A program made the position numbers and the translations under genes. Positions 1 through 64,000 of a stretch of 64,000 bases of DNA are shown one piece after another; position 1 is the stretch's first letter, and the number at the start of each line of letters is the position of its first letter. This DNA is from Gamsiella multidivaricata (lineage: Eukaryota > Mortierellomycota > Mortierellomycetes > Mortierellales > Mortierellaceae). The notes under the pieces were generated by a model. The model had not been told where the DNA came from, did no database searches, and was given only the letters and a program-made list of their open reading frames with translations. The DNA lies in assembly GCF_025024155.1 (NCBI RefSeq), contig NW_026251802.1:62001-126000 (forward strand), read 5' to 3'.

Positions 1-3000
1 GTTAGGGAACTTGGACATACGCTGCTTTAATTTCTCTAGCGTCTCAGGCGCGACGAAGAACTCGAGATAAGCCTGTCGAGTAACAAAAAAGATAGAATAA
101 ACAGCGATCAGTATAGGATTCGATGCCCCCCGCTTCCGAATGAGCTTAGCAATAGCAGCAACTCTTACCTTCTGGTAGACATAGCCACCCTTGGGTCCCC
201 ATCCGAAAACCTTGTCGTCGCTCTTGGCGCCATTAACTGCAGGCTGCGAGTTAATGGTCAAGTAACCCAACGAGTTCAACTCGACCAGGCGGTCCTTGAT
301 CGTTCCCGATTCCAGAGCCAATGTTTGATCACTCCAAGGCAAAGTTAGGGTCTCGCCATGACAGTACTTGACGAACAGTCTGCAGATATCCTCGACATCA
401 TTGGGTGCTCCCCAATGCTGGATCGCCTCGTCCGCCGTGTATTTCAGGTACACTCCGTAGCGGTCCAAATCCCCATAGGCAGGGGAGCGCGAATCCCCCC
501 AGCGACCGTTAGGGAACTCGTCCCAGTTATCCGTGCGACTGATGTAGGACTTTGCGCGGTTGGACCAGAAGATGGGGCGAACAGATTCTTCTTTGCGCTT
601 TTCATCGAAGCTCGAACGCCAGGGCATGTTCTTTTTGATATAGTCGGTCTTGTTGACAAGACCTGCGCCCTCGAGAATCAAGCGAGTGCTACGCTCGAGA
701 TTGAACGTGTAGTAGTGAATACCACACGCGCCGCCCTGCAACAGTTCCAGAGTCATCTTGATGCCGACCTCCACACCGAAAGCACGAATGGCCTGGTCAT
801 CATTCTATAAAGTATATCAACAATATTGACAGGAACGTCAGACACTAGCGCTATTTCCATGGAAGCAGGCTTCCGTTCCTTTCATTCTTTAGTCTTTACC
901 TTGATGGGTTCAATGCCATCAAGAATCCACTGGGGCACACTGACGCCAACAATGTTCTTCTTGAAACTGGCGTACGCCTGGATGGGCATGACACCTGGGA
1001 TGATAGGACAGGTGATGCCAATGGCGCGACATTTCTTGACCCACTCCAAGAACATGGGAACATCAAAAAACAGCTGGGTGACAATGAAATCCGCACCAGC
1101 ATCGACCTTGGCCTTGAGATGCATCAGATCTTCCTCCATCGAGCCTGATTCGGGATGCTTTTCAGGATAGCCTGCGACACCAATGCCGAAATAATCGCCA
1201 TGGGTCTCACGGATGTAACGGACAAGATCCGAAGCATAGTTCAGACCACCCTCGCATGCAGACCACTCGGACTGACCGTGGGGTGGGTCGCCACGAAGGG
1301 CAAGGATGTTCTGGTTACCACAGGCGCGTGCCTCCTACAAACACCAGCATCAACAAACATAGACGTCAAATTAGAGTGGGACAAGATTGTTGAAGCAAAT
1401 GTTGGATAAAAGAGTGTCAATGGCGATAATCCACTGCTGTAGAAATAAGGCCCCCCCCCTCCCTGCTACTGCCTTTGACTCCTTCTTTTCGAGTAAGAAA
1501 TGGATTGTAGGTACATGCAGACGTAAAAAGCGTAGTTCTGCCATGGCCTCCCCTTTCCAGTCTTTATCATAGTCTAGGGCTGACATATGAAATAGTTCAA
1601 GGAATGGCAAAATCATAACTATAAAGAAAAAAGTCGTGGGGTTGTTTTCAACACCAACTTTGATGGATAATGTCATTCTACAGATGAGAGCACACTCCGG
1701 TTGGCCCAAGTGAGATGTGTGGATTGGTTGATGGTAGTAAGGATGATGGGTGGATGAATGCGAGTATCTATTTTTTTGTTCATCCTCGGCATATGTTGCT
1801 ACTGCCTCCCTCTCCATCCCCGTAGCCTTTCCCCGAACCCCTTGGTTACGATTTCCTTCTCTTCCCCATTTTCGGACGCATCGCATGGGTACAAGGATAC
1901 ATAAAGTGTGTCCATCATATCATATCGCATCATTCCATCTCACATGGGAATTACGCTCCTCAGCAAATGAAATGCTTCGGATAGCCCCATCTCTTTCGGA
2001 TGTTGTGATTGCCCCTGCCCCCACCCCTGTCCCGTCAGCCAACAGGATTGCTCGTTTCTTCTCTGGGACTTGGATTTTGTTCAACCAAAGAACGAATCGC
2101 CCAACGACGCAATTTGACTACTCTGCGGAGATGAATCTTGTCGTCGCTTCCAGATCAAAGTTTTCTCGATAGCACTCCCTTGTCCAAAGTAAAGTGAAAG
2201 GGACCAAGGGGAGGGTGAACATTCGGTGTATACACTTACGCTGAGGGCCTTGTCAATCTTGGACGTAGGGTTGCTGGTGCAGATCAAGTGCATACATGTC
2301 TCGACACCGTAGACCTTCTGCGCATTCGAGACGACCTCGAGTGTTGCAGCGGGACGAGAGCCACCGGCACCCCAAGTGATGTCAATGAACTCAGGGCCGA
2401 GATAGCACATTCTCTCGATGCGGTCGTGCAAGTTGACCATGCCCTAGCAGCAGGAAAAAGAAACAGTTGATCGAAGGTCGTTAGATCGTCAGGCTGAATT
2501 GCTTAGTCGCATGCACAACCGACCGATGCACAGACAGCGTGGCGTATGTCTGCGTGTGTATGTGTCCTTGCACGGTTCCACTCATTGTTGTGGAGAGAAG
2601 ATTGGGCACGTTCAGGATCCAGGCACACATGTCACTTCAGGTCGCTCTCCACACAACGAGATAAAACGTGCATTTGGTACAGGGGCCATGCTGCCGTCGG
2701 TCATAATAATTTCCAAGGATATGAGCTCCAGGGGTCATTGATCCCTTGCAGGTTCTTTCTACCTCGCATTCAGGTTGCGGAGGGGGGTGGTGCTGCTTAG
2801 CGTTCCCGGTTCAAATGGCTGCTCATGATTTTCACGAGCTGAGTCACAAAATTCGACAGATTTCGATCAGCCTGAATTGAACGCCAGGGACCGTACTAGG
2901 ACACAGCCAACTGATGTGTAAGATAGAGAGAGGAGAAGGAAGACTTGGGTGACGGAAGGGGAGTATCTTCGATAGTGTTACCTGGGCAGTCTTGGGCGAG

Positions 3001-3068
3001 AAGTACTCAAAGGAGAAGAGTGGGCGACCCTCCTCCTGACCCTTCTTGATGCGATCGATGATTTTCAT
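1..3068 (-). CDS. Methylenetetrahydrofolate reductase, 3' end cut by window
   Basis: This enzyme reduces 5,10-methylene-tetrahydrofolate to 5-methyl-tetrahydrofolate on a flavin and so supplies methyl groups for methionine synthesis in the cytosol. Exons read 2982-3068, 2240-2443, 900-1334, 169-804 and 1-72 on the minus strand. Every junction is GT-AG and all keep frame, giving 478 residues before the window edge; family members are about 600 or longer. The start [11 protein letters not shown] with FSFEYFSPK, then [15 protein letters not shown] and [10 protein letters not shown] are the TIM-barrel hallmarks. The fourth exon carries the eukaryotic C-terminal regulatory region ([30 protein letters not shown]). 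Two introns are long (538 and 905 bp) while the other two are about 95 bp. It could be either of the two fungal paralogues (MET12/MET13 type); I did not decide which. Confidence 0.95.
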
Positions 3069-3871
3069 GAGTGTACTTCACAGATATTAACGGGATAAAG
3101 GTACCGAAAAAAATAAAAACAAAACTGAGGAAGGATGCAATGCACAAAAAAAGGAATGAGCGCACGGGAGGAGTGAGGGTTAGAGGTATAGGTCAGGTCC
3201 GGGCTGCAAAATGGGAGGAGAGAAGAGGTATCAAGTACTGGAAGGGGAATGTGTGGGGGACCCTTATAAGGTGGCCGTATCTTGGATTCCACGATCTTAT
3301 CGCCTGAACGTTGCAAGTACACCTATGGGTTCTTGCACGTGACATGGATCCGACGCAGATGCAGTGGAACCATACGCTGGGGCCATACACGACGGAATTG
3401 AAACTAATCATTTCACGAACATGGATGCGGATATGGATGGACGTGTATGTAGGTAGCAGGAGCCATGCATGTGTGCTGAGGTGCCATGTACTACTGCTCC
3501 ATATTTCGGTATCACAGGGAGAACTAATTCGCCCAGTCCTTCCCGCAGGGCCATAAACCATAGGGATTAAACACCCGCGACAGGGGTAGTTTCTGTAGTC
3601 TCTGCAGAACCGGTCCCGGCAATTTTTTTTTTTACGTTCCATATCCTTGGGATCTGATTGGCCGACACGGCCTGAGCTGATCCGTTCTCTGTTTCCACTG
3701 CCTCACCTCATTCCCTTTTTTGCGGTGTGCTATCTGCAGAAGTGCCTGTGTCCGCTAGTCCTTCTTTTTTTAAACCTCCTTCTCCTTCCCTTCTCATCCT
3801 TCTCATCCTTCTCATCATCTTTTCATCACTCTCTTCGCTTCATCTCCTCTCCCGCAAACTATTCGGCAGCC
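3069..3871. promoter_or_regulatory. Divergent promoter region between the reductase and the sterol oxidase
   Basis: This 803-bp stretch separates two divergently transcribed genes and holds no credible coding sequence. From about 3765 to 3850 it is strongly C/T-rich on the plus strand, with a short tandem run of TTCTCATCC units (about 3790-3818), just before the split start codon of the sterol oxidase gene. Such pyrimidine tracts are common directly upstream of fungal transcription or translation starts. A role in initiation is inference. No TATA box was identified with confidence. Confidence 0.5.
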
Positions 3872-5346
3872 ATGTAAGTCAACGCTTTTCGAGATACGGA
3901 AGACCCATTGCGACCCGTCTTTTTCTCTCTCTTTTTAATATCTCGCCAAGGGGATTCAGGTACAGCAGCTGCACGCTGTTATTCCTCGCAGATACCATGG
4001 CATTCTCATACTTTGGATCGGAAGACCGCCTATAGTTACTGTTCAGGATAACGAAACGATGCGAGGATGGAGGAACATCAACTTGGCTTCATTCTTGGAT
4101 CTCAGGAAACTCTCCATCACCAGGCCCATTTTCATCCCCCTTCCCCCCTCTATCTACTCAGAACCTATCCTTCAGCGCGCTGAAAGCTCTTCTATAACAG
4201 GAGACAGGAGAAAGCAACTCTCAACGGAGTCGCGGCCCCTGCTCAGCAATGATATGGTGGAGAACGTGGACCATACATCCAAAGTGTCCGACGTTATTCG
4301 CCTGTAGGGCTATCGGATCGGCAAATTATCCCATCCTAATTATCTATTCCCCTTGCGGATCCTTTTAACACCTTTTAGGTCCAATACGACGGTTCCGTAC
4401 ACGACACCCTCATTCATAGAGTCCCAATGGCAGTCCCTCTTTGAGGGCCGCAACGAAGCCTTGGTGACTCTGGCGCTCCTCTTCTTCTCGCACGAGATCA
4501 TCTACTTCACGCGCTGCCTTCCTTATCTGATCGCGGACCAGATCCCCGCCCTGCAAAAGTACAAGATTCAGCAAAAGACTATTCAGAACACCTCCCAGAA
4601 CCAGTGGAAGGTCTTCCGCTATGTCCTCATGTCCCATTTCTTCTTTGAGTTGCCCATGATCGTCGGTTTCCACCCAGTGGCTGTCTACTTTGGCATGGCT
4701 ATTTCTTCGGTTCCTTTCCCTCCTCTGTAAGTGTACTTTTTTTATTTTCCTTGGCCCTTTGCTTAGACATGTTTTTTTTTTTTTTTTTTTTTTTAAAAAA
4801 TGGTTGCTAACGAAGTTCATCCGCACTTGTGATAAAAGCTCAAAGATGGCCATGCAGATCTTCCTGTTCTTTGTCTTCGAGGACTTCTTCCACTACTGGG
4901 CTCACCGCGGTCTGCACTACGGCCCATTCTACAAGCACATTCACAAGCTGCACCACGAGTGGTCCGCCCCCTTCGGTCTCGCTGCTGAGTATGCCCACCC
5001 TATTGAGGTCCTTATCCTCGGCACCGGCACCATCAGCGGGCCCCTGATCTGGTGCTACTTCACCCATGACCTGCACCTCATCACGACATTGACCTGGATG
5101 ACTTTGCGTCTTTTCCAGGCCGTCGAAGCCCACTCTGGCTACGACTTCCCCTGGTCGACCCACAACTGGCTTCCTGGCTGGTCTGGCGCTGAGCACCACG
5201 ACTATCACCACATGGCCTTCACAAATAATTTCTCAACCAGCTTCAGGTGGTGGGATCACATTTTTGGCACCAACAAGAAGTACTTGGCCTACAGGGCGAG
5301 GAAGGATCAAGAGCTGAAGGCTCAGGAGGTTAAGAAGGAGCTGTAA
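3872..5346 (+). CDS. ERG25: C-4 methylsterol oxidase (ERG25 type)
   Basis: This is a diiron membrane oxidase of the fatty-acid-hydroxylase superfamily that removes C-4 methyl groups during sterol synthesis in the endoplasmic reticulum. Exons are 3872-3873, 4379-4726 and 4839-5346, encoding 285 residues, close to the usual family length. The first exon contributes only the A and T of the start codon; the third base comes from exon 2 across a 505-bp intron, giving [10 protein letters not shown]. No other in-frame ATG lies near the conserved N-terminus. The three histidine boxes are present: [17 protein letters not shown] and HHDYHH. Hydrophobic segments surround [18 protein letters not shown] and [10 protein letters not shown]. 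The second intron holds a run of more than 20 T. The C-terminus is lysine-rich, ending VKKEL. A close alternative would be another sterol or sphingolipid hydroxylase of the superfamily, but the His-box spacing and [14 protein letters not shown] favour ERG25. Confidence 0.93.
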
Positions 5347-5620
5347 AGGATCGCGTTGCATATCGTATCCATTTTGCCTTTTCTTTTCTTACTATCATCT
5401 GTAGCAATCATAAAGTAGACTATACACTCATCATTAAACCATATTCCCATCGAGTAATACAAATAAGACGCTCAAGTTGTCGTGGATAATGGTGATGGCA
5501 CCGAGACCCTCTGCTTTATGCTGTTTGTTATTCTGCTCAACGTAGATGCCGCTATGTATGTTTCTTAATTATGGGATGCGATGGGTATAATGCGAGCAAG
5601 CAGCATGATCCTCATTCCTT

Positions 5621-8600
5621 CTAAACACTCAAAAACTGCGATGATGCCGACAACTCACGCCGGATTCCGCCTCTCCTGCTCAAAGAGTCCGACAGATAGG
5701 GCTCCACAGCTATTGAAAGCGCATCCTCCTCCATCGACCTTCGTCCATGCTCTGCCTCAGTCTCGCTCTTGGTATTCGAAAACACAGACACAGGTATCCT
5801 ACTATTCGACCTGGACTTGGACTTGGACTTGGACTTGGGTGTAAATGACTCCGACGATGGTGGAGAGGACAATGCCAGTCGCATCCTGATCCGTTCACTA
5901 CGTCTCGGAACAAATTCTTGCTCGCCTGCAGTATCGTAGTGTTGGCTCTCGTCCGTATTCTCCTCTGCAGCCGCCCGATACTTTTTGGGCGCACTGCATC
6001 CGCTAGCGCTGCCACTGCTTGATCGCTGCTGAAGCAGATGCCGAGGCCTCTTGACTAGCAGCAACGTACTCTTCGTCCTTGTCCCAGATTGGTCTGTTTC
6101 GAGGTCGCCCTCGTCGTCCTCTCCCTCTGTAAAGAACGGCTCCTCAATATCATCATCCGCCAAATCGTCTTTATCGTCCTCATCATTTCCGTTCCGCTGA
6201 CTCTTGATCAAGATATCGACCACGAAATGGATAACCGCAAACGTACTGCTGACAAGTGAGATCACAGCTGGGCGGCGGAAGAAATTGCGTAGGGATACCT
6301 GTGTCGATTGTGGGACCACCGTGTTGGCGAGGTTCGCAAATGTCGTAGTTGGAGCCAATGATGTTGGAGAAGCTGGAGGTACAGAAACTGTGCCCATCAA
6401 AGATCTCGAGGATGACGGGTCTGATGACGACGATGTTGAATGATCATCCTTGTCGTCTCTAGCGATTCCCGCTTCCGGTGTCGGAACCTCCAATGGCAGC
6501 ACCGTCCCGTCCCTCTGCAATAAGAATGTCTGATCGCGCCAATCGACAGTTGAACCCAACACCGCGTAAACATACAGTGGCAACGCTGCCACCTCTCTCA
6601 GGCACCAGGTCATCAAAAAACCTCTCAAGTTATCGACATTCTCGCCAGACAACGCCTGGTACATGGACAAGTCGATCAGGAACCAGACCACGATATGAAA
6701 CGCCAAAAAGTTCAAAAAGTGTGTCTGCCACAACAGGTTGAATCCATAGGATGCCACCAGTCCGCACCCGATCATCTCAATAAACGGCTCCACGATCGTC
6801 GCTGCCGTTACTGTATATTTACGAATCCTGGTCCACCGTGCGCGTCTCAGGAAATAATCCGACGGTGTCATCGACCCCAGAGACTGGTACGCAAGGTCGC
6901 TGGTCATCTCGTGCTTGTATCCCATGTTGAAAATCTCGGTCGCGATCAAATTGTCCTCCGCCATGTACTTCCCAAACTTGGACAGCCCACCGACCTTGTC
7001 CAGAATCGACCGCCGGTAGAGGCTGGATTTTCCGACCACGCATGAGGCGAGTCCTGTCCAGTTGATGAAGAGATACATTTTTGCATGCACCGTGTCCAGA
7101 AACATGAGTTCCAGGTCAGAACCGAGCGTCTGTGGTCGGACCCCAAACGGAAGATGGTGGACGAGGCCGACATTGGGCTGCAACATCTTGTCAATGGACC
7201 TGCCCATGCATCCAGGGTCGACATAAACATTTGAGTCGTACACCCAAAGAATGTCGTACTTGGCGGATTCGTACGACCGAATCATGTTGTTGATCTTTGG
7301 ATTTATCCCAACGTTTCTCTCGCCTATTGTTGTCGAGACATGCAATAGCCAGCAATTAGAGTGTAAATATAGGTCTTGCGTACGGTGCATTGGATGTTCC
7401 GTAGTGGTCGTCCTTCGAGACAATCATTCTTGTGTCCTGACACAAATGCGCCTGCTCTTCTGTTCGAATGTCTCCTATCGGCGCAGCATTGATTGGAATA
7501 TCGAGGAATCCAGGACGCCCAGCGCCCAACAAAGCTCCGCCTCCTCATGACCCCGTTCCATGGTGCTCCTAATTCACTCTATAGCTCTCGCCACAAATAC
7601 CGCTCAAGCACACTCGCATATCGACACTAAATCTCCACTCATTTTATCCCAGCGCCCGAAACCATGACCCACGAAATCTACACGGGATGAATAGAATTCC
7701 TGCAATTTGGAAGAGCCGCTCATAAAACTATCGCGGCTCATCTCTGGCGCTCCATCCTGTAAACATATAAAATTGCTCCTTTCCAGTGTACCAGTGTATC
7801 TATGTTCCTGCTGCTCCTGTTGTTGATGCTATCCTGAGGACTTCTACCCCTCCGACGATGGTATAACCACACCATAAAACAGAGAGAGAAAGAGCGCGTG
7901 CGTACACTAAAATCACACCTAACAATAATCAAGCCTTACCGATGATTAGTCGAGCATCGACTCTCGGAAATTTCCTCATCAGGTCTTGCACTACTGCAAT
8001 AGCTGGGTCATTGGTGTTCGCGACCGAAAAAAGGATTTCGAACCGGGGATAGTCTTGGCGAAAACTTGAGGCTAGGTTCTCGTACATGTTACAGTCAATC
8101 CCCCGCAATGGACGGATGATAGATACTCCAGGAGCATCTTCCTTGGGCAGTCGAGATGATTGTGAGCGCTTGTGTTGTCCAGAGTATCTTGATCGACTAT
8201 AATAGATTTATATCAGGGTAGGGTAAGGGTGACAAGTCAAAATGACGAAGGAACAAAGTCTAGCTGCAGTAACGCGACCTTGACTCTCTGAACGACTGTA
8301 TTGCAACCCTTTTTTCTTTTCCGTTTCCCTGGCCATCCATCTATCGTAAAGATAGAGGGACTCTCTTTTCTTTATGCCTGCAACCTTTTCTAGCCCGTAT
8401 CTAAACGTTTGTCACATGTTGATAGCAGAACCTGATTGACTTGAACGTTGCCCGAGAAAATGAGTCGTCGTATCACGGGTGGGATGTAGTTGGCAGATGC
8501 TTCAACAACGAAGATGTGAGGGCAATAACCAGAGAAATAAAGTAGTGTGCCTGTGCGTTGTTAAGGTGAGACAGTTCAGGAACATACCTGATAGTGATAG

Positions 8601-8772
8601 CACAGAAGGCAGCAGTAAAGGAGAAGAACCAGAAAAAGATGGAGAGGACCATGCAGGCGATCTGCAAGTTGGAATGTCGTTCCCAGACGGAGCCGAGGAG
8701 TTGTGGTGGGGTGTGATGAAGCATGGGTGATGCCTCTTCTGCAAGGGTGTATAGGTGCTGCAGTCGGTCCAT
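5621..8772 (-). CDS. Ceramide glucosyltransferase (GT21)
   Basis: This Golgi/ER enzyme moves glucose from UDP-glucose to ceramide to form glucosylceramide. Exons are 8588-8772, 7940-8196 and 5621-7323, joined in frame to give 714 residues. Residues 1-60 hold a signal-anchor helix (IACMVLSIFFWFFSFTAAFC). The catalytic domain has the GT21 signature: GVSIIRPLRGIDCNMYENL, GERNVGINPKINNMI, VYDSN, the MAEDN acidic pair and the RRARW form of (Q/R)XXRW, then C-terminal membrane helices and STVDWRDQTFLLQRDGT. After about residue 440 comes a long low-complexity tail (acidic DDKDDLADDDIEEP, Ser-rich, and an SK repeat at 5809-5838) absent from animal enzymes of about 394 residues. That tail may be regulatory or cytosolic. 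Introns are 391 and 616 bp. The call is secure; the tail's role is unknown. Confidence 0.93.
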
Positions 8773-11700
8773 GGCGAGACTGGGATCAGGGTGAAGTTGC
8801 GAATGCTATGAAAAAGGATGAGAGAGGGACATGCGGTGTTGAGGAGAAGGGGGCTGAGAGAAGGAGTGATGCTTTGAATCAGAAGAGACGAAAGGCGTGG
8901 TGGTGAGGGGGAGGTAGTATGGGCTTGTACTCACAAGCAGAGCCAAGTAGTAGAGGTGGAGTGAGAGGATGGAAGAGCACCTGCAGGTACACCCCTATTA
9001 GGTCAGATTCAGGCCTCGGCATTGACCACTACCGCAGCTAAAAGATGAATGTACCGTATGCCTGTCGTATATAAAAAAACAGCGAGCAATTGAACTTAGT
9101 AGAGCATATAAAACTACCTTCCTGGCTTTAATAAAAATGATGCGCTCCCATGGTATCATTCATTCCCTGTCAACATGATCATCAGCTTTATTCAAATTGC
9201 CTAGCTGAATGTACATGGAATGAGACAAGAGGACAACTCTCGCATGGGTAGCATGGGTAGCATGGGTAGCATGGGTCCAAGAGCATGAGAAACAAAATAT
9301 AACATCGACCCACGCGTCTCTTTTATTATAAGAGGAGAGATAGTGCTTGAATTGCATAGAAAGGGCTGTAATGACGCGAAGTGAAGGGTGGCCTACCCGC
9401 GCATTTAGCTGAAGCAGTGCGATCCCTCTAAGTGTCTGAGGAATGTTCAGCCGTTTAGTCAAAGCATGCTTCAGTGTAGGAATTGTGCATCTAACGCGTG
9501 AATTCCGATGGTCTCCTAGGAATAAACCTTTCCTGCCACTATGTAGGACAAAGTCGCATCGGGCGGAATACCACTAGTATGATGCCATGATGCATTCATC
9601 ATATCCTTTGAGCGTGTACCTGCTATGGAAGGGCCTGTTGCGAACACACATTGTGTTTGTTGCCAAAGAGCGGGCGAACAAAACAGATGTAAGATTCCCT
9701 TAATAACGTATGGAGCCCTATCTTCATATCCGATATGGTGACATAGAAGAATGCAGCTACTACTGAGACTTTGAAATTAAGCCACCTAAACCCTGCTTCG
9801 CCGTCTTCACTCCACGTTCTACAATCCGCACATGGCAACAGAAACGCACTCGTATTCGTGGACAGAAAAGGACAAAAGTATGCACATGGCCCATTTCGTT
9901 GGCCAGCATCCCACAGCGAGAGCCCGGTCCTTCGCCCTCCTTATCATGGAATCGAAGGCATTCTTCTGTCTCCCTAGTTGCGATCCATACAGACAGATCA
10001 ATTGATAACACGATGCCTGACGCCGCGCCCACTTTATTTTTATCATGAGGGGTTGCACCCTGCAGTGGACCATGTACTCCGCACCTACTGCAGTCTCCAT
10101 CTTTAAACGCCGTATTTTAATAGAGGAGGGCATTGGGTATCCTTGAAAATGCAAGTGTGTTGAAGGAAAATGGTCCGGGCCGCCAGATTGTGCCGTCCGA
10201 TCTGTAGTACCAGTAATCCACGCGTACACAAGTACTGTTCTCTCTGAAAACTAAGTAGTTTCTCGCCAGCTTACTCCCTCAGTGAGACTCCATGAATGAT
10301 ATGAACAAAAATCAGGCACAGCACATTTCACGCACTTGAAATTCTGCGGATTCAAGATTTATTGACTACCAATCCAAAGGTTTTATTAGGGGGCTTGAAT
10401 GGACCCGAGAGGGGCGATTGCATGGATTTTTTGAGTACAGAAAGTACGTATGTGTATACCGCCATGGCATATGAAGATGCCTATCATGGAGGTGATAATA
10501 TCGACAGGACCTCAGGAAGGCTTTCTCGCGCGCCTTTTACTGATGCCATGGCTGCAGGGAGTGAAGAGTTTGATTTTAATCGCTGGGTGACAGTTATTCG
10601 CTGCATTTTTAAATTGGGATTACTGCGATGAACGATCCAACGATTGTCCAAGGAATGAAATCGCGATTTGCAGGCCTTTTATGCTATTTTTACTATGAAC
10701 ACTAATATTTTTTTCACCTCAGGTGCATGTACTGTACGCTATTGAAGGTGCAGAGGGGTGAAAAAAGGGAGAGAAGGAGGAGACAGGCAGACGAGGCGGA
10801 TACGTCGACAGGAAGAGGTGAGGCAGAGCTGAGCAATTGATACTGCTGTAGCTTGTAAATTGAGATAGCCAACATAGTCCGTATTGCAACGGATGCTCAT
10901 AAGAAATGAGCGTTCGTTTTAGGACGAAGTCTGCCCAAAAGAGGCAGCAACCACAATAACAATAGATTTATTAAATGAAAATGGTCATGGGCACCGTCCC
11001 GGTTCAGTGCCGCCAGCGTGCCGGGTAACCTATTTCCACTCCGCCGTTTGTTTTTGGACATGATTTACGCTAGACTATGATGATAAAGATATCCTTGTCA
11101 CGAGCGAACAAAAGGGACAGAAATGAATTTCAGAAATAATAAGTGATGGTGCCTGAATTTTTTTCTTTTTAGGCCACCTCTGCTCCTTTCATTCACATTC
11201 ATTTCTGCTGCATTCAACATTGCATCCAGTTGCATTCCCTTTTTTTTTTTTGACACGAACAACCTTCTTTCCTTGTAACGACCCCGCCTTCTCTTTTTCG
11301 CATTCATTTTTATTTCTCGCGCGAGATCTTATTATCTCTCCCATCATCAATTGTTCAGGCACCAAAAATCAGCCCAAGGTTTCACTTTTCTCGCGCACAC
11401 ACACACGCACATACTCTCTCTCGTGTCCATCTCAACGCCCATTGCCCTTCTGCATCGATCGACGCGTCCTCCCTCAGAAAGGTGAGTAAAAAAAAAAAAG
11501 GCACCAGTCCACACAAACGCCCTAATTCGTACTAAGGGACCAAACAGGCACACACACAAACACACGCACATATACATATATCTACAAATACATCTTCAGT
11601 ATAATCGAATACAACCATAAGGAACAACAGTAAACAAGAGACACAACACCAACAGAGTCGTCTCTTCTCCATGTCATCGCTAGAAAAGCAGAGTGGGCCA

Positions 11701-12023
11701 AAAAAAAAAAAAAAACTTTGCTGCCGTGTCTATCTTGGTCGCGATATATGATCGCGCAAAACCCGCCACGCAAGACCACATTCCTCTTCCTTCTCTTCTC
11801 TCGCGCACTCATATATTTCGGTAACATGCTCAACTAGTCTCTTTTTCTTTTGCTTAGCCTTTTTTCAATCTATCCCAACTGCAGGAACCATCTCACTTTC
11901 TCTCCTCACCTTCACCTCCACCTTCACCTCCATCTCGACCCCTCACCCTTTCTCGCCTTAAGCTCATATCTAACCATATACATCCCTACACAGCACATTT
12001 TACATAGAGAGTTGTGAGAAAAA
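8773..12023. other. 3.25-kb intergenic stretch, no supported gene
   Basis: No open frame here shows conserved motifs or exon-like structure on either strand. Visible features are a 9-bp tandem repeat (listed separately), a short CA-rich microsatellite at about 11393-11412, an A-run at 11701-11715 and a pyrimidine-rich leader before the downstream gene. A plausible 5'-UTR intron of that downstream gene runs from the GTGAGTA at about 11482 to a CTGCAG near 11885. The stretch probably holds the promoters of the two flanking divergent genes. Confidence 0.5.
9242..9277. repeat. 9-bp tandem repeat, four copies
   Basis: The unit GCATGGGTA is repeated head to tail about four times without interruption. 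It lies in non-coding sequence between the glucosyltransferase gene and the membrane-protein gene. It is a simple minisatellite; no function is indicated. Confidence 0.85.
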
Positions 12024-14465
12024 ATGCAAGTACGGCCCAACATCTTCTCCTCGGCTGCTGCAGCTGTCTCAATGGCATTTGCGGGCAGCCTGGTTAGCCT
12101 GCTATCGCTCGCACCTGCCCCAGCACAGGCAGATATCCTCTGCACACAGTTTGGTGCAGACACCTTCCACATTGGATCAACACTCAAGTTCCAGTGGAAC
12201 GACACGCAGTCAATATCACTCGAGACCTTCAACCTCAATCTGTACTGTGAGCAAAACAACAAGATGGTTCAGACCATCACCACCCTCAACATGACCTCGC
12301 CTTCACCCGTCACTTGGGTCGTCAACTCGACCCTGAGCGCCTTCTCGCAAGACTGCACATTGAATGTAAGTACTAGAAAGCCCCTTCGTTCTTCCCTTCC
12401 CCTCTCCCTAAATCTCCGTTTTATGTACATTTATATTTCAATGCCTTTCTGTCGAGCTCCTCCATCCGTTTCATGTGCCCTTTTCTGGACCGCTGGTTTC
12501 CTTTTTATGTATACCACATATGTTCAGAGCGGGACTTTTGGGATATCAGCAGAGCCTTATCAAATTGCATGCATCGGTTCTTTTTTTCACAGGGGCCATG
12601 TTTGCTCTCGCGAAAAAAAAGAGATCCCGATCTAGCAATTCCATTCTTTGTTGTCTTCATGGGTATTTGCAGAGGGAAGAAAGAATATCCTCCTTTGTAC
12701 TCGTCCGTTCAACGTTGTCCGCTTGGACAAGAAACAACAGCCACATTCGACCGAGTACACTCCGTGGATTTGAGAGGGGACGTGTAGAGACTTTTTTTTA
12801 TCTTTCTGGATGCAGTGCATCGCACTTTTTTTTTTTTTAAATTGGTGCATTGGATGAGGTGGCCAATGTGTTGCAAAAAAGAAAAAGACTATCATGAGGA
12901 ATTCAGAGGAAGGGTTAGAGGTGATGGAATCAAAGCAGGGCGAACGACGCACATGGACATGGATAAACTGCATGGCAGGAACATCGAACATCAGACACGA
13001 ACAAACATACCCCAAAGGATACACCAAAAGACAAAAAGAACAACCCAAACATGAGAGCAATTTATGGGGTGTTTGAGCTGAAGTCATCATTCATCAAGCT
13101 CTTACACAGGAGCACAACATGCGCGAGAGAGTCTGACGGAGGCCTCATAAAAAAAAGAAGATACAGCTACGCCATCAAGAAGAGATTGAAGTAAACCAGC
13201 GATGGTGAGCAGCTCAGGTTTAGAGTGCTCCTGCACTCTAAGGAAAAAAAAAAAAAAAAAACGAAATCTTCCTATAGTCCCTCCAGCACCTTCACTCCTA
13301 TGGTCCCTTCCTTCCTGGCCTAGTAGCCCACAACTGCCATCTGTGCAACCGCTACCGCATACTGACTGCAGAGAGGCAAAAATAGAAGGATGAAGACATT
13401 AAACAAAAAGAAAAACAGGGGCTAAGAGCGGTAGGATCTTTAGGACCTGCAGGATCAGGCAATTGGGTTCTTTGGCCTTTTTATTCGCTCCAATCTTTTG
13501 TTGATTTGCACTACTCGCGTCTCTGTGCAGCCAGGCCTGAAAGATCCCTGCCGTCTCAGTGATGGAAACCCCCTACGATATATACCAAAAATCCTCACTC
13601 CGCCACCACAATCTCCATTCTATCATAATAGCAATATCGTGGTGCGTTCGACTGGATCTACGACGATCCTGACACCGGCGTGAGTAGTGTCGGCTCCGGA
13701 AAGTGCAAGGTCATTTTGTTGGTCGGCACAGGCGCCGCAACCCCATCACCAGGTTCTGCATCCGCTGACGATCCCCTGCCTGCGGACGACCCACAGCCCT
13801 CGGACATCGTCGTATCTGACAGGACCAAATCCATCGTGATCGGTGTCGGTTGTGCTGTCGGTGCCCTCGTGCTCGCCGGCTTCGTTGGATTCTATGTTAT
13901 CCGCTACAGCAATAAACGCGCTGCTGAGGATCAGTCGGCCAAAAAGCTGCGGGAACCCATCAGCACCGGCCCGTTGTTCCCGCCCATGGATCGCTCCCAT
14001 CAAGGCGGCGCTGCTGGTGCGACTGCTGGTGGAAAGGCAGCACGATACAATGAGCTGGCATCTGTGACTACCGGTAGCCCAGCTACGACGTCGAGGACGG
14101 CGGAGATGGTGGAGTTGGGTGGAGTAACGCGTCCTGGGTCGACACAGTTCTTGAGCCCGGCCTTGGGATCAAGATCACCTACGCCTATTGCAGCCGCGCA
14201 CGCAAAGCTCGGTAGCAGTATTAGATCGCCTTCATCATCGTCAGGAACGTTTCAGAACGATCGTCCAGGATCGCTGCTGACAAGCACGTTTGTTCCTTCT
14301 GATGACTCCTACACGCGGTCGCCTTCTTCTCACAAGAACCCGTTCGAGAAGCGCGAGAACCTACAGCTGCAGTACGAGCAGGAAATGCAGCAACAACAAC
14401 ATCAGCTGCAACATCAACAGCAACAGCAACAACAGCAGCAGAACTACGGTAGTTACCCCTATTAG
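12024..14465 (+). CDS. Secreted-type single-pass membrane protein, unrecognised family
   Basis: I do not recognise a named family. Exons 12024-12365 and 13632-14465 join in phase 0 to give 391 residues. Residues 1 to about 37 form a signal peptide ending APAPAQA. An extracellular part follows with several N-glycosylation sequons and cysteines (DILCTQF, NLYCEQNN, DCTLNQY). A Pro/Asp-rich linker leads to one transmembrane helix at about 181-204 (SIVIGVGCAVGALVLAGFVG), then a cytosolic tail with Ser/Thr-rich sequence and a Gln/His-rich run near the C-terminus (13.97-14.46 kb). The layout resembles fungal surface sensors or adhesion-type proteins with a short beta-sandwich ectodomain, but that is inference. 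The single intron is 1266 bp, very long for this genome. A splice variant or a nested transcript within it cannot be excluded. Confidence 0.8.
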
Positions 14466-14624
14466 AAAGTCTTTTGTACAAGGAGTCCATATTGCCTCCA
14501 TCCATAGTCATCCACTTTGCTTTCTTAATTCATTTTGTTTAATATATTGTCATTTACCTACCATCCGTCCTTTATTTGATATCTAATGCAAGCACTTCGT
14601 ATATATGATGATCGTCTAAGGGAG

Positions 14625-17600
14625 TTAGATGTACTTCAGATCTTGTAGCGTTTTCCTCTTCTCGGGCGCAATGCTGTTCCAAATAGTCGCTACCATAGTC
14701 CCGTCCAGCGTACTCAGGATCGCCTTGAGTGTGCACACCATCCGTGTCGTCAGTGGTTCCGATACTACCGCCGCTGCTAGGGCTTCGACCAACACCGTAA
14801 CTAGATGGGGCATATTGACATTGTTGAGACCCAGCACTGAAGGATGTTGCCTATAAAAAGAATAAACAAAACGTTAGAGCCTGCAAGACCACTTTGAACA
14901 CAACGACGTGACAAAGAAATAGTTTCCTTACGCTTCGATAAGATCCAGCAGATATGTGTACGTGAATGGCGCCTCGACCTCATCGTTGACAATCGGTAGC
15001 GTCTGTAACCACGACGGCAACACCGTGTTCACATCAAACTGCGATCGGTTGAACTGGCAGATCTTGGTCACCGCCGAGATAGCGTTCTCGGTCGCGAACA
15101 CGTTCTCGATATTCCTCGACCCGGGCTCGTGGATCACCTGGAACAGCGGCGTCAATGCTACGCTGCACACCTCCGCATACTGAGGCCCGCCAAACTGTCC
15201 ACACAGTCCGAGCCCATAGCAGGCTGCCTGTCTCACATCCGGCGCTGTGTTCAAGATTGATTCAAGGATCATGGGCAGGAACGGGACCATGATCGGCCAC
15301 GAATGTGGACCTGTAAATTCCACAAAGTCGTCCAGAACACAGATCGCCCACTGTCGCGCCGTCGGATTCGGGTCTTCCAGGTATATTCCAATTACGCGCT
15401 CGAGAGATTTGAACTGCACCATGTATCCGACCCTATGCGTTTTCAGCACGCTGTGGAACGCCCTCGAAATCTCATTCAGTACGGTCTCCTCAGTGATTTC
15501 CTCCTCTCCTTCGGATTTTTCCTCTTCGCCTCCGCTCGCCCTAGCCTCTTCTTCCCGCCGCTTCAGTCTCACGAACATCTCCTTCAGCTGAACCTCTGTG
15601 GCTCTCGTAAACAGCTCCAATAGCTCAGGCGAAAGATTCGGTCCAGGTCCCATGATATCCACAGCCTCATAGAATGTCGCATAGAGCTGGTGCAAGAACG
15701 CCAGGTCTGTCTCCTTACTCATCACTTCCAAAATCTTGATCGCAATCCCGTGCCAAAAGCTGATTAAATACTCTTGCCCAAGCTCCGACTTCTTGGCGCA
15801 CGAGACCAGCTGCGGAAGCGTTGCAGCCGCTGCGTGTCGGACTCCGTCGTGGAAATAGAATCTGAGGAGCGGTAAAACAATATCGCGCACTTTTTCAATA
15901 TACGGTCGGAAGCCTGACCCGAGCTCACGCGCATAGCAGATCAGCAACTCGACTGCCGTGCACTTCTCTTCCAAAACCGTGGTCTTGATACCGATCTGTC
16001 GGCCATCCACCCCAACAAATTCCCACCCATCCTCAGTTGAGTACTTAGACTCGACATCATCCTCGGGGTCCAGCACTGCGACATCCGGTTTCAATTGCGC
16101 GCTCGCGAGCAGTGGAGGCATCACTATATCCAGATACGGCACAAAGTCTTTCCCGAGGACCTTGCACACACGCGCCCAGGCTGCCAGTAGATAGGCCACT
16201 TGTGGGTCGTCCGACTCGGTCGCCGTAGTCTGTGTCTGGACCAGCAACTTGACAAACTCTTGGGCATGCGGCGCAAATACTTCCTTTCCCACCGCCAACG
16301 CGATCAAACTGGCACACTCCATGGCCTTTCCCCTCATCAGCCTGTACTCTTGACCCATCGCCTGTCGAAGGACATTCATCAGCAGCGGCATAATCCCGCT
16401 GTAATACTTGACGAACCTTTCCTCTGCGCTATCCGCTACCGTCGCAATCGTTGTAATCGCCTGCTCCTGGACGTACGTCGTACCCGTGTTCAGCAGTGAC
16501 AGCAGTCTCTCGAAGATTGCATCCAGATACGGCTCAAGGATGCGTTTCTCGGCTGCCTCGCAAAAGTTCACCAGCGCCGCTGCAGCGTGTGCCCGGACTC
16601 TTGGATACGGTGCGTCGTCCATGACCGGGATCAAATTCGTTAGGATGATCGCATGATACTTTTTTTGGATGACACCCGCGAAATCTGTCGCCATTTGCCC
16701 GATCGCGTTGCAGGCTGCATATCTCACTCTCGGGTGCGGGTCTTTTAGGAAGGGTAGCACCATTTGGATAATCTTTGCGAGCTCACCTTCCATAGCCTTG
16801 ACACACCCTTCGCCAATCGCTGATACCGCCATTAGTCCTGCATGTCGTGCCTTCCATTCTTTGCTCGCCAGCATCTGTGGGATGTACACGAAACTAATGG
16901 GGAGAATCGCCTTTCCTCCTAAGGCGCGTGCCAATCGATCCATTGCACGTTCCCCAGTCTCCGAGTTCGCCTCTGGATCCTCTTCGTCCAGATCGTCCGA
17001 TGTATACCAGGTCTCGTCCTCTTCATCGTCGAGTTCAGTCATCATCTCCAATGCGATGGGGACAAGTGTCGTCGCGAAGTCTGGGACCTTACGGATCAAA
17101 TTCGATGTACACTCTGCGAGTGTGAGCAATAGCTCCAGGGCCGATTGACGTGTCCGGTCCTCAAGGGTCTTGTCTTTGATGATGCTTAGCATGAATGGAT
17201 GAATCAGGAGGAGGACCTGCTTGAAAAGCCGTGGCGAGTGCTCTGCGAGCTCAATCATGGCAACCAGTCCTTCGACCAGTCCAGTCTCGTCTTTGGACGC
17301 AAGGAGCGCACGAAGTGTGTCGAGCATAGAGGGCATGAGTGGGAACAGCGTGTATCGGGAATCGTGATCGGCGTCGAGCATGCAGGCTACCACGGCCTTC
17401 GTTGCTGCCAGCCGGACCTATTTTCGATGGAGCATATAGTGATGCAATATTGGTTAAGGACAATCACGGTCTAAAATAAAGAGACGGCGAGCTACGCACC
17501 AGTTAAAGGCATGCTCTTACGTGGAGGTCGGCGTCTTTGAAGCTTTCTGCAAACATGTTGTGCAGTGTGTCTGCTGGCTGAGTAACGATCAGACTGGGCA

Positions 17601-18381
17601 TTGAGGCGAAGACCCTATAGGCAGACTCTCGGAGTTCTGATCTGGTCGAGTTCGCACATTCGAACAACGCTGGCAAGAGCTCTGGCCAGGATTCTATCAA
17701 ATATTGAAGAACCCCACATAACCTTACTTCTTAGCCGAGTCATTTTTAACTTTGTTTCCCCCCTCCCATACACACAAAAGAAAAGCGGAATGTGAAGGAC
17801 CGCTGGATGGTGAGGTGACTTACGTTCTTTTGTTCCTGTGCTGGACGCGCGCGCCATTTCTGCAATGGTGTCGCAGATCTTGTTCCGAACAGACCTGTGA
17901 TTTTCACGCGAGAGCGACTCGAGGAAGAGAGCCTTGGTCGTAGTTCTGGTCGCTTCCTGTGTAACATCCCACAAGGTCACTTCTGTTGTGGAAGTTTTCT
18001 TCGAACCCTGTTGTTGTTGCTGCTCCGGAGCGGACTTGAAAGCGACTCGACGCATCAACACTGCAGCGAATGAACGCAACTAAGACACGAATAAAGCATG
18101 GTCGCTTGAGATGGCAATACTCAATAACTTTTTTGGCATTTTTTTGTTTATGTTTTTTGATCAATGTTCGGTATTGAAGGACATACATCGGTCACTTCGC
18201 TATTCCGGGTGAAATGCGCGAGCCCCAGAAGGAGGGCATCGGGCTGCTTGACCATCCATTCGCTGTTGAGGACGGTTTCAGCAGAAATGCGGGTATCGTT
18301 GTCATCGGAGGCCAGGTCGGTGAGCGTCTGCAAGAGCCGCTGCAGGGTTTCTTGGGGTATGCTTGGCATTGCGTTTGTCAT
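14625..18381 (-). CDS. Importin-5 / Kap121-type karyopherin beta
   Basis: This nuclear transport receptor binds cargo and Ran-GTP through an all-helical HEAT-repeat solenoid and shuttles through nuclear pores. Exons are 18187-18381, 17824-18079, 17521-17693, 14932-17417 and 14625-14850, all in frame, giving 1111 residues, the size expected for IPO5/Kap121. The N-terminus has the importin-N pattern (LNSEWMVKQPDALLLGLAHF, RSFAAVLMRRVAFK). HEAT units such as HPRVRYAACNAIGQMATDF and YPRVRAHAAAALVNFCEA, with an acidic loop near DELDDEEDETWYTSDDLDEED, match the family. Introns cluster in the first quarter of the gene, and the last 75 codons form a separate exon. Homology to Kap123/IPO4 is possible but less likely given the AALVNFCEAAEK region. 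Confidence 0.93.
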
Positions 18382-19462
18382 GTTGTGAGATGAATGAGGA
18401 GTGTGTAATGAGATGGTTCTTGAGTCAATGGATGATGTTCTCTGTGGGAGTGAATGCGAGCTTGCTTGTGTGGAGAAGAGAAGAAAAGAAAAGGAGAGAA
18501 GGATGAGTTGACAGCAACAACAAACAAAACATGTTGCACAACATGCGATAGTCTGACATCCCGCTCAAGGACTTACGCAAAAAGCGGAGCAACACTCAAT
18601 TTTCTTTACAGGAATGTATTGCTGCCGAAATATGGAGATATCACGCGGGGCAAAGATCTCTCGGGAAGATCGCGTGTAAATGAAAGGAAGAATGAGAGAT
18701 GGGAGATGGAAAGATGACGAGAGCAGCAAAAGGGGGGGAGAAGAAGACGAAGTCGAAGTTGAGGATGAAGAAGAGGGGGTAAAGAGGGTTGTCGGCCCCT
18801 TTGTGGCAAAAAAAAATGGTGGCAAAGCCGAGGTGGAGCGATCAAATAAGCTCTTGTGCCTGTTTTTTTTTTTTTTTTTCAGGGCCCGAGACGCGTCTGG
18901 ATCACGTCGAGAGAACAAATCTGCAGTTTCAGGAGAAAAAAAAAATTGGTGTGGAGGTGGACCTGCCTTCCCCCACAAAAAAGACCATCCCACCCCATCC
19001 ATCTATTACAACCACATAAACATGCATGCATGCATGCATAGTCCATGTCTTGTGTGCATAGGCGCAAGGGGAGTGCACGCTGACAACAGGGTACACCCAT
19101 GTCTTTCTAATCCGATGCCACCCTTAAGATATTCGAGTCCGGGAGGAACCCACGGGCCTTCGTCGTGAGGTTTGCTCGTCTAAGTTTCCCACTCCCAATT
19201 GATCCATCGTGTTGAAATCCTCGTCTTCCCACTTCATTCCATCCTTACCCCCAGTCAAAACAAAAGAACTTTCATGGGCTTGTTTGTTGATCTTTGCGCG
19301 CAAAATATCATTTTACCTGCCAACAATTGAATCGAGGGTTATGGCTCGACCGATCTGGCATATGTGCTTCCGGGAAGAAAGCAAGCCCTTGCGGAAATTG
19401 TAGAAAAATACTGAATGGATGCATCGAACGAAATAATGACTGCATGATCTGTTCCATTGGGG
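18382..19462. other. Intergenic, promoter of the karyopherin gene
   Basis: No supported gene was seen. The stretch contains purine-rich sequence (18660-18800), T- and A-runs (18862-18880, 18936-18945) and a short GCAT tandem (19022-19038). Open frames here are low-complexity and lack motifs. Confidence 0.45.
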
Positions 19463-20020
19463 ATGGTTCGTTTAGTTATTGGCGAGGCAAGCGACGCGAC
19501 CGATGAGCAGGCAACTCAAGGTATGCAGACCCTACACGTCCTTGATATCGAGGTGTCTTACCGAATTCCCAAACGCGATCGCAGGACGTAAGCATCAATT
19601 GGATGTCATCCTGTTGAGAAAAAAAACGGCTTCACAACCAGTATCTTGTACTCATGCCTTGTGCCAACCTTATCAAAGAAGAGTCCAATGACCTCAAGGT
19701 CAAGTTCGTCAACAGCGACAGGTGCGACATCAAGATCGACATCATCGTTGAGACTCTGCAACGTAAAATGCATCTATATTGGAATGTGTTCTTTGCTGAA
19801 AGCATTCAATAGTGACTTCTGTCTTCTGAAGACTGACAGCACATGGATCTTGCCCTATAGCATCCAAACCGAACACTCTTCATAGCATGTGGGATTGACG
19901 CTGATTGCAGGTCTGGTTGGTCCGTCCAAGCAGCAGATCCCCGTCCTTGTCTACAAAAGCACTATCAGCTCTACAGAGACAATCCAGAGTTGGTTTGACG
20001 TTCAGATCCTATCTAGTTGA
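19463..20020 (+). CDS. Small unrecognised protein gene, possibly frameshifted
   Basis: I do not recognise the family. The last two exons are well supported. A segment ending at 19762 (LVLMPCANLIKEESNDL, then VNSDRCDIKIDIIVETLQ) joins across a GT-AG intron 19763-19910 to 19911-20020 (LVGPSKQQIPVLVYKSTISS, then ETIQSWFDVQILSS, stop) with perfect frame continuity. Upstream, an ATG at 19463 opens a 43-codon frame (MVRLVIGEASDATDEQ ... VSYRIPKRDRRT) that ends at a GTAAGC donor-like site at 19588. The link between these two parts fails. The only nearby acceptor leaves a 31-bp intron and is one base out of frame, within a run of eight A at 19619-19626. The alternating hydrophobic pattern suggests a small beta-sandwich domain. 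It is either a gene with an unusual junction, a recent pseudogene, or a homopolymer error in the assembly. Confidence 0.5.
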
Positions 20021-20253
20021 TCGGCTTCATGGGCTGGACTGTACTAATGTAATGTCTGTTTGTATGTTCTATTTGTAGGCGCTTTTGTTGGACTTGGAAT
20101 ACATGTTAAGGATGGGACAAGGATTGGAGTCAGGCACTAGAAGGCTCAGCTTGCAGGGAACAGTGTTTGAGCTGTCGTTCTTATCCATTTTGGGAGTCGC
20201 CACCAATTTCGATTGACAAGGAAAGCAGGATTCAGCCATAGTAGTAATTTAGA

Positions 20254-22670
20254 ATGGCAGGCCGACCCACTGAAAAGCCGATGCAGGCATTGTCGGCCCT
20301 CTCATCCTTCAACTTTGTCTCGAAATTAGCTTCATCACTTGCGCCGAATACATCAAGTGTGAGCTCAGTGATCCCTACCCATACCCAGTCTACCACGACA
20401 ATGATTAGGAACGACAATCCATTTCTCGAACCACCGGCGCGAAAGCTGTATAAACACGGCCACGAAAGCAGCTCCACCACAAACACTGGATATCAGCCGT
20501 TTAAGCATCCAATAGGGAACCAGGCACCACACAAGAAGCCTCAGAGGCTGATTCTGACGCGGGTCCTGCCTTCAAATACAACCGCAAGAATCGCAATAAA
20601 ATCAACAACAGAGTCGGAGCCGCCTTCGACAGTAGCCTCAAATACGACAAGAGCTGTTCCGACAACAGCTGTAGCGACCGTAACATCTTCAAGTATACCG
20701 CCAACGATCATCAATAGCGTTACCTCGACAGTCACCTTGAATCCAAGTATCACTGAATATACAGGAGACTCACAGCGCTCAAGTACGACCCCAAAGGCGC
20801 CACCCAATCGAGAATACTACGACTTTATTATGAAGGGCCTCAAAGTTGACATGAACTTGGAGGAGCGTTTGGACGGTGAGGATCAGGCTATGTTAGCGCA
20901 GAACAGCATACATGATCAGCAACAGCATCAAGATGATCAACAACAACGGCAGTCAACCACGATAGAGGAGGATATCCCAGTCAATTCTGCCATCATGGCC
21001 TTTGCTCGAAAGTCGATCATGCAACACGCGTCGTCTTCGCCAAAGACAATCTTCCGTAAACTGAGCAGCAACAGGCCCACTGGCTCCTCTTCCAATGTCC
21101 AGTCGACATCCAACATTATCAACAGCCGCACCAAGCCATCTTCTGCTTTAACGAAAGTTGATGAGAATAGGAATATGAATGGTATCAAGCGCTCGATATC
21201 TGCCATGGAGCAGTCATTCAAATTTGTATCCAGACCTGAGCTAGCAATACCGGCGGCAAATGATCCAAAGAAAATTGCCACCATGACACCCCCGAGCTCC
21301 GACGCAACTAAGAATAATGGAAGCGACACACAGTCTCCAGCATTGTCCACCACAGCATTCTCTCGCAGCGCGCTCGATTTCTCTCAACCTTTGGCGCCAA
21401 GGGTTTCCAAGATGGGTAGCTGTAATACAGTTGCCTCTAAGATCATGCCAGTTGTAAAAGATACCGAGCCCCAGCAACATTCGACGATTGTGACACCAGT
21501 TTCGCAACTCAGAACGCCACCATCTGGATCAGATGTCAGTTTACCATCAGAGGTGGATACGGAGATGCTACCTGCTTATACCATGGCACCCTCTAACACA
21601 AATGGATTAATAGCTTTTGACCTTCGCTCGGCGCTCCGAATAGTACGCAAACAATGAATCAGCCGAAGCGATCTCTTTAAGTCGTTTCTGTAATTACTCA
21701 TCACACTTAATTTGTTAATGTATCTTCATAGGACTCGGCAAGGGTTCAGTACCAGCTACCAAGTCTCATTGCATCCTTGTCGCCACCTACCAGTCCTAAA
21801 CGCCGTTCTTCACCATACAGCATTCCATCGACTCAGGAACGTGACGCTCTCCGACTGCGACGTATGCCTCGCTTCAAGGCTAGGCCATTAAATCCGAAGG
21901 TTTTCACCAGTGCTGGAGATTTAGGCGTGCCTCGCATCCAAAAGAGACCACTCACTGTACCAGTGTCGCCAGAATTCAGCAAAAGAAAAACGAGGAGTGT
22001 GGTTGCTGAGAGTGATTTGAAAGCGAAGGAAGTTGTCAACGGTGCAGCAGCAATGCGGTTGAAGAACATGGTCAGAACAGAAAAGGCTGCTGTTAGTCAT
22101 TCCAGGCCTAGCGATATACACAAGCTGTCTCAACCTACCATACCGGAAAGGAATAACCTTCAAACCATAGGAGCAGGAGTTCAGACGACGATGTTCGGTC
22201 GAAAAGGAGTTGCAGCGACGGCTGCTATCAGGATGTCTGCCACTCCTGTGACTCTCTCGGGGTTCAATCCGCTGGTGGTTCCAAGCGTAGATCAGACGCG
22301 CACCAAGACTCATCTTTGTTCGATCACAGGGCCGCCTCGACGCGAAGAGGGGCCTTCGACACCACCGATTCCCAAAGCACCGATTTTGACGACAACCACC
22401 TCCAGATCGAAATCAAGATCAAAGTCACAACCCGGTCCACCCATGTCGAAGCTGCGTCGACCAGTAACGCGGCCTGTTCCATTTGCGTTTGCAACTTCAG
22501 AGCTCCAGAGGCGGCGGATGTTATTTGAGCCTACGATCAGTAAGCCTACAGAGGCAGCGACCTCCTCTGCGGCGGCCCCCGTGAGTCCCATTATATCAAC
22601 GGTATTAACGGCTAGTACCGCCGCTCGCTTCACGTCCAGTGCAAGTGCGTTGCGATTGGAGGATTTGTAG
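20254..22670 (+). CDS. Basic Ser/Thr-rich protein with TPX2-like segments
   Basis: Exons 20254-21642 and 21732-22670 join in phase 0 across an 89-bp intron, giving 775 residues. Most of it is disordered and rich in Ser, Thr, Pro and basic residues. Two short segments resemble the microtubule-binding TPX2 family: FKARPLNPKVF at about residue 510 and RPVPFAFATSELQRRRMLFE at about 710, the latter like the PFxFxTxxR pattern of TPX2 repeats. A helical stretch (NREYYDFIMKGLKVDMNLEE) sits near residue 190. If the relationship is real, the protein would act at spindle microtubules. This is a motif-level inference with no catalytic signature to confirm it. The (SK/R)n run RSKSRSKSQPG could be a phosphorylated or nuclear-localising patch. 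Confidence 0.6.
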
Positions 22671-23430
22671 TCCATTGGGTAGCTGGATATCCATGAAATA
22701 AAGCGGTCGTCTTTAAACGAAATGTTTACGCCGCCTGTCATCTCCATGAGTAACCTAGACTGAGTCCACAATCAGATCAGGCTCAGGACCAGCAACCATC
22801 GACATTCTCTTCGCGCCATATTCGAGCAAGTGTCAGAAGGTTTCGCTGTACTATGGTCGCTGGAGACAGCTCTCTTCCTCTATCCATTTTTCCTTGCCGT
22901 CTGCTTTTATATTTGTTCTTCTGTCGAGGTCAGTAGTTACAGCTTTAATTTCATTCTCCACAGTGGCTAGTTCTACATTAGTCGTCGATGGGACGCGTTT
23001 ACATAAGGGCGGCTAGAAAAACACTATCGCTTTATGCCCTGCCTGGCACGTAGACGCGAGGGATGGTTTGGTCCCGTCTGCCTTAAGGTATTTTTTTACC
23101 GTTGGTGCTGATATGCTTACTGACGCAACTGCGCCTTGAGATGAGGCAAAGAGTACTAACGCATATTCCCTTTGCTTATACGATGTATGGTAACACTCAT
23201 GAACATGTTTTCTCTACACAACTTTAACGGCGGTTTGAAAAGGATAAAGATTGCTGTGCTACGAAAGGAACTGGTCAACAAAGCAATGCGTTTTTTGTAT
23301 ATATGCCTTTCTATCAGAGATATCAGCGGATTGATTGAGGTTGGTGTCACTATGGCTACAGTATCTGTCTACCAGAATCAAGTAAAAAATGACTGGCTAG
23401 AATTCCGAATGGGTTGGGTGTTCATGCACG
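22671..23430. other. 3' flank of the XPG-Fanzor pseudogene
   Basis: No gene is supported. In TnpB and Fanzor loci the guide (omega) RNA usually overlaps or follows the 3' end of the nuclease gene, which here means the region just left of 23431. I see no clear terminal inverted repeat or recognisable guide scaffold by eye, so this is only a search region. Confidence 0.35.
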
Positions 23431-26400
23431 CTATTTTTTGTATGTTGAACTTACAAATTTTGAATGAGGGTTCCGACCCCCTATGATTATGTTGATGGGC
23501 ATGAACTTGGCAGGCCGACACTGGTTCTGGGTTTGCGACAGACACACGGTGGCAATGTTCTCAGAGCCGACAATATCGCGATCAAAGTACATTTGACAGC
23601 TTCAGCAGCACTTTGACCGCCTCTTGTCGGACTCCAAGAACGCCATACACTGGTCACGAGGGCACCGAGCACTGGTGTAGTACTCGTGCACCCCGACCAC
23701 AGTGTGTCCCATAGCCTTTGCCTATCAGCAGCGTCAAGGAACAAACAAAAAGATGAGAAAAAGTTGCAGTGCGGATGAGAGATGGTATGCCACCCTTTTT
23801 TTTTTCTTTTTTTTTTTTTTCCTTCCTACCTTGTCGACAAATTTCTTCTCGAGTGCGCTATGCTTGCTTGGCAGGCCAGTTTGCGAATCAAAAGAGCCTA
23901 ATTCTACTGCAAACACCACTTTTACACCATCCTGCGAGCTCAGTGGCTGACCAACAAAGTCCTTGCTGACGGCGAGGTCAAGCAAGGCCGCAACTGCGTA
24001 GTCATACGTTGCCTGTTGAGCCTTTTGAAGATCCCAGCGCTTCCTTAGCATCCACTGACAGTTGTAAGAGTTAAAAAGGCAGACTCTCGTGGTGAGCGCG
24101 GCAGTGCCGTCCGTACCAGGCGCCTCCAGATACGCCAGATATTCCTCGATCTTCTCCACAGTAAATGAGGGCAGTCTTGCCTCAAGAACATCAATGCGTG
24201 CCGCGGCCTTCTGCTTTTCTAGGAAACGCTTGAAGAGCATGTAAGGCCTGTAGAGGAATGCCCTGCGGATTCGTAAAGACTCTCTTTTCGTAGGTAAGGC
24301 GGGATTGATTCTTGTCGCTGTCATTGCGTAAACCTCACCCGGGTCAATGCCGATGACCACAGTACCGCCTGGTGGACAAGTGCCAGGAGAGTTGAAGCGC
24401 ACCTCCGCGTTTTCTAGGATCTTTGAACTTCGCTTCCAGTTGATGGTGTTGCGTGTGACATTGATCGTATCTGCGCCTGACGTTGGAACAGATGAGGCTT
24501 CTGAGCTGGATGAGGACGAAACAGCCGCAGTAGGGTCTACGGGTGGCAGTTGGTGTATCGACAGCCTCTGCCGCTTTGAACTTTCTGGCGTCGAAGACGG
24601 GAGCGTGATGCGTTTCTTCTTGGCGGGTCCTGCTGCAGCTGCGACCGGATCTGTACTGTACCAGATTCGTCCCCTCCACTTTCAAGAAACGCGTCGTCGA
24701 GGTCATAGTCACCGTCAACATCGTGGAACAGGGTCACATCCTCGTCGTTGTCGTCATCATCGTCGTCGTCGTCGTGTTCTTCTTCATCGTCGTCATCGCC
24801 CCTAATGCTTTGGCGGGGTGCTCGGCGTCGCGTTGTCGTTGTGTCATGCGCAAGAAGATGCAACACCAGTCCGTTCGTGCAGATGATGCCCCGAAGCTTG
24901 AACCTTGTGTGGTGCTGTCTGTCACTCTGAAGCGAAACCTTCCTGTAATACCCGTCAAAGCGCATCGCCGGGTGCAGTCTGTATAGCAGCTTCTCAATGA
25001 GGATCCCTCTCTTGCCGACGACCTTGGCTTCCGCAGTGTGGGCTGCTGTATCGCTCAGCAATCGGGCTATAATCGGCCGTGTCGTATTGCTTGTATAGAA
25101 TAAATGGACAAGGTCCGCCTTTGACAAGGACACGAAGCCAGCTGCAAACTTTGCCTTGACAAAGTCTGCAAACATGCGCTTCTCGGTATTCTTTTCGAAG
25201 AAGTAGTCGATCGGATTGACAGCTTCGGGGCGCTCTTCGTTCTCGGAAAACTATTAAAGAAATCTGAAGAGCTAATGGTCAACACTAGTGCTCCGAAAAG
25301 CAAGGAACACAACGGATACATCTTGCACACTCTTTAATATACCTTTGCGCCATAGTAATGGACTCGCACTGCATTGTAGACTACCGCAACAGCAAGCCTC
25401 GAGACCATCGAAGGGAACATCTCTGGTTCTCGTTGGCGAAAGGGGACAAAGCCGGTGAGCGTCGTGTACGCATCAAAGCCACGTCGGGCATGGGTGGCTG
25501 TTGGTTGTGGTTGTGCCTGTGCCTGTACTTGCGGCTGCGGGACGTCAGGGACCAACGGCGTATTTCGAGTGCTCATTCTGCGCGCGGGGGCAACCGATAT
25601 TCAAACAGCCTGGGAAACTCGTCCTTCTTGACTACTGCACAAGAGTGTGTTGAGTGCAAAGTAGAAGGCCTTGCTGTCGAGAATGTCTGCAATATCCTCC
25701 TTCCGCTGTGTCACATCTGTTGCTGTGTCTTTGGAACGAACAAGCCGCGCAATATCCAGTGCAATGGCCTCGTACATATGCATCTGGATCGCATTAAGGA
25801 TCGCAACCGTTGAACGTAGCCTGTCTGAAAGGAGCTTGCTTTCTGCAACCGAGATCTGATCCATTCGCTTTATGTTGGCCTGGATACTCCCCACAGTGAG
25901 TACCTTGGTTATATGCAGCTTGCGGAGGCGGCGGTCCACTGCAGTTGCAGAAGTGGGCCATGGGTTCGATGGGTCGGCGGAGCCCACCCCTTTCCGTTTC
26001 CTCTGCAATGCCCCCTTCTTCCTCTTTTTCTTGTTCTTCTTCTTCACGACCGCCTTCCGAGTCTTGACGGGGGGCTTTGCTTTTGGCTGTGGGCGGTCGT
26101 GAGGTACGGCAGTCGAGAAGTCAATCGATTGTCGTGGTAGGATCGATTTCTTGTCTGAAAAGATCGGCCGGAACTGGTTACGCTTTGAGTTCCTTGCAAC
26201 GTAAAAGGGAACCGCACTAGTAAGTACACGCATGCATCGCTATGCAAAAGGTGTTAGAGAATTTGATGTCTGTACAACGCGTGCGTGAATGAAGTGGTGT
26301 CGCACTTAAATTACCTTCTACTCGCATGCTGATATGCAGCGACGGCAAATCGCTGCAGCTTGAGGTGCCGGAACTGCGGTGCTGCAATGTTGAAACCAAA

Positions 26401-27354
26401 GCCGAGCATGTCCTCATCGGCGGCCTCATCTCCTGGCTGCAGTTGGAGCACTTTCTCCTCGAGATCCAAAAAGATGTCTTCCGATGGCTTGAATCGGATC
26501 TGGTCGATAACTTCGTGGGTTTTGATGGCTGCCATGAATCTGTAAGCATCGAGCATATGGCGGATATCGGGCGACTGGGGTAGAGCGCGGATGATCTCCA
26601 GGTTGCGAACTGTTCCAAGGCCGGGAATGTTCTCGGTATAGTCGTTCTTGGACACGATGCCCAGCAACGTCACATAGTCTGCGCTGGGAACGTGAAGTGC
26701 ATTGGTAACACTCTCCTTGGTGTACAATGCATAGGCCAGGCCGTGGAATATCGGCCGCAAAACCTTGGTGACCGACGGATATATCAACAGATCAGAATCT
26801 GCTGACACCACGAAGCTACCGGCTGCCATGGTCAGTGTGCGTGCAAAGCAGGTGTCGGCCTCGGTCCTGCAAGCGCAGACAGAAAACCCCTTTTCTCGTA
26901 AGGCATCCCGGAGTGTCTGCTTGGCTGCTGCATCAAATCTGTATACATCGCGGAGGCCCTTCTTGATCCTCGCTACCACGCTCTTCGAGGTCCATTGGCC
27001 GTTCGACGACTTCGTGCTCATGACTTTCAAGTTCGTCTGCAACTTCTTGAGGTCCGTTGTCAGTCTGTTCTTTCGCCTGATGTGCTCGTTCCGCTTCTGT
27101 TGGGATGGGGCGCCATCGATGTGAATCGTACATTGCGCAGGGGTAAAGTCCTTCGCCAAACGCGCTGCCATCGCGAGACCGACAGTTCGGACTTTGCTTG
27201 GGTCATAATCATCCGTGATCTGGCGGACGAGGGATCCATAAAACGCGCCGAAGAGGTCAACCTCAACAGCTTGGTTCTGGTAATCTTGAGGATCTGCGGC
27301 AACTGGATCCAAACCGTGCTTCTTCAGAGCACTGTAAAGGCCTCTTATGCCCAT
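23431..27354 (-). pseudogene. XPG/FEN1-like nuclease fused to Fanzor (eukaryotic TnpB-like) nuclease, decayed copy
   Basis: Exons read 26315-27354, 25343-26216, 23830-25250 and 23431-23721 on the minus strand. Residues 1-346 are a canonical XPG/FEN1 domain: MGIRGLYSALKKHG, VEVDLFGAFY, IHIDGAPSQQKRNEHIRRK, TEADTCFA, SADSDLLIY, DYTENIPGLG. A lysine-rich linker and a conserved middle region follow, then an acidic stretch. The Fanzor/TnpB RuvC core comes last: GIDPG (24337-24351), the Glu of VFAVELGSF (23902-23904), the zinc-finger region EYYTSARCPRDQC and the final DRD (23575-23583) before VGSENIA. Three lesions break it: TGA at 25601-25603, tandem CTGTA at 24651-24660 shifting the frame by 5 bp, and TGA at 23602-23604 inside the zinc finger before the last RuvC Asp. 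The remaining exon lengths keep phase across all introns, which argues for one gene. Family context: Fanzors are RNA-guided nucleases carried by eukaryotic transposons. The XPG fusion is my reading; an alternative is two closely spaced genes. Confidence 0.85.
24651..24660. repeat. 5-bp tandem duplication CTGTA-CTGTA inside the Fanzor exon
   Basis: The pentamer occurs twice head to tail. Exon 3 of the pseudogene is 1421 bp, which breaks phase. Counting the pentamer once gives 1416 bp, which fits both flanking splice phases and links the two open frames on either side. This makes it the most economical explanation of the frameshift. Confidence 0.8.
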
Positions 27355-28704
27355 GCTGTGGTCACTATGGTGGGTTGGAAGCTTAGCAGTGTTAGTGAAA
27401 CCCTCTCGTAAGGACGCTGAGGATATGGAAGGATAGGCTTGGAGGGTACATTACCTTTTCTACAGGCGTATAGTATCTAGCGTGAAGGTGTATATGGATA
27501 GCGAACTGCGGGCAAAGGGCGATGAGGAGAAAGGATGATGAACGAAAGGTAGAAAAAGATAGGAAAAGGTGCTATTGATGGTGTCGCTTGCGCTGAAAGA
27601 GTGAAAAGGTGAAAGAAAAGTGTGACGAAGAAAGCTGTGAAGTGTGTGGCAGAATACTTATAGGCGAGAAGCAATGTCTGCTTTCCCACAATAAAAAAAA
27701 CTTTCCGCAATAACAAAGACTTTCCACAATAAAAAAAAGCATTATCACCATAACAAAGACTTTCCACAATAAAGAAAGGCATTACCACAATAACAAAAGG
27801 CTTTGATAAAGAGCCATCACACTGATAGATGCTAGTCGCTTGACACGAAGCACGATCAGCGATATACGAGTAGCTTTGCCACGGCCTGACACAGATGTCC
27901 ACCCACATCGCCATCATCGCTGTTTCCAACGTACGCAGGTAGGCGCAAATCTAGATAGGTCGCTAGGGATGCAATGGAGGATAGGGAAATCAGTCAAGTA
28001 ACACGGTCAACCTTCAAAGGACCAAAGCCTATGAGAACTTTTGCTATTAAATTACGGGGAAGAGCACCGCTCCCAGAATAGAAGAATAAACGGTCTGTTC
28101 CTGAACCAGAGTCTTCTTCACATATATGTCTTGTATGCATTCGTCCAGATTGTCCGGATAACACCGCATCATCGACAGGTACTGACTGCCATCGTCAGCA
28201 ACCCACGCAACGAGATACAACCAACAGAGAATGCCAAGCTTGATCATTCGCCACCTTTGCACTATTAAATGCAATGTTTCCCCGATCTCCGATCGTCTCA
28301 TTATTGAGTATCCGTCATCGGCTTACCCTCGTGAAACGGTATTATAAAGGTACAATGGAGGCCTGATCAGCGAACATTACCGTACAACGACTCCAGAGGG
28401 GTGGACTTTATTGCCACGACTTCTCACTTCATCGGACATCATATATGTGAATATCTTGCAACTACCCCCAGTCATTCTCAATGGAACATAGTTCTAGCTC
28501 GAACCATTTAGCCAAACAACTCCCTATATTTATTTCCTTCTATCTCTGTCTAGTCTGTTTTACCTTTGTGTCAACACATTCCGATCTAAAGGAGGACCCT
28601 GCACCGCGAACCAGTAAATGACCGAAGCACACCCTTGCCGAAGTCCTATTCGCGTGGTAACTCCTTGTTGTAAATAGAACTAATGGTAGAAGTTATAGAA
28701 CCCG
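27355..28704. other. Upstream region of the XPG-Fanzor gene
   Basis: No gene is supported. The region includes a block of imperfect tandem repeats (listed separately) about 320 bp upstream of the start codon, which may be part of the mobile element's end or promoter. The rest shows no conserved motifs. Confidence 0.4.
27680..27805. repeat. Imperfect tandem repeats built on CTTTCCACAATAA
   Basis: The motif CTTTCC(C/G/A)CAATAA recurs four times at about 27680, 27701, 27729 and 27768. In the two longer copies it is followed by AAAAGCATTA / AAAGGCATTA, giving a period of about 40 bp, and then by a degraded fifth unit. The block lies upstream of the XPG-Fanzor gene. Subterminal repeats like this are common in fungal transposons, but here the element ends are not defined. 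Confidence 0.7.
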
Positions 28705-29452
28705 TTAGTAGCCCCCTACACCGCAGGTGCGCAGAGAAGTTTTCTCTTGTGCGATAGATCGGCCAGCCATAGACTTTTGTTGCTCATAGAGATCAACAAC
28801 AGCCTTCACATATGCATCAATGGTTTCAGGTGAAGGGAGGTCGCCCTCATAATCCGCCGTCGCATTAATACATATTGGCCTGATGCTGTGGTAGTCGTCC
28901 TCATGTTGAACTATTTCATCAGCTACCAGCTCCCGTACGTAGGTTAGGAACTTTCCATACGTAACTTTCATGTCGTCATTATATCTCTTACGTCTACACC
29001 AAGCCTAGAGAGGACAAAGATATGAAGATATGAATAACGGCGCCGAAAGACTTTGCGGATCAAATTATTATGTACTGTTGAATCAAGCAACGGGCCATCC
29101 AATGTGCCTGGTATCGTTGGTAACGTTTTCTCGTCGATACAGCAAGAATATCTTGCCGATCCACCACAGACAGTAGTTCGTCTTCTCTTTCAGCCAATGC
29201 GTTTGCAAGAGCATAGTCTCGTTCCCGCTGTTGGTGCGCAACGACATCTGTTGCAGTCGTCATGGACTGGTTATGAGCAGTCTGTTTAGCTGCCCGCCCT
29301 ATCAGGTGTTCCGGAGCCTTTCTCTTTTGTAGAGCTGAAGATGTTTCAGGAAGTAATTGCCGTTGTCCTATTTCGGCAGCTGGATGACAGGGAGGGGGTG
29401 AGATTGCATGTAGGGGAATTGCGATAAAAGACAGTGTACAAGGGCGCTGCAA
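28705..29452 (-). pseudogene. Truncated Crypton-like tyrosine recombinase (core-binding region only)
   Basis: Two open segments on the minus strand, 29060-29452 and 28705-28971 plus the codons just before it, fit the N-terminal and SAM-like core-binding part of Crypton-type tyrosine recombinases. They include STRKRYQRYQAHWMARCLIQ, then AWCRRKRYNDDMKVTYGKFL, TYVRELVADEIVQ and ETIDAYVKAVVDLYEQQKSM. This TxxxYxxxxxxWxxWC ... YVxAIVDLYxQQ pattern is typical of fungal Crypton and GCR1-related proteins. No catalytic domain (the Arg-His-Arg-Tyr set) follows; the frame stops at 28705. The piece is therefore a 5' fragment unable to recombine DNA. Identification rests on pattern memory, so an unrelated DNA-binding family is possible. 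Confidence 0.55.
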
Positions 29453-30340
29453 GTGCTGTCCATAGAGAAAGGAAGCAAACCACCTTTAGTAAAGACAGCA
29501 TAGCTGCTTTCATCCTGCGCGTTGCTATTACCCTCATAGTTGGTATAAGCGGTATTTATGCCTAGCCAATAGCAAAAGTCAAGAGTACATACAAAAGAGA
29601 CTAAGACTTGGAGCGCAACAATGACTAACACATTCCAGCAATAACTGCAATACCTTGACGAGTAGCAGAGCTGCTGCTTTCTCCGTTTTGGCTTCCAAAT
29701 AACCATTGGTTTTGATGATCCATTCAAGATGTTAAGTTTTAAGGGTATAAGGGCATATAGGATGGATAGTGAAGTGCAGAAAGTGCGGTTTGAAGTCAGA
29801 TAATTGATTTTGTCCTTTTTTTTGGTTTTCCGAGTCGCGGGCAGTGCCTCTGATTACAAATTGTTGCGCTTGGAGATAGTTCTTTTACAGTTGTATGGAG
29901 TAAGGAAACTCCCAATTTGAATACTCGAATAATTTGCGTTCCACACTGAATATAAGGGCCTAACGCACAACTACGCACACTGTAGCGAGTGATCAGCACA
30001 GCGGTCTTCTTGTTCAACTGGAACAAGGAACAAAAGTTGCAGGCTTCGATCCTCCTTTTATACAGGCACAACCCCAAAACCTAATATCAAATCCTGCGCA
30101 CCCTCGGTGGCTGCTGGCCAACAAAATCAAAGTTGTACAAAAACCCACACCAATATATTTTTATAATAGCCTGGATTGTAATTTAATGAGACAAAATTAA
30201 ATTTGTAAGGCTTTCCTTAAAAATTACGCATTCAGTAGCTATACTTGAGAGAAGCCAATATATTTCTCATATTTATTTTTTGTTCGGCAGACTGAGAGAA
30301 TATAAACATAGTAAATAGTTTTGCCATATCAAAAGAAACC
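29453..30340. other. AT-rich intergenic stretch, nothing recognised
   Basis: Open frames in this stretch are short, lack motifs and do not join through plausible introns. Base composition becomes AT-rich toward 30100-30330, unlike the neighbouring core genes, as expected for old accessory sequence. Confidence 0.4.
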
Positions 30341-30886
30341 TCATCGACGACGCTTTGGCGAGTTTTTGGGTATAGAAAGAGTGCGGGCATAGGCTGGTGG
30401 GGTACAGGAGCGAACTGACCCAGACATCACATTCTTGAGCTCATCAACATTAGGATTGGACCGATCCTCCACAAGCTTCGCCGTTGCTTCCATACGATTC
30501 CTGAACAGCAAAAACTCTGCCACGATAACCAAAATTCTGCGGATGCTCTTTTCTGTCCACTTCAGTGGAACTGAGATGGTGTGCTCCCGTGTCAGACGGT
30601 AGAAACGACCTTCCAGATATCGTAACGACACAAATTTGACTCGCAATCCAGACACAAGTCCATACACTTGCAACTTACCCTTGATCTCACCTGCCCGCAG
30701 ACACTGACTACCAATAGTATCAAACATATCTTTCAAAAGTTTCGCTAGCTTCCTTCCATCACTCAAGACCTTAGTTGCTGTGGTGCCTTCATCTGCCTTT
30801 CCCATCTCTAATACGCCGATCTCATATTGTCCATCTCCGCATATGAGTAGTCCATCTATCTTGCGACCTAGAGCCAACAAATCCAC
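30341..30886 (-). pseudogene. Fragment of a repeated PD-(D/E)XK-like family
   Basis: A 180-codon segment opens at a splice-acceptor-like CTAG (about 30871) and ends in a stop at 30341. Its core, GRKIDGLLICGDGQYEIGVL followed by EMGKADEG, has an Asp, then about 14 residues later Glu-x-Gly-Lys, like the D...ExK core of PD-(D/E)XK nucleases. It continues TKVLSDGRKLAKLLKDMFD, LQVYGLVSGLRVKFVSL and FYRLTREHTISVP. I know this pattern from large gene families of unknown function in Mucoromycota. No credible 5' exon with a start codon was found, although a Ser/Thr-rich open segment lies upstream to 31410. It is probably a truncated copy, though a missed upstream exon would make it a gene. Confidence 0.5.
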
Positions 30887-31963
30887 TCTTTGCTGACAAC
30901 TGCAGGCTGATGTCTTGCCATGGATCTAGATGCAATATAACCTTCCATTGACATGTGGGTCGGTCCAGGCAGATTTAAAAAATAGGAAGCGTCTGGTTTG
31001 GTTGAGTAGATTACTTTGGTGAATGATGCTTCTTCCTTTGCACTGGTGATTGATATTTGTTCACTTGCAATGATGATCGATGTTTTGTCGCTTGCAATGG
31101 TGATTGATGCTTCATCATTTGCTTTGCGCTTGGCTATCGCTAAAAAAAGGTAAAATGTGCAATGGTTAATGAGAGTAACAGCGCCAACAATCATGTGTAC
31201 CACAAAAACCAAGAAGAAGGCGATGTCTGTACGCGAGAAGAGAGTCGAGCACCGTTTTAAAAGCATGGACAGCCCAAAAAGGTTGTGAGTCCTTCTCAAG
31301 CTGGTCATCGGCGTAATGTGCCTATTATTCAGGCCACCTCCACACCGCACACAAACATTCAAGCCGAAGATGGGCAATCCTGAATCGTCAACACCGCCTT
31401 GCCCATTCATAAGTCAGACAACTGAAACATGTCAACACCATTACCTTATTTGTCCGATGAATATAATCAAGAAGTAACAGCGCAAGTGATGAAGGTAAGA
31501 AGCGCATTATGTAGGCAATAACTACGTATGAAATATTAAAGCTGGCCGATCAACGCCACCAGAAAAACTAGCATTGAGGATACTGCAGTCGCGTCATGCA
31601 TCATTATGCAGGGCCGTATTCGATAGAAAAATATTATTGATATGTACTAGGCGTGCGCGTGGAGGCCCCCATTGATTCCAAGCGCAGTGTGGTGAGCCCA
31701 TTGGCAGCCGGCATAATAATAAGTTCCCAGACCAGGTCGGCTCGCAGTGTGCAACCAAAGGCAGGATGAAAAATCCCATTAGACCAAGTGGAAGATCAAG
31801 GGACAACAAACAATGAACGAAAGGACCATGGTAAATAGTGGGCGTAAGGCATTGACAGCCTCTTCATATTTCATTCTTTTCTCTCTGTTTCTTCGTTTCT
31901 CAAACATCCCCTAGTCTACAGAAATAACATCCATAACAATAACAACAACAACCTGGTGTACAA
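30887..31963. other. Intergenic between family fragment and Rieske gene
   Basis: A minus-strand open frame at 30868-31410 contains an internal (I/S)-rich repeat (ASITIASDK, TSIIIASEQ, ISITSAKEE) and one hydrophobic stretch but no family signature. I do not annotate it as a gene. The segment before 31964 is the likely promoter of the Rieske oxygenase gene, with an AACAAC-rich leader just before the start codon. Confidence 0.4.
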
Positions 31964-34577
31964 ATGCTTTCCTTTTGGTTGGCGGTCATACTGCCACCGA
32001 CGCTCATTTTTGCGTACGTCGCGCTGTCGGGCCTCTTTTTGCTGCTGCGATCGGGTATCCAGAACCCAAAGTCGCATATGGGTCCCTGTCTGGTGGTCTT
32101 GATCATCATCTCAGGCTATCTGCTCTCATTCCATGAAGCCTCACGTCCTATCTGGAGGGACATGGTCGGTTCTTTTGTCTCTCAGATCCTGCTGCAACTC
32201 AGTTCAATTGCCCTCGGTTCGTCGTCCTTTGCATCAGTTGGAGGCATTAGTGGAGCCTCAGAGTTGCTGGATGGCTCGCAACAGAACAATTGGTTGGGCG
32301 AAGGTACCGAAATACTGCTGCCGTTTATTGAGCGTGAGGCACACGTCTCGCACTTGGTCGCACTGTCCTTGGGTTTATTTATGTCGTCGTATGTCACCGC
32401 CATGACCTATTCGCTCAAGAAACGTAAGATTCCAGAGTACATGTAAGTACGATGGTTAATCTCGCAATGGAGCTTTTGGCATGAACAATGAAGAGGGATG
32501 GGTCGACGCGTGAACTTTAATCTTCGTGGTTCTAACCCTGTATCGGTTGGCTACAGGTACTCGTTCGCGGATACATCGTTCCGCATCGTGCTCAGCCTCG
32601 AATTCTATCTGGGTACCGTCCTATGGTTTCGGTTCTGTCTCGCTCCGGTGCTCGCGCACTTGGGCCTAACCGAAGCCAGGGCCCCAAATATTGAATGGAT
32701 GGGAACGCTTGTGCTCGGATTCTCCCACACGACTGCATTTGCATTCGGTAACTTCCTTTACCAGGACTATTACCGCCGCGGGTTCGATAAGAAGCCGGAG
32801 TATGCGTTTATCAAGTATTACTCCATCTATGGGTCTATCTTTATCATTGGAAGAATGGCCAGTCAAGTCCTGTGTTCCATGAGAAGTAAGTTAGGATGCG
32901 CTGAATACGAGTGCCGAAGGGACGTCAGGAAGCTTAGCCAACTTATTAACATTCAAACTGCCGTTGGCTCCACTCTTGATAGGCTGCAGTCGTGATGGAG
33001 AGGCACTCCTTATGTTAGCTATCTACTTTTTGGCGTTCCTCCATGTTACAGTCGAGAACGAGACCTTTCACGTAAGTCCTTGTTGTCTGTGTTGTCTGCA
33101 CGTGCTTTCCAGACAGTTGACCGAGGGACCAAGCACATGGAAATCAGGAGCAGGTTGTACAGAAAACAGCGTTGTGTTTAACATGCACTTCGTTGGGCCT
33201 ACATTCTAGAACGTCATCTGGCCGTTGATGACTATTGGTAGCTTTGCTGTCTTTTTCTTGGATGGATATATCATGCCGCTGCTCTACCGGATCATTGACA
33301 TATTGATGGCTCCTGTCAAGACTGCTCCTCCACTCATTATACTGCTTCTGGTCAGCGTCTTGGCTGTCAGTGCTGTCCGCTACCTGCAGAATCGACCCAC
33401 TCAAGCCGAGGATGCACCTGTATATGACCAGATCCATGACCAGAAACGAAGGGCCGGCCAATTCCCTCCACCCTACCCTAATGGCTGGTACAAACTGGCG
33501 CGCTCAGCCGACGTTAAACCCGGGCAGGTGCTCAGTGTCAACGGATTGGGGCGAGCGTTTGCTGTGTTTAGAGGCGAGGTCGATGAAGAGGTTCATATTC
33601 TAGATGCACTGTGCCCGCATTTGGGCGCTAACATTGCGATTGGTGGCGTCGTCGAAGGCGACGCGGTTAAATGTCCGTTCCATGGATGGAAATTCGATGG
33701 CAATGGGCTTTGCATCGACATTCCATACGCAAAATCGATTCCGAGCCTTGCAAAGACCAAGCAGTGGACGCATCGTGAGTTTGCAGGAGTGATTGTGGTC
33801 TGGTATGATGCCGAGGACAGAGAGCCGATGTATGAGCCCGTGTCATTCCCGCTGGCAGAAGGAACTTTCAGGAGGGTTGGGTACCGACGTGGAACACTAC
33901 CGATGCATATCCAGGACTTTGCCGAGAATGCTGCGGACTGGTGAGTGACAATTCCTAACATGTTTGAAAGTGTATCTGTATATAAATATTGGGCACTGAC
34001 GCGCTTCCTTGCCTTTGAACGAAACCTCGTTTGACATAGGATGCATTTTAGTCTTCTCCACGATCGATTGTCAATCCCTATTCTGGACAGATTCTTTTAC
34101 GTGACGCACAAGACCGAGTGCAACTACGACCCTGAGACTAATGCTTATAACTTTGTATTCAACGATTACCCTTCTGTGCATTCGATCTTCAGCAACAAAC
34201 CAATCGAAGCGGCAAAGGCGACCGCACAGGTGGAGTTCACGGGGCCTGGAGGGCTGGTCTATTTTCGCTTCTTCACGCCCAAGGGCCAAGTCGTGATTGT
34301 GAAATCTTTCCTACCTGTAGGCGAGAAGGGACTGCAGCTGACGATGGAGGACGAGGCGTATGCTGAAAATACGGTGCCTTGGTTCGTGGCAAAGCATGTG
34401 ATCCGAGAGGCCAACAAGGCCTTCGACGACGACATCTTTGTTTGGAGACACAAAACATACCTACGCCGGCCCCTGTTTGTCAAGGAGGACGCGTCTGTAA
34501 AGCAGTTTCGGGACTACTACAAGAAGTTTTACTCGCCCAACAGTCGAACGTATGCCCATGATACGCTGGATTGGTAG
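31964..34577 (+). CDS. Neverland/DAF-36-type Rieske oxygenase with multi-pass N-terminal extension
   Basis: Exons 31964-32442, 32557-32885, 32983-33071, 33210-33940 and 34040-34577 join in frame to give 721 residues. The C-terminal half is a Rieske non-haem iron oxygenase like cholesterol 7-desaturase (Neverland/DAF-36). CPH at about 434-436 and CPFHGWKF at about 454 ligate the 2Fe-2S cluster, and ENAADWMHFSLLHD (about 537-550) holds the Asn/Asp and two His that bind mononuclear iron. Other shared segments are YPNGWYKLARS and FFTPKGQ. Residues 1 to about 360 hold six or more hydrophobic segments (LSFWLAVILPPTLIFAYVAL, VALSLGLFMSSYVTA, IVLSLEFYLGTVLWFRF, LLMLAIYFLAFLH, MTIGSFAVFFLDGY, LIILLLVSVLAVSA). 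Animal Neverlands have one or two membrane helices and about 400-460 residues. The likely substrate is a sterol in the ER membrane; the function of the N-terminal membrane domain is unknown. Confidence 0.88.
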
Positions 34578-36023
34578 AACCTATATCTTTTTTTCTTTAC
34601 AGATGCATCAACTACTAGTGTGTCAATCCTGATTTCCCGATCCACATGTTTTTTTGTGCTATGGGCCCCTGCCATCGCCCTTTTTTCAATAAACCATTTT
34701 TTTTCGAGCTTAGTGTGATTAATAAGATGGCACGAGAGCTTACGCCTTGACGGGCTGTATGGTATGCGTCGCATTTCAACAGCAGTAAAAAACGCTCTCC
34801 GTTCTGGATACCTAATCCTAGTAAACGCATCCGCCCGGTACCTGACTGCTTCCACCCATTTTCTCATGGCGCTTGCAGTAAGTATCTTTCTTTTACGCCA
34901 AAGTTCTCCTACTGGTGCCCCAAATAGTGTACTGTTTGTCATAAAGAATATATCAATGAGATATTGAATCTACCCGTACATAGATTCTTTTCGTTGGATA
35001 GTCTAGGACAGAACTGTAGACTCTGCACTAAGAGCAGTGGGACCTCGTCATCTGTCGTCAGAACATGGATAGGACAACTCGAAGGATAGAGGTATCCAGT
35101 AGTCTAGCTCAAACAAGAGCACAGTGCAACGCCCGAAATCCCCCCCCTCATCAGTATCAATTGAGCTCCACTGAAAGAAGTCCCAGGCCAACGGGGCTAT
35201 CGTCTTACTAAGGTTACATTTTATTTTTCTACTTCTGAGAAACGAGGGCGCATGGCGCGGTGGGTATTATTGGTGCATGCTGTGGTGCGACGGTGTAGCG
35301 CAGCGGTAAGTAAATTAGGTTTTGAGTTCGCGCTCAACGATTTCCTCCTATGACCTATTAGGCATGCGGACGGCGGCGCACAAGTCCGTAGTCTATACAT
35401 GGGGTAGCATGATAACTGACAACTGATTTATATTCAGTTTTTCCCACACTGAGTTACTTTACGACAGTGCATGTGTATCTTGGAAGGCGTACCAATTGGT
35501 ATCAAATGAGGAACCCATCCTACACTCAAATCTCAAATGGGATATTTGGGTGAGACAGATGGAGTGGATGGGATGGATAAAAATCTATGAGCAGTTGGAT
35601 ATATTGAACGAGAAACCCATCAATTCCACGACAATAGGCTGCCTGCCATGTCGGACGCTCATAGTAGAAAAGGGGAAAAAAAATGGCAGGCGATGAGATT
35701 TCTGCTGTGTAACAAAACGCCTGACCTAGGTCTAAAAATATTTGAAACAGACGAAGTGTGCATTGCCTACATTCTCTTCGGCGCATGGACCGATGTATGC
35801 CGCACCGGATATTCATGGTACTGAATGTGGGCGTGAAAATAAAAATGAGAGCTCGTGTAAGCCGCAAGAGATCCGGGAACCGTGGAGTCCCCGTCAGTGG
35901 GTGGTCGATGAATACATTTTTAAAGTAATCTTCCCAATTGAATATCCTAGAAAACACAGAACCCTCTTCCTTCAATTGCATGCGGCTACTTGCATATAGG
36001 GGAAGGCAGCTACCGCTTGCAGT
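34578..36023. other. Intergenic stretch, no supported gene
   Basis: No coding segment with recognisable motifs was found. At 35288-35345 a short sequence (GTAGCGCAGCGGTAAG ... GAGTTCGCGCTC) recalls tRNA A and B boxes, but the spacing is too short for a tRNA (see rejected items). Confidence 0.4.
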
Positions 36024-36281
36024 TTATTCGGTGACACTCAAGACGCCTGTTCTTGCGAACTCCTTGGCAATGTCGATTACTCTGGTATCTGCAAAAAGCC
36101 CTTCCAACAATTGCTCTGGCTTCTTCCAGGCTTGTACCTCAGGCGGAGCGTTGGAGAAGTGGCGGAAGATTTGTGCTAGTGACTCGTACTCGCTTCGAGT
36201 AACCTGGCTGGGAGATCGCAGGTCAGGAGAGTCCAGAAGATGAGGCTCGGGGGGGGGGGGGATGAATCCATCATGAACCAA
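36024..36281 (-). pseudogene. Relic of the transposase N-terminal domain found at 40-42 kb
   Basis: The 85-codon frame contains SEYESLAQIFRHFSNAPPEV QAW, and ends with IDIAKEFARTGVLSV. This parallels NEYRVLAHLAAKFSTAPEEV KAW and KAIEFSTTGVL in the intact transposase frame at 39990-41936, in the same order and spacing. No DDE domain follows. A run of ten G at about 36248-36257 interrupts its upstream side. I read it as a degraded fragment of another copy of the same transposon family. Confidence 0.6.
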
Positions 36282-36510
36282 TAGTCAGTAGCTAATGGGA
36301 AGACAGTATGGTCTGGCGTCGTCTAAGGTGGTGGAAAGGACGGCGTAATCAGGGTCATCAGCATCCGATGGTCGAGATCACTTCGGGGAGGCGGAAGCAG
36401 TCAGTTTTGAGGCTACTCAGCACGTCCCCACGACCCTCCCGCTCCACGCGTCAAACGAAATCACATACTTCTTGCTTCCCCACCACTCACAACATAACGA
36501 TCAACAACTG

Positions 36511-38075
36511 ATGGCCGACTCTACGCAAATCCTCTTCATTTTGGACGGCCAGACACCCTCGAGAGCAATCGAGCTCAATCTGCCTCTCTCAGCCAGCGGT
36601 GCAGCGCTCAGGCTCGCCATCAAAAACCGAATGCCTCTGGACTTTGAAGGAACCTCGGAGCATCTCCTCGCAGTGTGGCGTATCACTGTCCCTAAGAATG
36701 CCGCAACTGCTCGTGAACCCGTCGTTCTATCCAACATCCAGTCCAAGCAGGAAGTCTTCCCTTTTCACAAGCTGTCGGATCATGTTGAGCTAACTGACAG
36801 TAGCTCCTTAATCCTCTTTGTCGTTGACCAAATTCCACCAGGTGAGATAGTCATGCCTGTTACATGTGCCTGTTGCATATCTTCGACGCGAAACTAATGC
36901 CTTGCTGTGAAATAGAATATTTTCCCCGCGAGCGCGTCCGCCAAATGGAGGTGGAAGTTTTTCTCAGCGACACCGAGAAACCCAGGACCATGATGTGGAA
37001 TGTGGTTATGGATACGACATGCCCAGAGGAGCTGGAAATCGACATTATTGAGGAATTTCCTGACCTAATAGGCGATCAGCATCGAACCCTCACTCTTGTC
37101 ATGCCACCTGCACCATCCCGCCAAGTCTCTTGGGTCTTCAGGCCCATCACTGACTACGACTTGCAATCGACTCTTCGGGACTTTATTCGTCGCGACATTA
37201 GTCCCTTGAGGATTAATTACAAAGTCTCCCCGCTTTCTTTCTCAGAGGCGACACTGCCCGCGGCTCTTAGACTGTACAAGATGCATGAGCTGGAGGAATT
37301 TATGGACTTTCCTGCGGCGTCTTCTACGTCGGATAGACACACACAGGCACTCGACAGGCTTTTTACCTCTCTCTCGACACTTCTTGACAAACTCCCCCTA
37401 CCTCTTGAGGATGAATATCAGATGCGTTTTTATGTTGCTACGTTTCTCCTCCAAGTGGTTTCGCTGCTCCCAGGCTGGTGTTTACGAACTGGCAAGGAGG
37501 TCCATTGCAGTCATGCAGAAGGACGGACTGACTACACCATCGAGTCGAAGGAAGACCCATTGGACGCGTTTCCAATAACCATTATCAAGGACCAGGAGAT
37601 CGACAATGGTGTTGCGCAAAACATGATGCAGCTGGATGCGATATCTTGTCGACGGAAACGAAAATTTGAGGAGGTCGAGCAAGAGGGCAATCAGAAGGAC
37701 GACGACGTTCAAAAGGACAAGCGGAAGGATGCAGATATGTACGGAGGCAAGCGGAAGGATGGTGATGAGCGAGAAGGCGAGCAGAAGGACAACGACAACC
37801 AGGAGGAAAAGCAGAAGGATGATGACGAAGTACCCATAGTCTCATACGGGATCGTGACTGATTTGGAGAGCTGGCATATTGTGGAGTATACGAGGAAACC
37901 AAGCTCCTTGAATTCGACATTGCCCACCTTCCGACGTGCGACACTCCCGACTCGGATAGATCTCACCAAGGACCAGTGGAAAGAGAATGTTACGAGCATT
38001 TTTGGAGTCGTGGCGAACCTCAGCGAGAACTTTGTAAGAGGTGTAGGGATGCATCGGAAACGTCGTAAGCAATAA
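36511..38075 (+). CDS. Crinkler (CRN)-like protein with degenerate PD-(D/E)XK domain
   Basis: Exons 36511-36841 and 36916-38075 give 496 residues. Residues 1 to about 110 look like the ubiquitin-like CRN header (ILFILDGQTPSRAIEL, ... FEGTSEHLLAVWRITVPK), which directs CRN proteins of oomycetes and early fungi. The C-terminal part has the arrangement of REase-type domains linked to CRN headers: EGRTDYTIES supplies an Asp, and GVAQNMMQLDA a Gln motif, but where the family has E-x-K this copy reads I-I-K (ITIIKDQ). A long acidic/basic repeat follows (about residues 285-325, QKDDD and RKDGDE units), then a C-terminal segment ending in a basic HRKRRKQ that could be a nuclear signal. It is probably nuclear or secreted as in other CRNs. 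Activity is doubtful because the catalytic Glu seems lost. Confidence 0.72.
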
Positions 38076-38372
38076 ACCAGTTTGTTAACCCCTTTCTAGC
38101 ATAAGAGATGAACTCTCGAGGTTGTTCGCGTACCTCGCCTCTTCCCGTAACATGCGAACGCACTCCTATGCTTACACCGCCCGTGTCAAACCCCATGGTA
38201 AAAAGCAAACTCCAATCGAATGCATTCATGCATCTCCTCCCACGATACAAGACAAGCGCCGACGGTAAAAACATGCTTGCGTCTTGAAAACCACCGTTAT
38301 CAATGGGGGTTTAAAGAATGAAACGATGTCTCTTTCTCGCTTTCTCTGCCCAACCTTACACCACATCCTTCC

Positions 38373-39866
38373 ATGACTAAGTCCATACAAATTCTCTTCA
38401 TCTTGGATGGCGAGGCAACCACGAGGGCAATCGAGCTCACTCTGCCTCTCTCAGCCAGCGGTGCAGAGCTCATCTTGGCCATCATGAACCGACTGCCTCT
38501 CGACTTTGAAGGAACCTCGGGGCAACTCCTCACGGTGTGGCGTGTCGCTGTCCCCAAGGATGCCGGCACGGCTCATGAACCTGTTGTTTTATCCAACATC
38601 AAGTTGAAACAGGACGTCCACCCATCTGACAAGCTGTTGGAGCTTGTCAAGGCAGATGAACTTGGTACTTACCTCACGGTTTTCGTTGCCACCAAGGTAA
38701 GGGTGCTTCTACAGCCTTGTCATTTGGTACTTTGGATTTAGAGTACATAGGAGTCTGAACGGAACAATTGGACTTGATTAGGAGGTCTTCCCCCTGACGG
38801 CGGCGGTGGAGCAATCTCTGACTGCCTCACGCAAGGCGGCTCTCCTAGTGATCGTGAAGAGTATTCATTCTTCTTACCAGCTTCAGTGGTTTCGCGAGGG
38901 CGCACCCTCGCTTCAAGAGTATTTTGAACTCATTTTCTCCGAGTACCCTGGACTTGCAGATGAGACAGCCTCTCTCGCCATGCAGAGACCTAACAGCAAG
39001 GACGAATACGACCTTTGCACCACAGATCAGATTCAGGAGAGAGCCGCAGCTACTCTCCTCAATGACAAGCAATGCGAATGCCTTGTCATCAACCTCACCA
39101 TCCAGTTCAAGCAGCTTGCGTTATCGCATCACCAGCCGCACCATCTGCCGGAGCGATATGGACTTCATCTCGATCAAATATCCAAATATCCAGCCGCAGG
39201 ACTCACTACAGCAGAAGCCCGAGCCGTAAGATGTACGAAAATGCCACAACAACGTTCCATTACTGCTGCAGCCCTGACCAGAGAACTATGGGGCTGCCAG
39301 AGAATGAGTCTGGTGTGGCTGGATGCGTGCTCAATATTCTGCGAGCATGTGTTGAACAATACCCTCTGCTCGAGATCAGGTGCCAGGTGCCTGTATCTGG
39401 GACGATGGCCAATGGACGAGTTGATTTCGCAATTGCACATCGGGGCCACAAGCAAGTGCTCTGCGTCGTGGAGGTGAAACACCATGCTTCGGAAACCAGC
39501 AGCTTCCCTCAGCTCATTGCAGGGATGTACACAGTCTTGAAAAGTTGTCTTGCTGTGCATAATGCCTTACCTTCTCCCCAAACAAGTATGTGTTTCGGGA
39601 TATCGACAGACTATGCAACATGGGTCACGTTCCGGAGTACCCTCCAGAGGTTGCCCTCAGGAAGCCTGACCATGTTCAAGGTGCAAAAAGCAACGGTTGC
39701 GCAAAACTTGTCTTTTGCGCCAACAACTAAAGAAGGCAAAGCACGCGTTTTGAGCCTTCTCGGCAAGGTGTTGTCATTCTTCTCTGTGATCCACGCTTGG
39801 TCTGCATCCGATGTGAACGTGGGAAAGACCGGGAACAAGGGAGCCGGAAAGGCCAGGAAAACGTGA
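38373..39866 (+). CDS. Crinkler (CRN)-like protein with intact-looking PD-(D/E)XK nuclease core
   Basis: Exons 38373-38696, 38782-39225 and 39282-39866 give about 450 residues. The third exon start was chosen because its CAG acceptor restores frame. The header (ILFILDGEATTRAIELTLPL, ... FEGTSGQLLTVWRVAVPK) is nearly the same as in the gene 300 bp upstream. The C-terminal domain has GRVDFAIAHRGHKQVLCVVE followed by VKHH, that is D-x(15)-E-x-K, the PD-(D/E)XK nuclease core, then a conserved FPQLIAGMYTVLKSC helix. A lysine-rich tail ends the protein. CRN proteins with such a nuclease domain act on DNA in the nucleus in other systems; here that is inference. An alternative tail intron after 39863 (GTGAGT ... 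CTAG) would not change the protein. Confidence 0.72.
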
Positions 39867-39989
39867 GTAGAAGTAATTAGGCAGCATAGGAAGTGAGTTG
39901 CAGTCTAGCATTTTCTAGGTAAATAAAGCTCGTGTTGCGGACATGTGTCTGGGCGCGCCCTGATCTAGGGACCCGCAGTACCCTTTCTT

Positions 39990-41936
39990 TTATTCATCCG
40001 CATCCTCATCGACTTGATCGTCGTGAGGTAGGTATTCATCATCATCTAAACCAAAGTCATCGTATCGATCCAGTGCTACTCTATGGTCATAGTAGGTCTC
40101 ATGTGCAAGATCTACGCTCCAATCCTTTTCCGAGACAGATATGAGAAAAGTACCAAGTGGAGCATCTTCTGACTCGCTCTCGATCATGCCGATCTCGTGT
40201 GTTGGCAGCCCATCGGCCACGGTGGTCTCCTGTACTGTTTGACTCTCAACCATGTGGATCTCCTGTATTGGCACAGTGACTTCCGGCTCGCTTGTGACAT
40301 CCTCCATTGATGGCCGGTTCTGATAGTATTCCTTGCCAATACTGATGGACGTATTCCGTTGCGATATAAATGTCGCGCTTTTGACCTCGAAAAAATAGTG
40401 GACCAAGGCAATCTTGAGTCCAATGGGCGTCAGTTTGCCTGTTGTGTAAGCAGCGACCTTGTTCTTGACGATAGCCCATATCTTCTCAACTGGTTGGAGC
40501 TCGCAGTGGTATGGTGGGGTCTTGAAAATCTCGTGGCCACCATTTTCCGTTGCAATCTCGGAGATGGTGAAGGGCTGGTCCGCGAGGTTCTTTATGTGCG
40601 CCAATAGTGTCTTCTTTGTTGGCACATTACCATCGCTTGTTAGTGGGATGGCGTTATTAGTAGCGTCAAACCAGTTAAGGATATCTTCCTTTGTGGATCC
40701 TGTGTTCGGCTTCCTATTAACTCTGCTAAAGTGGTATGAGGCGCCATCGAGGTGAATGTGGCAAGGCGGCAGCCCCATAGCCTGTAGGTTTTGGCAAAGC
40801 TTCCTGAAGATGCCGTTGAACGTCTCCGAGTTAAAGTTGCCATGGTAGTCATCATCCTCTGCCATGGCATCTGAGTAGCGTACCTCATCCGGCACTTTAT
40901 CCCACAGCTTGGGATCATTCCACGATGCGGATACGCCTCCTTTGGATTTTGCTGGCCAAATGTAGATGCTATTCCTGACATATTCACCTACGAGTTTGTC
41001 TGCAGCCTCGTTGTAGTATACCACAAACGCTCCGAAGATGACCAACATTGGCTGCCGACCCGGTTCATTAACGACGCCTCCCGGAGGGACCCATCGATTT
41101 GCTGCGGCATGGTCCAGATGGCAGTATGACTCGTTCAAAAAGACCTCGGGTGCCTTGGGTACCACCCTCCCATCTGGCAACTCCCTTAGATTGGCAAGAC
41201 GGCGCTTGAGGTACTTGTGTCGGAATGCAACATTCTGTGGCGAGTCGTGCAGAATGTTGCGTCGCACCCCCTTGCCCCAGCGGAGACCTAGTTTTCGGAG
41301 ATAGCGCTGGATTGTGCTGACTGATGCATCGAGTACTTTCTCTTCTCGCAGTTGGTTGGCAATACGGTTGGCTGAGTTGGGTATCCCGAGTTTGTTGGAT
41401 TTGGTGACCATGCTCAAGAGCTTTTCCGATAGTACTGGATCTAGCTCTTTCACGGCGGGTCCCCGTCTGACAGCCAAACCGCCTGGGAGAACACCAGTTG
41501 TCGAGAATTCAATCGCTTTCTGGCATGTGTCTTTGCCATAACCAGTCAGAACTGACAGCCCCATACACATTTCACCTGAGCCAAGGTTGAATAGCCATGC
41601 TTTTACTTCTTCAGGCGCAGTAGAGAACTTTGCAGCCAGATGTGCTAGCACGCGGTACTCATTGGCCAGAATGCATGACCCATCACGCTTGAATGTGTGT
41701 TCTTTGTCAGTCAGCTCTATTCTTGAAAGCTTGAGAGGGGCCTTGAGAGGGGCCTTGACAGAGGCCTTGACTGGAGCTTGGAGGACCGGAGTCTGGGGGA
41801 CTGGAGCCTGGGGCGCTGGGGCCCGGGGGATTAGACCCTGAGGGACAGGAGCCTGAGGGACAGGAGCCTGGAGAAGTAGAGCCTGGAGGACTGGAGTCAT
41901 TGGCACGGAATCCCTAGCAGGAAGATATATCCACAA
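39990..41936 (-). mobile_element. DDE transposase (IS630/Tc1-mariner-like), first catalytic Asp replaced
   Basis: A single open frame carries an N-terminal PVPQAPVPQ-type low-complexity segment, a helix-turn-helix region (VLAHLAAKFSTAPEEVKAW; VSTIQRYLRKLGLRWGKG) and a DDE_3-like catalytic domain. Motif 1 reads EVFLNESYCHLDH, where relatives read FLDESY, so Asp is replaced by Asn. Motif 2 is HIHLDGASYH and motif 3 PPYHCELQPVEKIWAIVKN, with 86 residues between the second Asp and the Glu, longer than in classical mariner. A likely upstream exon lies at about 41985-42582. The translation start is uncertain: either an ATG near 41897 or a spliced start further up. I saw no terminal inverted repeats flanking it. 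A copy with this substitution is probably unable to cut DNA, though host genes derived from transposases also lose such residues. Confidence 0.75.
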
Positions 41937-41984
41937 TTAGTTTATGTTCTGGGCCATGACGGTGCAGGATAGCGATGTGATACT

Positions 41985-42582
41985 TACATGCAGTTCCCAT
42001 TATCTCCTGCTTTGAACACAAAGGGATTCGTAGGATCGTCAGGGATGAACGTATATGTTGGGCGGCGTCACGGGGTGCCAGGCTGTTCTGCCACAAATAT
42101 AAAACCTCCAGCTTGGCTTCGGCTTTGAAGGTTGCGAGGGGTGGATTTGAGAAGCACCCCCTGGAGCGGTCTTCCGGTACAAATGAGAAGTTTACCACAC
42201 CCGCTGGTGATCCGGAAGCCGGGGGAGGGCGTGTCCTTGGAGCCGAAGGACGGTAAGGAGACCATCGAACATGTTCTAATCGAGCTGGGGTTCCTGGAGA
42301 TCTGCAAAGCCTTGGGGTTCTCGTAGGACTGACGCGCTCCTGTATGCCTTTGGAGTTGTGGTGGACGCGTTCTGTCGCGGTGCAACAAGGACTAACACGC
42401 TCTTGCATGCCTTTTGCGTTCTGGTGGACGCGTCCTGCCGGGGTGCGACAAGGACTAACATACTCCTGTATGCCGTTTGAGTCCTTATGGACGCGCCTTT
42501 TCGGGGTTTGACGAGGAGTAGACTGATCGTGTCTACTAGGTATCGGGAAAATGGTGGGTGTTGAAAAGGCGATTGGAGTCAT
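41985..42582 (-). CDS. Probable 5' exon of the transposase gene with three 21-residue repeats
   Basis: The frame from an ATG at 42582 encodes three tandem units of about 21 residues (RVHKDSNGIQEYVSPCRTP, RVHQNAKGMQERVSPCCTA, RVHHNSKGIQERVSPTRTP; 63-bp period, about 42300-42500). A Pro-rich segment and a short helical stretch (FKAEAKLEVLYLWQNSLAP) follow. It ends at a strong donor (GCAT/GTAAGT, about 41985). Splicing to an acceptor inside the downstream frame (CCAG near 41890) would keep the transposase frame, so I infer one gene, but the junction is not certain. The repeats suggest a DNA- or protein-binding arm; no family was recognised. Confidence 0.45.
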
Positions 42583-43109
42583 ATCAGAGCGAGGAGTCTG
42601 CTAGAGAAAATTAGGGTATAGAAGGTGACCTGCCATTCAGATGCCTGTTGACGATGATGTTGGCGATGAGGAGGTGCCTCGGCGCCCATGGGTTAAATTC
42701 CCTTAATGCATCATCCTTGCATGTGTGGAGCGGCCCTGAGCCCACCTTCTAAAATGGGGAGCTGGCCCTATTGGGATGAGTATTCAGTCTGTTGAAAACA
42801 CTTATAATCCCGATTAGGGTGTAAAGAGTTCTATTCAAAAATATATTCATCGATCGCCCATTGACGCGGCCTCTATATCTGTAGCCATGGTGCCTAGTAT
42901 ATGCTGCTTACTTACCGTCTCTCAGCCAGCGCGAATGTTCGCGTTTTTTGTGCTACGCATGCAGTTTAATGGGATTCCATTCTACTGCATAAAGTGATCA
43001 ATATTGTAGCGGTCGTAAACGACTGCGCTTGGGAAGAATACGCGGTATGGACGCGTAAAATATAACCTCTTCCTTGAATGTGCAGTAAATGGAAGCGCAA
43101 ATCATTATA
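42583..43109. other. Intergenic stretch left of the MITE
   Basis: No supported gene. It is the upstream region of the transposase gene and the left flank of the MITE, ending in its TA target duplication. Confidence 0.4.
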
Positions 43110-43572
43110 GAGTCCGCGTCAAAAAGTATCGACACTTATATTTACAATAATAAATTTTAATTCAGTCGATTGTATGGCCATTGTGCGTCAAAAAGTGCCA
43201 TCCTATGTTTTACGTACAAAATTAACAAAGTTTATTTTCGTTTTCGTGGCCGCTTTCTCTGCCTCTGCGCGTCTTGAAGAAATAAGATGATGATGACTAT
43301 CCTCTGCACTTGGTAGCATGATCTCTTCTTTGTGTGTAGCAGTACTAGCAGTCCTCAGACATAGATAAAAATGGAGTCGCAAAGACTTTAATACAGCACC
43401 TCTTTTCCTCGTATCTTTGTTACTCTTTACATTGTGCATGCAGCCATGCAACCATGTCAACAGGCCTCTCTTGTACGTACGAGAAACCATTCCTCATGTG
43501 AGGGCCGCAATCGACTGAACTAAAATTTATTATTGTAAAAATATAAGTGTCGATACTTTTTGACGCGGACTC
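43110..43572. mobile_element. Tc1/mariner-type MITE with long inverted termini and TA target duplication
   Basis: The left terminus 43110-43172 (GAGTCCGCGTCAAAAAGTAT ...) is matched in inverted orientation by 43508-43572, differing by a 2-bp indel and about one substitution over roughly 64 bp. TA dinucleotides flank both ends (43108-43109 and 43573-43574), as expected for Tc1/mariner insertion. The interior is about 335 bp with no transposase motif, so the element is non-autonomous. A second copy of the terminal core, GCGTCAAAAAGT, lies just inside the left arm at about 43185-43196. The GTCAAAAAGTAT core is typical of Tc1 termini. It sits between the DDE transposase and the cysteine-rich protein gene; the nearby transposase is not shown to mobilise it. 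Confidence 0.92.
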
Positions 43573-43574
43573 TA

Positions 43575-44133
43575 TTATAGAATTTTCAAAAGGGAGCCGC
43601 GCATCTGTGCACAGAGAGACTGAGCATGGGACAAGGTACCATCCTTTGGCACTCAATATACTCAGCCCACTACCGGATAGATAACCATGCACCCTAGCTC
43701 CGCTGAGTTGGATATTCGCGCATTTGCATTAGCATATGCAGCCAAATGTCCACCATCCGTCTCACCTACATACGTTCTGTTCTTCCCTTCAGCCTTTTCT
43801 AGAAACGAGTTCGATGAGTGCGCCTTCAATCACCCGAGTGCATGTATTCGCATATATCATTGGACAAGTAGGTCGGGTGGACCAGATGCATTAGGATACC
43901 ATGGACTGCAAGTCGAAATATTGGGTGTAACATGGTCTTTCTTAGGCGCTTATTCTTTTTCCGTACTTGTATATGGTTCTATATACGCGTAGAATACTAA
44001 TACGAATGATCAAGTGGCGACATTAAGCGTCATTTCTCGCATGCCTACAGGTCTTTTTCCCTTGCAGAGTGAGTACTTTGAGCACCCTCGATTCGATTCC
44101 TTGAACTCAGGATCTTTCTCATTTTTTTTTTCG
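43575..44133. other. Intergenic, upstream region of the cysteine-rich protein gene
   Basis: No gene supported. A 101-codon open frame at 43687-43992 has no motif and is not called. The stretch runs up to the TATA box at 44134. Confidence 0.4.
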
Positions 44134-44141
44134 TATAAAAG
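44134..44141 (+). promoter_or_regulatory. TATA box of the cysteine-rich secreted protein gene
   Basis: TATAAAAG lies 245 bp upstream of the start codon, and a T-run precedes it. The leader contains intron signals (GTAAGC at 44199 or GTAAGT at 44294, with CACTAG at 44331-44336), so the mature 5' UTR would be short. A clear TATA box is rare among the genes in this window and suggests strong or inducible expression; that is inference. Confidence 0.65.
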
Positions 44142-44378
44142 GACGAGATAACCGGCCCTCATTCCTGTCCTTCACTCTTCTACATCTTCCTTCCCCAAGT
44201 AAGCACTATACTCTCAACTACTTTCATAAAAAGCACTGCCCTTCACAATCCCTTTCTTCTATTCTATTTTCATGCTGTGACACTGAAGATGGAGTAAGTA
44301 TCTAATTCCCTCTTGATATTTCTACATCTACACTAGGCTTCAAGCAAACACAGCACACCCACACCTACTATCATCAAA

Positions 44379-44627
44379 ATGCGTATCTCTGCCATTGCCG
44401 GTTTGTTCGTCTTGGTTATCGCCAGCGTTGCGGAAGCTGGTCGCCAGTGCGAGAACTATGCCTCCGGATGCAAGGCCTGCGTCTGCAACCAGTGGGTTGA
44501 CACTTCCAAGTGCTGCTACGGCGAGTTCAACGGCGGCAACGGAAACTGCGAGGGTCTCAAGGCCGCCAACACTGGCAAATTCCAGAGCTGCTGCAACAGC
44601 AAGGGTGGCTTCGGTCGCTGCTGGTAA
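44379..44627 (+). CDS. Small cysteine-rich secreted protein
   Basis: The 82-residue product has a clean signal peptide (residues 1-20, MRISAIAGLFVLVIASVAEA) and a 62-residue mature part with ten cysteines at 24, 31, 34, 36, 45, 46, 57, 71, 72 and 81. Two are C-C pairs and three are clustered as C-x2-C-x-C, with Gly/Asn-rich loops between. This is the layout of fungal effector-like or antimicrobial disulfide-rich proteins. I recognise no named family. It is a single coding exon with a 5'-UTR intron and a TATA box. Function could be defence, surface or host interaction; none can be assigned from sequence. Confidence 0.8.
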   Translation: MRISAIAGLFVLVIASVAEAGRQCENYASGCKACVCNQWVDTSKCCYGEFNGGNGNCEGLKAANTGKFQSCCNSKGGFGRCW

Positions 44628-44988
44628 ATTAAAGAGGGCGCTTGCTTCTCTTCGAATTCGTACCATCCACGACCATGCAAGAGCAAGGGGTTTGTTCATT
44701 ATGAGGCTACGTCCCAAGGGTTCCGCAGTTTGAATCAAACGAAATAAAACGATCACGTATATAATAAGAAATCACATACAAGTTCATAGAATTTTATTTA
44801 AGTGCAGCAGTTGTTCTGCTGTCAGGTCAGCCAGATATCCACAACTAGATGTGGAGGACTTAGGATCATTGGCAGGAATATGGCTTGGGGCCTACATCCC
44901 ACTCGCTTACGATATGTTGGTCCATCAGCCGTTTAAGTGCTTGACCGTCCAAAGCAGTCATTTCCACGTTTAAATGCATTTCATGGGT
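44628..44988. other. 3' flank of the cysteine-rich gene
   Basis: Nothing recognised apart from the likely 3' UTR of the cysteine-rich protein gene (AATAAAAC at about 44741-44748 may be its polyadenylation signal). Confidence 0.4.
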
Positions 44989-45260
44989 ACGACGATGGTG
45001 GTCAGTGTGCGAAAGCCTCTTTGAAAATTTGGACTATTGCCGAACTGTTTCCGACCTGGTGCTTTGAATGAACGTATCTCTGAGTACGGTAGACTTCAAA
45101 GACCTCGGTAAGCCTCTCCAGTGTCAATATTTTCTTGCCATGCGCAATATCATATAAACAGTTCGCTAGGATCACAGCGTCCTCCATAGCATTGGCTGCA
45201 CCTTGCCCAGCACTAGCCTGTATGAAAGATGGACCAAAGGCGGGCCACGCTGGTATTCCT
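44989..45260 (-). pseudogene. Relic of the FAD monooxygenase C-terminal region
   Basis: The frame 45002-45187 (MEDAVILANCLYDIAHGKK, then an FEVYRTQRYVHSKHQ segment), with the upstream out-of-frame-prone sequence SAGQGAANA, matches GAVNAMEDAVVLANCLYDIS and FEEYYSQRFPYAKYHVE of the intact monooxygenase at 47.5-49.4 kb. It lacks the FAD N-terminus and shows no continuing frame. It is on the same strand as the intact copy. Confidence 0.75.
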
Positions 45261-46329
45261 GCATTAAATAAGGTACATTCTCCAACCCAGGCATTGCTGG
45301 AGAATGTAGCGCAGTCCTTTCCTTTGAACGCTTAGCCGTTCTGCATAAGCTAAGCAGTACGTTCATAAGTCCTTTTGAACCCTTTCTTGATTGTGCTTAC
45401 TTGTCGACAGAGATATACGATGCAACTCCCTTGGACAAAAGATATAGGATACAGCTCCCATAGGCTGATGAATCCTACGGCATTTTTTAGGTGGGTTACT
45501 CAGTTGTAAAAGCGGCGGTGCCTCATCCATACCGTTCTCATCCAAACAAGTCAACTTGTTCTCCAGGTCTTCAGACCCACAATCACCAAACTCGCCTCCC
45601 CTCCAATGTTTTCAAGCTAGCGCTCAATGGCCTTGCTGTCGCAGCTCTGCAAGTATTATAAGTTGATGAGGGTCATGACTGCTAGAAGGGTACCAACGAA
45701 GAATGCAACGCCTTCTGTACCATACCTTCGCAAGCCTGGTTATTGCTAAAATTTCTTGGCCAATCTGCAGCTGTGGCTGTAAGCTGAAGACAATATCCTA
45801 TATGACCACCAACCCGTTAACAGAGCATATCATCTAGATAGAACATTGGTTGCGTACCTTGAAAAGCATTATTGATTTGCATTTTTGAATGGACGTCGAT
45901 ATAATTCTCCCAACCTCGACAGCGTGCTTTGACGCGACGTGGCGTTCCATGCCAAGCACATGATGTTTCGCTACTTACACTGGTAACATTGTCATACTAT
46001 CAGCGCCATATGCTTTAATTCGATAACAATTTGTCTGTTGTATTGATGTACGCATGTAGCTGGAACCACTGAGCTTTTGAGGAAAGTAGTCTATGTCATA
46101 TAAATCACGTATTTGCTTGCATCATGGCATTGCGCTTATTCTACCTTAAAAACACGTAGGGCCGAGTACTATGCGCACATATTTCATCGCCCTGACCTAT
46201 ATGATCTACTCTTAGTTCAAGCCCCTTAGCAAAAAAAACCTCACTCGACCAAAAGCTGATCTTCTTGAGTAGAACAAGGAAGGGGTCACGAAGGGATATT
46301 CTGGCGGGAGTCGACAGCGCATACTCAGC
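45261..46329. other. Stretch between two monooxygenase relics
   Basis: No gene supported. Parts may derive from the duplicated monooxygenase loci on either side, but I could not align them by eye. Confidence 0.35.
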
Positions 46330-47038
46330 CGTACATCAGGATTGTTTAAACAGTTGACGGAGGCAAATGAGCTGCCTACCTCCGACAGGAATGTTTTCAG
46401 AGTAGGACACATCTTCATGATTGGTACGACAAATCTTTTGGATCCTGAGAGGTATCCTGCCCTGAATGACAGCCACTATAATTTTCTAGCCATCATTGGA
46501 AAGGCCAAGGCATACATTGTAGGTTTTAGGGGCGGATAGGTAACAAACCGTATGTGCGAATACCCGTGCATCCATCCAACGGTTACTCTTCACTTTTTTT
46601 CTTTCTTTTTTCTTCGCAACAAGTAGCCACTATTTAGTCCCCCAGAATACCACATATCCTTCATTGTCGAGTAATTGGGCAAGAAGACTGTGAAACAGAT
46701 CGTATTTCGCAATGCAGAGTGGACCTCAGAATTCAACGAAAAGATGGTCGTAGTTTCCTCTTCAAATATGTCACAGCGACGCAAAGATCAAGGGCGAAAA
46801 GCGGGCCCTGAGCAACTTAATTGGCAACAATCCGCTCGAGCTGACCACCAAGGCCCTTCTCGAGGAAAAGCTCCTTGGAGCGTGGTTCCATGGGTGCACT
46901 GTCTTGATTGGCGGCGCGTGCCACAGGATGCTGACCAAGGCTTAGTCAATGCTATGGAGGATCCAGTGATCCTGGCGACCTGCTTGTATGATATCGCGAA
47001 CGACAAGGAGGCGCTGACGACCTATAGGATCACGTAGG
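46330..47038 (+). pseudogene. Second relic of the FAD monooxygenase, opposite strand
   Basis: Two plus-strand segments match the intact monooxygenase. 46342-46539 reads GHIFMIGTTNLLDPERYPAL against GHICMVGTTNPLDPAEFSGL. 46680-47038 reads VFRNAEWTSEFNEKMV, then in another frame LLEEKLLGAWFHGCTVLIGG and finally VNAMEDPVILATCLYDIAND. The expected GDACHKMQPSAGQG motif appears as GGACHRML followed by a stop. At least one frameshift and one stop make it non-functional. Its inverted orientation relative to the other two copies shows separate duplication or rearrangement. Confidence 0.78.
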
Positions 47039-47520
47039 CTTTCAGAAATTAAAGCGGACAGCGATATGAGCACGTAGTTTCAGGCGAGAACAGTGAAACT
47101 TTTGAATGAACAGGAGAGAATAAGATGTTCGTATTATTTTTCGATATACAGATTTTACCAACAGTTTTGCCACATCTCTTTGTTCGTACCGTTCAATAGA
47201 CGGGGCAGAGAAACTCGTCCGCGCCTTTTTTTAATACAACACTCCAACATAGCTTGTGAGCCAAAAGTATAGCAGTCATGTCAGACACATACCACATATC
47301 GTGTCTTTAGCTTCGAATCCCAGTCCACGCAATTTGCATGTCGATCAAGCACGCAAAGATGCCAAATAAGCCGATGTTGCTGTCATATGGAGTCACTTTT
47401 TATTGAAATCATTACCCCTGCGAATTTTAAGGTGCAAGATACACGCAAAGTTTGACGCGTCAATTAGGTAAGCATATTTCGAAATTCTGCAATACATGTA
47501 AGGTATATAGGAGCCCCTCT
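47039..47520. other. Intergenic between monooxygenase relic and intact gene
   Basis: No gene or repeat recognised; AT-rich. Confidence 0.4.
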
Positions 47521-49423
47521 CTAGACAGCGACCGCTTGCTTCTCTGCTTCTTGCTCCGCCAGGTATCGCTTGGAAGGCTTCTGTGGAACGACGGATAAGC
47601 CCTTGGGCGGAACAATCATTGGCAAGAACGTGATCTGCGGTCTATAGCCCGCCTGCTTCATGATACTCTTGGCCATGATCCACTTAGGAAGATTGTAAAT
47701 GATGGCCCGCAGCATCCGCTCACTCAGTTTCTACGCAGTCGAAAGGGAACATCATCAGTGCAATTGCTACAAACGTTGTCGTTGACACTGACATTTGCGT
47801 CGCTGTTGTTGTTGTTGTTGTTGCTCTTATATCCTTTTTTTCTTTTCACTTTCACTTTTCCTTTTCCTTTTCTTTTTTCTTTTTCTTTTCCTTTTCCTTT
47901 TCCTTTTTCCGATCAATAACCTAACATCACAGCACGGCGTTTGGCAGCTATCTTTACCTGTCCTGCCAGGATCTTTGATAGATTCGAGCTGTACTCGACA
48001 TGATACTTTGCGTAGGGAAATCTCTGGCTGTAGTACTCCTCGAATACTCCAGTGATCATCTCTGCCGTCACCTCTTGTTTTCCGCCCGAGATGTCATACA
48101 AGCAGTTGGCCAAGACGACAGCATCCTCCATAGCGTTCACAGCGCCTTGACCAGCGCTCGGCTGCATCTTGTGGCAGGCATCGCCAATCAAGACAGTGCG
48201 ACCATGGTACCAGGTCTCGAAGATCTTTTCCTCGAGGAAGACTTTGGAAATGAGCTCTGGAGGCGTAGCATCGATGAGGTTGCCAAGAACCTTTCCCTTG
48301 CCATGCTTGATTGGAAAGTCATAAATTTTCTTCACCATCTTCTCGTTTGCCTCAGGTCCCCACTCTGAGTTCCTAAAGGCGGCATCTTTGGCAGCCTTTT
48401 CGTCCAGTTGCTCGACAGCAAAAAAGGAGATACGGTTGTTCGGGAGGGTAGTAGTCGTCCACTGTGCGATCAAGGAATATAGGGCACCACGAGAGTTAGA
48501 GACGCGTGGACTCAACATAAATGTACGGTCAATAAAAAGAAAACGGATAAAGGCCTTTCAAACTTACAGTGTGGGCTGTGCCTTGTCCAATGATGGTTGA
48601 GAAATGACATTTTTCATCTGCCAGCCCTGAGAACTCCGCCGGGTCTAAGGGGTTGGTCGTGCCGACCATGCAGATGTGGCCCATCTTGAGACCTTCCGCA
48701 TCTGATTGCGGAAGCAGGTTTTTACTGATCAAATCCTTGTATAGATTCTGACGGACGCCTGAATACGCGCCGTCGGCACCAACCAAGATGTCGCCATGGT
48801 ATGTTTCATTGTCGCTGGTGCGGATCATGACACCTTCATTGTTCTGCAGCACCCAGACGACCTTTTTGTTCAACGATATTTTTTCCTCTGGGATCCTCGA
48901 CAGCAGAAGGGCATAGAGCTCAGCACGATGGAAGATATAAGTGTCATAGCCGGTCCTAGTTTTCTCAATACCATCATAAGTATGCTGTACATATCTCAAG
49001 TGCAAGGGTCCACCAAATACGTCCTTGCTCTTACTTCTCTGCATAGTCCGAGATATCGATAGCTCCAATGGGCTTGAGGCTTTCCTTGTATACATCCAAG
49101 CTTGAGCATTTGTACGAGAACTTCGCAATGTCCTCCAAGAGTCCCAGCTGTTCAAATACCGGAAGAATGTTTGCATTCAGGGCCAGGGCCGCGCCTGTTT
49201 TGTATGCAATTGTATCAGTCGTATGTTCAGTACAGCCGTAATAGACAATGCATGAAGGCAAAGCGTTTTTTACAATCTTTCATACAGTACCTAGGGGCTT
49301 TATTGCAGCTGCTCTTTCATAAATATGATATGGGATCCCCGCCTTTTCGAGCAGGATGGCCAAGAAAAGGCCTCCGAGACCAGCTCCTGAAATAAGAACT
49401 TTTGGGGGCTCGTACGCGGCCAT
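47521..49423 (-). CDS. FAD-dependent monooxygenase (salicylate-hydroxylase type)
   Basis: This is a class A flavoprotein monooxygenase that uses NAD(P)H and oxygen to hydroxylate an aromatic or similar substrate. Exons 49291-49423, 49035-49194, 48568-48955, 47958-48461 and 47521-47730 give 464 residues, a normal length. Hallmarks are the Rossmann GAGLGG near residue 13, TGYDTYIFHRAELYALL, GDILVGADGAYSGVRQNLY, and the FAD-binding GDACHKMQPSAGQGAVNAME. The junction 49035/48955 was set at an ACTAG acceptor because it alone restores frame. The last intron contains a polypyrimidine tract (47816-47910). The substrate is unknown. Two degenerate relatives lie within 4 kb (44989-45260 and 46330-47038), pointing to local expansion of this gene. 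Confidence 0.9.
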
Positions 49424-50191
49424 GATAACGAATCAGAATGAAAGAGGATGAAGAGTGGAATGAGGAAGAGATGATGAGGAGTCATCTGTAGCACAACATA
49501 AAAGAACACCCCATCGAAGCAACTGGCAGAGCAATGCATTTTCGAACAAACTTGTCTCGAACACAAAGTGAGCATCCAGCATCGTTGTGCGACCTGACGA
49601 ATGTCAACTTGCAGGTAGGGGTGAATTATTACAGTGCATTTTTTATTATTTTTTCGCGTGCTTCTGGATCGGAGCTTAGCTCTGCGATGGTGCGGTGGTA
49701 GATGTGGTATTGAAGCAGTTGTAGAAGTTTGCCTCAATAACCCGGTAAATACCAATATTCGAACAATCAAGCTGTTGTCGATATCCGAACCAAGAAAAGA
49801 GACCTGTATGACGAAAAGAGAATTCTACCATCAACCATGCTCCGTTAAGGGTCCCCTGCGCACAATACCACCAATCAGCATGGAAGATCAGCAGGATCGG
49901 GTTATCCGGATAGCCACCCTAAATCTGACCGATGAAACCTAAAACTCCTATAGAAGAGATCTGCACACGTGCTGCCGGTCCTTGGACTTGCATGGTCCAA
50001 CCCCATTGCCGAGTTTTCTTACATCATTCCAGGGCAACCCCCTTCATTTTTATGATGATACCGTCTCTCAAAGCCATGAAAAGGGCCGCTAAGGAAGTAG
50101 GACAACAACAGAGAAGGGCCGATTGCAGTGCATGTACAGTTTTATTACCGGTATTGCTAGTGCCATTTCCGTAATAAAAGATCACGGCATT
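49424..50191. other. Intergenic between monooxygenase and PI31 genes
   Basis: No supported gene; the left part should contain the promoter of the monooxygenase gene, and the right part the 3' end of the PI31 gene. Confidence 0.4.
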
Positions 50192-51847
50192 CTACATATA
50201 CATGTCCATGTATCCTGGCGGGGGTGCCTCATCGTTGTCGGGTTCACCAGAGAATCTATCAAAAAAAATAATCATAGTGGCTTTAGTCATTCGTTCGTTA
50301 CGCGCTCTGGCGGTCGAACATGCAAAAGAGGCTGGTTAAAGCACTTACGGAACGCCGCGTCCTGCACCACGACCCTGACCTGGAGTGGGTCCCTGATGTG
50401 GATTTGAGTGAGCGGTGCCTGCGCCCGGCGAGCTACCGCCTACTGGGCCGAATGGCCCGATTGGATCAAACCTTGCTCCTGGAGGAACAGATCCCCGAGG
50501 CAGCGGCTGTGGACCACCGTAGATACCACCTCCACCTCCCACACCACCAGTACCCGGAGGAGGTCTTCTGAACATTGGATGGTTGGGTCCCACAACCATG
50601 CCGCCGCCTGTGCTCCCTCCAATTCCACCTCCAATCCCGCCCCCAATTCCGCCTCCAAGTCGACCGCCAAAAGGATCCAGATCACTATGTCCGATATCAA
50701 ATGGACTGCGTCCACCCATGCCTCCAATTCCCATATAGCCCGGGTCTTCAGCTGAAAATGGGTCTCCAAAAATAGGAGGGCGTGGCACAAATCCCGGTCG
50801 ACCAGGTCGAGGGATGCCTCCAATACCTGGGAATGTAGAGGGATCATCTGGGTAGTATCCAGGCTCATGCCCGCCATCACCTCTTCCAATATCAGTTCTG
50901 GCTCGCTCTCCGGATCTCGATTCAGTTCCTGAGGCTATACTTGTGCTGCTGGCAGGAGTTCTCTCTTCCCGATAACCTGGCTTTGACAAACCTGGGATGA
51001 GCTGTTGCACAACCTTGACCTTGAACTGTCCAATTAGGTCGTTGATCCTTGACCGTGAGATGAAGCCGTTCCAGAGAGGATCTCTGTCCACGTTTGTCGC
51101 ACTTGTGAATGGGAAGTATGAGGGCGAGGTAAAATCCTTGACCTCGAGTTCCAACGAGCATATTTTGCTGGTCTAATTGAGAGAAATAGGTGAAATGGCC
51201 ATAGTCAATCCGCCTTGCTGCTATTCGTTACTTGGCAGTGAAAGTTAAAAGTTACAAGGCTGTGTCGCTCACCTCGATAGTAGTGCCATGGATTACAAAT
51301 TTGCCAGCCATACGCATGCACTTGATCAAATACGTGAGTTGAGAGTGCGAATGTGTGTATCTGAAAGAGTAACTTTCCTTCGACGCGTTCCATCGCTCAG
51401 GCAAAACGTTGGCCGTGGTGAGGTCTATCCAAAGCAGGATACCCCAGTGCATACAGTTAGTCAGAGTCCCCGACGGACGTGTTAATACAGTTCGAATGCA
51501 TATTGTCCGCGTTTACCTTCATTGCTCAGGCGATCTCCTTCAAGAGAGTCCTCCTCGCTCAGCCCGACCAGCCTAAACCCGACAGCAGTCATCATAGCGT
51601 GGGATATACTTGCAAGGGCTTCATACGCGCTATTGAGGATAGTTACTGTGGATCCAGCTGCTGGCGCAGCCGCCTCAGCACTTGATACAGATACTGCATC
51701 TGCCTCCGTTTCGGTCCTAGCTGTGCTGGCGGGAGTGCTTTTGGTTGGAAGGAGGCGCTGGAGAAGCTCGAGGACGCTGTCGCAGTCGAGAACGTTGGTG
51801 ATTGTAGTGTTGCTTGCGTTTGTAGGAGAATGTTGCGCGTTCGACAT
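50192..51847 (-). CDS. Proteasome inhibitor PI31-like protein (PSMF1 family)
   Basis: PI31 binds the 20S proteasome and links it to other factors. Exons 51517-51847, 51273-51424, 50349-51172 and 50192-50255 join in frame to give 456 residues. The N-terminal FP domain includes LTYLIKCMRMAGKFVIHGTT. A glycine- and proline-rich tail follows, with RFDPIGPFGP at about 405-415 and many GGGIGG units. A small last exon adds PDNDEAPPPGYMDMYM, the conserved C-terminal PPPGYDDMY motif of the family. Stopping at the stop codon just past the donor at 50348 would lose this motif, so the 93-bp last intron is real. It shares a 363-bp promoter region with the divergent WD40 gene. Confidence 0.9.
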
Positions 51848-52210
51848 AGTAATGAGTTATGAATGGGGCGAAGGGGTGTGAGCAGACCCATTTTATGGTT
51901 TTCAGCTCGCGTTGGCCACAGCCCAAAAGTGATGGAACGCGTAAGTCCTGTATGAGTAACGTAACGACCAGCAGTCCGTTTCAGCTCTCAATGTGACTCG
52001 AGTGTGAGCAGACAACGGTTACCTAGGCGATCAAGAGGTGATTGTGCCCTTGACTTGATCCGGCGCATGGCAACCCAGAAGTGACGCAGAGCATGAGCAG
52101 CCGGAACCAGGACTTCAGGACAACATTTGTTGTCCGGAACGTAGCCAGGAGGTAATATTTCTCTCTCTGCGCTGGAAACACCCCCCACCTTCATCAGATT
52201 CTTGAAGAGG
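51848..52210. promoter_or_regulatory. Bidirectional promoter between PI31 and WD40 genes
   Basis: Only 363 bp separate the two divergent start codons, so both promoters and 5' UTRs must lie here. No clear TATA box was seen. The start of the WD40 gene at 52211 is the first ATG in the open first exon; an upstream 5' exon cannot be excluded. Confidence 0.6.
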
Positions 52211-55200
52211 ATGACCGCTACTAATTCTGATATTATTTGCTGGGATATCACGTTCGGTAGTGTCAGTGCTGAGGAACTTTCTACGTTTTTTGGACTAAGC
52301 CCGAATGCTACCGTAGTTGAACAAGGCATCGTGCATTCGGAGCAGGCAACATCCACCTTTCGTGTCAGTGTCAACTCCATGGGCGAGGCTATAGCCCTTT
52401 TCAAGTAAGGACTTGACTCTTGAGGTGTCAAGGCTTTGGTAATGGGTCATGATTTGAGTCCATGCCTTGGCGGTTAGCCTACTACCTACTGGACGTTCTT
52501 CATAGGCTGTTTCTCACATACTGGCTGTCGCTATATATCATCAGGAAACATAACTTTACGTATTTCAAAGGACAGTGGATCAGCCTTGAGCTCTGGCCAT
52601 TCAAGATTCACAACCATATCCCGGATGTCGAAATCGAACTTCCTGAAAACACTTCGCTTGCGGTGAGCTTACTTTTTTTTTTTTTTTTTTTCTTTTGAAA
52701 AGCTTAATGATGGTATTTAGCAGAGAGCATCTTCAATATTCCTCGGTTTTGTTGTCATTAGAAAATTTACGGTGTCTGCAGAGGAAGCTACGGAAATGTC
52801 CTTTCAGGTATGAGTAGGCTGAGGTGTGTCCGAATTCCATATATTCAGGCGCATAGGCCGATAAATTAATAAGGTTTTGTTGTACTCTCATTAATTCTCG
52901 TCAGTGATGAAGCGCATTTGCACTGCACCAGGCTACGCTCGTTTTTCAGTCTACTTTCTCAAGAAAGAGAATGCAAGACTTGCAGTCAGCTCCATACAAT
53001 CTGGTAGAGTCGGTATCGGCCACCAGAAGAAGAAGAAGGTATTAGGCATAACGATCGCGTTAATTCATGAGTCAGAACATAGTATATCATATTGATGCCT
53101 ATTCTTCCTCCCCAGGGAAAATTGACCATCGATGGACATACTCCAAAGTTTGCCACCACAAACGTTGATTCGCCTTCTGTTCACGATTTGTTCTTTCAAA
53201 TCAAAACTCCTGAAAAAGCCAAGGGGAACGTGATTGATGTACCTATGAACATCACCGATCCTAAACGGTCTACCACGCAGATCATGCATATTGTACCGGT
53301 AGGTCGCTACCTGTCGATGCATCTCAAGCGCGTGTCATCCACTATGAAAGAACGAAAACATGCACGATTGCTAACAACGTTGAGTCGTGTCATAGGGAGG
53401 CCAGGGCAGCAATCCCACCACCAGCAATACCATTAACAATAATAACACCAGCAGCTCCAGTAGGGGCAACAATAACAGCAGCAGTAAATTGTCAAAGACT
53501 GGCAGGCGTAAACAGGGATCCGCTGAGGATCAGCGCTCAACCAAGTTTTCGAAATCGTACGTCATTCCAGAGCTCCTTCTTCGCCCAGGAGAGATCAACA
53601 ATATGCATTCTAGATCACGAACTTCAAGGAACACACTTTCGGATTGGTATGATATCGCATTCATCTGTTACGAGACTCTCTACAATATGTCATCGAAATC
53701 CAACCAAGGTCGAGTCTCAGTATCTACGCTGACCTGGGGCTCTCAGTTGGATATATCAACGTTCCGATTGCATTACGGTATGGCATGCCAAATTTCATTC
53801 CGTTGAACAGAGGCGTTTATACAGTACGGCCTCGTGAGCGATTGCGCACAAAACTGAATTTCAGAGATTAACTACGAGCACATCTTGGCTTTGAATACAC
53901 AGGGTCGGTATTTACACCATTTGGTTCCCAGAACCGGCATCCCGTTGCGTCATGTCTGACAGTTGAGATGCGACAATATGGAGACAAAGATTCTGCGGCA
54001 GAAGTTTTGGCTATTCGCAACAATGGCCATTTGTACGATTCATGCGAAGTAAGACGTCACCTACACCCAAGCATGCGGACAAAATTAGGGAACGTTATTT
54101 TTGAGGACCAAACATAACAGCTTGCTAATCTTGGAATTTCCGAACTTTTAGGCAATGTTGGAGGGTATAAACGTCGCTGGCCGAGGTCCCGTCATGGATA
54201 TGAAGTAAGCGTACTTTGGTTTTGAGTACCCTAATTGTGTAGGAGTATAGCGAAGGCATTAGCTGATCAGTTGCATTCCTATTAGATGTTTAGAGTCAGG
54301 TCACCTTGTAACATCTTCCATGTCGACAAATCAGACGAACAATCTCTACGTCTGGGATATGAGAGACGATGCAGAGCAGGCTAAGGTCCCGGTTGTCGCG
54401 TAAGCATTTATGGAAGGTCCTGACGAAGTACATGAGCCTAGCCTCAATTTTTGTTTGCAGACTATATTGATGCGATCAACTGTTTTCTGCTCGCTTAGAT
54501 TGAAATCGCAACTGCGGGGCAAGATCTACTTTGATGCCTGCAATGGCGATGTGTGCAGCGTTGGTATGTTTGGTTCGCATGGCTGATTACAATATCAACT
54601 GCGTCCATTGAATGAATCTCACCTCTTCTTTAAAATAATGTCAATCATCTAGATGACAACGGCACCATCCACAGCTACGATCTATACACGGCTGCGTTAT
54701 CCAACAAGCATACTGACACTCGTACGTGCTCCCGCAAAAGAGATCAACTAGTTCTCTATTGCCCTTCCTGTTCTGACTTTTCGCACTTAATTATTGTATT
54801 ATTCGAACAGGCAACTTAGATTATACGGCAATGACGGATATCGACTTGGAGTACAAATTTTTCTCGTCCTGCATTTCAATCAATGGATTCGATTCGACTG
54901 TCCTCGTAGGATCAAGTGAACACGCCCAAATTGCCCGCTGGGACCCACGATCGCCTTCCTCGAATATTTTTACGTCAACGGCATGTCGCAGATGGGGCAC
55001 GCGGGGTTCCCAGCGCAGGGACTACGATCATATTTACGGCATTGAATGGAGCCCCAGAAATACCAATGAGTTTATGACGGTTCATATGGAGGCCGTCCGT
55101 ATCTGGGATGCGCGTAAAATGGACCGTGATGTAGGCGCTTGCTATTACGTTTCTTTTTCGTTTTTTAAAATTGTAGTGTAATGTTATTGACTGTGTCGCG

Positions 55201-55755
55201 TATTCTTTACTCCGCATTCTAGATATTTGCAACAACGCACTGTATGGCCCCAACGGCGCTTCGCAAGGCCCAATGGTCACCACATCGGTCTGACTGTATA
55301 GCCGGACTGACCATGGACGGCCAAGTGAAGATTTGGAAGATCAAGAATTTTGATGTCCCTGCGGATATATCAACCCCACAACAGTACCCAGAGGAGCTGT
55401 TTGTACACCAGGCACATGAGTAATGTCTTTGTCGTATCGGCCCTCTTGCCGAGGGCGGTTTCTTTTTTTTTTTTTTCTTTTTTCGCACACCTAACATGAG
55501 CTTATGCGTTTTTCTTTAGTTTGATGATATCGGATTTTGCCTGGTGCCCGTATGTGGAGGATGTGATTTCAACCGTTTCTCCCGGTACTGTTGGTAGCGC
55601 AGGCCATATTCAAGGTACCTCCATCACTCTCTTGTGGTAATCCTGCTCAAAACAGAAACTGAGTGTCCTATTGATATCGATTTGTTCATTGCAATCTCTT
55701 TGTAGTCTGGCGTCCAAGAAACCTGCATGAAAGCGACGACAATGGCGAGCCTTAA
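52211..55755 (+). CDS. WD40-repeat protein with unrecognised N-terminal region, 16 exons
   Basis: Exons, each in phase: 52211-52404, 52506-52662, 52721-52807, 52913-53038, 53116-53298, 53396-53556, 53721-53833, 53879-54048, 54152-54204, 54286-54399, 54499-54563, 54653-54721, 54811-55130, 55223-55419, 55520-55614, 55706-55755, totalling 717 residues. The C-terminal half has WD repeats: NNLYVWDMRDD, AQIARWDPRS, YGIEWSPRNTNEF ... VRIWDARK, AQWSPHRSDCIAGLTMDGQV KIWKIK, and MISDFAWCPYVEDVISTVS ... QVWRPRNLHESDD. The last unit resembles the end of RBBP4/GRWD-type propellers. The N-terminal 300 residues, including an Asn/Ser-rich stretch, match nothing I recognise. The exon 7/8 junction (45-bp intron removing an in-frame TAA at 53869) and the exon 4 start are the weakest. 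A nuclear scaffold role is possible but unproven. Confidence 0.75.
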
Positions 55756-55942
55756 ATGAAACTATATACGGTCAACATAGATATCCTACAGTTTGACGCT
55801 TTGACAGGGTCTCGCTGTTTTCGACCTCCAATGCTGAAAGAGTCATCGGTGTATTAAAGGTCTTGACATTCTCAGAGTTTCGATCATAAGGGATAAAAAT
55901 GGTTAGAGGGGACTTTATTATGTTTGACCTTTAAAAAAAGGC

Positions 55943-57244
55943 TTAAGCAGTGCGCTTGGCAACCTCTGCTTTGAAGACCTCGGCAATGTTGCCGTTCTTG
56001 ACACCGTCCTCCAAGGTCTGGCGGACAGCCTCGAGCTGATCTAATCCCTTGGCGCCGTCCAAGAGGGCATCCAGCAGCTCGAGCTGCTTCTCGACCTGGG
56101 CGGGTCCGGCGTTCTCGCCAGCGGGCAAGAAATAGTTGTTGTCCTTGATCAAGGCCTTCAAGTTCTTCTTCTCCTTGCGGACTGCACGCTTCAACAGCTC
56201 CTTGTTCTTCTTGCCGTCCTCACGAGCAGCCTTCTCAGCCTCCTCGGAGGCAATACGCGCAGCCTCAGCAGCAGCGGCGGTGGCAGCAGCCTCCTCGACC
56301 GCACGCTTCTCGGCCTCCTCCTTCTCGCGGCGCTTGGCGTTCCTCTGCTTGTTGGCCTGCTCTTTGAAGATCTTGATACGAGGATCCAGCGACAAGGCCT
56401 GGTCGACAATCTCGCGCAGACGGGCGTTGTCCTCCTTCTTCAGCTTGGCACGCTCAGCCTTGTTCTTCTTCTCAAAGTATCGCTTATCATCACGCGAGTC
56501 ATGGCCCTCACCGTCCTCCTTGTCCATCCACTCGAATGTCCTCCACGAATCGAACTTGTACCAGAAGTCATAGAATCCCTGTACATCCTCCTGTGACGAC
56601 TCAGCGTTACCCAGCTGAGGGACAGGCTGAACATTCGAGAAGCGCGACTCGCGCTCAAAGACAGGTCCGTACTGCTTGTAAAAATCCTGCTTGCTCTTGG
56701 GGTTGGGGATCTGATCCGAGACGTTGGGGTCGACGGAATCCCACTGGCGACGCTTGACGGGGTCCATGAGGGTCTCGAAGGCCTTTTGGATGCACTTGAA
56801 GAATCCGTCGTCATGGAGACCACCGTGAGCAGCCTTCTTGTCGGGATGGTGCTTCAGGACCTTCCTGCGGTGTGCACGACGGATCTGGTCCTCGGTGGCC
56901 TTATAACGGAGGGCCGAGAGTCCCAAGACAGCATACTGGTCCTGATCCTTCCAATCCTTGGGGTCGCGGCGGAGCATGGCGGGGTCCTCGGGCTCGTCAC
57001 CGAGATCAGAGTTGTCCTGCTCGCCATCGCCAGCGCTCTTGGCGGCAGCTTCGGCTTCAGAGATCACCTTCTCGTCCTCAGAGAAGGTGCGCGAGTGGAT
57101 GTGACGGCGTGCATGGGCGAGGAAATGGCGACCAACGGGCTGGATCGACGCCTTGGTGGGGGTCGCGATCTTGGCGTGGAAGGCCGACGTCTTGTCGGCA
57201 GACCAGGACTTTGGTGGCGAAGGGAGGAGGAAATCCAGGACCAT
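55943..57244 (-). CDS. ZUO1: Zuotin-type DnaJ protein (ribosome-associated complex)
   Basis: Zuotin is the J-domain partner of Ssz1 in the ribosome-associated complex and stimulates the Ssb Hsp70 on nascent chains. The intronless frame gives 433 residues from MVLDFLLPSPP; an earlier in-frame Met lies in the 5' UTR and was not used because MVLDFLLP is the family start. The J domain (about 100-170) has YAVLGLSALRYKATEDQIRR and the HPD motif in KHHPDKK. The zuotin homology domain follows (FYKQYGPVFERESRFS, FYDFWYKFDSWRTFEWMD), then a charged ribosome-binding helix rich in KAERAKLKKED and KRREKEEAEKRA. It ends with a four-helix-bundle region (NYFLPAGE...). Metazoan MPP11 has two additional SANT domains, absent here, as in yeast. 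Confidence 0.96.
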   Translation of the reverse strand: MVLDFLLPSPPKSWSADKTSAFHAKIATPTKASIQPVGRHFLAHARRHIHSRTFSEDEKVISEAEAAAKSAGDGEQDNSDLGDEPEDPAMLRRDPKDWKDQDQYAVLGLSALRYKATEDQIRRAHRRKVLKHHPDKKAAHGGLHDDGFFKCIQKAFETLMDPVKRRQWDSVDPNVSDQIPNPKSKQDFYKQYGPVFERESRFSNVQPVPQLGNAESSQEDVQGFYDFWYKFDSWRTFEWMDKEDGEGHDSRDDKRYFEKKNKAERAKLKKEDNARLREIVDQALSLDPRIKIFKEQANKQRNAKRREKEEAEKRAVEEAAATAAAAEAARIASEEAEKAAREDGKKNKELLKRAVRKEKKNLKALIKDNNYFLPAGENAGPAQVEKQLELLDALLDGAKGLDQLEAVRQTLEDGVKNGNIAEVFKAEVAKRTA

Positions 57245-57366
57245 CTTGATGAATGTGAGTGAATGTGTCGTTGAGAAGAGAGAGTAGTGAGATCGAGGCA
57301 ACTGCAGCAGGAGTTTTTTTTTTTTTTGTTTGGTCAGAAAAGGTCTCACGTGTTTTATTCTAAGTT

Positions 57367-58688
57367 CTAATCGAAGTATTCCGTCTGGGCACCGCCGTCA
57401 ACGACGTCCAGAACCTTGTACATGCTCTCGATGCCGCCATTGGGTTGACGCTTAAAAATTTCCTGCACTGCCGCCGCAATCTCGCCAAAGTTCTCGGTCG
57501 CTAATACCAGGATGGTGGGTCCAGCACCGCTCAGACAAATGCCCACGACACCGGGATAGGTCTTCGGCGTGATCTGCTCCAGCATCTCTGACATTCCAGG
57601 AATCTAATTGCAGAAGCAAGATATACGAAAATACATGGTGAAAATGTTAGTTCTTGCGAAATTGATCGCTTGGTTGACAACGCACGAATTACTTAGCTCT
57701 GTTTGAAGTGAGAGAAACGAGGAGAACAAAAATTAGGGCCATACCAAATGCTTCCTGTATGGCTGATGGACTTTATCGCTCATCGCCTTGTGGATCAAAT
57801 CGGCATCGACAGGTGTACGGGATAACGCTGTAGTCAAGACTGCAATGCGCTGCAGGTTGTAGATCTATCATGGGCGAAGTTGCGAAATAAGGTTGTAGAG
57901 GAGACATGGCGTCAGCATGTCGGTTACGCCTTCAAATACCGGATACACAATGCAATGGCACATGTAGTGGAGATCAAACAGCAGCAACAAAAGGTGCTTA
58001 CAACATCCGCGCGCTCGTACATGTCAGGGAGCACAGCCCTGGCATCCTCGGTGGCGACCTCGAAATCAGGAATGACCGCAATTGCCTTAATTTCCTTGGC
58101 CCATCCCAACTGGATATAGTGTCCGATGTCCGTCACTGGCGTTGGTGGTTGAGCCGCTCCATTCCTCGTAGGTTCCGATCGGGGGATACTGGAGGGCTCC
58201 AGCTCCTCTGGTTCCAGCTCTCTCAGGAAGCTGGCGACGAATCCACCAAACAGGGCCGGGGCCACATTGTCCGGGTGACGCTCGACCATCAAGCAGTAAT
58301 CAAGCATGCGATCTTTAGTCATACCCAAGTTTCCTGCAGCATTCGCGAGCACCACGCCGGCAACTACTGCAGAGCCCGATGAACCGAGACCACGGCCTAG
58401 GGGAATCGGGTTCGTGACATGAATCTTGAGCGGTGGCAAGGAAGTGATGCCGTAGGTCGAGAGGACGTAGAGGGCAGTTTTTGTGATCAGGTTCTTTTCT
58501 GGAACCAGGGGCACATCCTTGGCACCCTCGCCTTCATAGGTCATTTGAAGTCCAGATCCTGCGGGGAGCCTCTCACAGTCGAGGGTGAGGTAGAGCGAGA
58601 AGGCCATGCCCAAGACATCGAAGCCTGGGCCAATATTGGCCGACGTCGCTGGGACAGTAACCTTGAACTTGTTGAGGGGGGCTGCCAT
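57367..58688 (-). CDS. THR1: Homoserine kinase (GHMP family)
   Basis: Homoserine kinase phosphorylates homoserine with ATP in threonine (and isoleucine) synthesis. Exons 58002-58688, 57745-57864 and 57367-57603 give 347 residues, near the yeast Thr1 length of about 357. The GHMP ATP-binding motif is PLGRGLGSSGSAVVAG at about residues 96-111. VPATSANIGPGFDVLG marks the N-terminus, MVERHPDNVAPALFGGF the core, and GICLSGAGPTILV the third GHMP motif. The start ATG at 58688 begins MAAPLNKFKVTVPATS; there is no leader for mitochondria. The gene lies tail-to-head with zuotin, both on the minus strand, 122 bp apart. Confidence 0.96.
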
Positions 58689-59370
58689 AGTGTAAGAGGT
58701 CGTTAAGGTGGGCGGCGGAATGACGGCAGAATGCGAATGCCTTGAATGGAGCGGGGAGCGGAGAGAGGAATGGAGGAGTAGAGACAAGGGATCAGCGGTG
58801 CCTGGAGTGATGGTGGGGAAGTTAAGAGATAAGAAAACAGGGTGTACGAAGGTGCGGGGAAATAAAGATCTTCCCACAACTCCAACATTTGACGGTCCTT
58901 TGCGCGCCTGTTGTTTCCTTTCCTCATACCTTCCCTCTGGCGACTGTCACCATGCTCTGTCCTCGGCGTTCCGTGCGAGCGACCATAGGAGTACATTTAG
59001 CGAAAGACTCAAGCCGGGATATTTCCAATAAACTCGTCGTCAATGATAGAACCGTCCGAGGCTCATGAGGTTTCCAGAGACCGAGACCAGGAGGACAAAA
59101 AAAAGCGAGCCCTGGACGACCATGAAAATTGAGTGAGAAAGCGGAGAGGACTGCTTGCCGAGAAACGTCGTGCAACCCTGACAATGTATGCAGACGAGCG
59201 GTTCGAAACGCTTTTCATCGGAAGCGAATTGTCTGGACCGACAGGTCTTCACTCGAAACTGAGGAAAGTTACCTTCACTACTACGTTTAGGATCCAAATT
59301 GCCTCAATTTTGCTTTCAAGAGTAGATGGTCCACAGTCATGATTAGGGACGCGTTAGTGGGCTACAAGAA
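58689..59370. promoter_or_regulatory. Promoter region of the homoserine kinase gene and intergenic sequence
   Basis: No further gene supported. A short divergent transcript could start here but no coding sequence with recognisable motifs was found. Confidence 0.4.
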
Positions 59371-59770
59371 GCCCAGCTTGATCATCATTTCACCAGGAAG
59401 GCGCACCACGGTCGGTTTCTTGACGTAGTATATTATGGCAAGTGCCTTGGCTTTCTAGGCATTATTTCTGGTGGCGACCTGATAGAGGATGATGCCTCTA
59501 TCCACGCTACTTAGGTTTTGGATGTGTGCTGAGAAGGACAACTCATCGGGAGAAGCAAGTGGCCTGCCAATTTATCAGACCTGAACCCTATCGAGTATGT
59601 CTAGCGCCTGCTTAAAGACACGATACAGTATCGCTGCTTAAACCCCAAGGTTATCGAATACAAGGGCCAGGAAGGACTCCTTCGAACGCCTTTGCGAGGC
59701 TATGGCAAAGAAAATCTAAAAGCGAAGGGTGAACATACGGATCACTAGGCCATCAGCAAGACTCAGCTAT
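59371..59770 (+). mobile_element. Relic of a Tc1/mariner transposase, 3' half
   Basis: Plus-strand segments, with frame breaks and stops, recall the end of a Tc1/mariner transposase: IISGGDLIEDDASIHATYVL near 59470 (the second DDE motif, like DNAPIH) and WPANLSDLNPIEYV at about 59563-59605 (the third motif, like PDLNPIEHVW), followed by RLLKDTIQYRCL. Where the family has VWRLLK this copy has a TAG, and a second stop follows the DASIHAT motif. The N-terminal DNA-binding half is missing. No terminal repeats were found. It differs in family from the DDE gene at 40-42 kb. Confidence 0.75.
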
Positions 59771-61202
59771 CATTTCATCATTGAGCATAGCAACTTCATT
59801 TGATTTTTCTACTGCACTTCGAAGAGAGTCATACATTGCTATGCCTATCTGATGGTTAATGGGCATGGTAGGTACATTAAACCTGACAAGAAAGTGAATA
59901 GCCCAAGCAAGGTGTGAGAAATTCTTTATTTCCGGACATAATAGTCATATCTTTGAGTCATGCATCGTAAAATACAATTTGTTGCGGCGGTCCAAGAAGA
60001 GCAAAGGGATTAGGCCACAGGAGCAACTTCCGCGTCCTCGTCCACTTCCACAAGTATGATCTTGTCCACACCCATGAACAGGGCCTGGAACTGGAGACAT
60101 CCTGACATCAAAATCTGCTCCTGTGTCTGCTGTAGCTTCTGCAAGTGCAGAGAAGGAAGCGGATTCGACCGGGCCTGACGGAGCTGGAGATATCCTAGCC
60201 TTCTTTGATTCTGAATATATTGACATGGAGGCGAGTCTTGGGCCGCTTACAATGAGCTTCCTAGCGATTCAGGTAGCGGTAAAGGCCCCGTTGTAGTTTT
60301 CCCAAATGACATGGCGCCTGCCCTTGGAGACGCAGATGGCGTTACACTGAAATACGGCTAATCTCGTTGTAGATATGATACGCCTTCTCGTGCCGAGTTC
60401 TCTTCACACTGACACCTTTAATGAGACCTGCATCCGCGCTTCATCCGAGAAGCGCACGTAAGTGCCCCGGAAGTTGGATACCTCTATTATCTTAGCTCTG
60501 GCAGCTGTTTGGCTATGAAGCTGCTTGACTATGTCACGACAATGAGCGTATGCAACTTTTTCATGGTAGGATTGGAAAAACAAATCTGGGACTCAATTTG
60601 CCCATCTCACGCTTCGTAGCCATTTCGATAAAGAACGATCCTGAGGGCCCCAGTCTCGAGGCTGAGGAAGCGATGGTGTCCTCCGAGATACTTCATAGTA
60701 GTGCTTACCGGCAAAGGCTCTAAGGAGCCTGTTGTCTGTAGCTAGGCACCTGGACTATACCTGGTTGAGGGATGCGAATATTCAGTACACTATCTAGCCT
60801 GTGGCGTCTCCACGCGTCTCAAGAGCAATGTGTTTTGCTGTGCTTCGCGTTCTGATTATATGTGTTTTCTACTTTTCTATTCCAGTGGCCTACAGCTGAC
60901 AATGGAAATGAGACTTCAAAGTGGCCGTTTGCAAGAGAACGATTGTATCATAGACTGGTGACTAATACCTAAACACGGATATCCACCATTCAATAGACAT
61001 ATCCGCGATCACGCAAGAGGCGCAATTGCGGAGTAATTGTTGCGTTAGTAATTTTATATGGCGTGCCATCGCGATGGTTTTTTGTTCTTTAGTAGGAGAG
61101 AGACTATAGGAAGCACGCGGCCTCCAATTGGCTATGCAATGAACATTAGCGACTAATCATGGATTCTTTGAAGGGAATACTACACGTAAGGCATAGGCCA
61201 AA
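59771..61202. other. 1.4-kb stretch with no supported gene
   Basis: Short open stretches such as GDILAFFDSEYIDMEASL (about 60184) and VGLEKQIWDSICPSHAS (about 60570) look protein-like but frames break within 100-150 bases. The likeliest reading is decayed coding sequence of unknown origin next to the Tc1 relic. No repeat ends were seen. Confidence 0.4.
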
Positions 61203-63029
61203 CTACTCGCGAGAGTCCATGAAACCGCTCATCTCAATATCTTCCCGGCTCAATGCTCGATTACGATCCTCAGAATCGACCCTAGTCCGAACGCGATTAT
61301 AGGTTTTTCCCGCACTGCCGTTTGCTGCACCAATCCTTTTCTTGCCCACCTGCGTCAATACGAGCATGTAAGTCACACAGAAGAACGCAAACGCCATGAC
61401 CCAATTGATGTAGGTACTCGGATCCGAGAGGTAGTACATGACCATGTTCAGCTGCTCCTCGTGCGCAACCTGGAAAAGCAACCCCGCAGAGATCACGCCC
61501 AGCGCAGACAAGAAACCAAAGAATGCCGATACGGGTGTCTCTCCATTCGCAAGACCAGGCAAGTTGTCGCTGTGGTCAGGTCCAAGATGACGCGTTCTGG
61601 ACTTGTCCTGAAGATCATCATCTTCTAACGTAATATCGTCCTCATCGTCAACGCTGTTCCTGATACCAGACGACTCCATAGGTGAGACTGGAGGACGAAG
61701 TGCCAGCTGGATCAATCGGCAGACACCGCCCAAAATCAAGCAGTATCCAAAAAAGGTGTGCACCACGGTCGCAAACATGTAGTACTGTGCGTGCTGACCC
61801 ATACCGTATCCAGTTAAAATGATTAAAAGCGAAGGAATAGGGTTCTTGCGAATAATGAACTGAGCCAAGGGATTGAACTTGGACTCGAGTACCAGAGACA
61901 GCATTCCGCCGCCCACCCAGAGCAATCCCATTGATGTGTGTTGCAAATCCTATGAGGAGACAACGCAAAGTTTGACTGTCAGCATCCTGTAGAGAATCCC
62001 CCAGCAGAGTAAAGAGCATTATCGAAAAGGGAACTTACAGCATGCGACCAGCGAGTGCCCCATTGATGAAGAATCGAAAAGTTGATAATTCCCCAGACGG
62101 TCATGACCACGGACTCGTACCATTCCGGACGAGAGACGCCTGGGAAGGAGCCCACGAGATAGGCAATGTAGATGCCACCGTACCACCAGAACGAGCCACC
62201 CTATGATGTAGAATACACAATAATGAGCATTTACCACAGCCCTGGCACCGTGCTGTTGAGAAAAATGTATATGCGGCTCTTACCATGACAATATGTGAAA
62301 TGCACTGTCCAAAGGCCTGTCCAGGGCAGGCTTCGACGAGGCGAATGAATCCAAGGACTATCTGAATGTATGCCAAGGCCAGGTGGGCTTTACCCAGATA
62401 CGAGTGGATGTTCTTTGGCAACGAGCCTGACAGCCATGCCAAGCGCAGCCTTGGCCTGGCCTTTGTCAGCTTGCGATAGACACCCATGCCGACCTGGACA
62501 AATAGTAAAAGTAACAGCAGGTTGGCCATTGCACCGTGGGCAGAAGTCTTCCAGGCCCATCCATAGTGCTCTGCTGAGGTATCTCCAGCCTGTCGCTTCC
62601 GCATGCCAGGCATGCCACCCATGCCTGCACCAGGATCGTGGTGGTCACCGTCCCCGTTATTGTCGCCGTCATCATGATCATGGGCGTCTTCGAATATGTG
62701 GTGTCCGTATCCAAAGAAGTAGCCGGCCATGGCTATGAGGAACGTGGCAGTGTTCCAAGGCACATGGTACTTGCTTCTCCGGATACCGAGCTGGTTTGAT
62801 CAAATCAAAAATAGCACACACGGCGTTAATAACTGGTGGAAACAAAAACAAAAGAAGGGAAAAGGATACACAAGGCAAACAAGCAAAGACAACTTGCCAT
62901 AATTCCGATGGGCATAAGGATGCCGTAGGCGGTGATCATACAAGTGACATGGATGATGATGAGGGGATTGGAGAGATGTGAAGCAGAGACCGGGTGGGCA
63001 TTTGGGTTGACATCGTTCATGTGCTCCAT
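61203..63029 (-). CDS. YTP1-like multi-pass membrane protein with a GC-AG intron
   Basis: Exons 62898-63029, 62284-62790, 62039-62200 and 61203-61949 give 515 residues. It matches the YTP1-like fungal family (N-terminal DUF2427-type and C-terminal Ytp1 domain) with about ten membrane helices: IIIHVTCMITAYGILMPIGI, WNTATFLIAMAGYFFGYGHH, GAMANLLLLLLFVQVGMGVY, and VGGGMLSLVLE. A His/Asp-rich loop (DAHDHDDGDNNGDGDHHDP) and RPRLRLAWLSGSLPKNIHSY fall between helices 2 and 4. The first intron starts with GCAAGT rather than GTAAGT; the in-frame alternative donors break the frame, and GC-AG joins IGIM to LGIRRSK correctly. Function of the family is unknown, possibly a haem- or metal-linked membrane protein. 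Confidence 0.88.
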
Positions 63030-63756
63030 CTTTCTTTAAGCTAGGCTTTTTTCCCCTGTCGGGAAAAAGGAAGGATGGACTAAAGGGAGACAGACAGAAC
63101 AGGAACGAGCCGGTAGTAGTGTATGAAGTGGACAGGTGGACAAGTGGACAAGCGAACAAGGAGGATTAATGCGGAGTGAGCGGAGAGAAGAACAAAGGCA
63201 AGTCTAGACAGGTTAAGGAAGAGGATAGAAAGGGAAGGGAGGCAGCAGCAACACCGCAGGTTTTGTAGCCGTCCAAATGCGAACTTCCTCTTTGAGGCAC
63301 ATCGATTAACCGAAGTGTAAAATGCCGAAATGAAAACATACTTTTCTTGTACCTACGCCGCATCGCAGCATGTGCATAGACGGAACCCAACGAGTTGTAT
63401 TTGGTGCTTGAAGGTCGTTAGTCCCCCACCCCCCCAAAAATAAAATAAACCCCCTCCCCAAAAATGAACACTCAAGCGAGAACGAGCATGTCAAACCATC
63501 TCTCCATCTGTAAAATGTCCATGAAATGAGATCGAGAAGCTACACCATTCCATGGAACATCGTCCTACCAATCTTTTCCGCGAAAAGGGTGTTTAGTATG
63601 CATTTTCTTGGGCGCCTGTCTCTATGCTGCAACACATAAAATTTGGACTGAGAAGTTGGTAATGGTGATTTTCTACTGTGCGCGTTTTGTTCGTCCACTC
63701 CCCCTTCCCCGTTTGCAACTACTCCTCGATCACCTCAGCAGAAGACCAGGCCACCA
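63030..63756. promoter_or_regulatory. Divergent promoter region between YTP1-like and carrier genes
   Basis: The two flanking genes point away from each other over this 727-bp stretch. It holds short C-rich runs (63420-63465) and no supported coding sequence. Confidence 0.45.
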
Positions 63757-64000
63757 ATGCCTGACCAGCACCTTGTCAGCACCACAGCTACATCCAACCA
63801 TGACAGAGCCATCACTCACAAGGACACAATGGAATTACATCCACCTAACACTTCCGCCAGTAACAGTGCTAACGGCAACAGTAACGTTACCAAGAGGACA
63901 AGCATAGCTGCAGGGACACCGACTCTGTCTAAAACAGAGACCGTTCTCTGTGGTGCCGCTGCTGGTGTAGTCTCGCGCTTCGTTATTGCGCCCCTAGATG
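63757..64000 (+). CDS. Mitochondrial carrier, probably thiamine pyrophosphate carrier type, cut by window
   Basis: The frame from an ATG at 63757 runs to the right edge, about 81 residues. After a hydrophilic, Ser/Asn/Thr-rich N-terminus of about 55 residues it enters the first carrier repeat: TVLCGAAAGVVSRFVIAPLD. This is the Mitochondrial_carrier pattern preceding PxD(x)xK, with SRFVIAPLD closest to the Tpc1-type thiamine pyrophosphate carriers of fungi, which read VSRxxxAPLDVVKIR. The remaining five helices lie beyond the window. The length and identity of the substrate cannot be judged from 81 residues. Confidence 0.75.
   Translation, partial: MPDQHLVSTTATSNHDRAITHKDTMELHPPNTSASNSANGNSNVTKRTSIAAGTPTLSKTETVLCGAAAGVVSRFVIAPLD

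Follow-up and report, generated by a model that had tools for sequence, protein, structure and literature searches.

The 64,000-nucleotide stretch of DNA analysed here (the window, whose coordinates are used throughout), from the genome of a Mortierella-like fungus, contains a decayed copy of a mobile element of about 6.2 kb that extends beyond positions 23431..27354. The only recognised gene of the element, on the minus strand at 27354-23485, consists of four exons that, as spliced in our model, would encode a protein of about 1170 residues in which a basic linker connects an XPG/FEN1-type nuclease with a complete Fanzor. Fanzors are eukaryotic nucleases that cut DNA under RNA guidance. We conclude that the two nucleases are almost certainly parts of a single protein. 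On balance, the observations as a whole are probably best explained by an element carrying this fusion, in which RNA-guided cutting would be combined with 5′ processing in cis by the XPG domain.

Exon 1 (26315..27354, minus strand like all features of the gene and element given below; 346 codons plus two bases, phase 2) holds a complete XPG/FEN1/EXO1-type nuclease domain, and exons 2-4 hold the Fanzor. Intron 1 (26217..26314, GTAATT..TACTAG, phase 2), proposed in the initial annotation as the junction between the two, was borne out, its donor GTAAT being present in 12 of 12 aligned copies and its acceptor AG in 10 of 12. Two further introns, both in phase 0, were found at 25251..25342 (intron 2, GTATAT..TAATAG) and 23722..23829 (intron 3, GTAGGA..TGATAG). 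Exon 2 (25343..26216) encodes the basic linker (about 26015-26086) and the start of the Fanzor part (VLTVGSIQAN, from about 25903). The Fanzor core is encoded by exon 3 (23830..25250), which includes an acidic stretch (24735-24797), the RuvC1 motif GIDPGEV (24331-24351) and, at the canonical RuvC2 position, the non-conserved sequence VELGSF (23890-23907). Exon 4 (23485..23721) encodes the alternative RuvC2 glutamate with the zinc finger (HEYYTSARCPRDQC, 23647-23688) and the RuvC3 motif DRDIVGSENI (23554-23583). This copy had been described as decayed, and an in-frame stop in exon 2, a frame change inside exon 3 and one in-frame stop in exon 4 confirmed it.

The more intact copies that had been predicted do exist. 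In the sister copy C166, a single internal stop interrupts the 1174-residue frame formed by the joined exons, while copy C1d, whose examined sequence starts about 60 residues into the XPG domain, has no stop until near the C-terminus. C1d represents a second subfamily, about 26-34% identical, with identical intron phases (2, 0, 0). Related fusions are also present in other subfamilies of the same genome and among database proteins of Mortierella alpina and Mortierella sp. GBAus27b. The Mortierella protein P0001 (EC968_006552) shows the same architecture and aligns with the query along its whole length at 40% identity; P0005 (BGZ68_007048) is 69% identical to P0001. Both domains lie in one frame in the database gene models P0001, P0002, P0003 and P0005, which are predictions; the fusion first proposed from the window is supported by these joint frames, by the shared intron phases and by the C166 and C1d frames. 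In copy C93d, the position of intron 1 could not be fixed and the frames do not join cleanly.

Analysis of sequence divergence revealed that the pairwise identities of the XPG and RuvC parts are correlated (r=0.89, Mantel 4/5000, eight sequences). The dN/dS ratio was below 1 in both halves: it lay at 0.26-0.64 in exon 1 and at 0.31-0.72 in exons 3-4, across nine pairs that are non-independent and include post-insertion decay. Synonymous counts at the scale of the window gave a modest excess only over the frame expectation, the pairwise dN/dS being the better test.

The window also contains features that could indicate two adjacent genes on one element, the joined gene models then being artefacts: the XPG frame ends in a stop codon of its own at 26311, and within intron 1 an ATG (near 26233), with a similar one in copy C139, is in frame with exon 2. 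However, C1d has no in-frame ATG just upstream of exon 2, the phase of intron 1 is identical in two subfamilies, the database models span the whole length, and the junction residues VPFYVA..SKRNQFRPIF are kept across species, which makes the two-gene arrangement very improbable. The broken state of the window copy could likewise suggest a chance juxtaposition in a single decayed locus, but this explanation is refuted by the recurrence of the same order in other fungi and across the genome, where a TnpB/Fanzor zinc domain lies downstream, on the same strand and within 7 kb, at 57 of the 87 XPG loci. Other arrangements within 8 kb were reversed order (four loci) and opposite strands (eight loci).

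The reciprocal survey found no XPG upstream at 64 of the 120 loci matching the TnpB zinc-domain profile PF07282. Four such loci were examined: three lacked any XPG match over 4.8-5.2 kb of upstream sequence, and one is cut off by the contig end. Exon 3 of locus C131 is 98% identical to that of the XPG-bearing C93, and neither XPG nor C93-like sequence was found in 1.6 kb at the expected XPG place. These Fanzor loci with no detectable XPG, C131 included, suggest that the Fanzor may spread without it.

The N-terminal half was assigned to the XPG/FEN1/EXO1 nucleases by profile and fold searches. A family profile compared with the PDB matched human XPG at E=1.3e-10, with RAD2 and FEN1 closely after, the XPG fold is present across the whole nuclease domain, and mostly viral FEN1-like matches ranked first in BFVD. 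The frame at 27354-26315 contains MGIRGLY, HIDGAPS, CRTEADTC, VVSADSDLLIY and KNDYTEN; aligned to XPG/RAD2, these correspond to the FEN1-type domain with acidic motifs that had been recognised at the outset. Pfam scores were low: the window XPG exon alone (XPG_I_2 E=0.018, XPG_N E=0.093) and nine of nine database proteins scanned (best, XPG_I_2 E=0.0017 in P0005) fell under the XPG cut-offs, and so did an NCBIfam fen_arch match (E=0.0081). Five divergent fusion-type loci exceed the XPG_I cut-off (25.5-26.6 bits versus 24.9). Besides these sub-threshold scores in the window copy and nine database proteins, the fusion differs from XPG/FEN1/EXO1 nucleases in being joined to a putative RNA-guided-type nuclease and in one carboxylate.

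This carboxylate is the equivalent of E160 in FEN1 numbering, an aspartate in the fusion sequences seen. The catalytic carboxylate motifs, aligned to XPG/RAD2, are present in the window, P0001, P0002 and P0005. The equivalent of E158 is a glutamine in C1d, P0009 and P0010 (FQADT or YQADT), so some members may lack XPG catalysis. Both substitutions, the glutamine for one carboxylate and the aspartate for the second glutamate of the pair, would suit a fusion whose XPG domain serves chiefly to bind branched DNA, R-loop junctions or guide RNA and to position the Fanzor, its catalysis being secondary or lost. We consider this unlikely, as P0001, P0002, P0005 and the window all retain the remaining carboxylate motifs together with the DY/hairpin region, and exon 1 evolves at a dN/dS below 1.

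Regarding the C-terminal half, PF07282 matches the window at 23554-23721 (C175:85554-85721) with E=1.7e-7, over the Pfam cut-off, which it also exceeds in five of the nine database proteins scanned. In Foldseek searches, SpuFz ranked first for the Fanzor part, with the WED/REC/RuvC fold, and the SpuFz-like fold starts at residue 74 in the relative P0006, matching the exon 2 region. Since the other profile matches were weak or under cut-off (SpuFz at E=0.093 only for profile A4 against the PDB, NCBIfam guided_TnpB at 1.8e-5 to 7.7e-5, and weak PHROG transposase matches), the Fanzor assignment relies on PF07282, the motifs and the fold.

Motifs were compared in 13 models (C166, C1d and P0001-P0011). 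The Fanzor RuvC1 motif, DPG according to the available part of PMC10711439, occurs as GIDPGEV in the window and is present in nine of the models (C166, C1d, P0001, P0002, P0005, P0006 and P0009-P0011); P0003 has EPG, P0007 DSG and P0008 GPG, and the region is missing in P0004. Another subfamily of the same genome (C93d, C109, C137, C107) has DLG, DIG or DAG. The VELGSF glutamate had been taken for the conserved RuvC2 residue, a proposal not upheld by the comparison: among the 11 models showing the canonical site, ten have another residue (glycine in eight, cysteine in one, lysine in one) and one has glutamate. On sequence grounds, the conserved RuvC2 glutamate is instead the Fanzor-specific alternative one, six residues before the zinc finger (HEYYTSARC in the window), which is present in nine of the 13 models, the remaining four (P0007, P0009-P0011) ending before exon 4. 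The spacing agrees with the Fanzor pattern D-X(125,275)-[TS][TS]xx[C4]-X(5,50)-RD given in the accessible text of PMC3627910, with 173-200 residues between the aspartate and the alternative glutamate in the seven models having both, and with TS before the zinc finger and RD in the window. The first cysteine pair is CxxxxC in the window subfamily and CxxC in C24d, and the first zinc-finger cysteine is an arginine in C1d. These features, namely the RuvC1 DPG, the alternative glutamate six residues before the zinc finger, the RuvC3 RD, the WED/REC/RuvC fold and the location on a fungal mobile element, are those of the Fanzor1 proteins SpuFz1, GtFz1 and PpFz1, from which the fusion differs by its additional N-terminal XPG/FEN1 nuclease and basic linker. 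Its length of about 1170 residues compares with 400-700 for Fanzors, as stated in the portion of PMC10432273 consulted.

The mobile nature of the locus was deduced from copies having common ends and mostly different flanks. The right end (...TGGTAGACAGATACTGTA, 23357..23374) is precise and is followed by a flank that varies among most copies, C139 and C171 having the same one; GGTAGACAGATACTGTA has 10 exact occurrences in the genome, compared with none for the backwards control. The upstream part spans 27355..28727, where homology with most sister copies ends, the window and copy C115b having a different sequence in common beyond. It includes a nested repeat of about 0.7 kb (28045..28726) that is absent from copy C170. 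Some copies are shortened on the 5′ side, and left flanks have a few extra letters in common. With up to 3 mismatches allowed, the right-end motif TACAGTATCTGTCTACCA has a single occurrence in the window; the left end in the merged copies holds no counterpart (up to 4 substitutions), so inverted-repeat ends were rejected. An empty-site search with the C171 right flank retrieved only C171 and C139, identical over 772 bases. The last 144 bases at the 3′ end fold no better than shuffled sequences (z=-0.28, one fold) when evaluated for guide-RNA structure.

Since the element contains no other recognised transposase, the XPG domain could be part of transposition itself, for example in flap processing at the element ends during excision or replication. 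A 356-residue upstream frame in copy C171 that matches no Pfam family, together with the precise right end, the lack of a left-end inverted repeat and the 5′ shortening of some copies, would fit such a role. However, the transposase could equally well be provided in trans, Fanzors being carried by several types of transposon (PMC3627910, in its available part), and Fanzor loci with no detectable XPG exist; we hold this role to be rather improbable.

In the mechanism that we favour, the Fanzor part would bind a guide RNA from the element and open an R-loop at a matching target, where the RuvC site (the aspartate of DPG, the alternative glutamate and the aspartate of RD) would make the cut. Cleavage of the non-target strand at the guide-distal flank would leave a 5′ overhang or a 5′ flap, structures of the type on which XPG/FEN1/EXO1 enzymes act, and the fused XPG domain could trim or resect the 5′ end in cis. 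The trimmed break, hard to re-ligate, would let homologous repair copy the element, resulting in its retention or homing. The available text of PMC10432273 reports 5′ overhangs after SpuFz1 cuts. XPG cuts the 3′ R-loop flank and largely spares the 5′ flank (Tian and Alt 2000, via PMC7286691), and the type V PAM-distal side is placed at the 3′ flank in the excerpted part of PMC7286691. Processing of 5′ ends in cis by the XPG domain is a real possibility, somewhat short of an even chance. More tentatively still, two active sites on one chain, RuvC at the guide-matched site and XPG, a reader of ss/ds junctions, cutting or resecting the guide-distal R-loop flank, might create a break primed for recombination, through which the element would spread or be preserved.

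Among known elements, the Fanzor1 element MCi-2 of Mucor circinelloides resembles ours, as far as the accessible part of PMC3627910 describes it, in its conserved 3′ part of about 6 kb, its variable 5′ parts and its lack of recognisable inverted repeats. It differs in that XPG is unmentioned in that part and in that its target duplications of 11-12 bases were not reproduced in the copies studied here. PpFz1, with its FRI domain, provides a precedent for an additional domain on a fungal Fanzor1, one that the available text of PMC11423790 describes around cyclophilin binding and not as a nuclease. The words fused and fusion are absent from the main texts of PMC10432273 and PMC11423790, as is XPG from the latter. 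The literature searched yielded no description of an XPG-Fanzor protein, though Fanzor surveys in subscription journals could hold one, and no paper combining Fanzor with XPG or with Mortierella, or joining transposable element, XPG and Mucoromycota. The biological roles of Fanzors are stated as unknown in the part of PMC10432273 available. If the XPG domain acts, the fusion would be a naturally occurring RNA-guided nuclease carrying a second, structure-specific nuclease of its own, would bear on the purpose of Fanzors and on the processing of type V-like R-loops, and could offer a natural starting point for editors designed to channel breaks into recombination. The fusion can be tested directly on the whole-length database relatives, with no mending of the sequence.

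An alignment of twelve genomic copies (C25, C27 and C50 being excluded) placed the gene, given in the initial annotation as window 23431-27354, on the minus strand in four exons. Exon 1 (27354-26315) encodes the XPG part, whose frame begins at 27354; exon 2 (26216-25343) encodes the linker and the start of the Fanzor; exons 3 (25250-23830) and 4 (23721-23485) encode the Fanzor core, and the RuvC/TnpB-like frame ends near 23485. The three introns are all GT-AG, with phases 2, 0 and 0. Donor 1 reads GTAAT in all twelve copies and acceptors 2 and 3 read AG in all twelve, while AG is kept at acceptor 1 in 10/12, and GT at donors 2 and 3 in 11/12 and 10/12, respectively. Joining the exons of the copy on contig C166 gave a single frame of 1174 residues with one internal stop; each remaining copy displayed in the alignment contains several stops or frame changes. 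The second fusion subfamily, C1d, is about 26-34% identical to the window/C166 family and likewise has intron phases 2, 0 and 0. Its joined exons are stop-free until close to the C-terminus; in the stretch examined, the start of its XPG part (~60 residues) could not be located.

Queried against 5.8 billion proteins, the translation of C166 matched P0001 (EC968_006552), a 1186-residue protein of Mortierella alpina (40% identity, 100% query coverage, E=2e-248), and three further proteins from M. alpina or M. antarctica. An alignment search added P0005 (BGZ68_007048), 69% identical to P0001 over its full length, and three shorter proteins. With C1d as query, P0009-P0011 from Mortierella sp. GBAus27b were recovered; these combine XPG and RuvC1 within single gene models that end before exon 4. 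All motifs sought in both domains are present in three of the 11 database proteins (P0001, P0002 and P0005); in P0001 and P0005 the E158/E160 pair was assigned by eye after the search pattern missed it. P0006 and P0008 are without the XPG core. The best protein matches point to a host within Mortierellaceae. The initial annotation's proposal of one gene for both domains is supported by the C166 frame, the shared intron phases and P0001/P0005, and its expectation that more intact copies exist elsewhere holds. We found no published description of an XPG-Fanzor protein in a literature search that covered part of the Fanzor papers; "fused" and "fusion" are absent from the main texts of two key ones (PMC10432273, PMC11423790). 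We rate the Fanzor core as known and its XPG nuclease partner as new.

Window 23554-23721 matches PF07282, the TnpB/Cas12f zinc domain, above the Pfam cut-off (E=1.7e-7). The window XPG exon by itself scores under the Pfam cut-offs, but its family's profile matches PDB entries (human XPG, E=1.3e-10; RAD2, 3e-10; archaeal FEN1, 4.5e-10; EXO1, 2.9e-7). Fanzor hallmarks are a RuvC1 DPG and a RuvC2 glutamate six residues ahead of the zinc finger, according to PMC10711439; the family carries both, as GIDPGE and HEY(Y/F)TSA(K/R)C. The glutamate of VELGSF, named in the initial annotation, is replaced in 10 of the 11 other models covering the site (eight have G, one C and one K; C1d has E) and is therefore not the conserved catalytic residue, which sits in HEY(Y/F)TSA(K/R)C. 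Another subfamily of the host genome has DLG, DIG or DAG at RuvC1 and HRD at RuvC3 where visible (C93d, C107, C109).

The host assembly (37.5 Mb, 180 contigs) contains at least 95 matches to the XPG exon, at least 57 to the exon-3 frame and at least 121 to PF07282, the last at about 120 loci. Clustering of 101 XPG matches (95 from the exon search and 6 of 60 from a further search) yielded 87 loci. At 57 of these a PF07282 locus follows on the same strand, no more than 7 kb downstream, and the gap is 2.2-4.2 kb in 52 of these pairs. Among loci within 8 kb of each other, the order was reversed 4 times and the strands were opposite 8 times. The Pfam XPG_I cut-off was passed at nine loci: four strong ones, which look like host repair genes, and five weak ones, every one of which belongs to the 57 pairs. 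XPG lies upstream at 56 of the 120 PF07282 loci. Four of the 64 others were inspected: one is truncated by a contig end, and in three the 4.8-5.2 kb preceding the zinc domain showed no XPG match; therefore, Fanzors without detectable XPG also occur in this genome. For comparison, a table in PMC3627910 gives 1-13 Fanzor1 families per species, families and loci being different counts. Eight exon-3 copies of another Fanzor subfamily (C93, with DLG at RuvC1, C121, C12, C62, C140, C111, C33 and C131) are 98-100% identical in protein, which suggests recent spread. At least C121, C111, C33 and C62 adjoin contig ends, so sequence farther upstream is missing.

Substitution rates were compared in nine copy pairs that are not independent of one another. 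dN/dS was 0.26-0.64 for exon 1, 0.38-0.77 for exon 2 and 0.31-0.72 for exons 3-4, with bootstrap upper limits below 1 in 8/9, 5/9 and 7/9 pairs, respectively. In a set of eight proteins, identity in the XPG part correlated with identity in the RuvC part (r=0.89, a value attained in 4 of 5000 Mantel permutations). These comparisons indicate that each half is under constraint and that the two travel as a unit.

A free 5′ end beside a duplex is the substrate type of XPG, FEN1 and EXO1 enzymes. Membership of the Fanzor family suggests that the fusion would be RNA-guided. According to PMC10432273, 5′ overhangs result from SpuFz1 cleavage because the enzyme cuts closer to the TAM on the non-target strand than on the target strand. 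The geometry implies that, once the non-target strand is cut, its guide-distal part would present a free 5′ end beside duplex. As recounted in PMC7286691, XPG cleaved a 3′ R-loop flank and left the 5′ flank largely uncut, and the same source places the PAM-distal side of type V enzymes at the 3′ flank. Linked to Fanzor, an XPG domain would thus find its substrate in cis, and resection by it would favour homologous repair and with it retention of the element. Against such putative action, one XPG carboxylate is glutamine in C1d, P0009 and P0010, and a near-identical pair differs, C93 having XPG and C131 showing none in the upstream stretch examined.

Signs of mobility accompany the gene. The right end of the element is precise (GGTAGACAGATACTGTA, 10 exact copies in the genome), the flanks beyond it being mostly different, and the left boundary is common to five copies, of 6299, 6233, 6084, 6258 and 3742 bases, the last shortened by internal deletions. 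The two ends carry no inverted repeats matching each other, and no transposase was recognised in the element. The window copy diverges from most others at 28727. With 40 of 118 candidates scored, a nested repeat of ~0.7 kb in the upstream part (28045-28726), missing in copy C170, recurs at 77-84% identity in at least 29 other genomic places. Copies C166, C171 and C139 share a frame of 369, 356 and 235 residues, respectively, that lies upstream of the XPG exon and has an acidic stretch; the C171 version has no Pfam match. The exact right-end motif also occurs at C99:392661-392677, with no XPG or Fanzor match among those listed for that contig, and is possibly a relic or a non-autonomous copy. 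Past the right end, C139:148372-149143 and C171:129889-130660 share 772 identical bases, and their left flanks differ.
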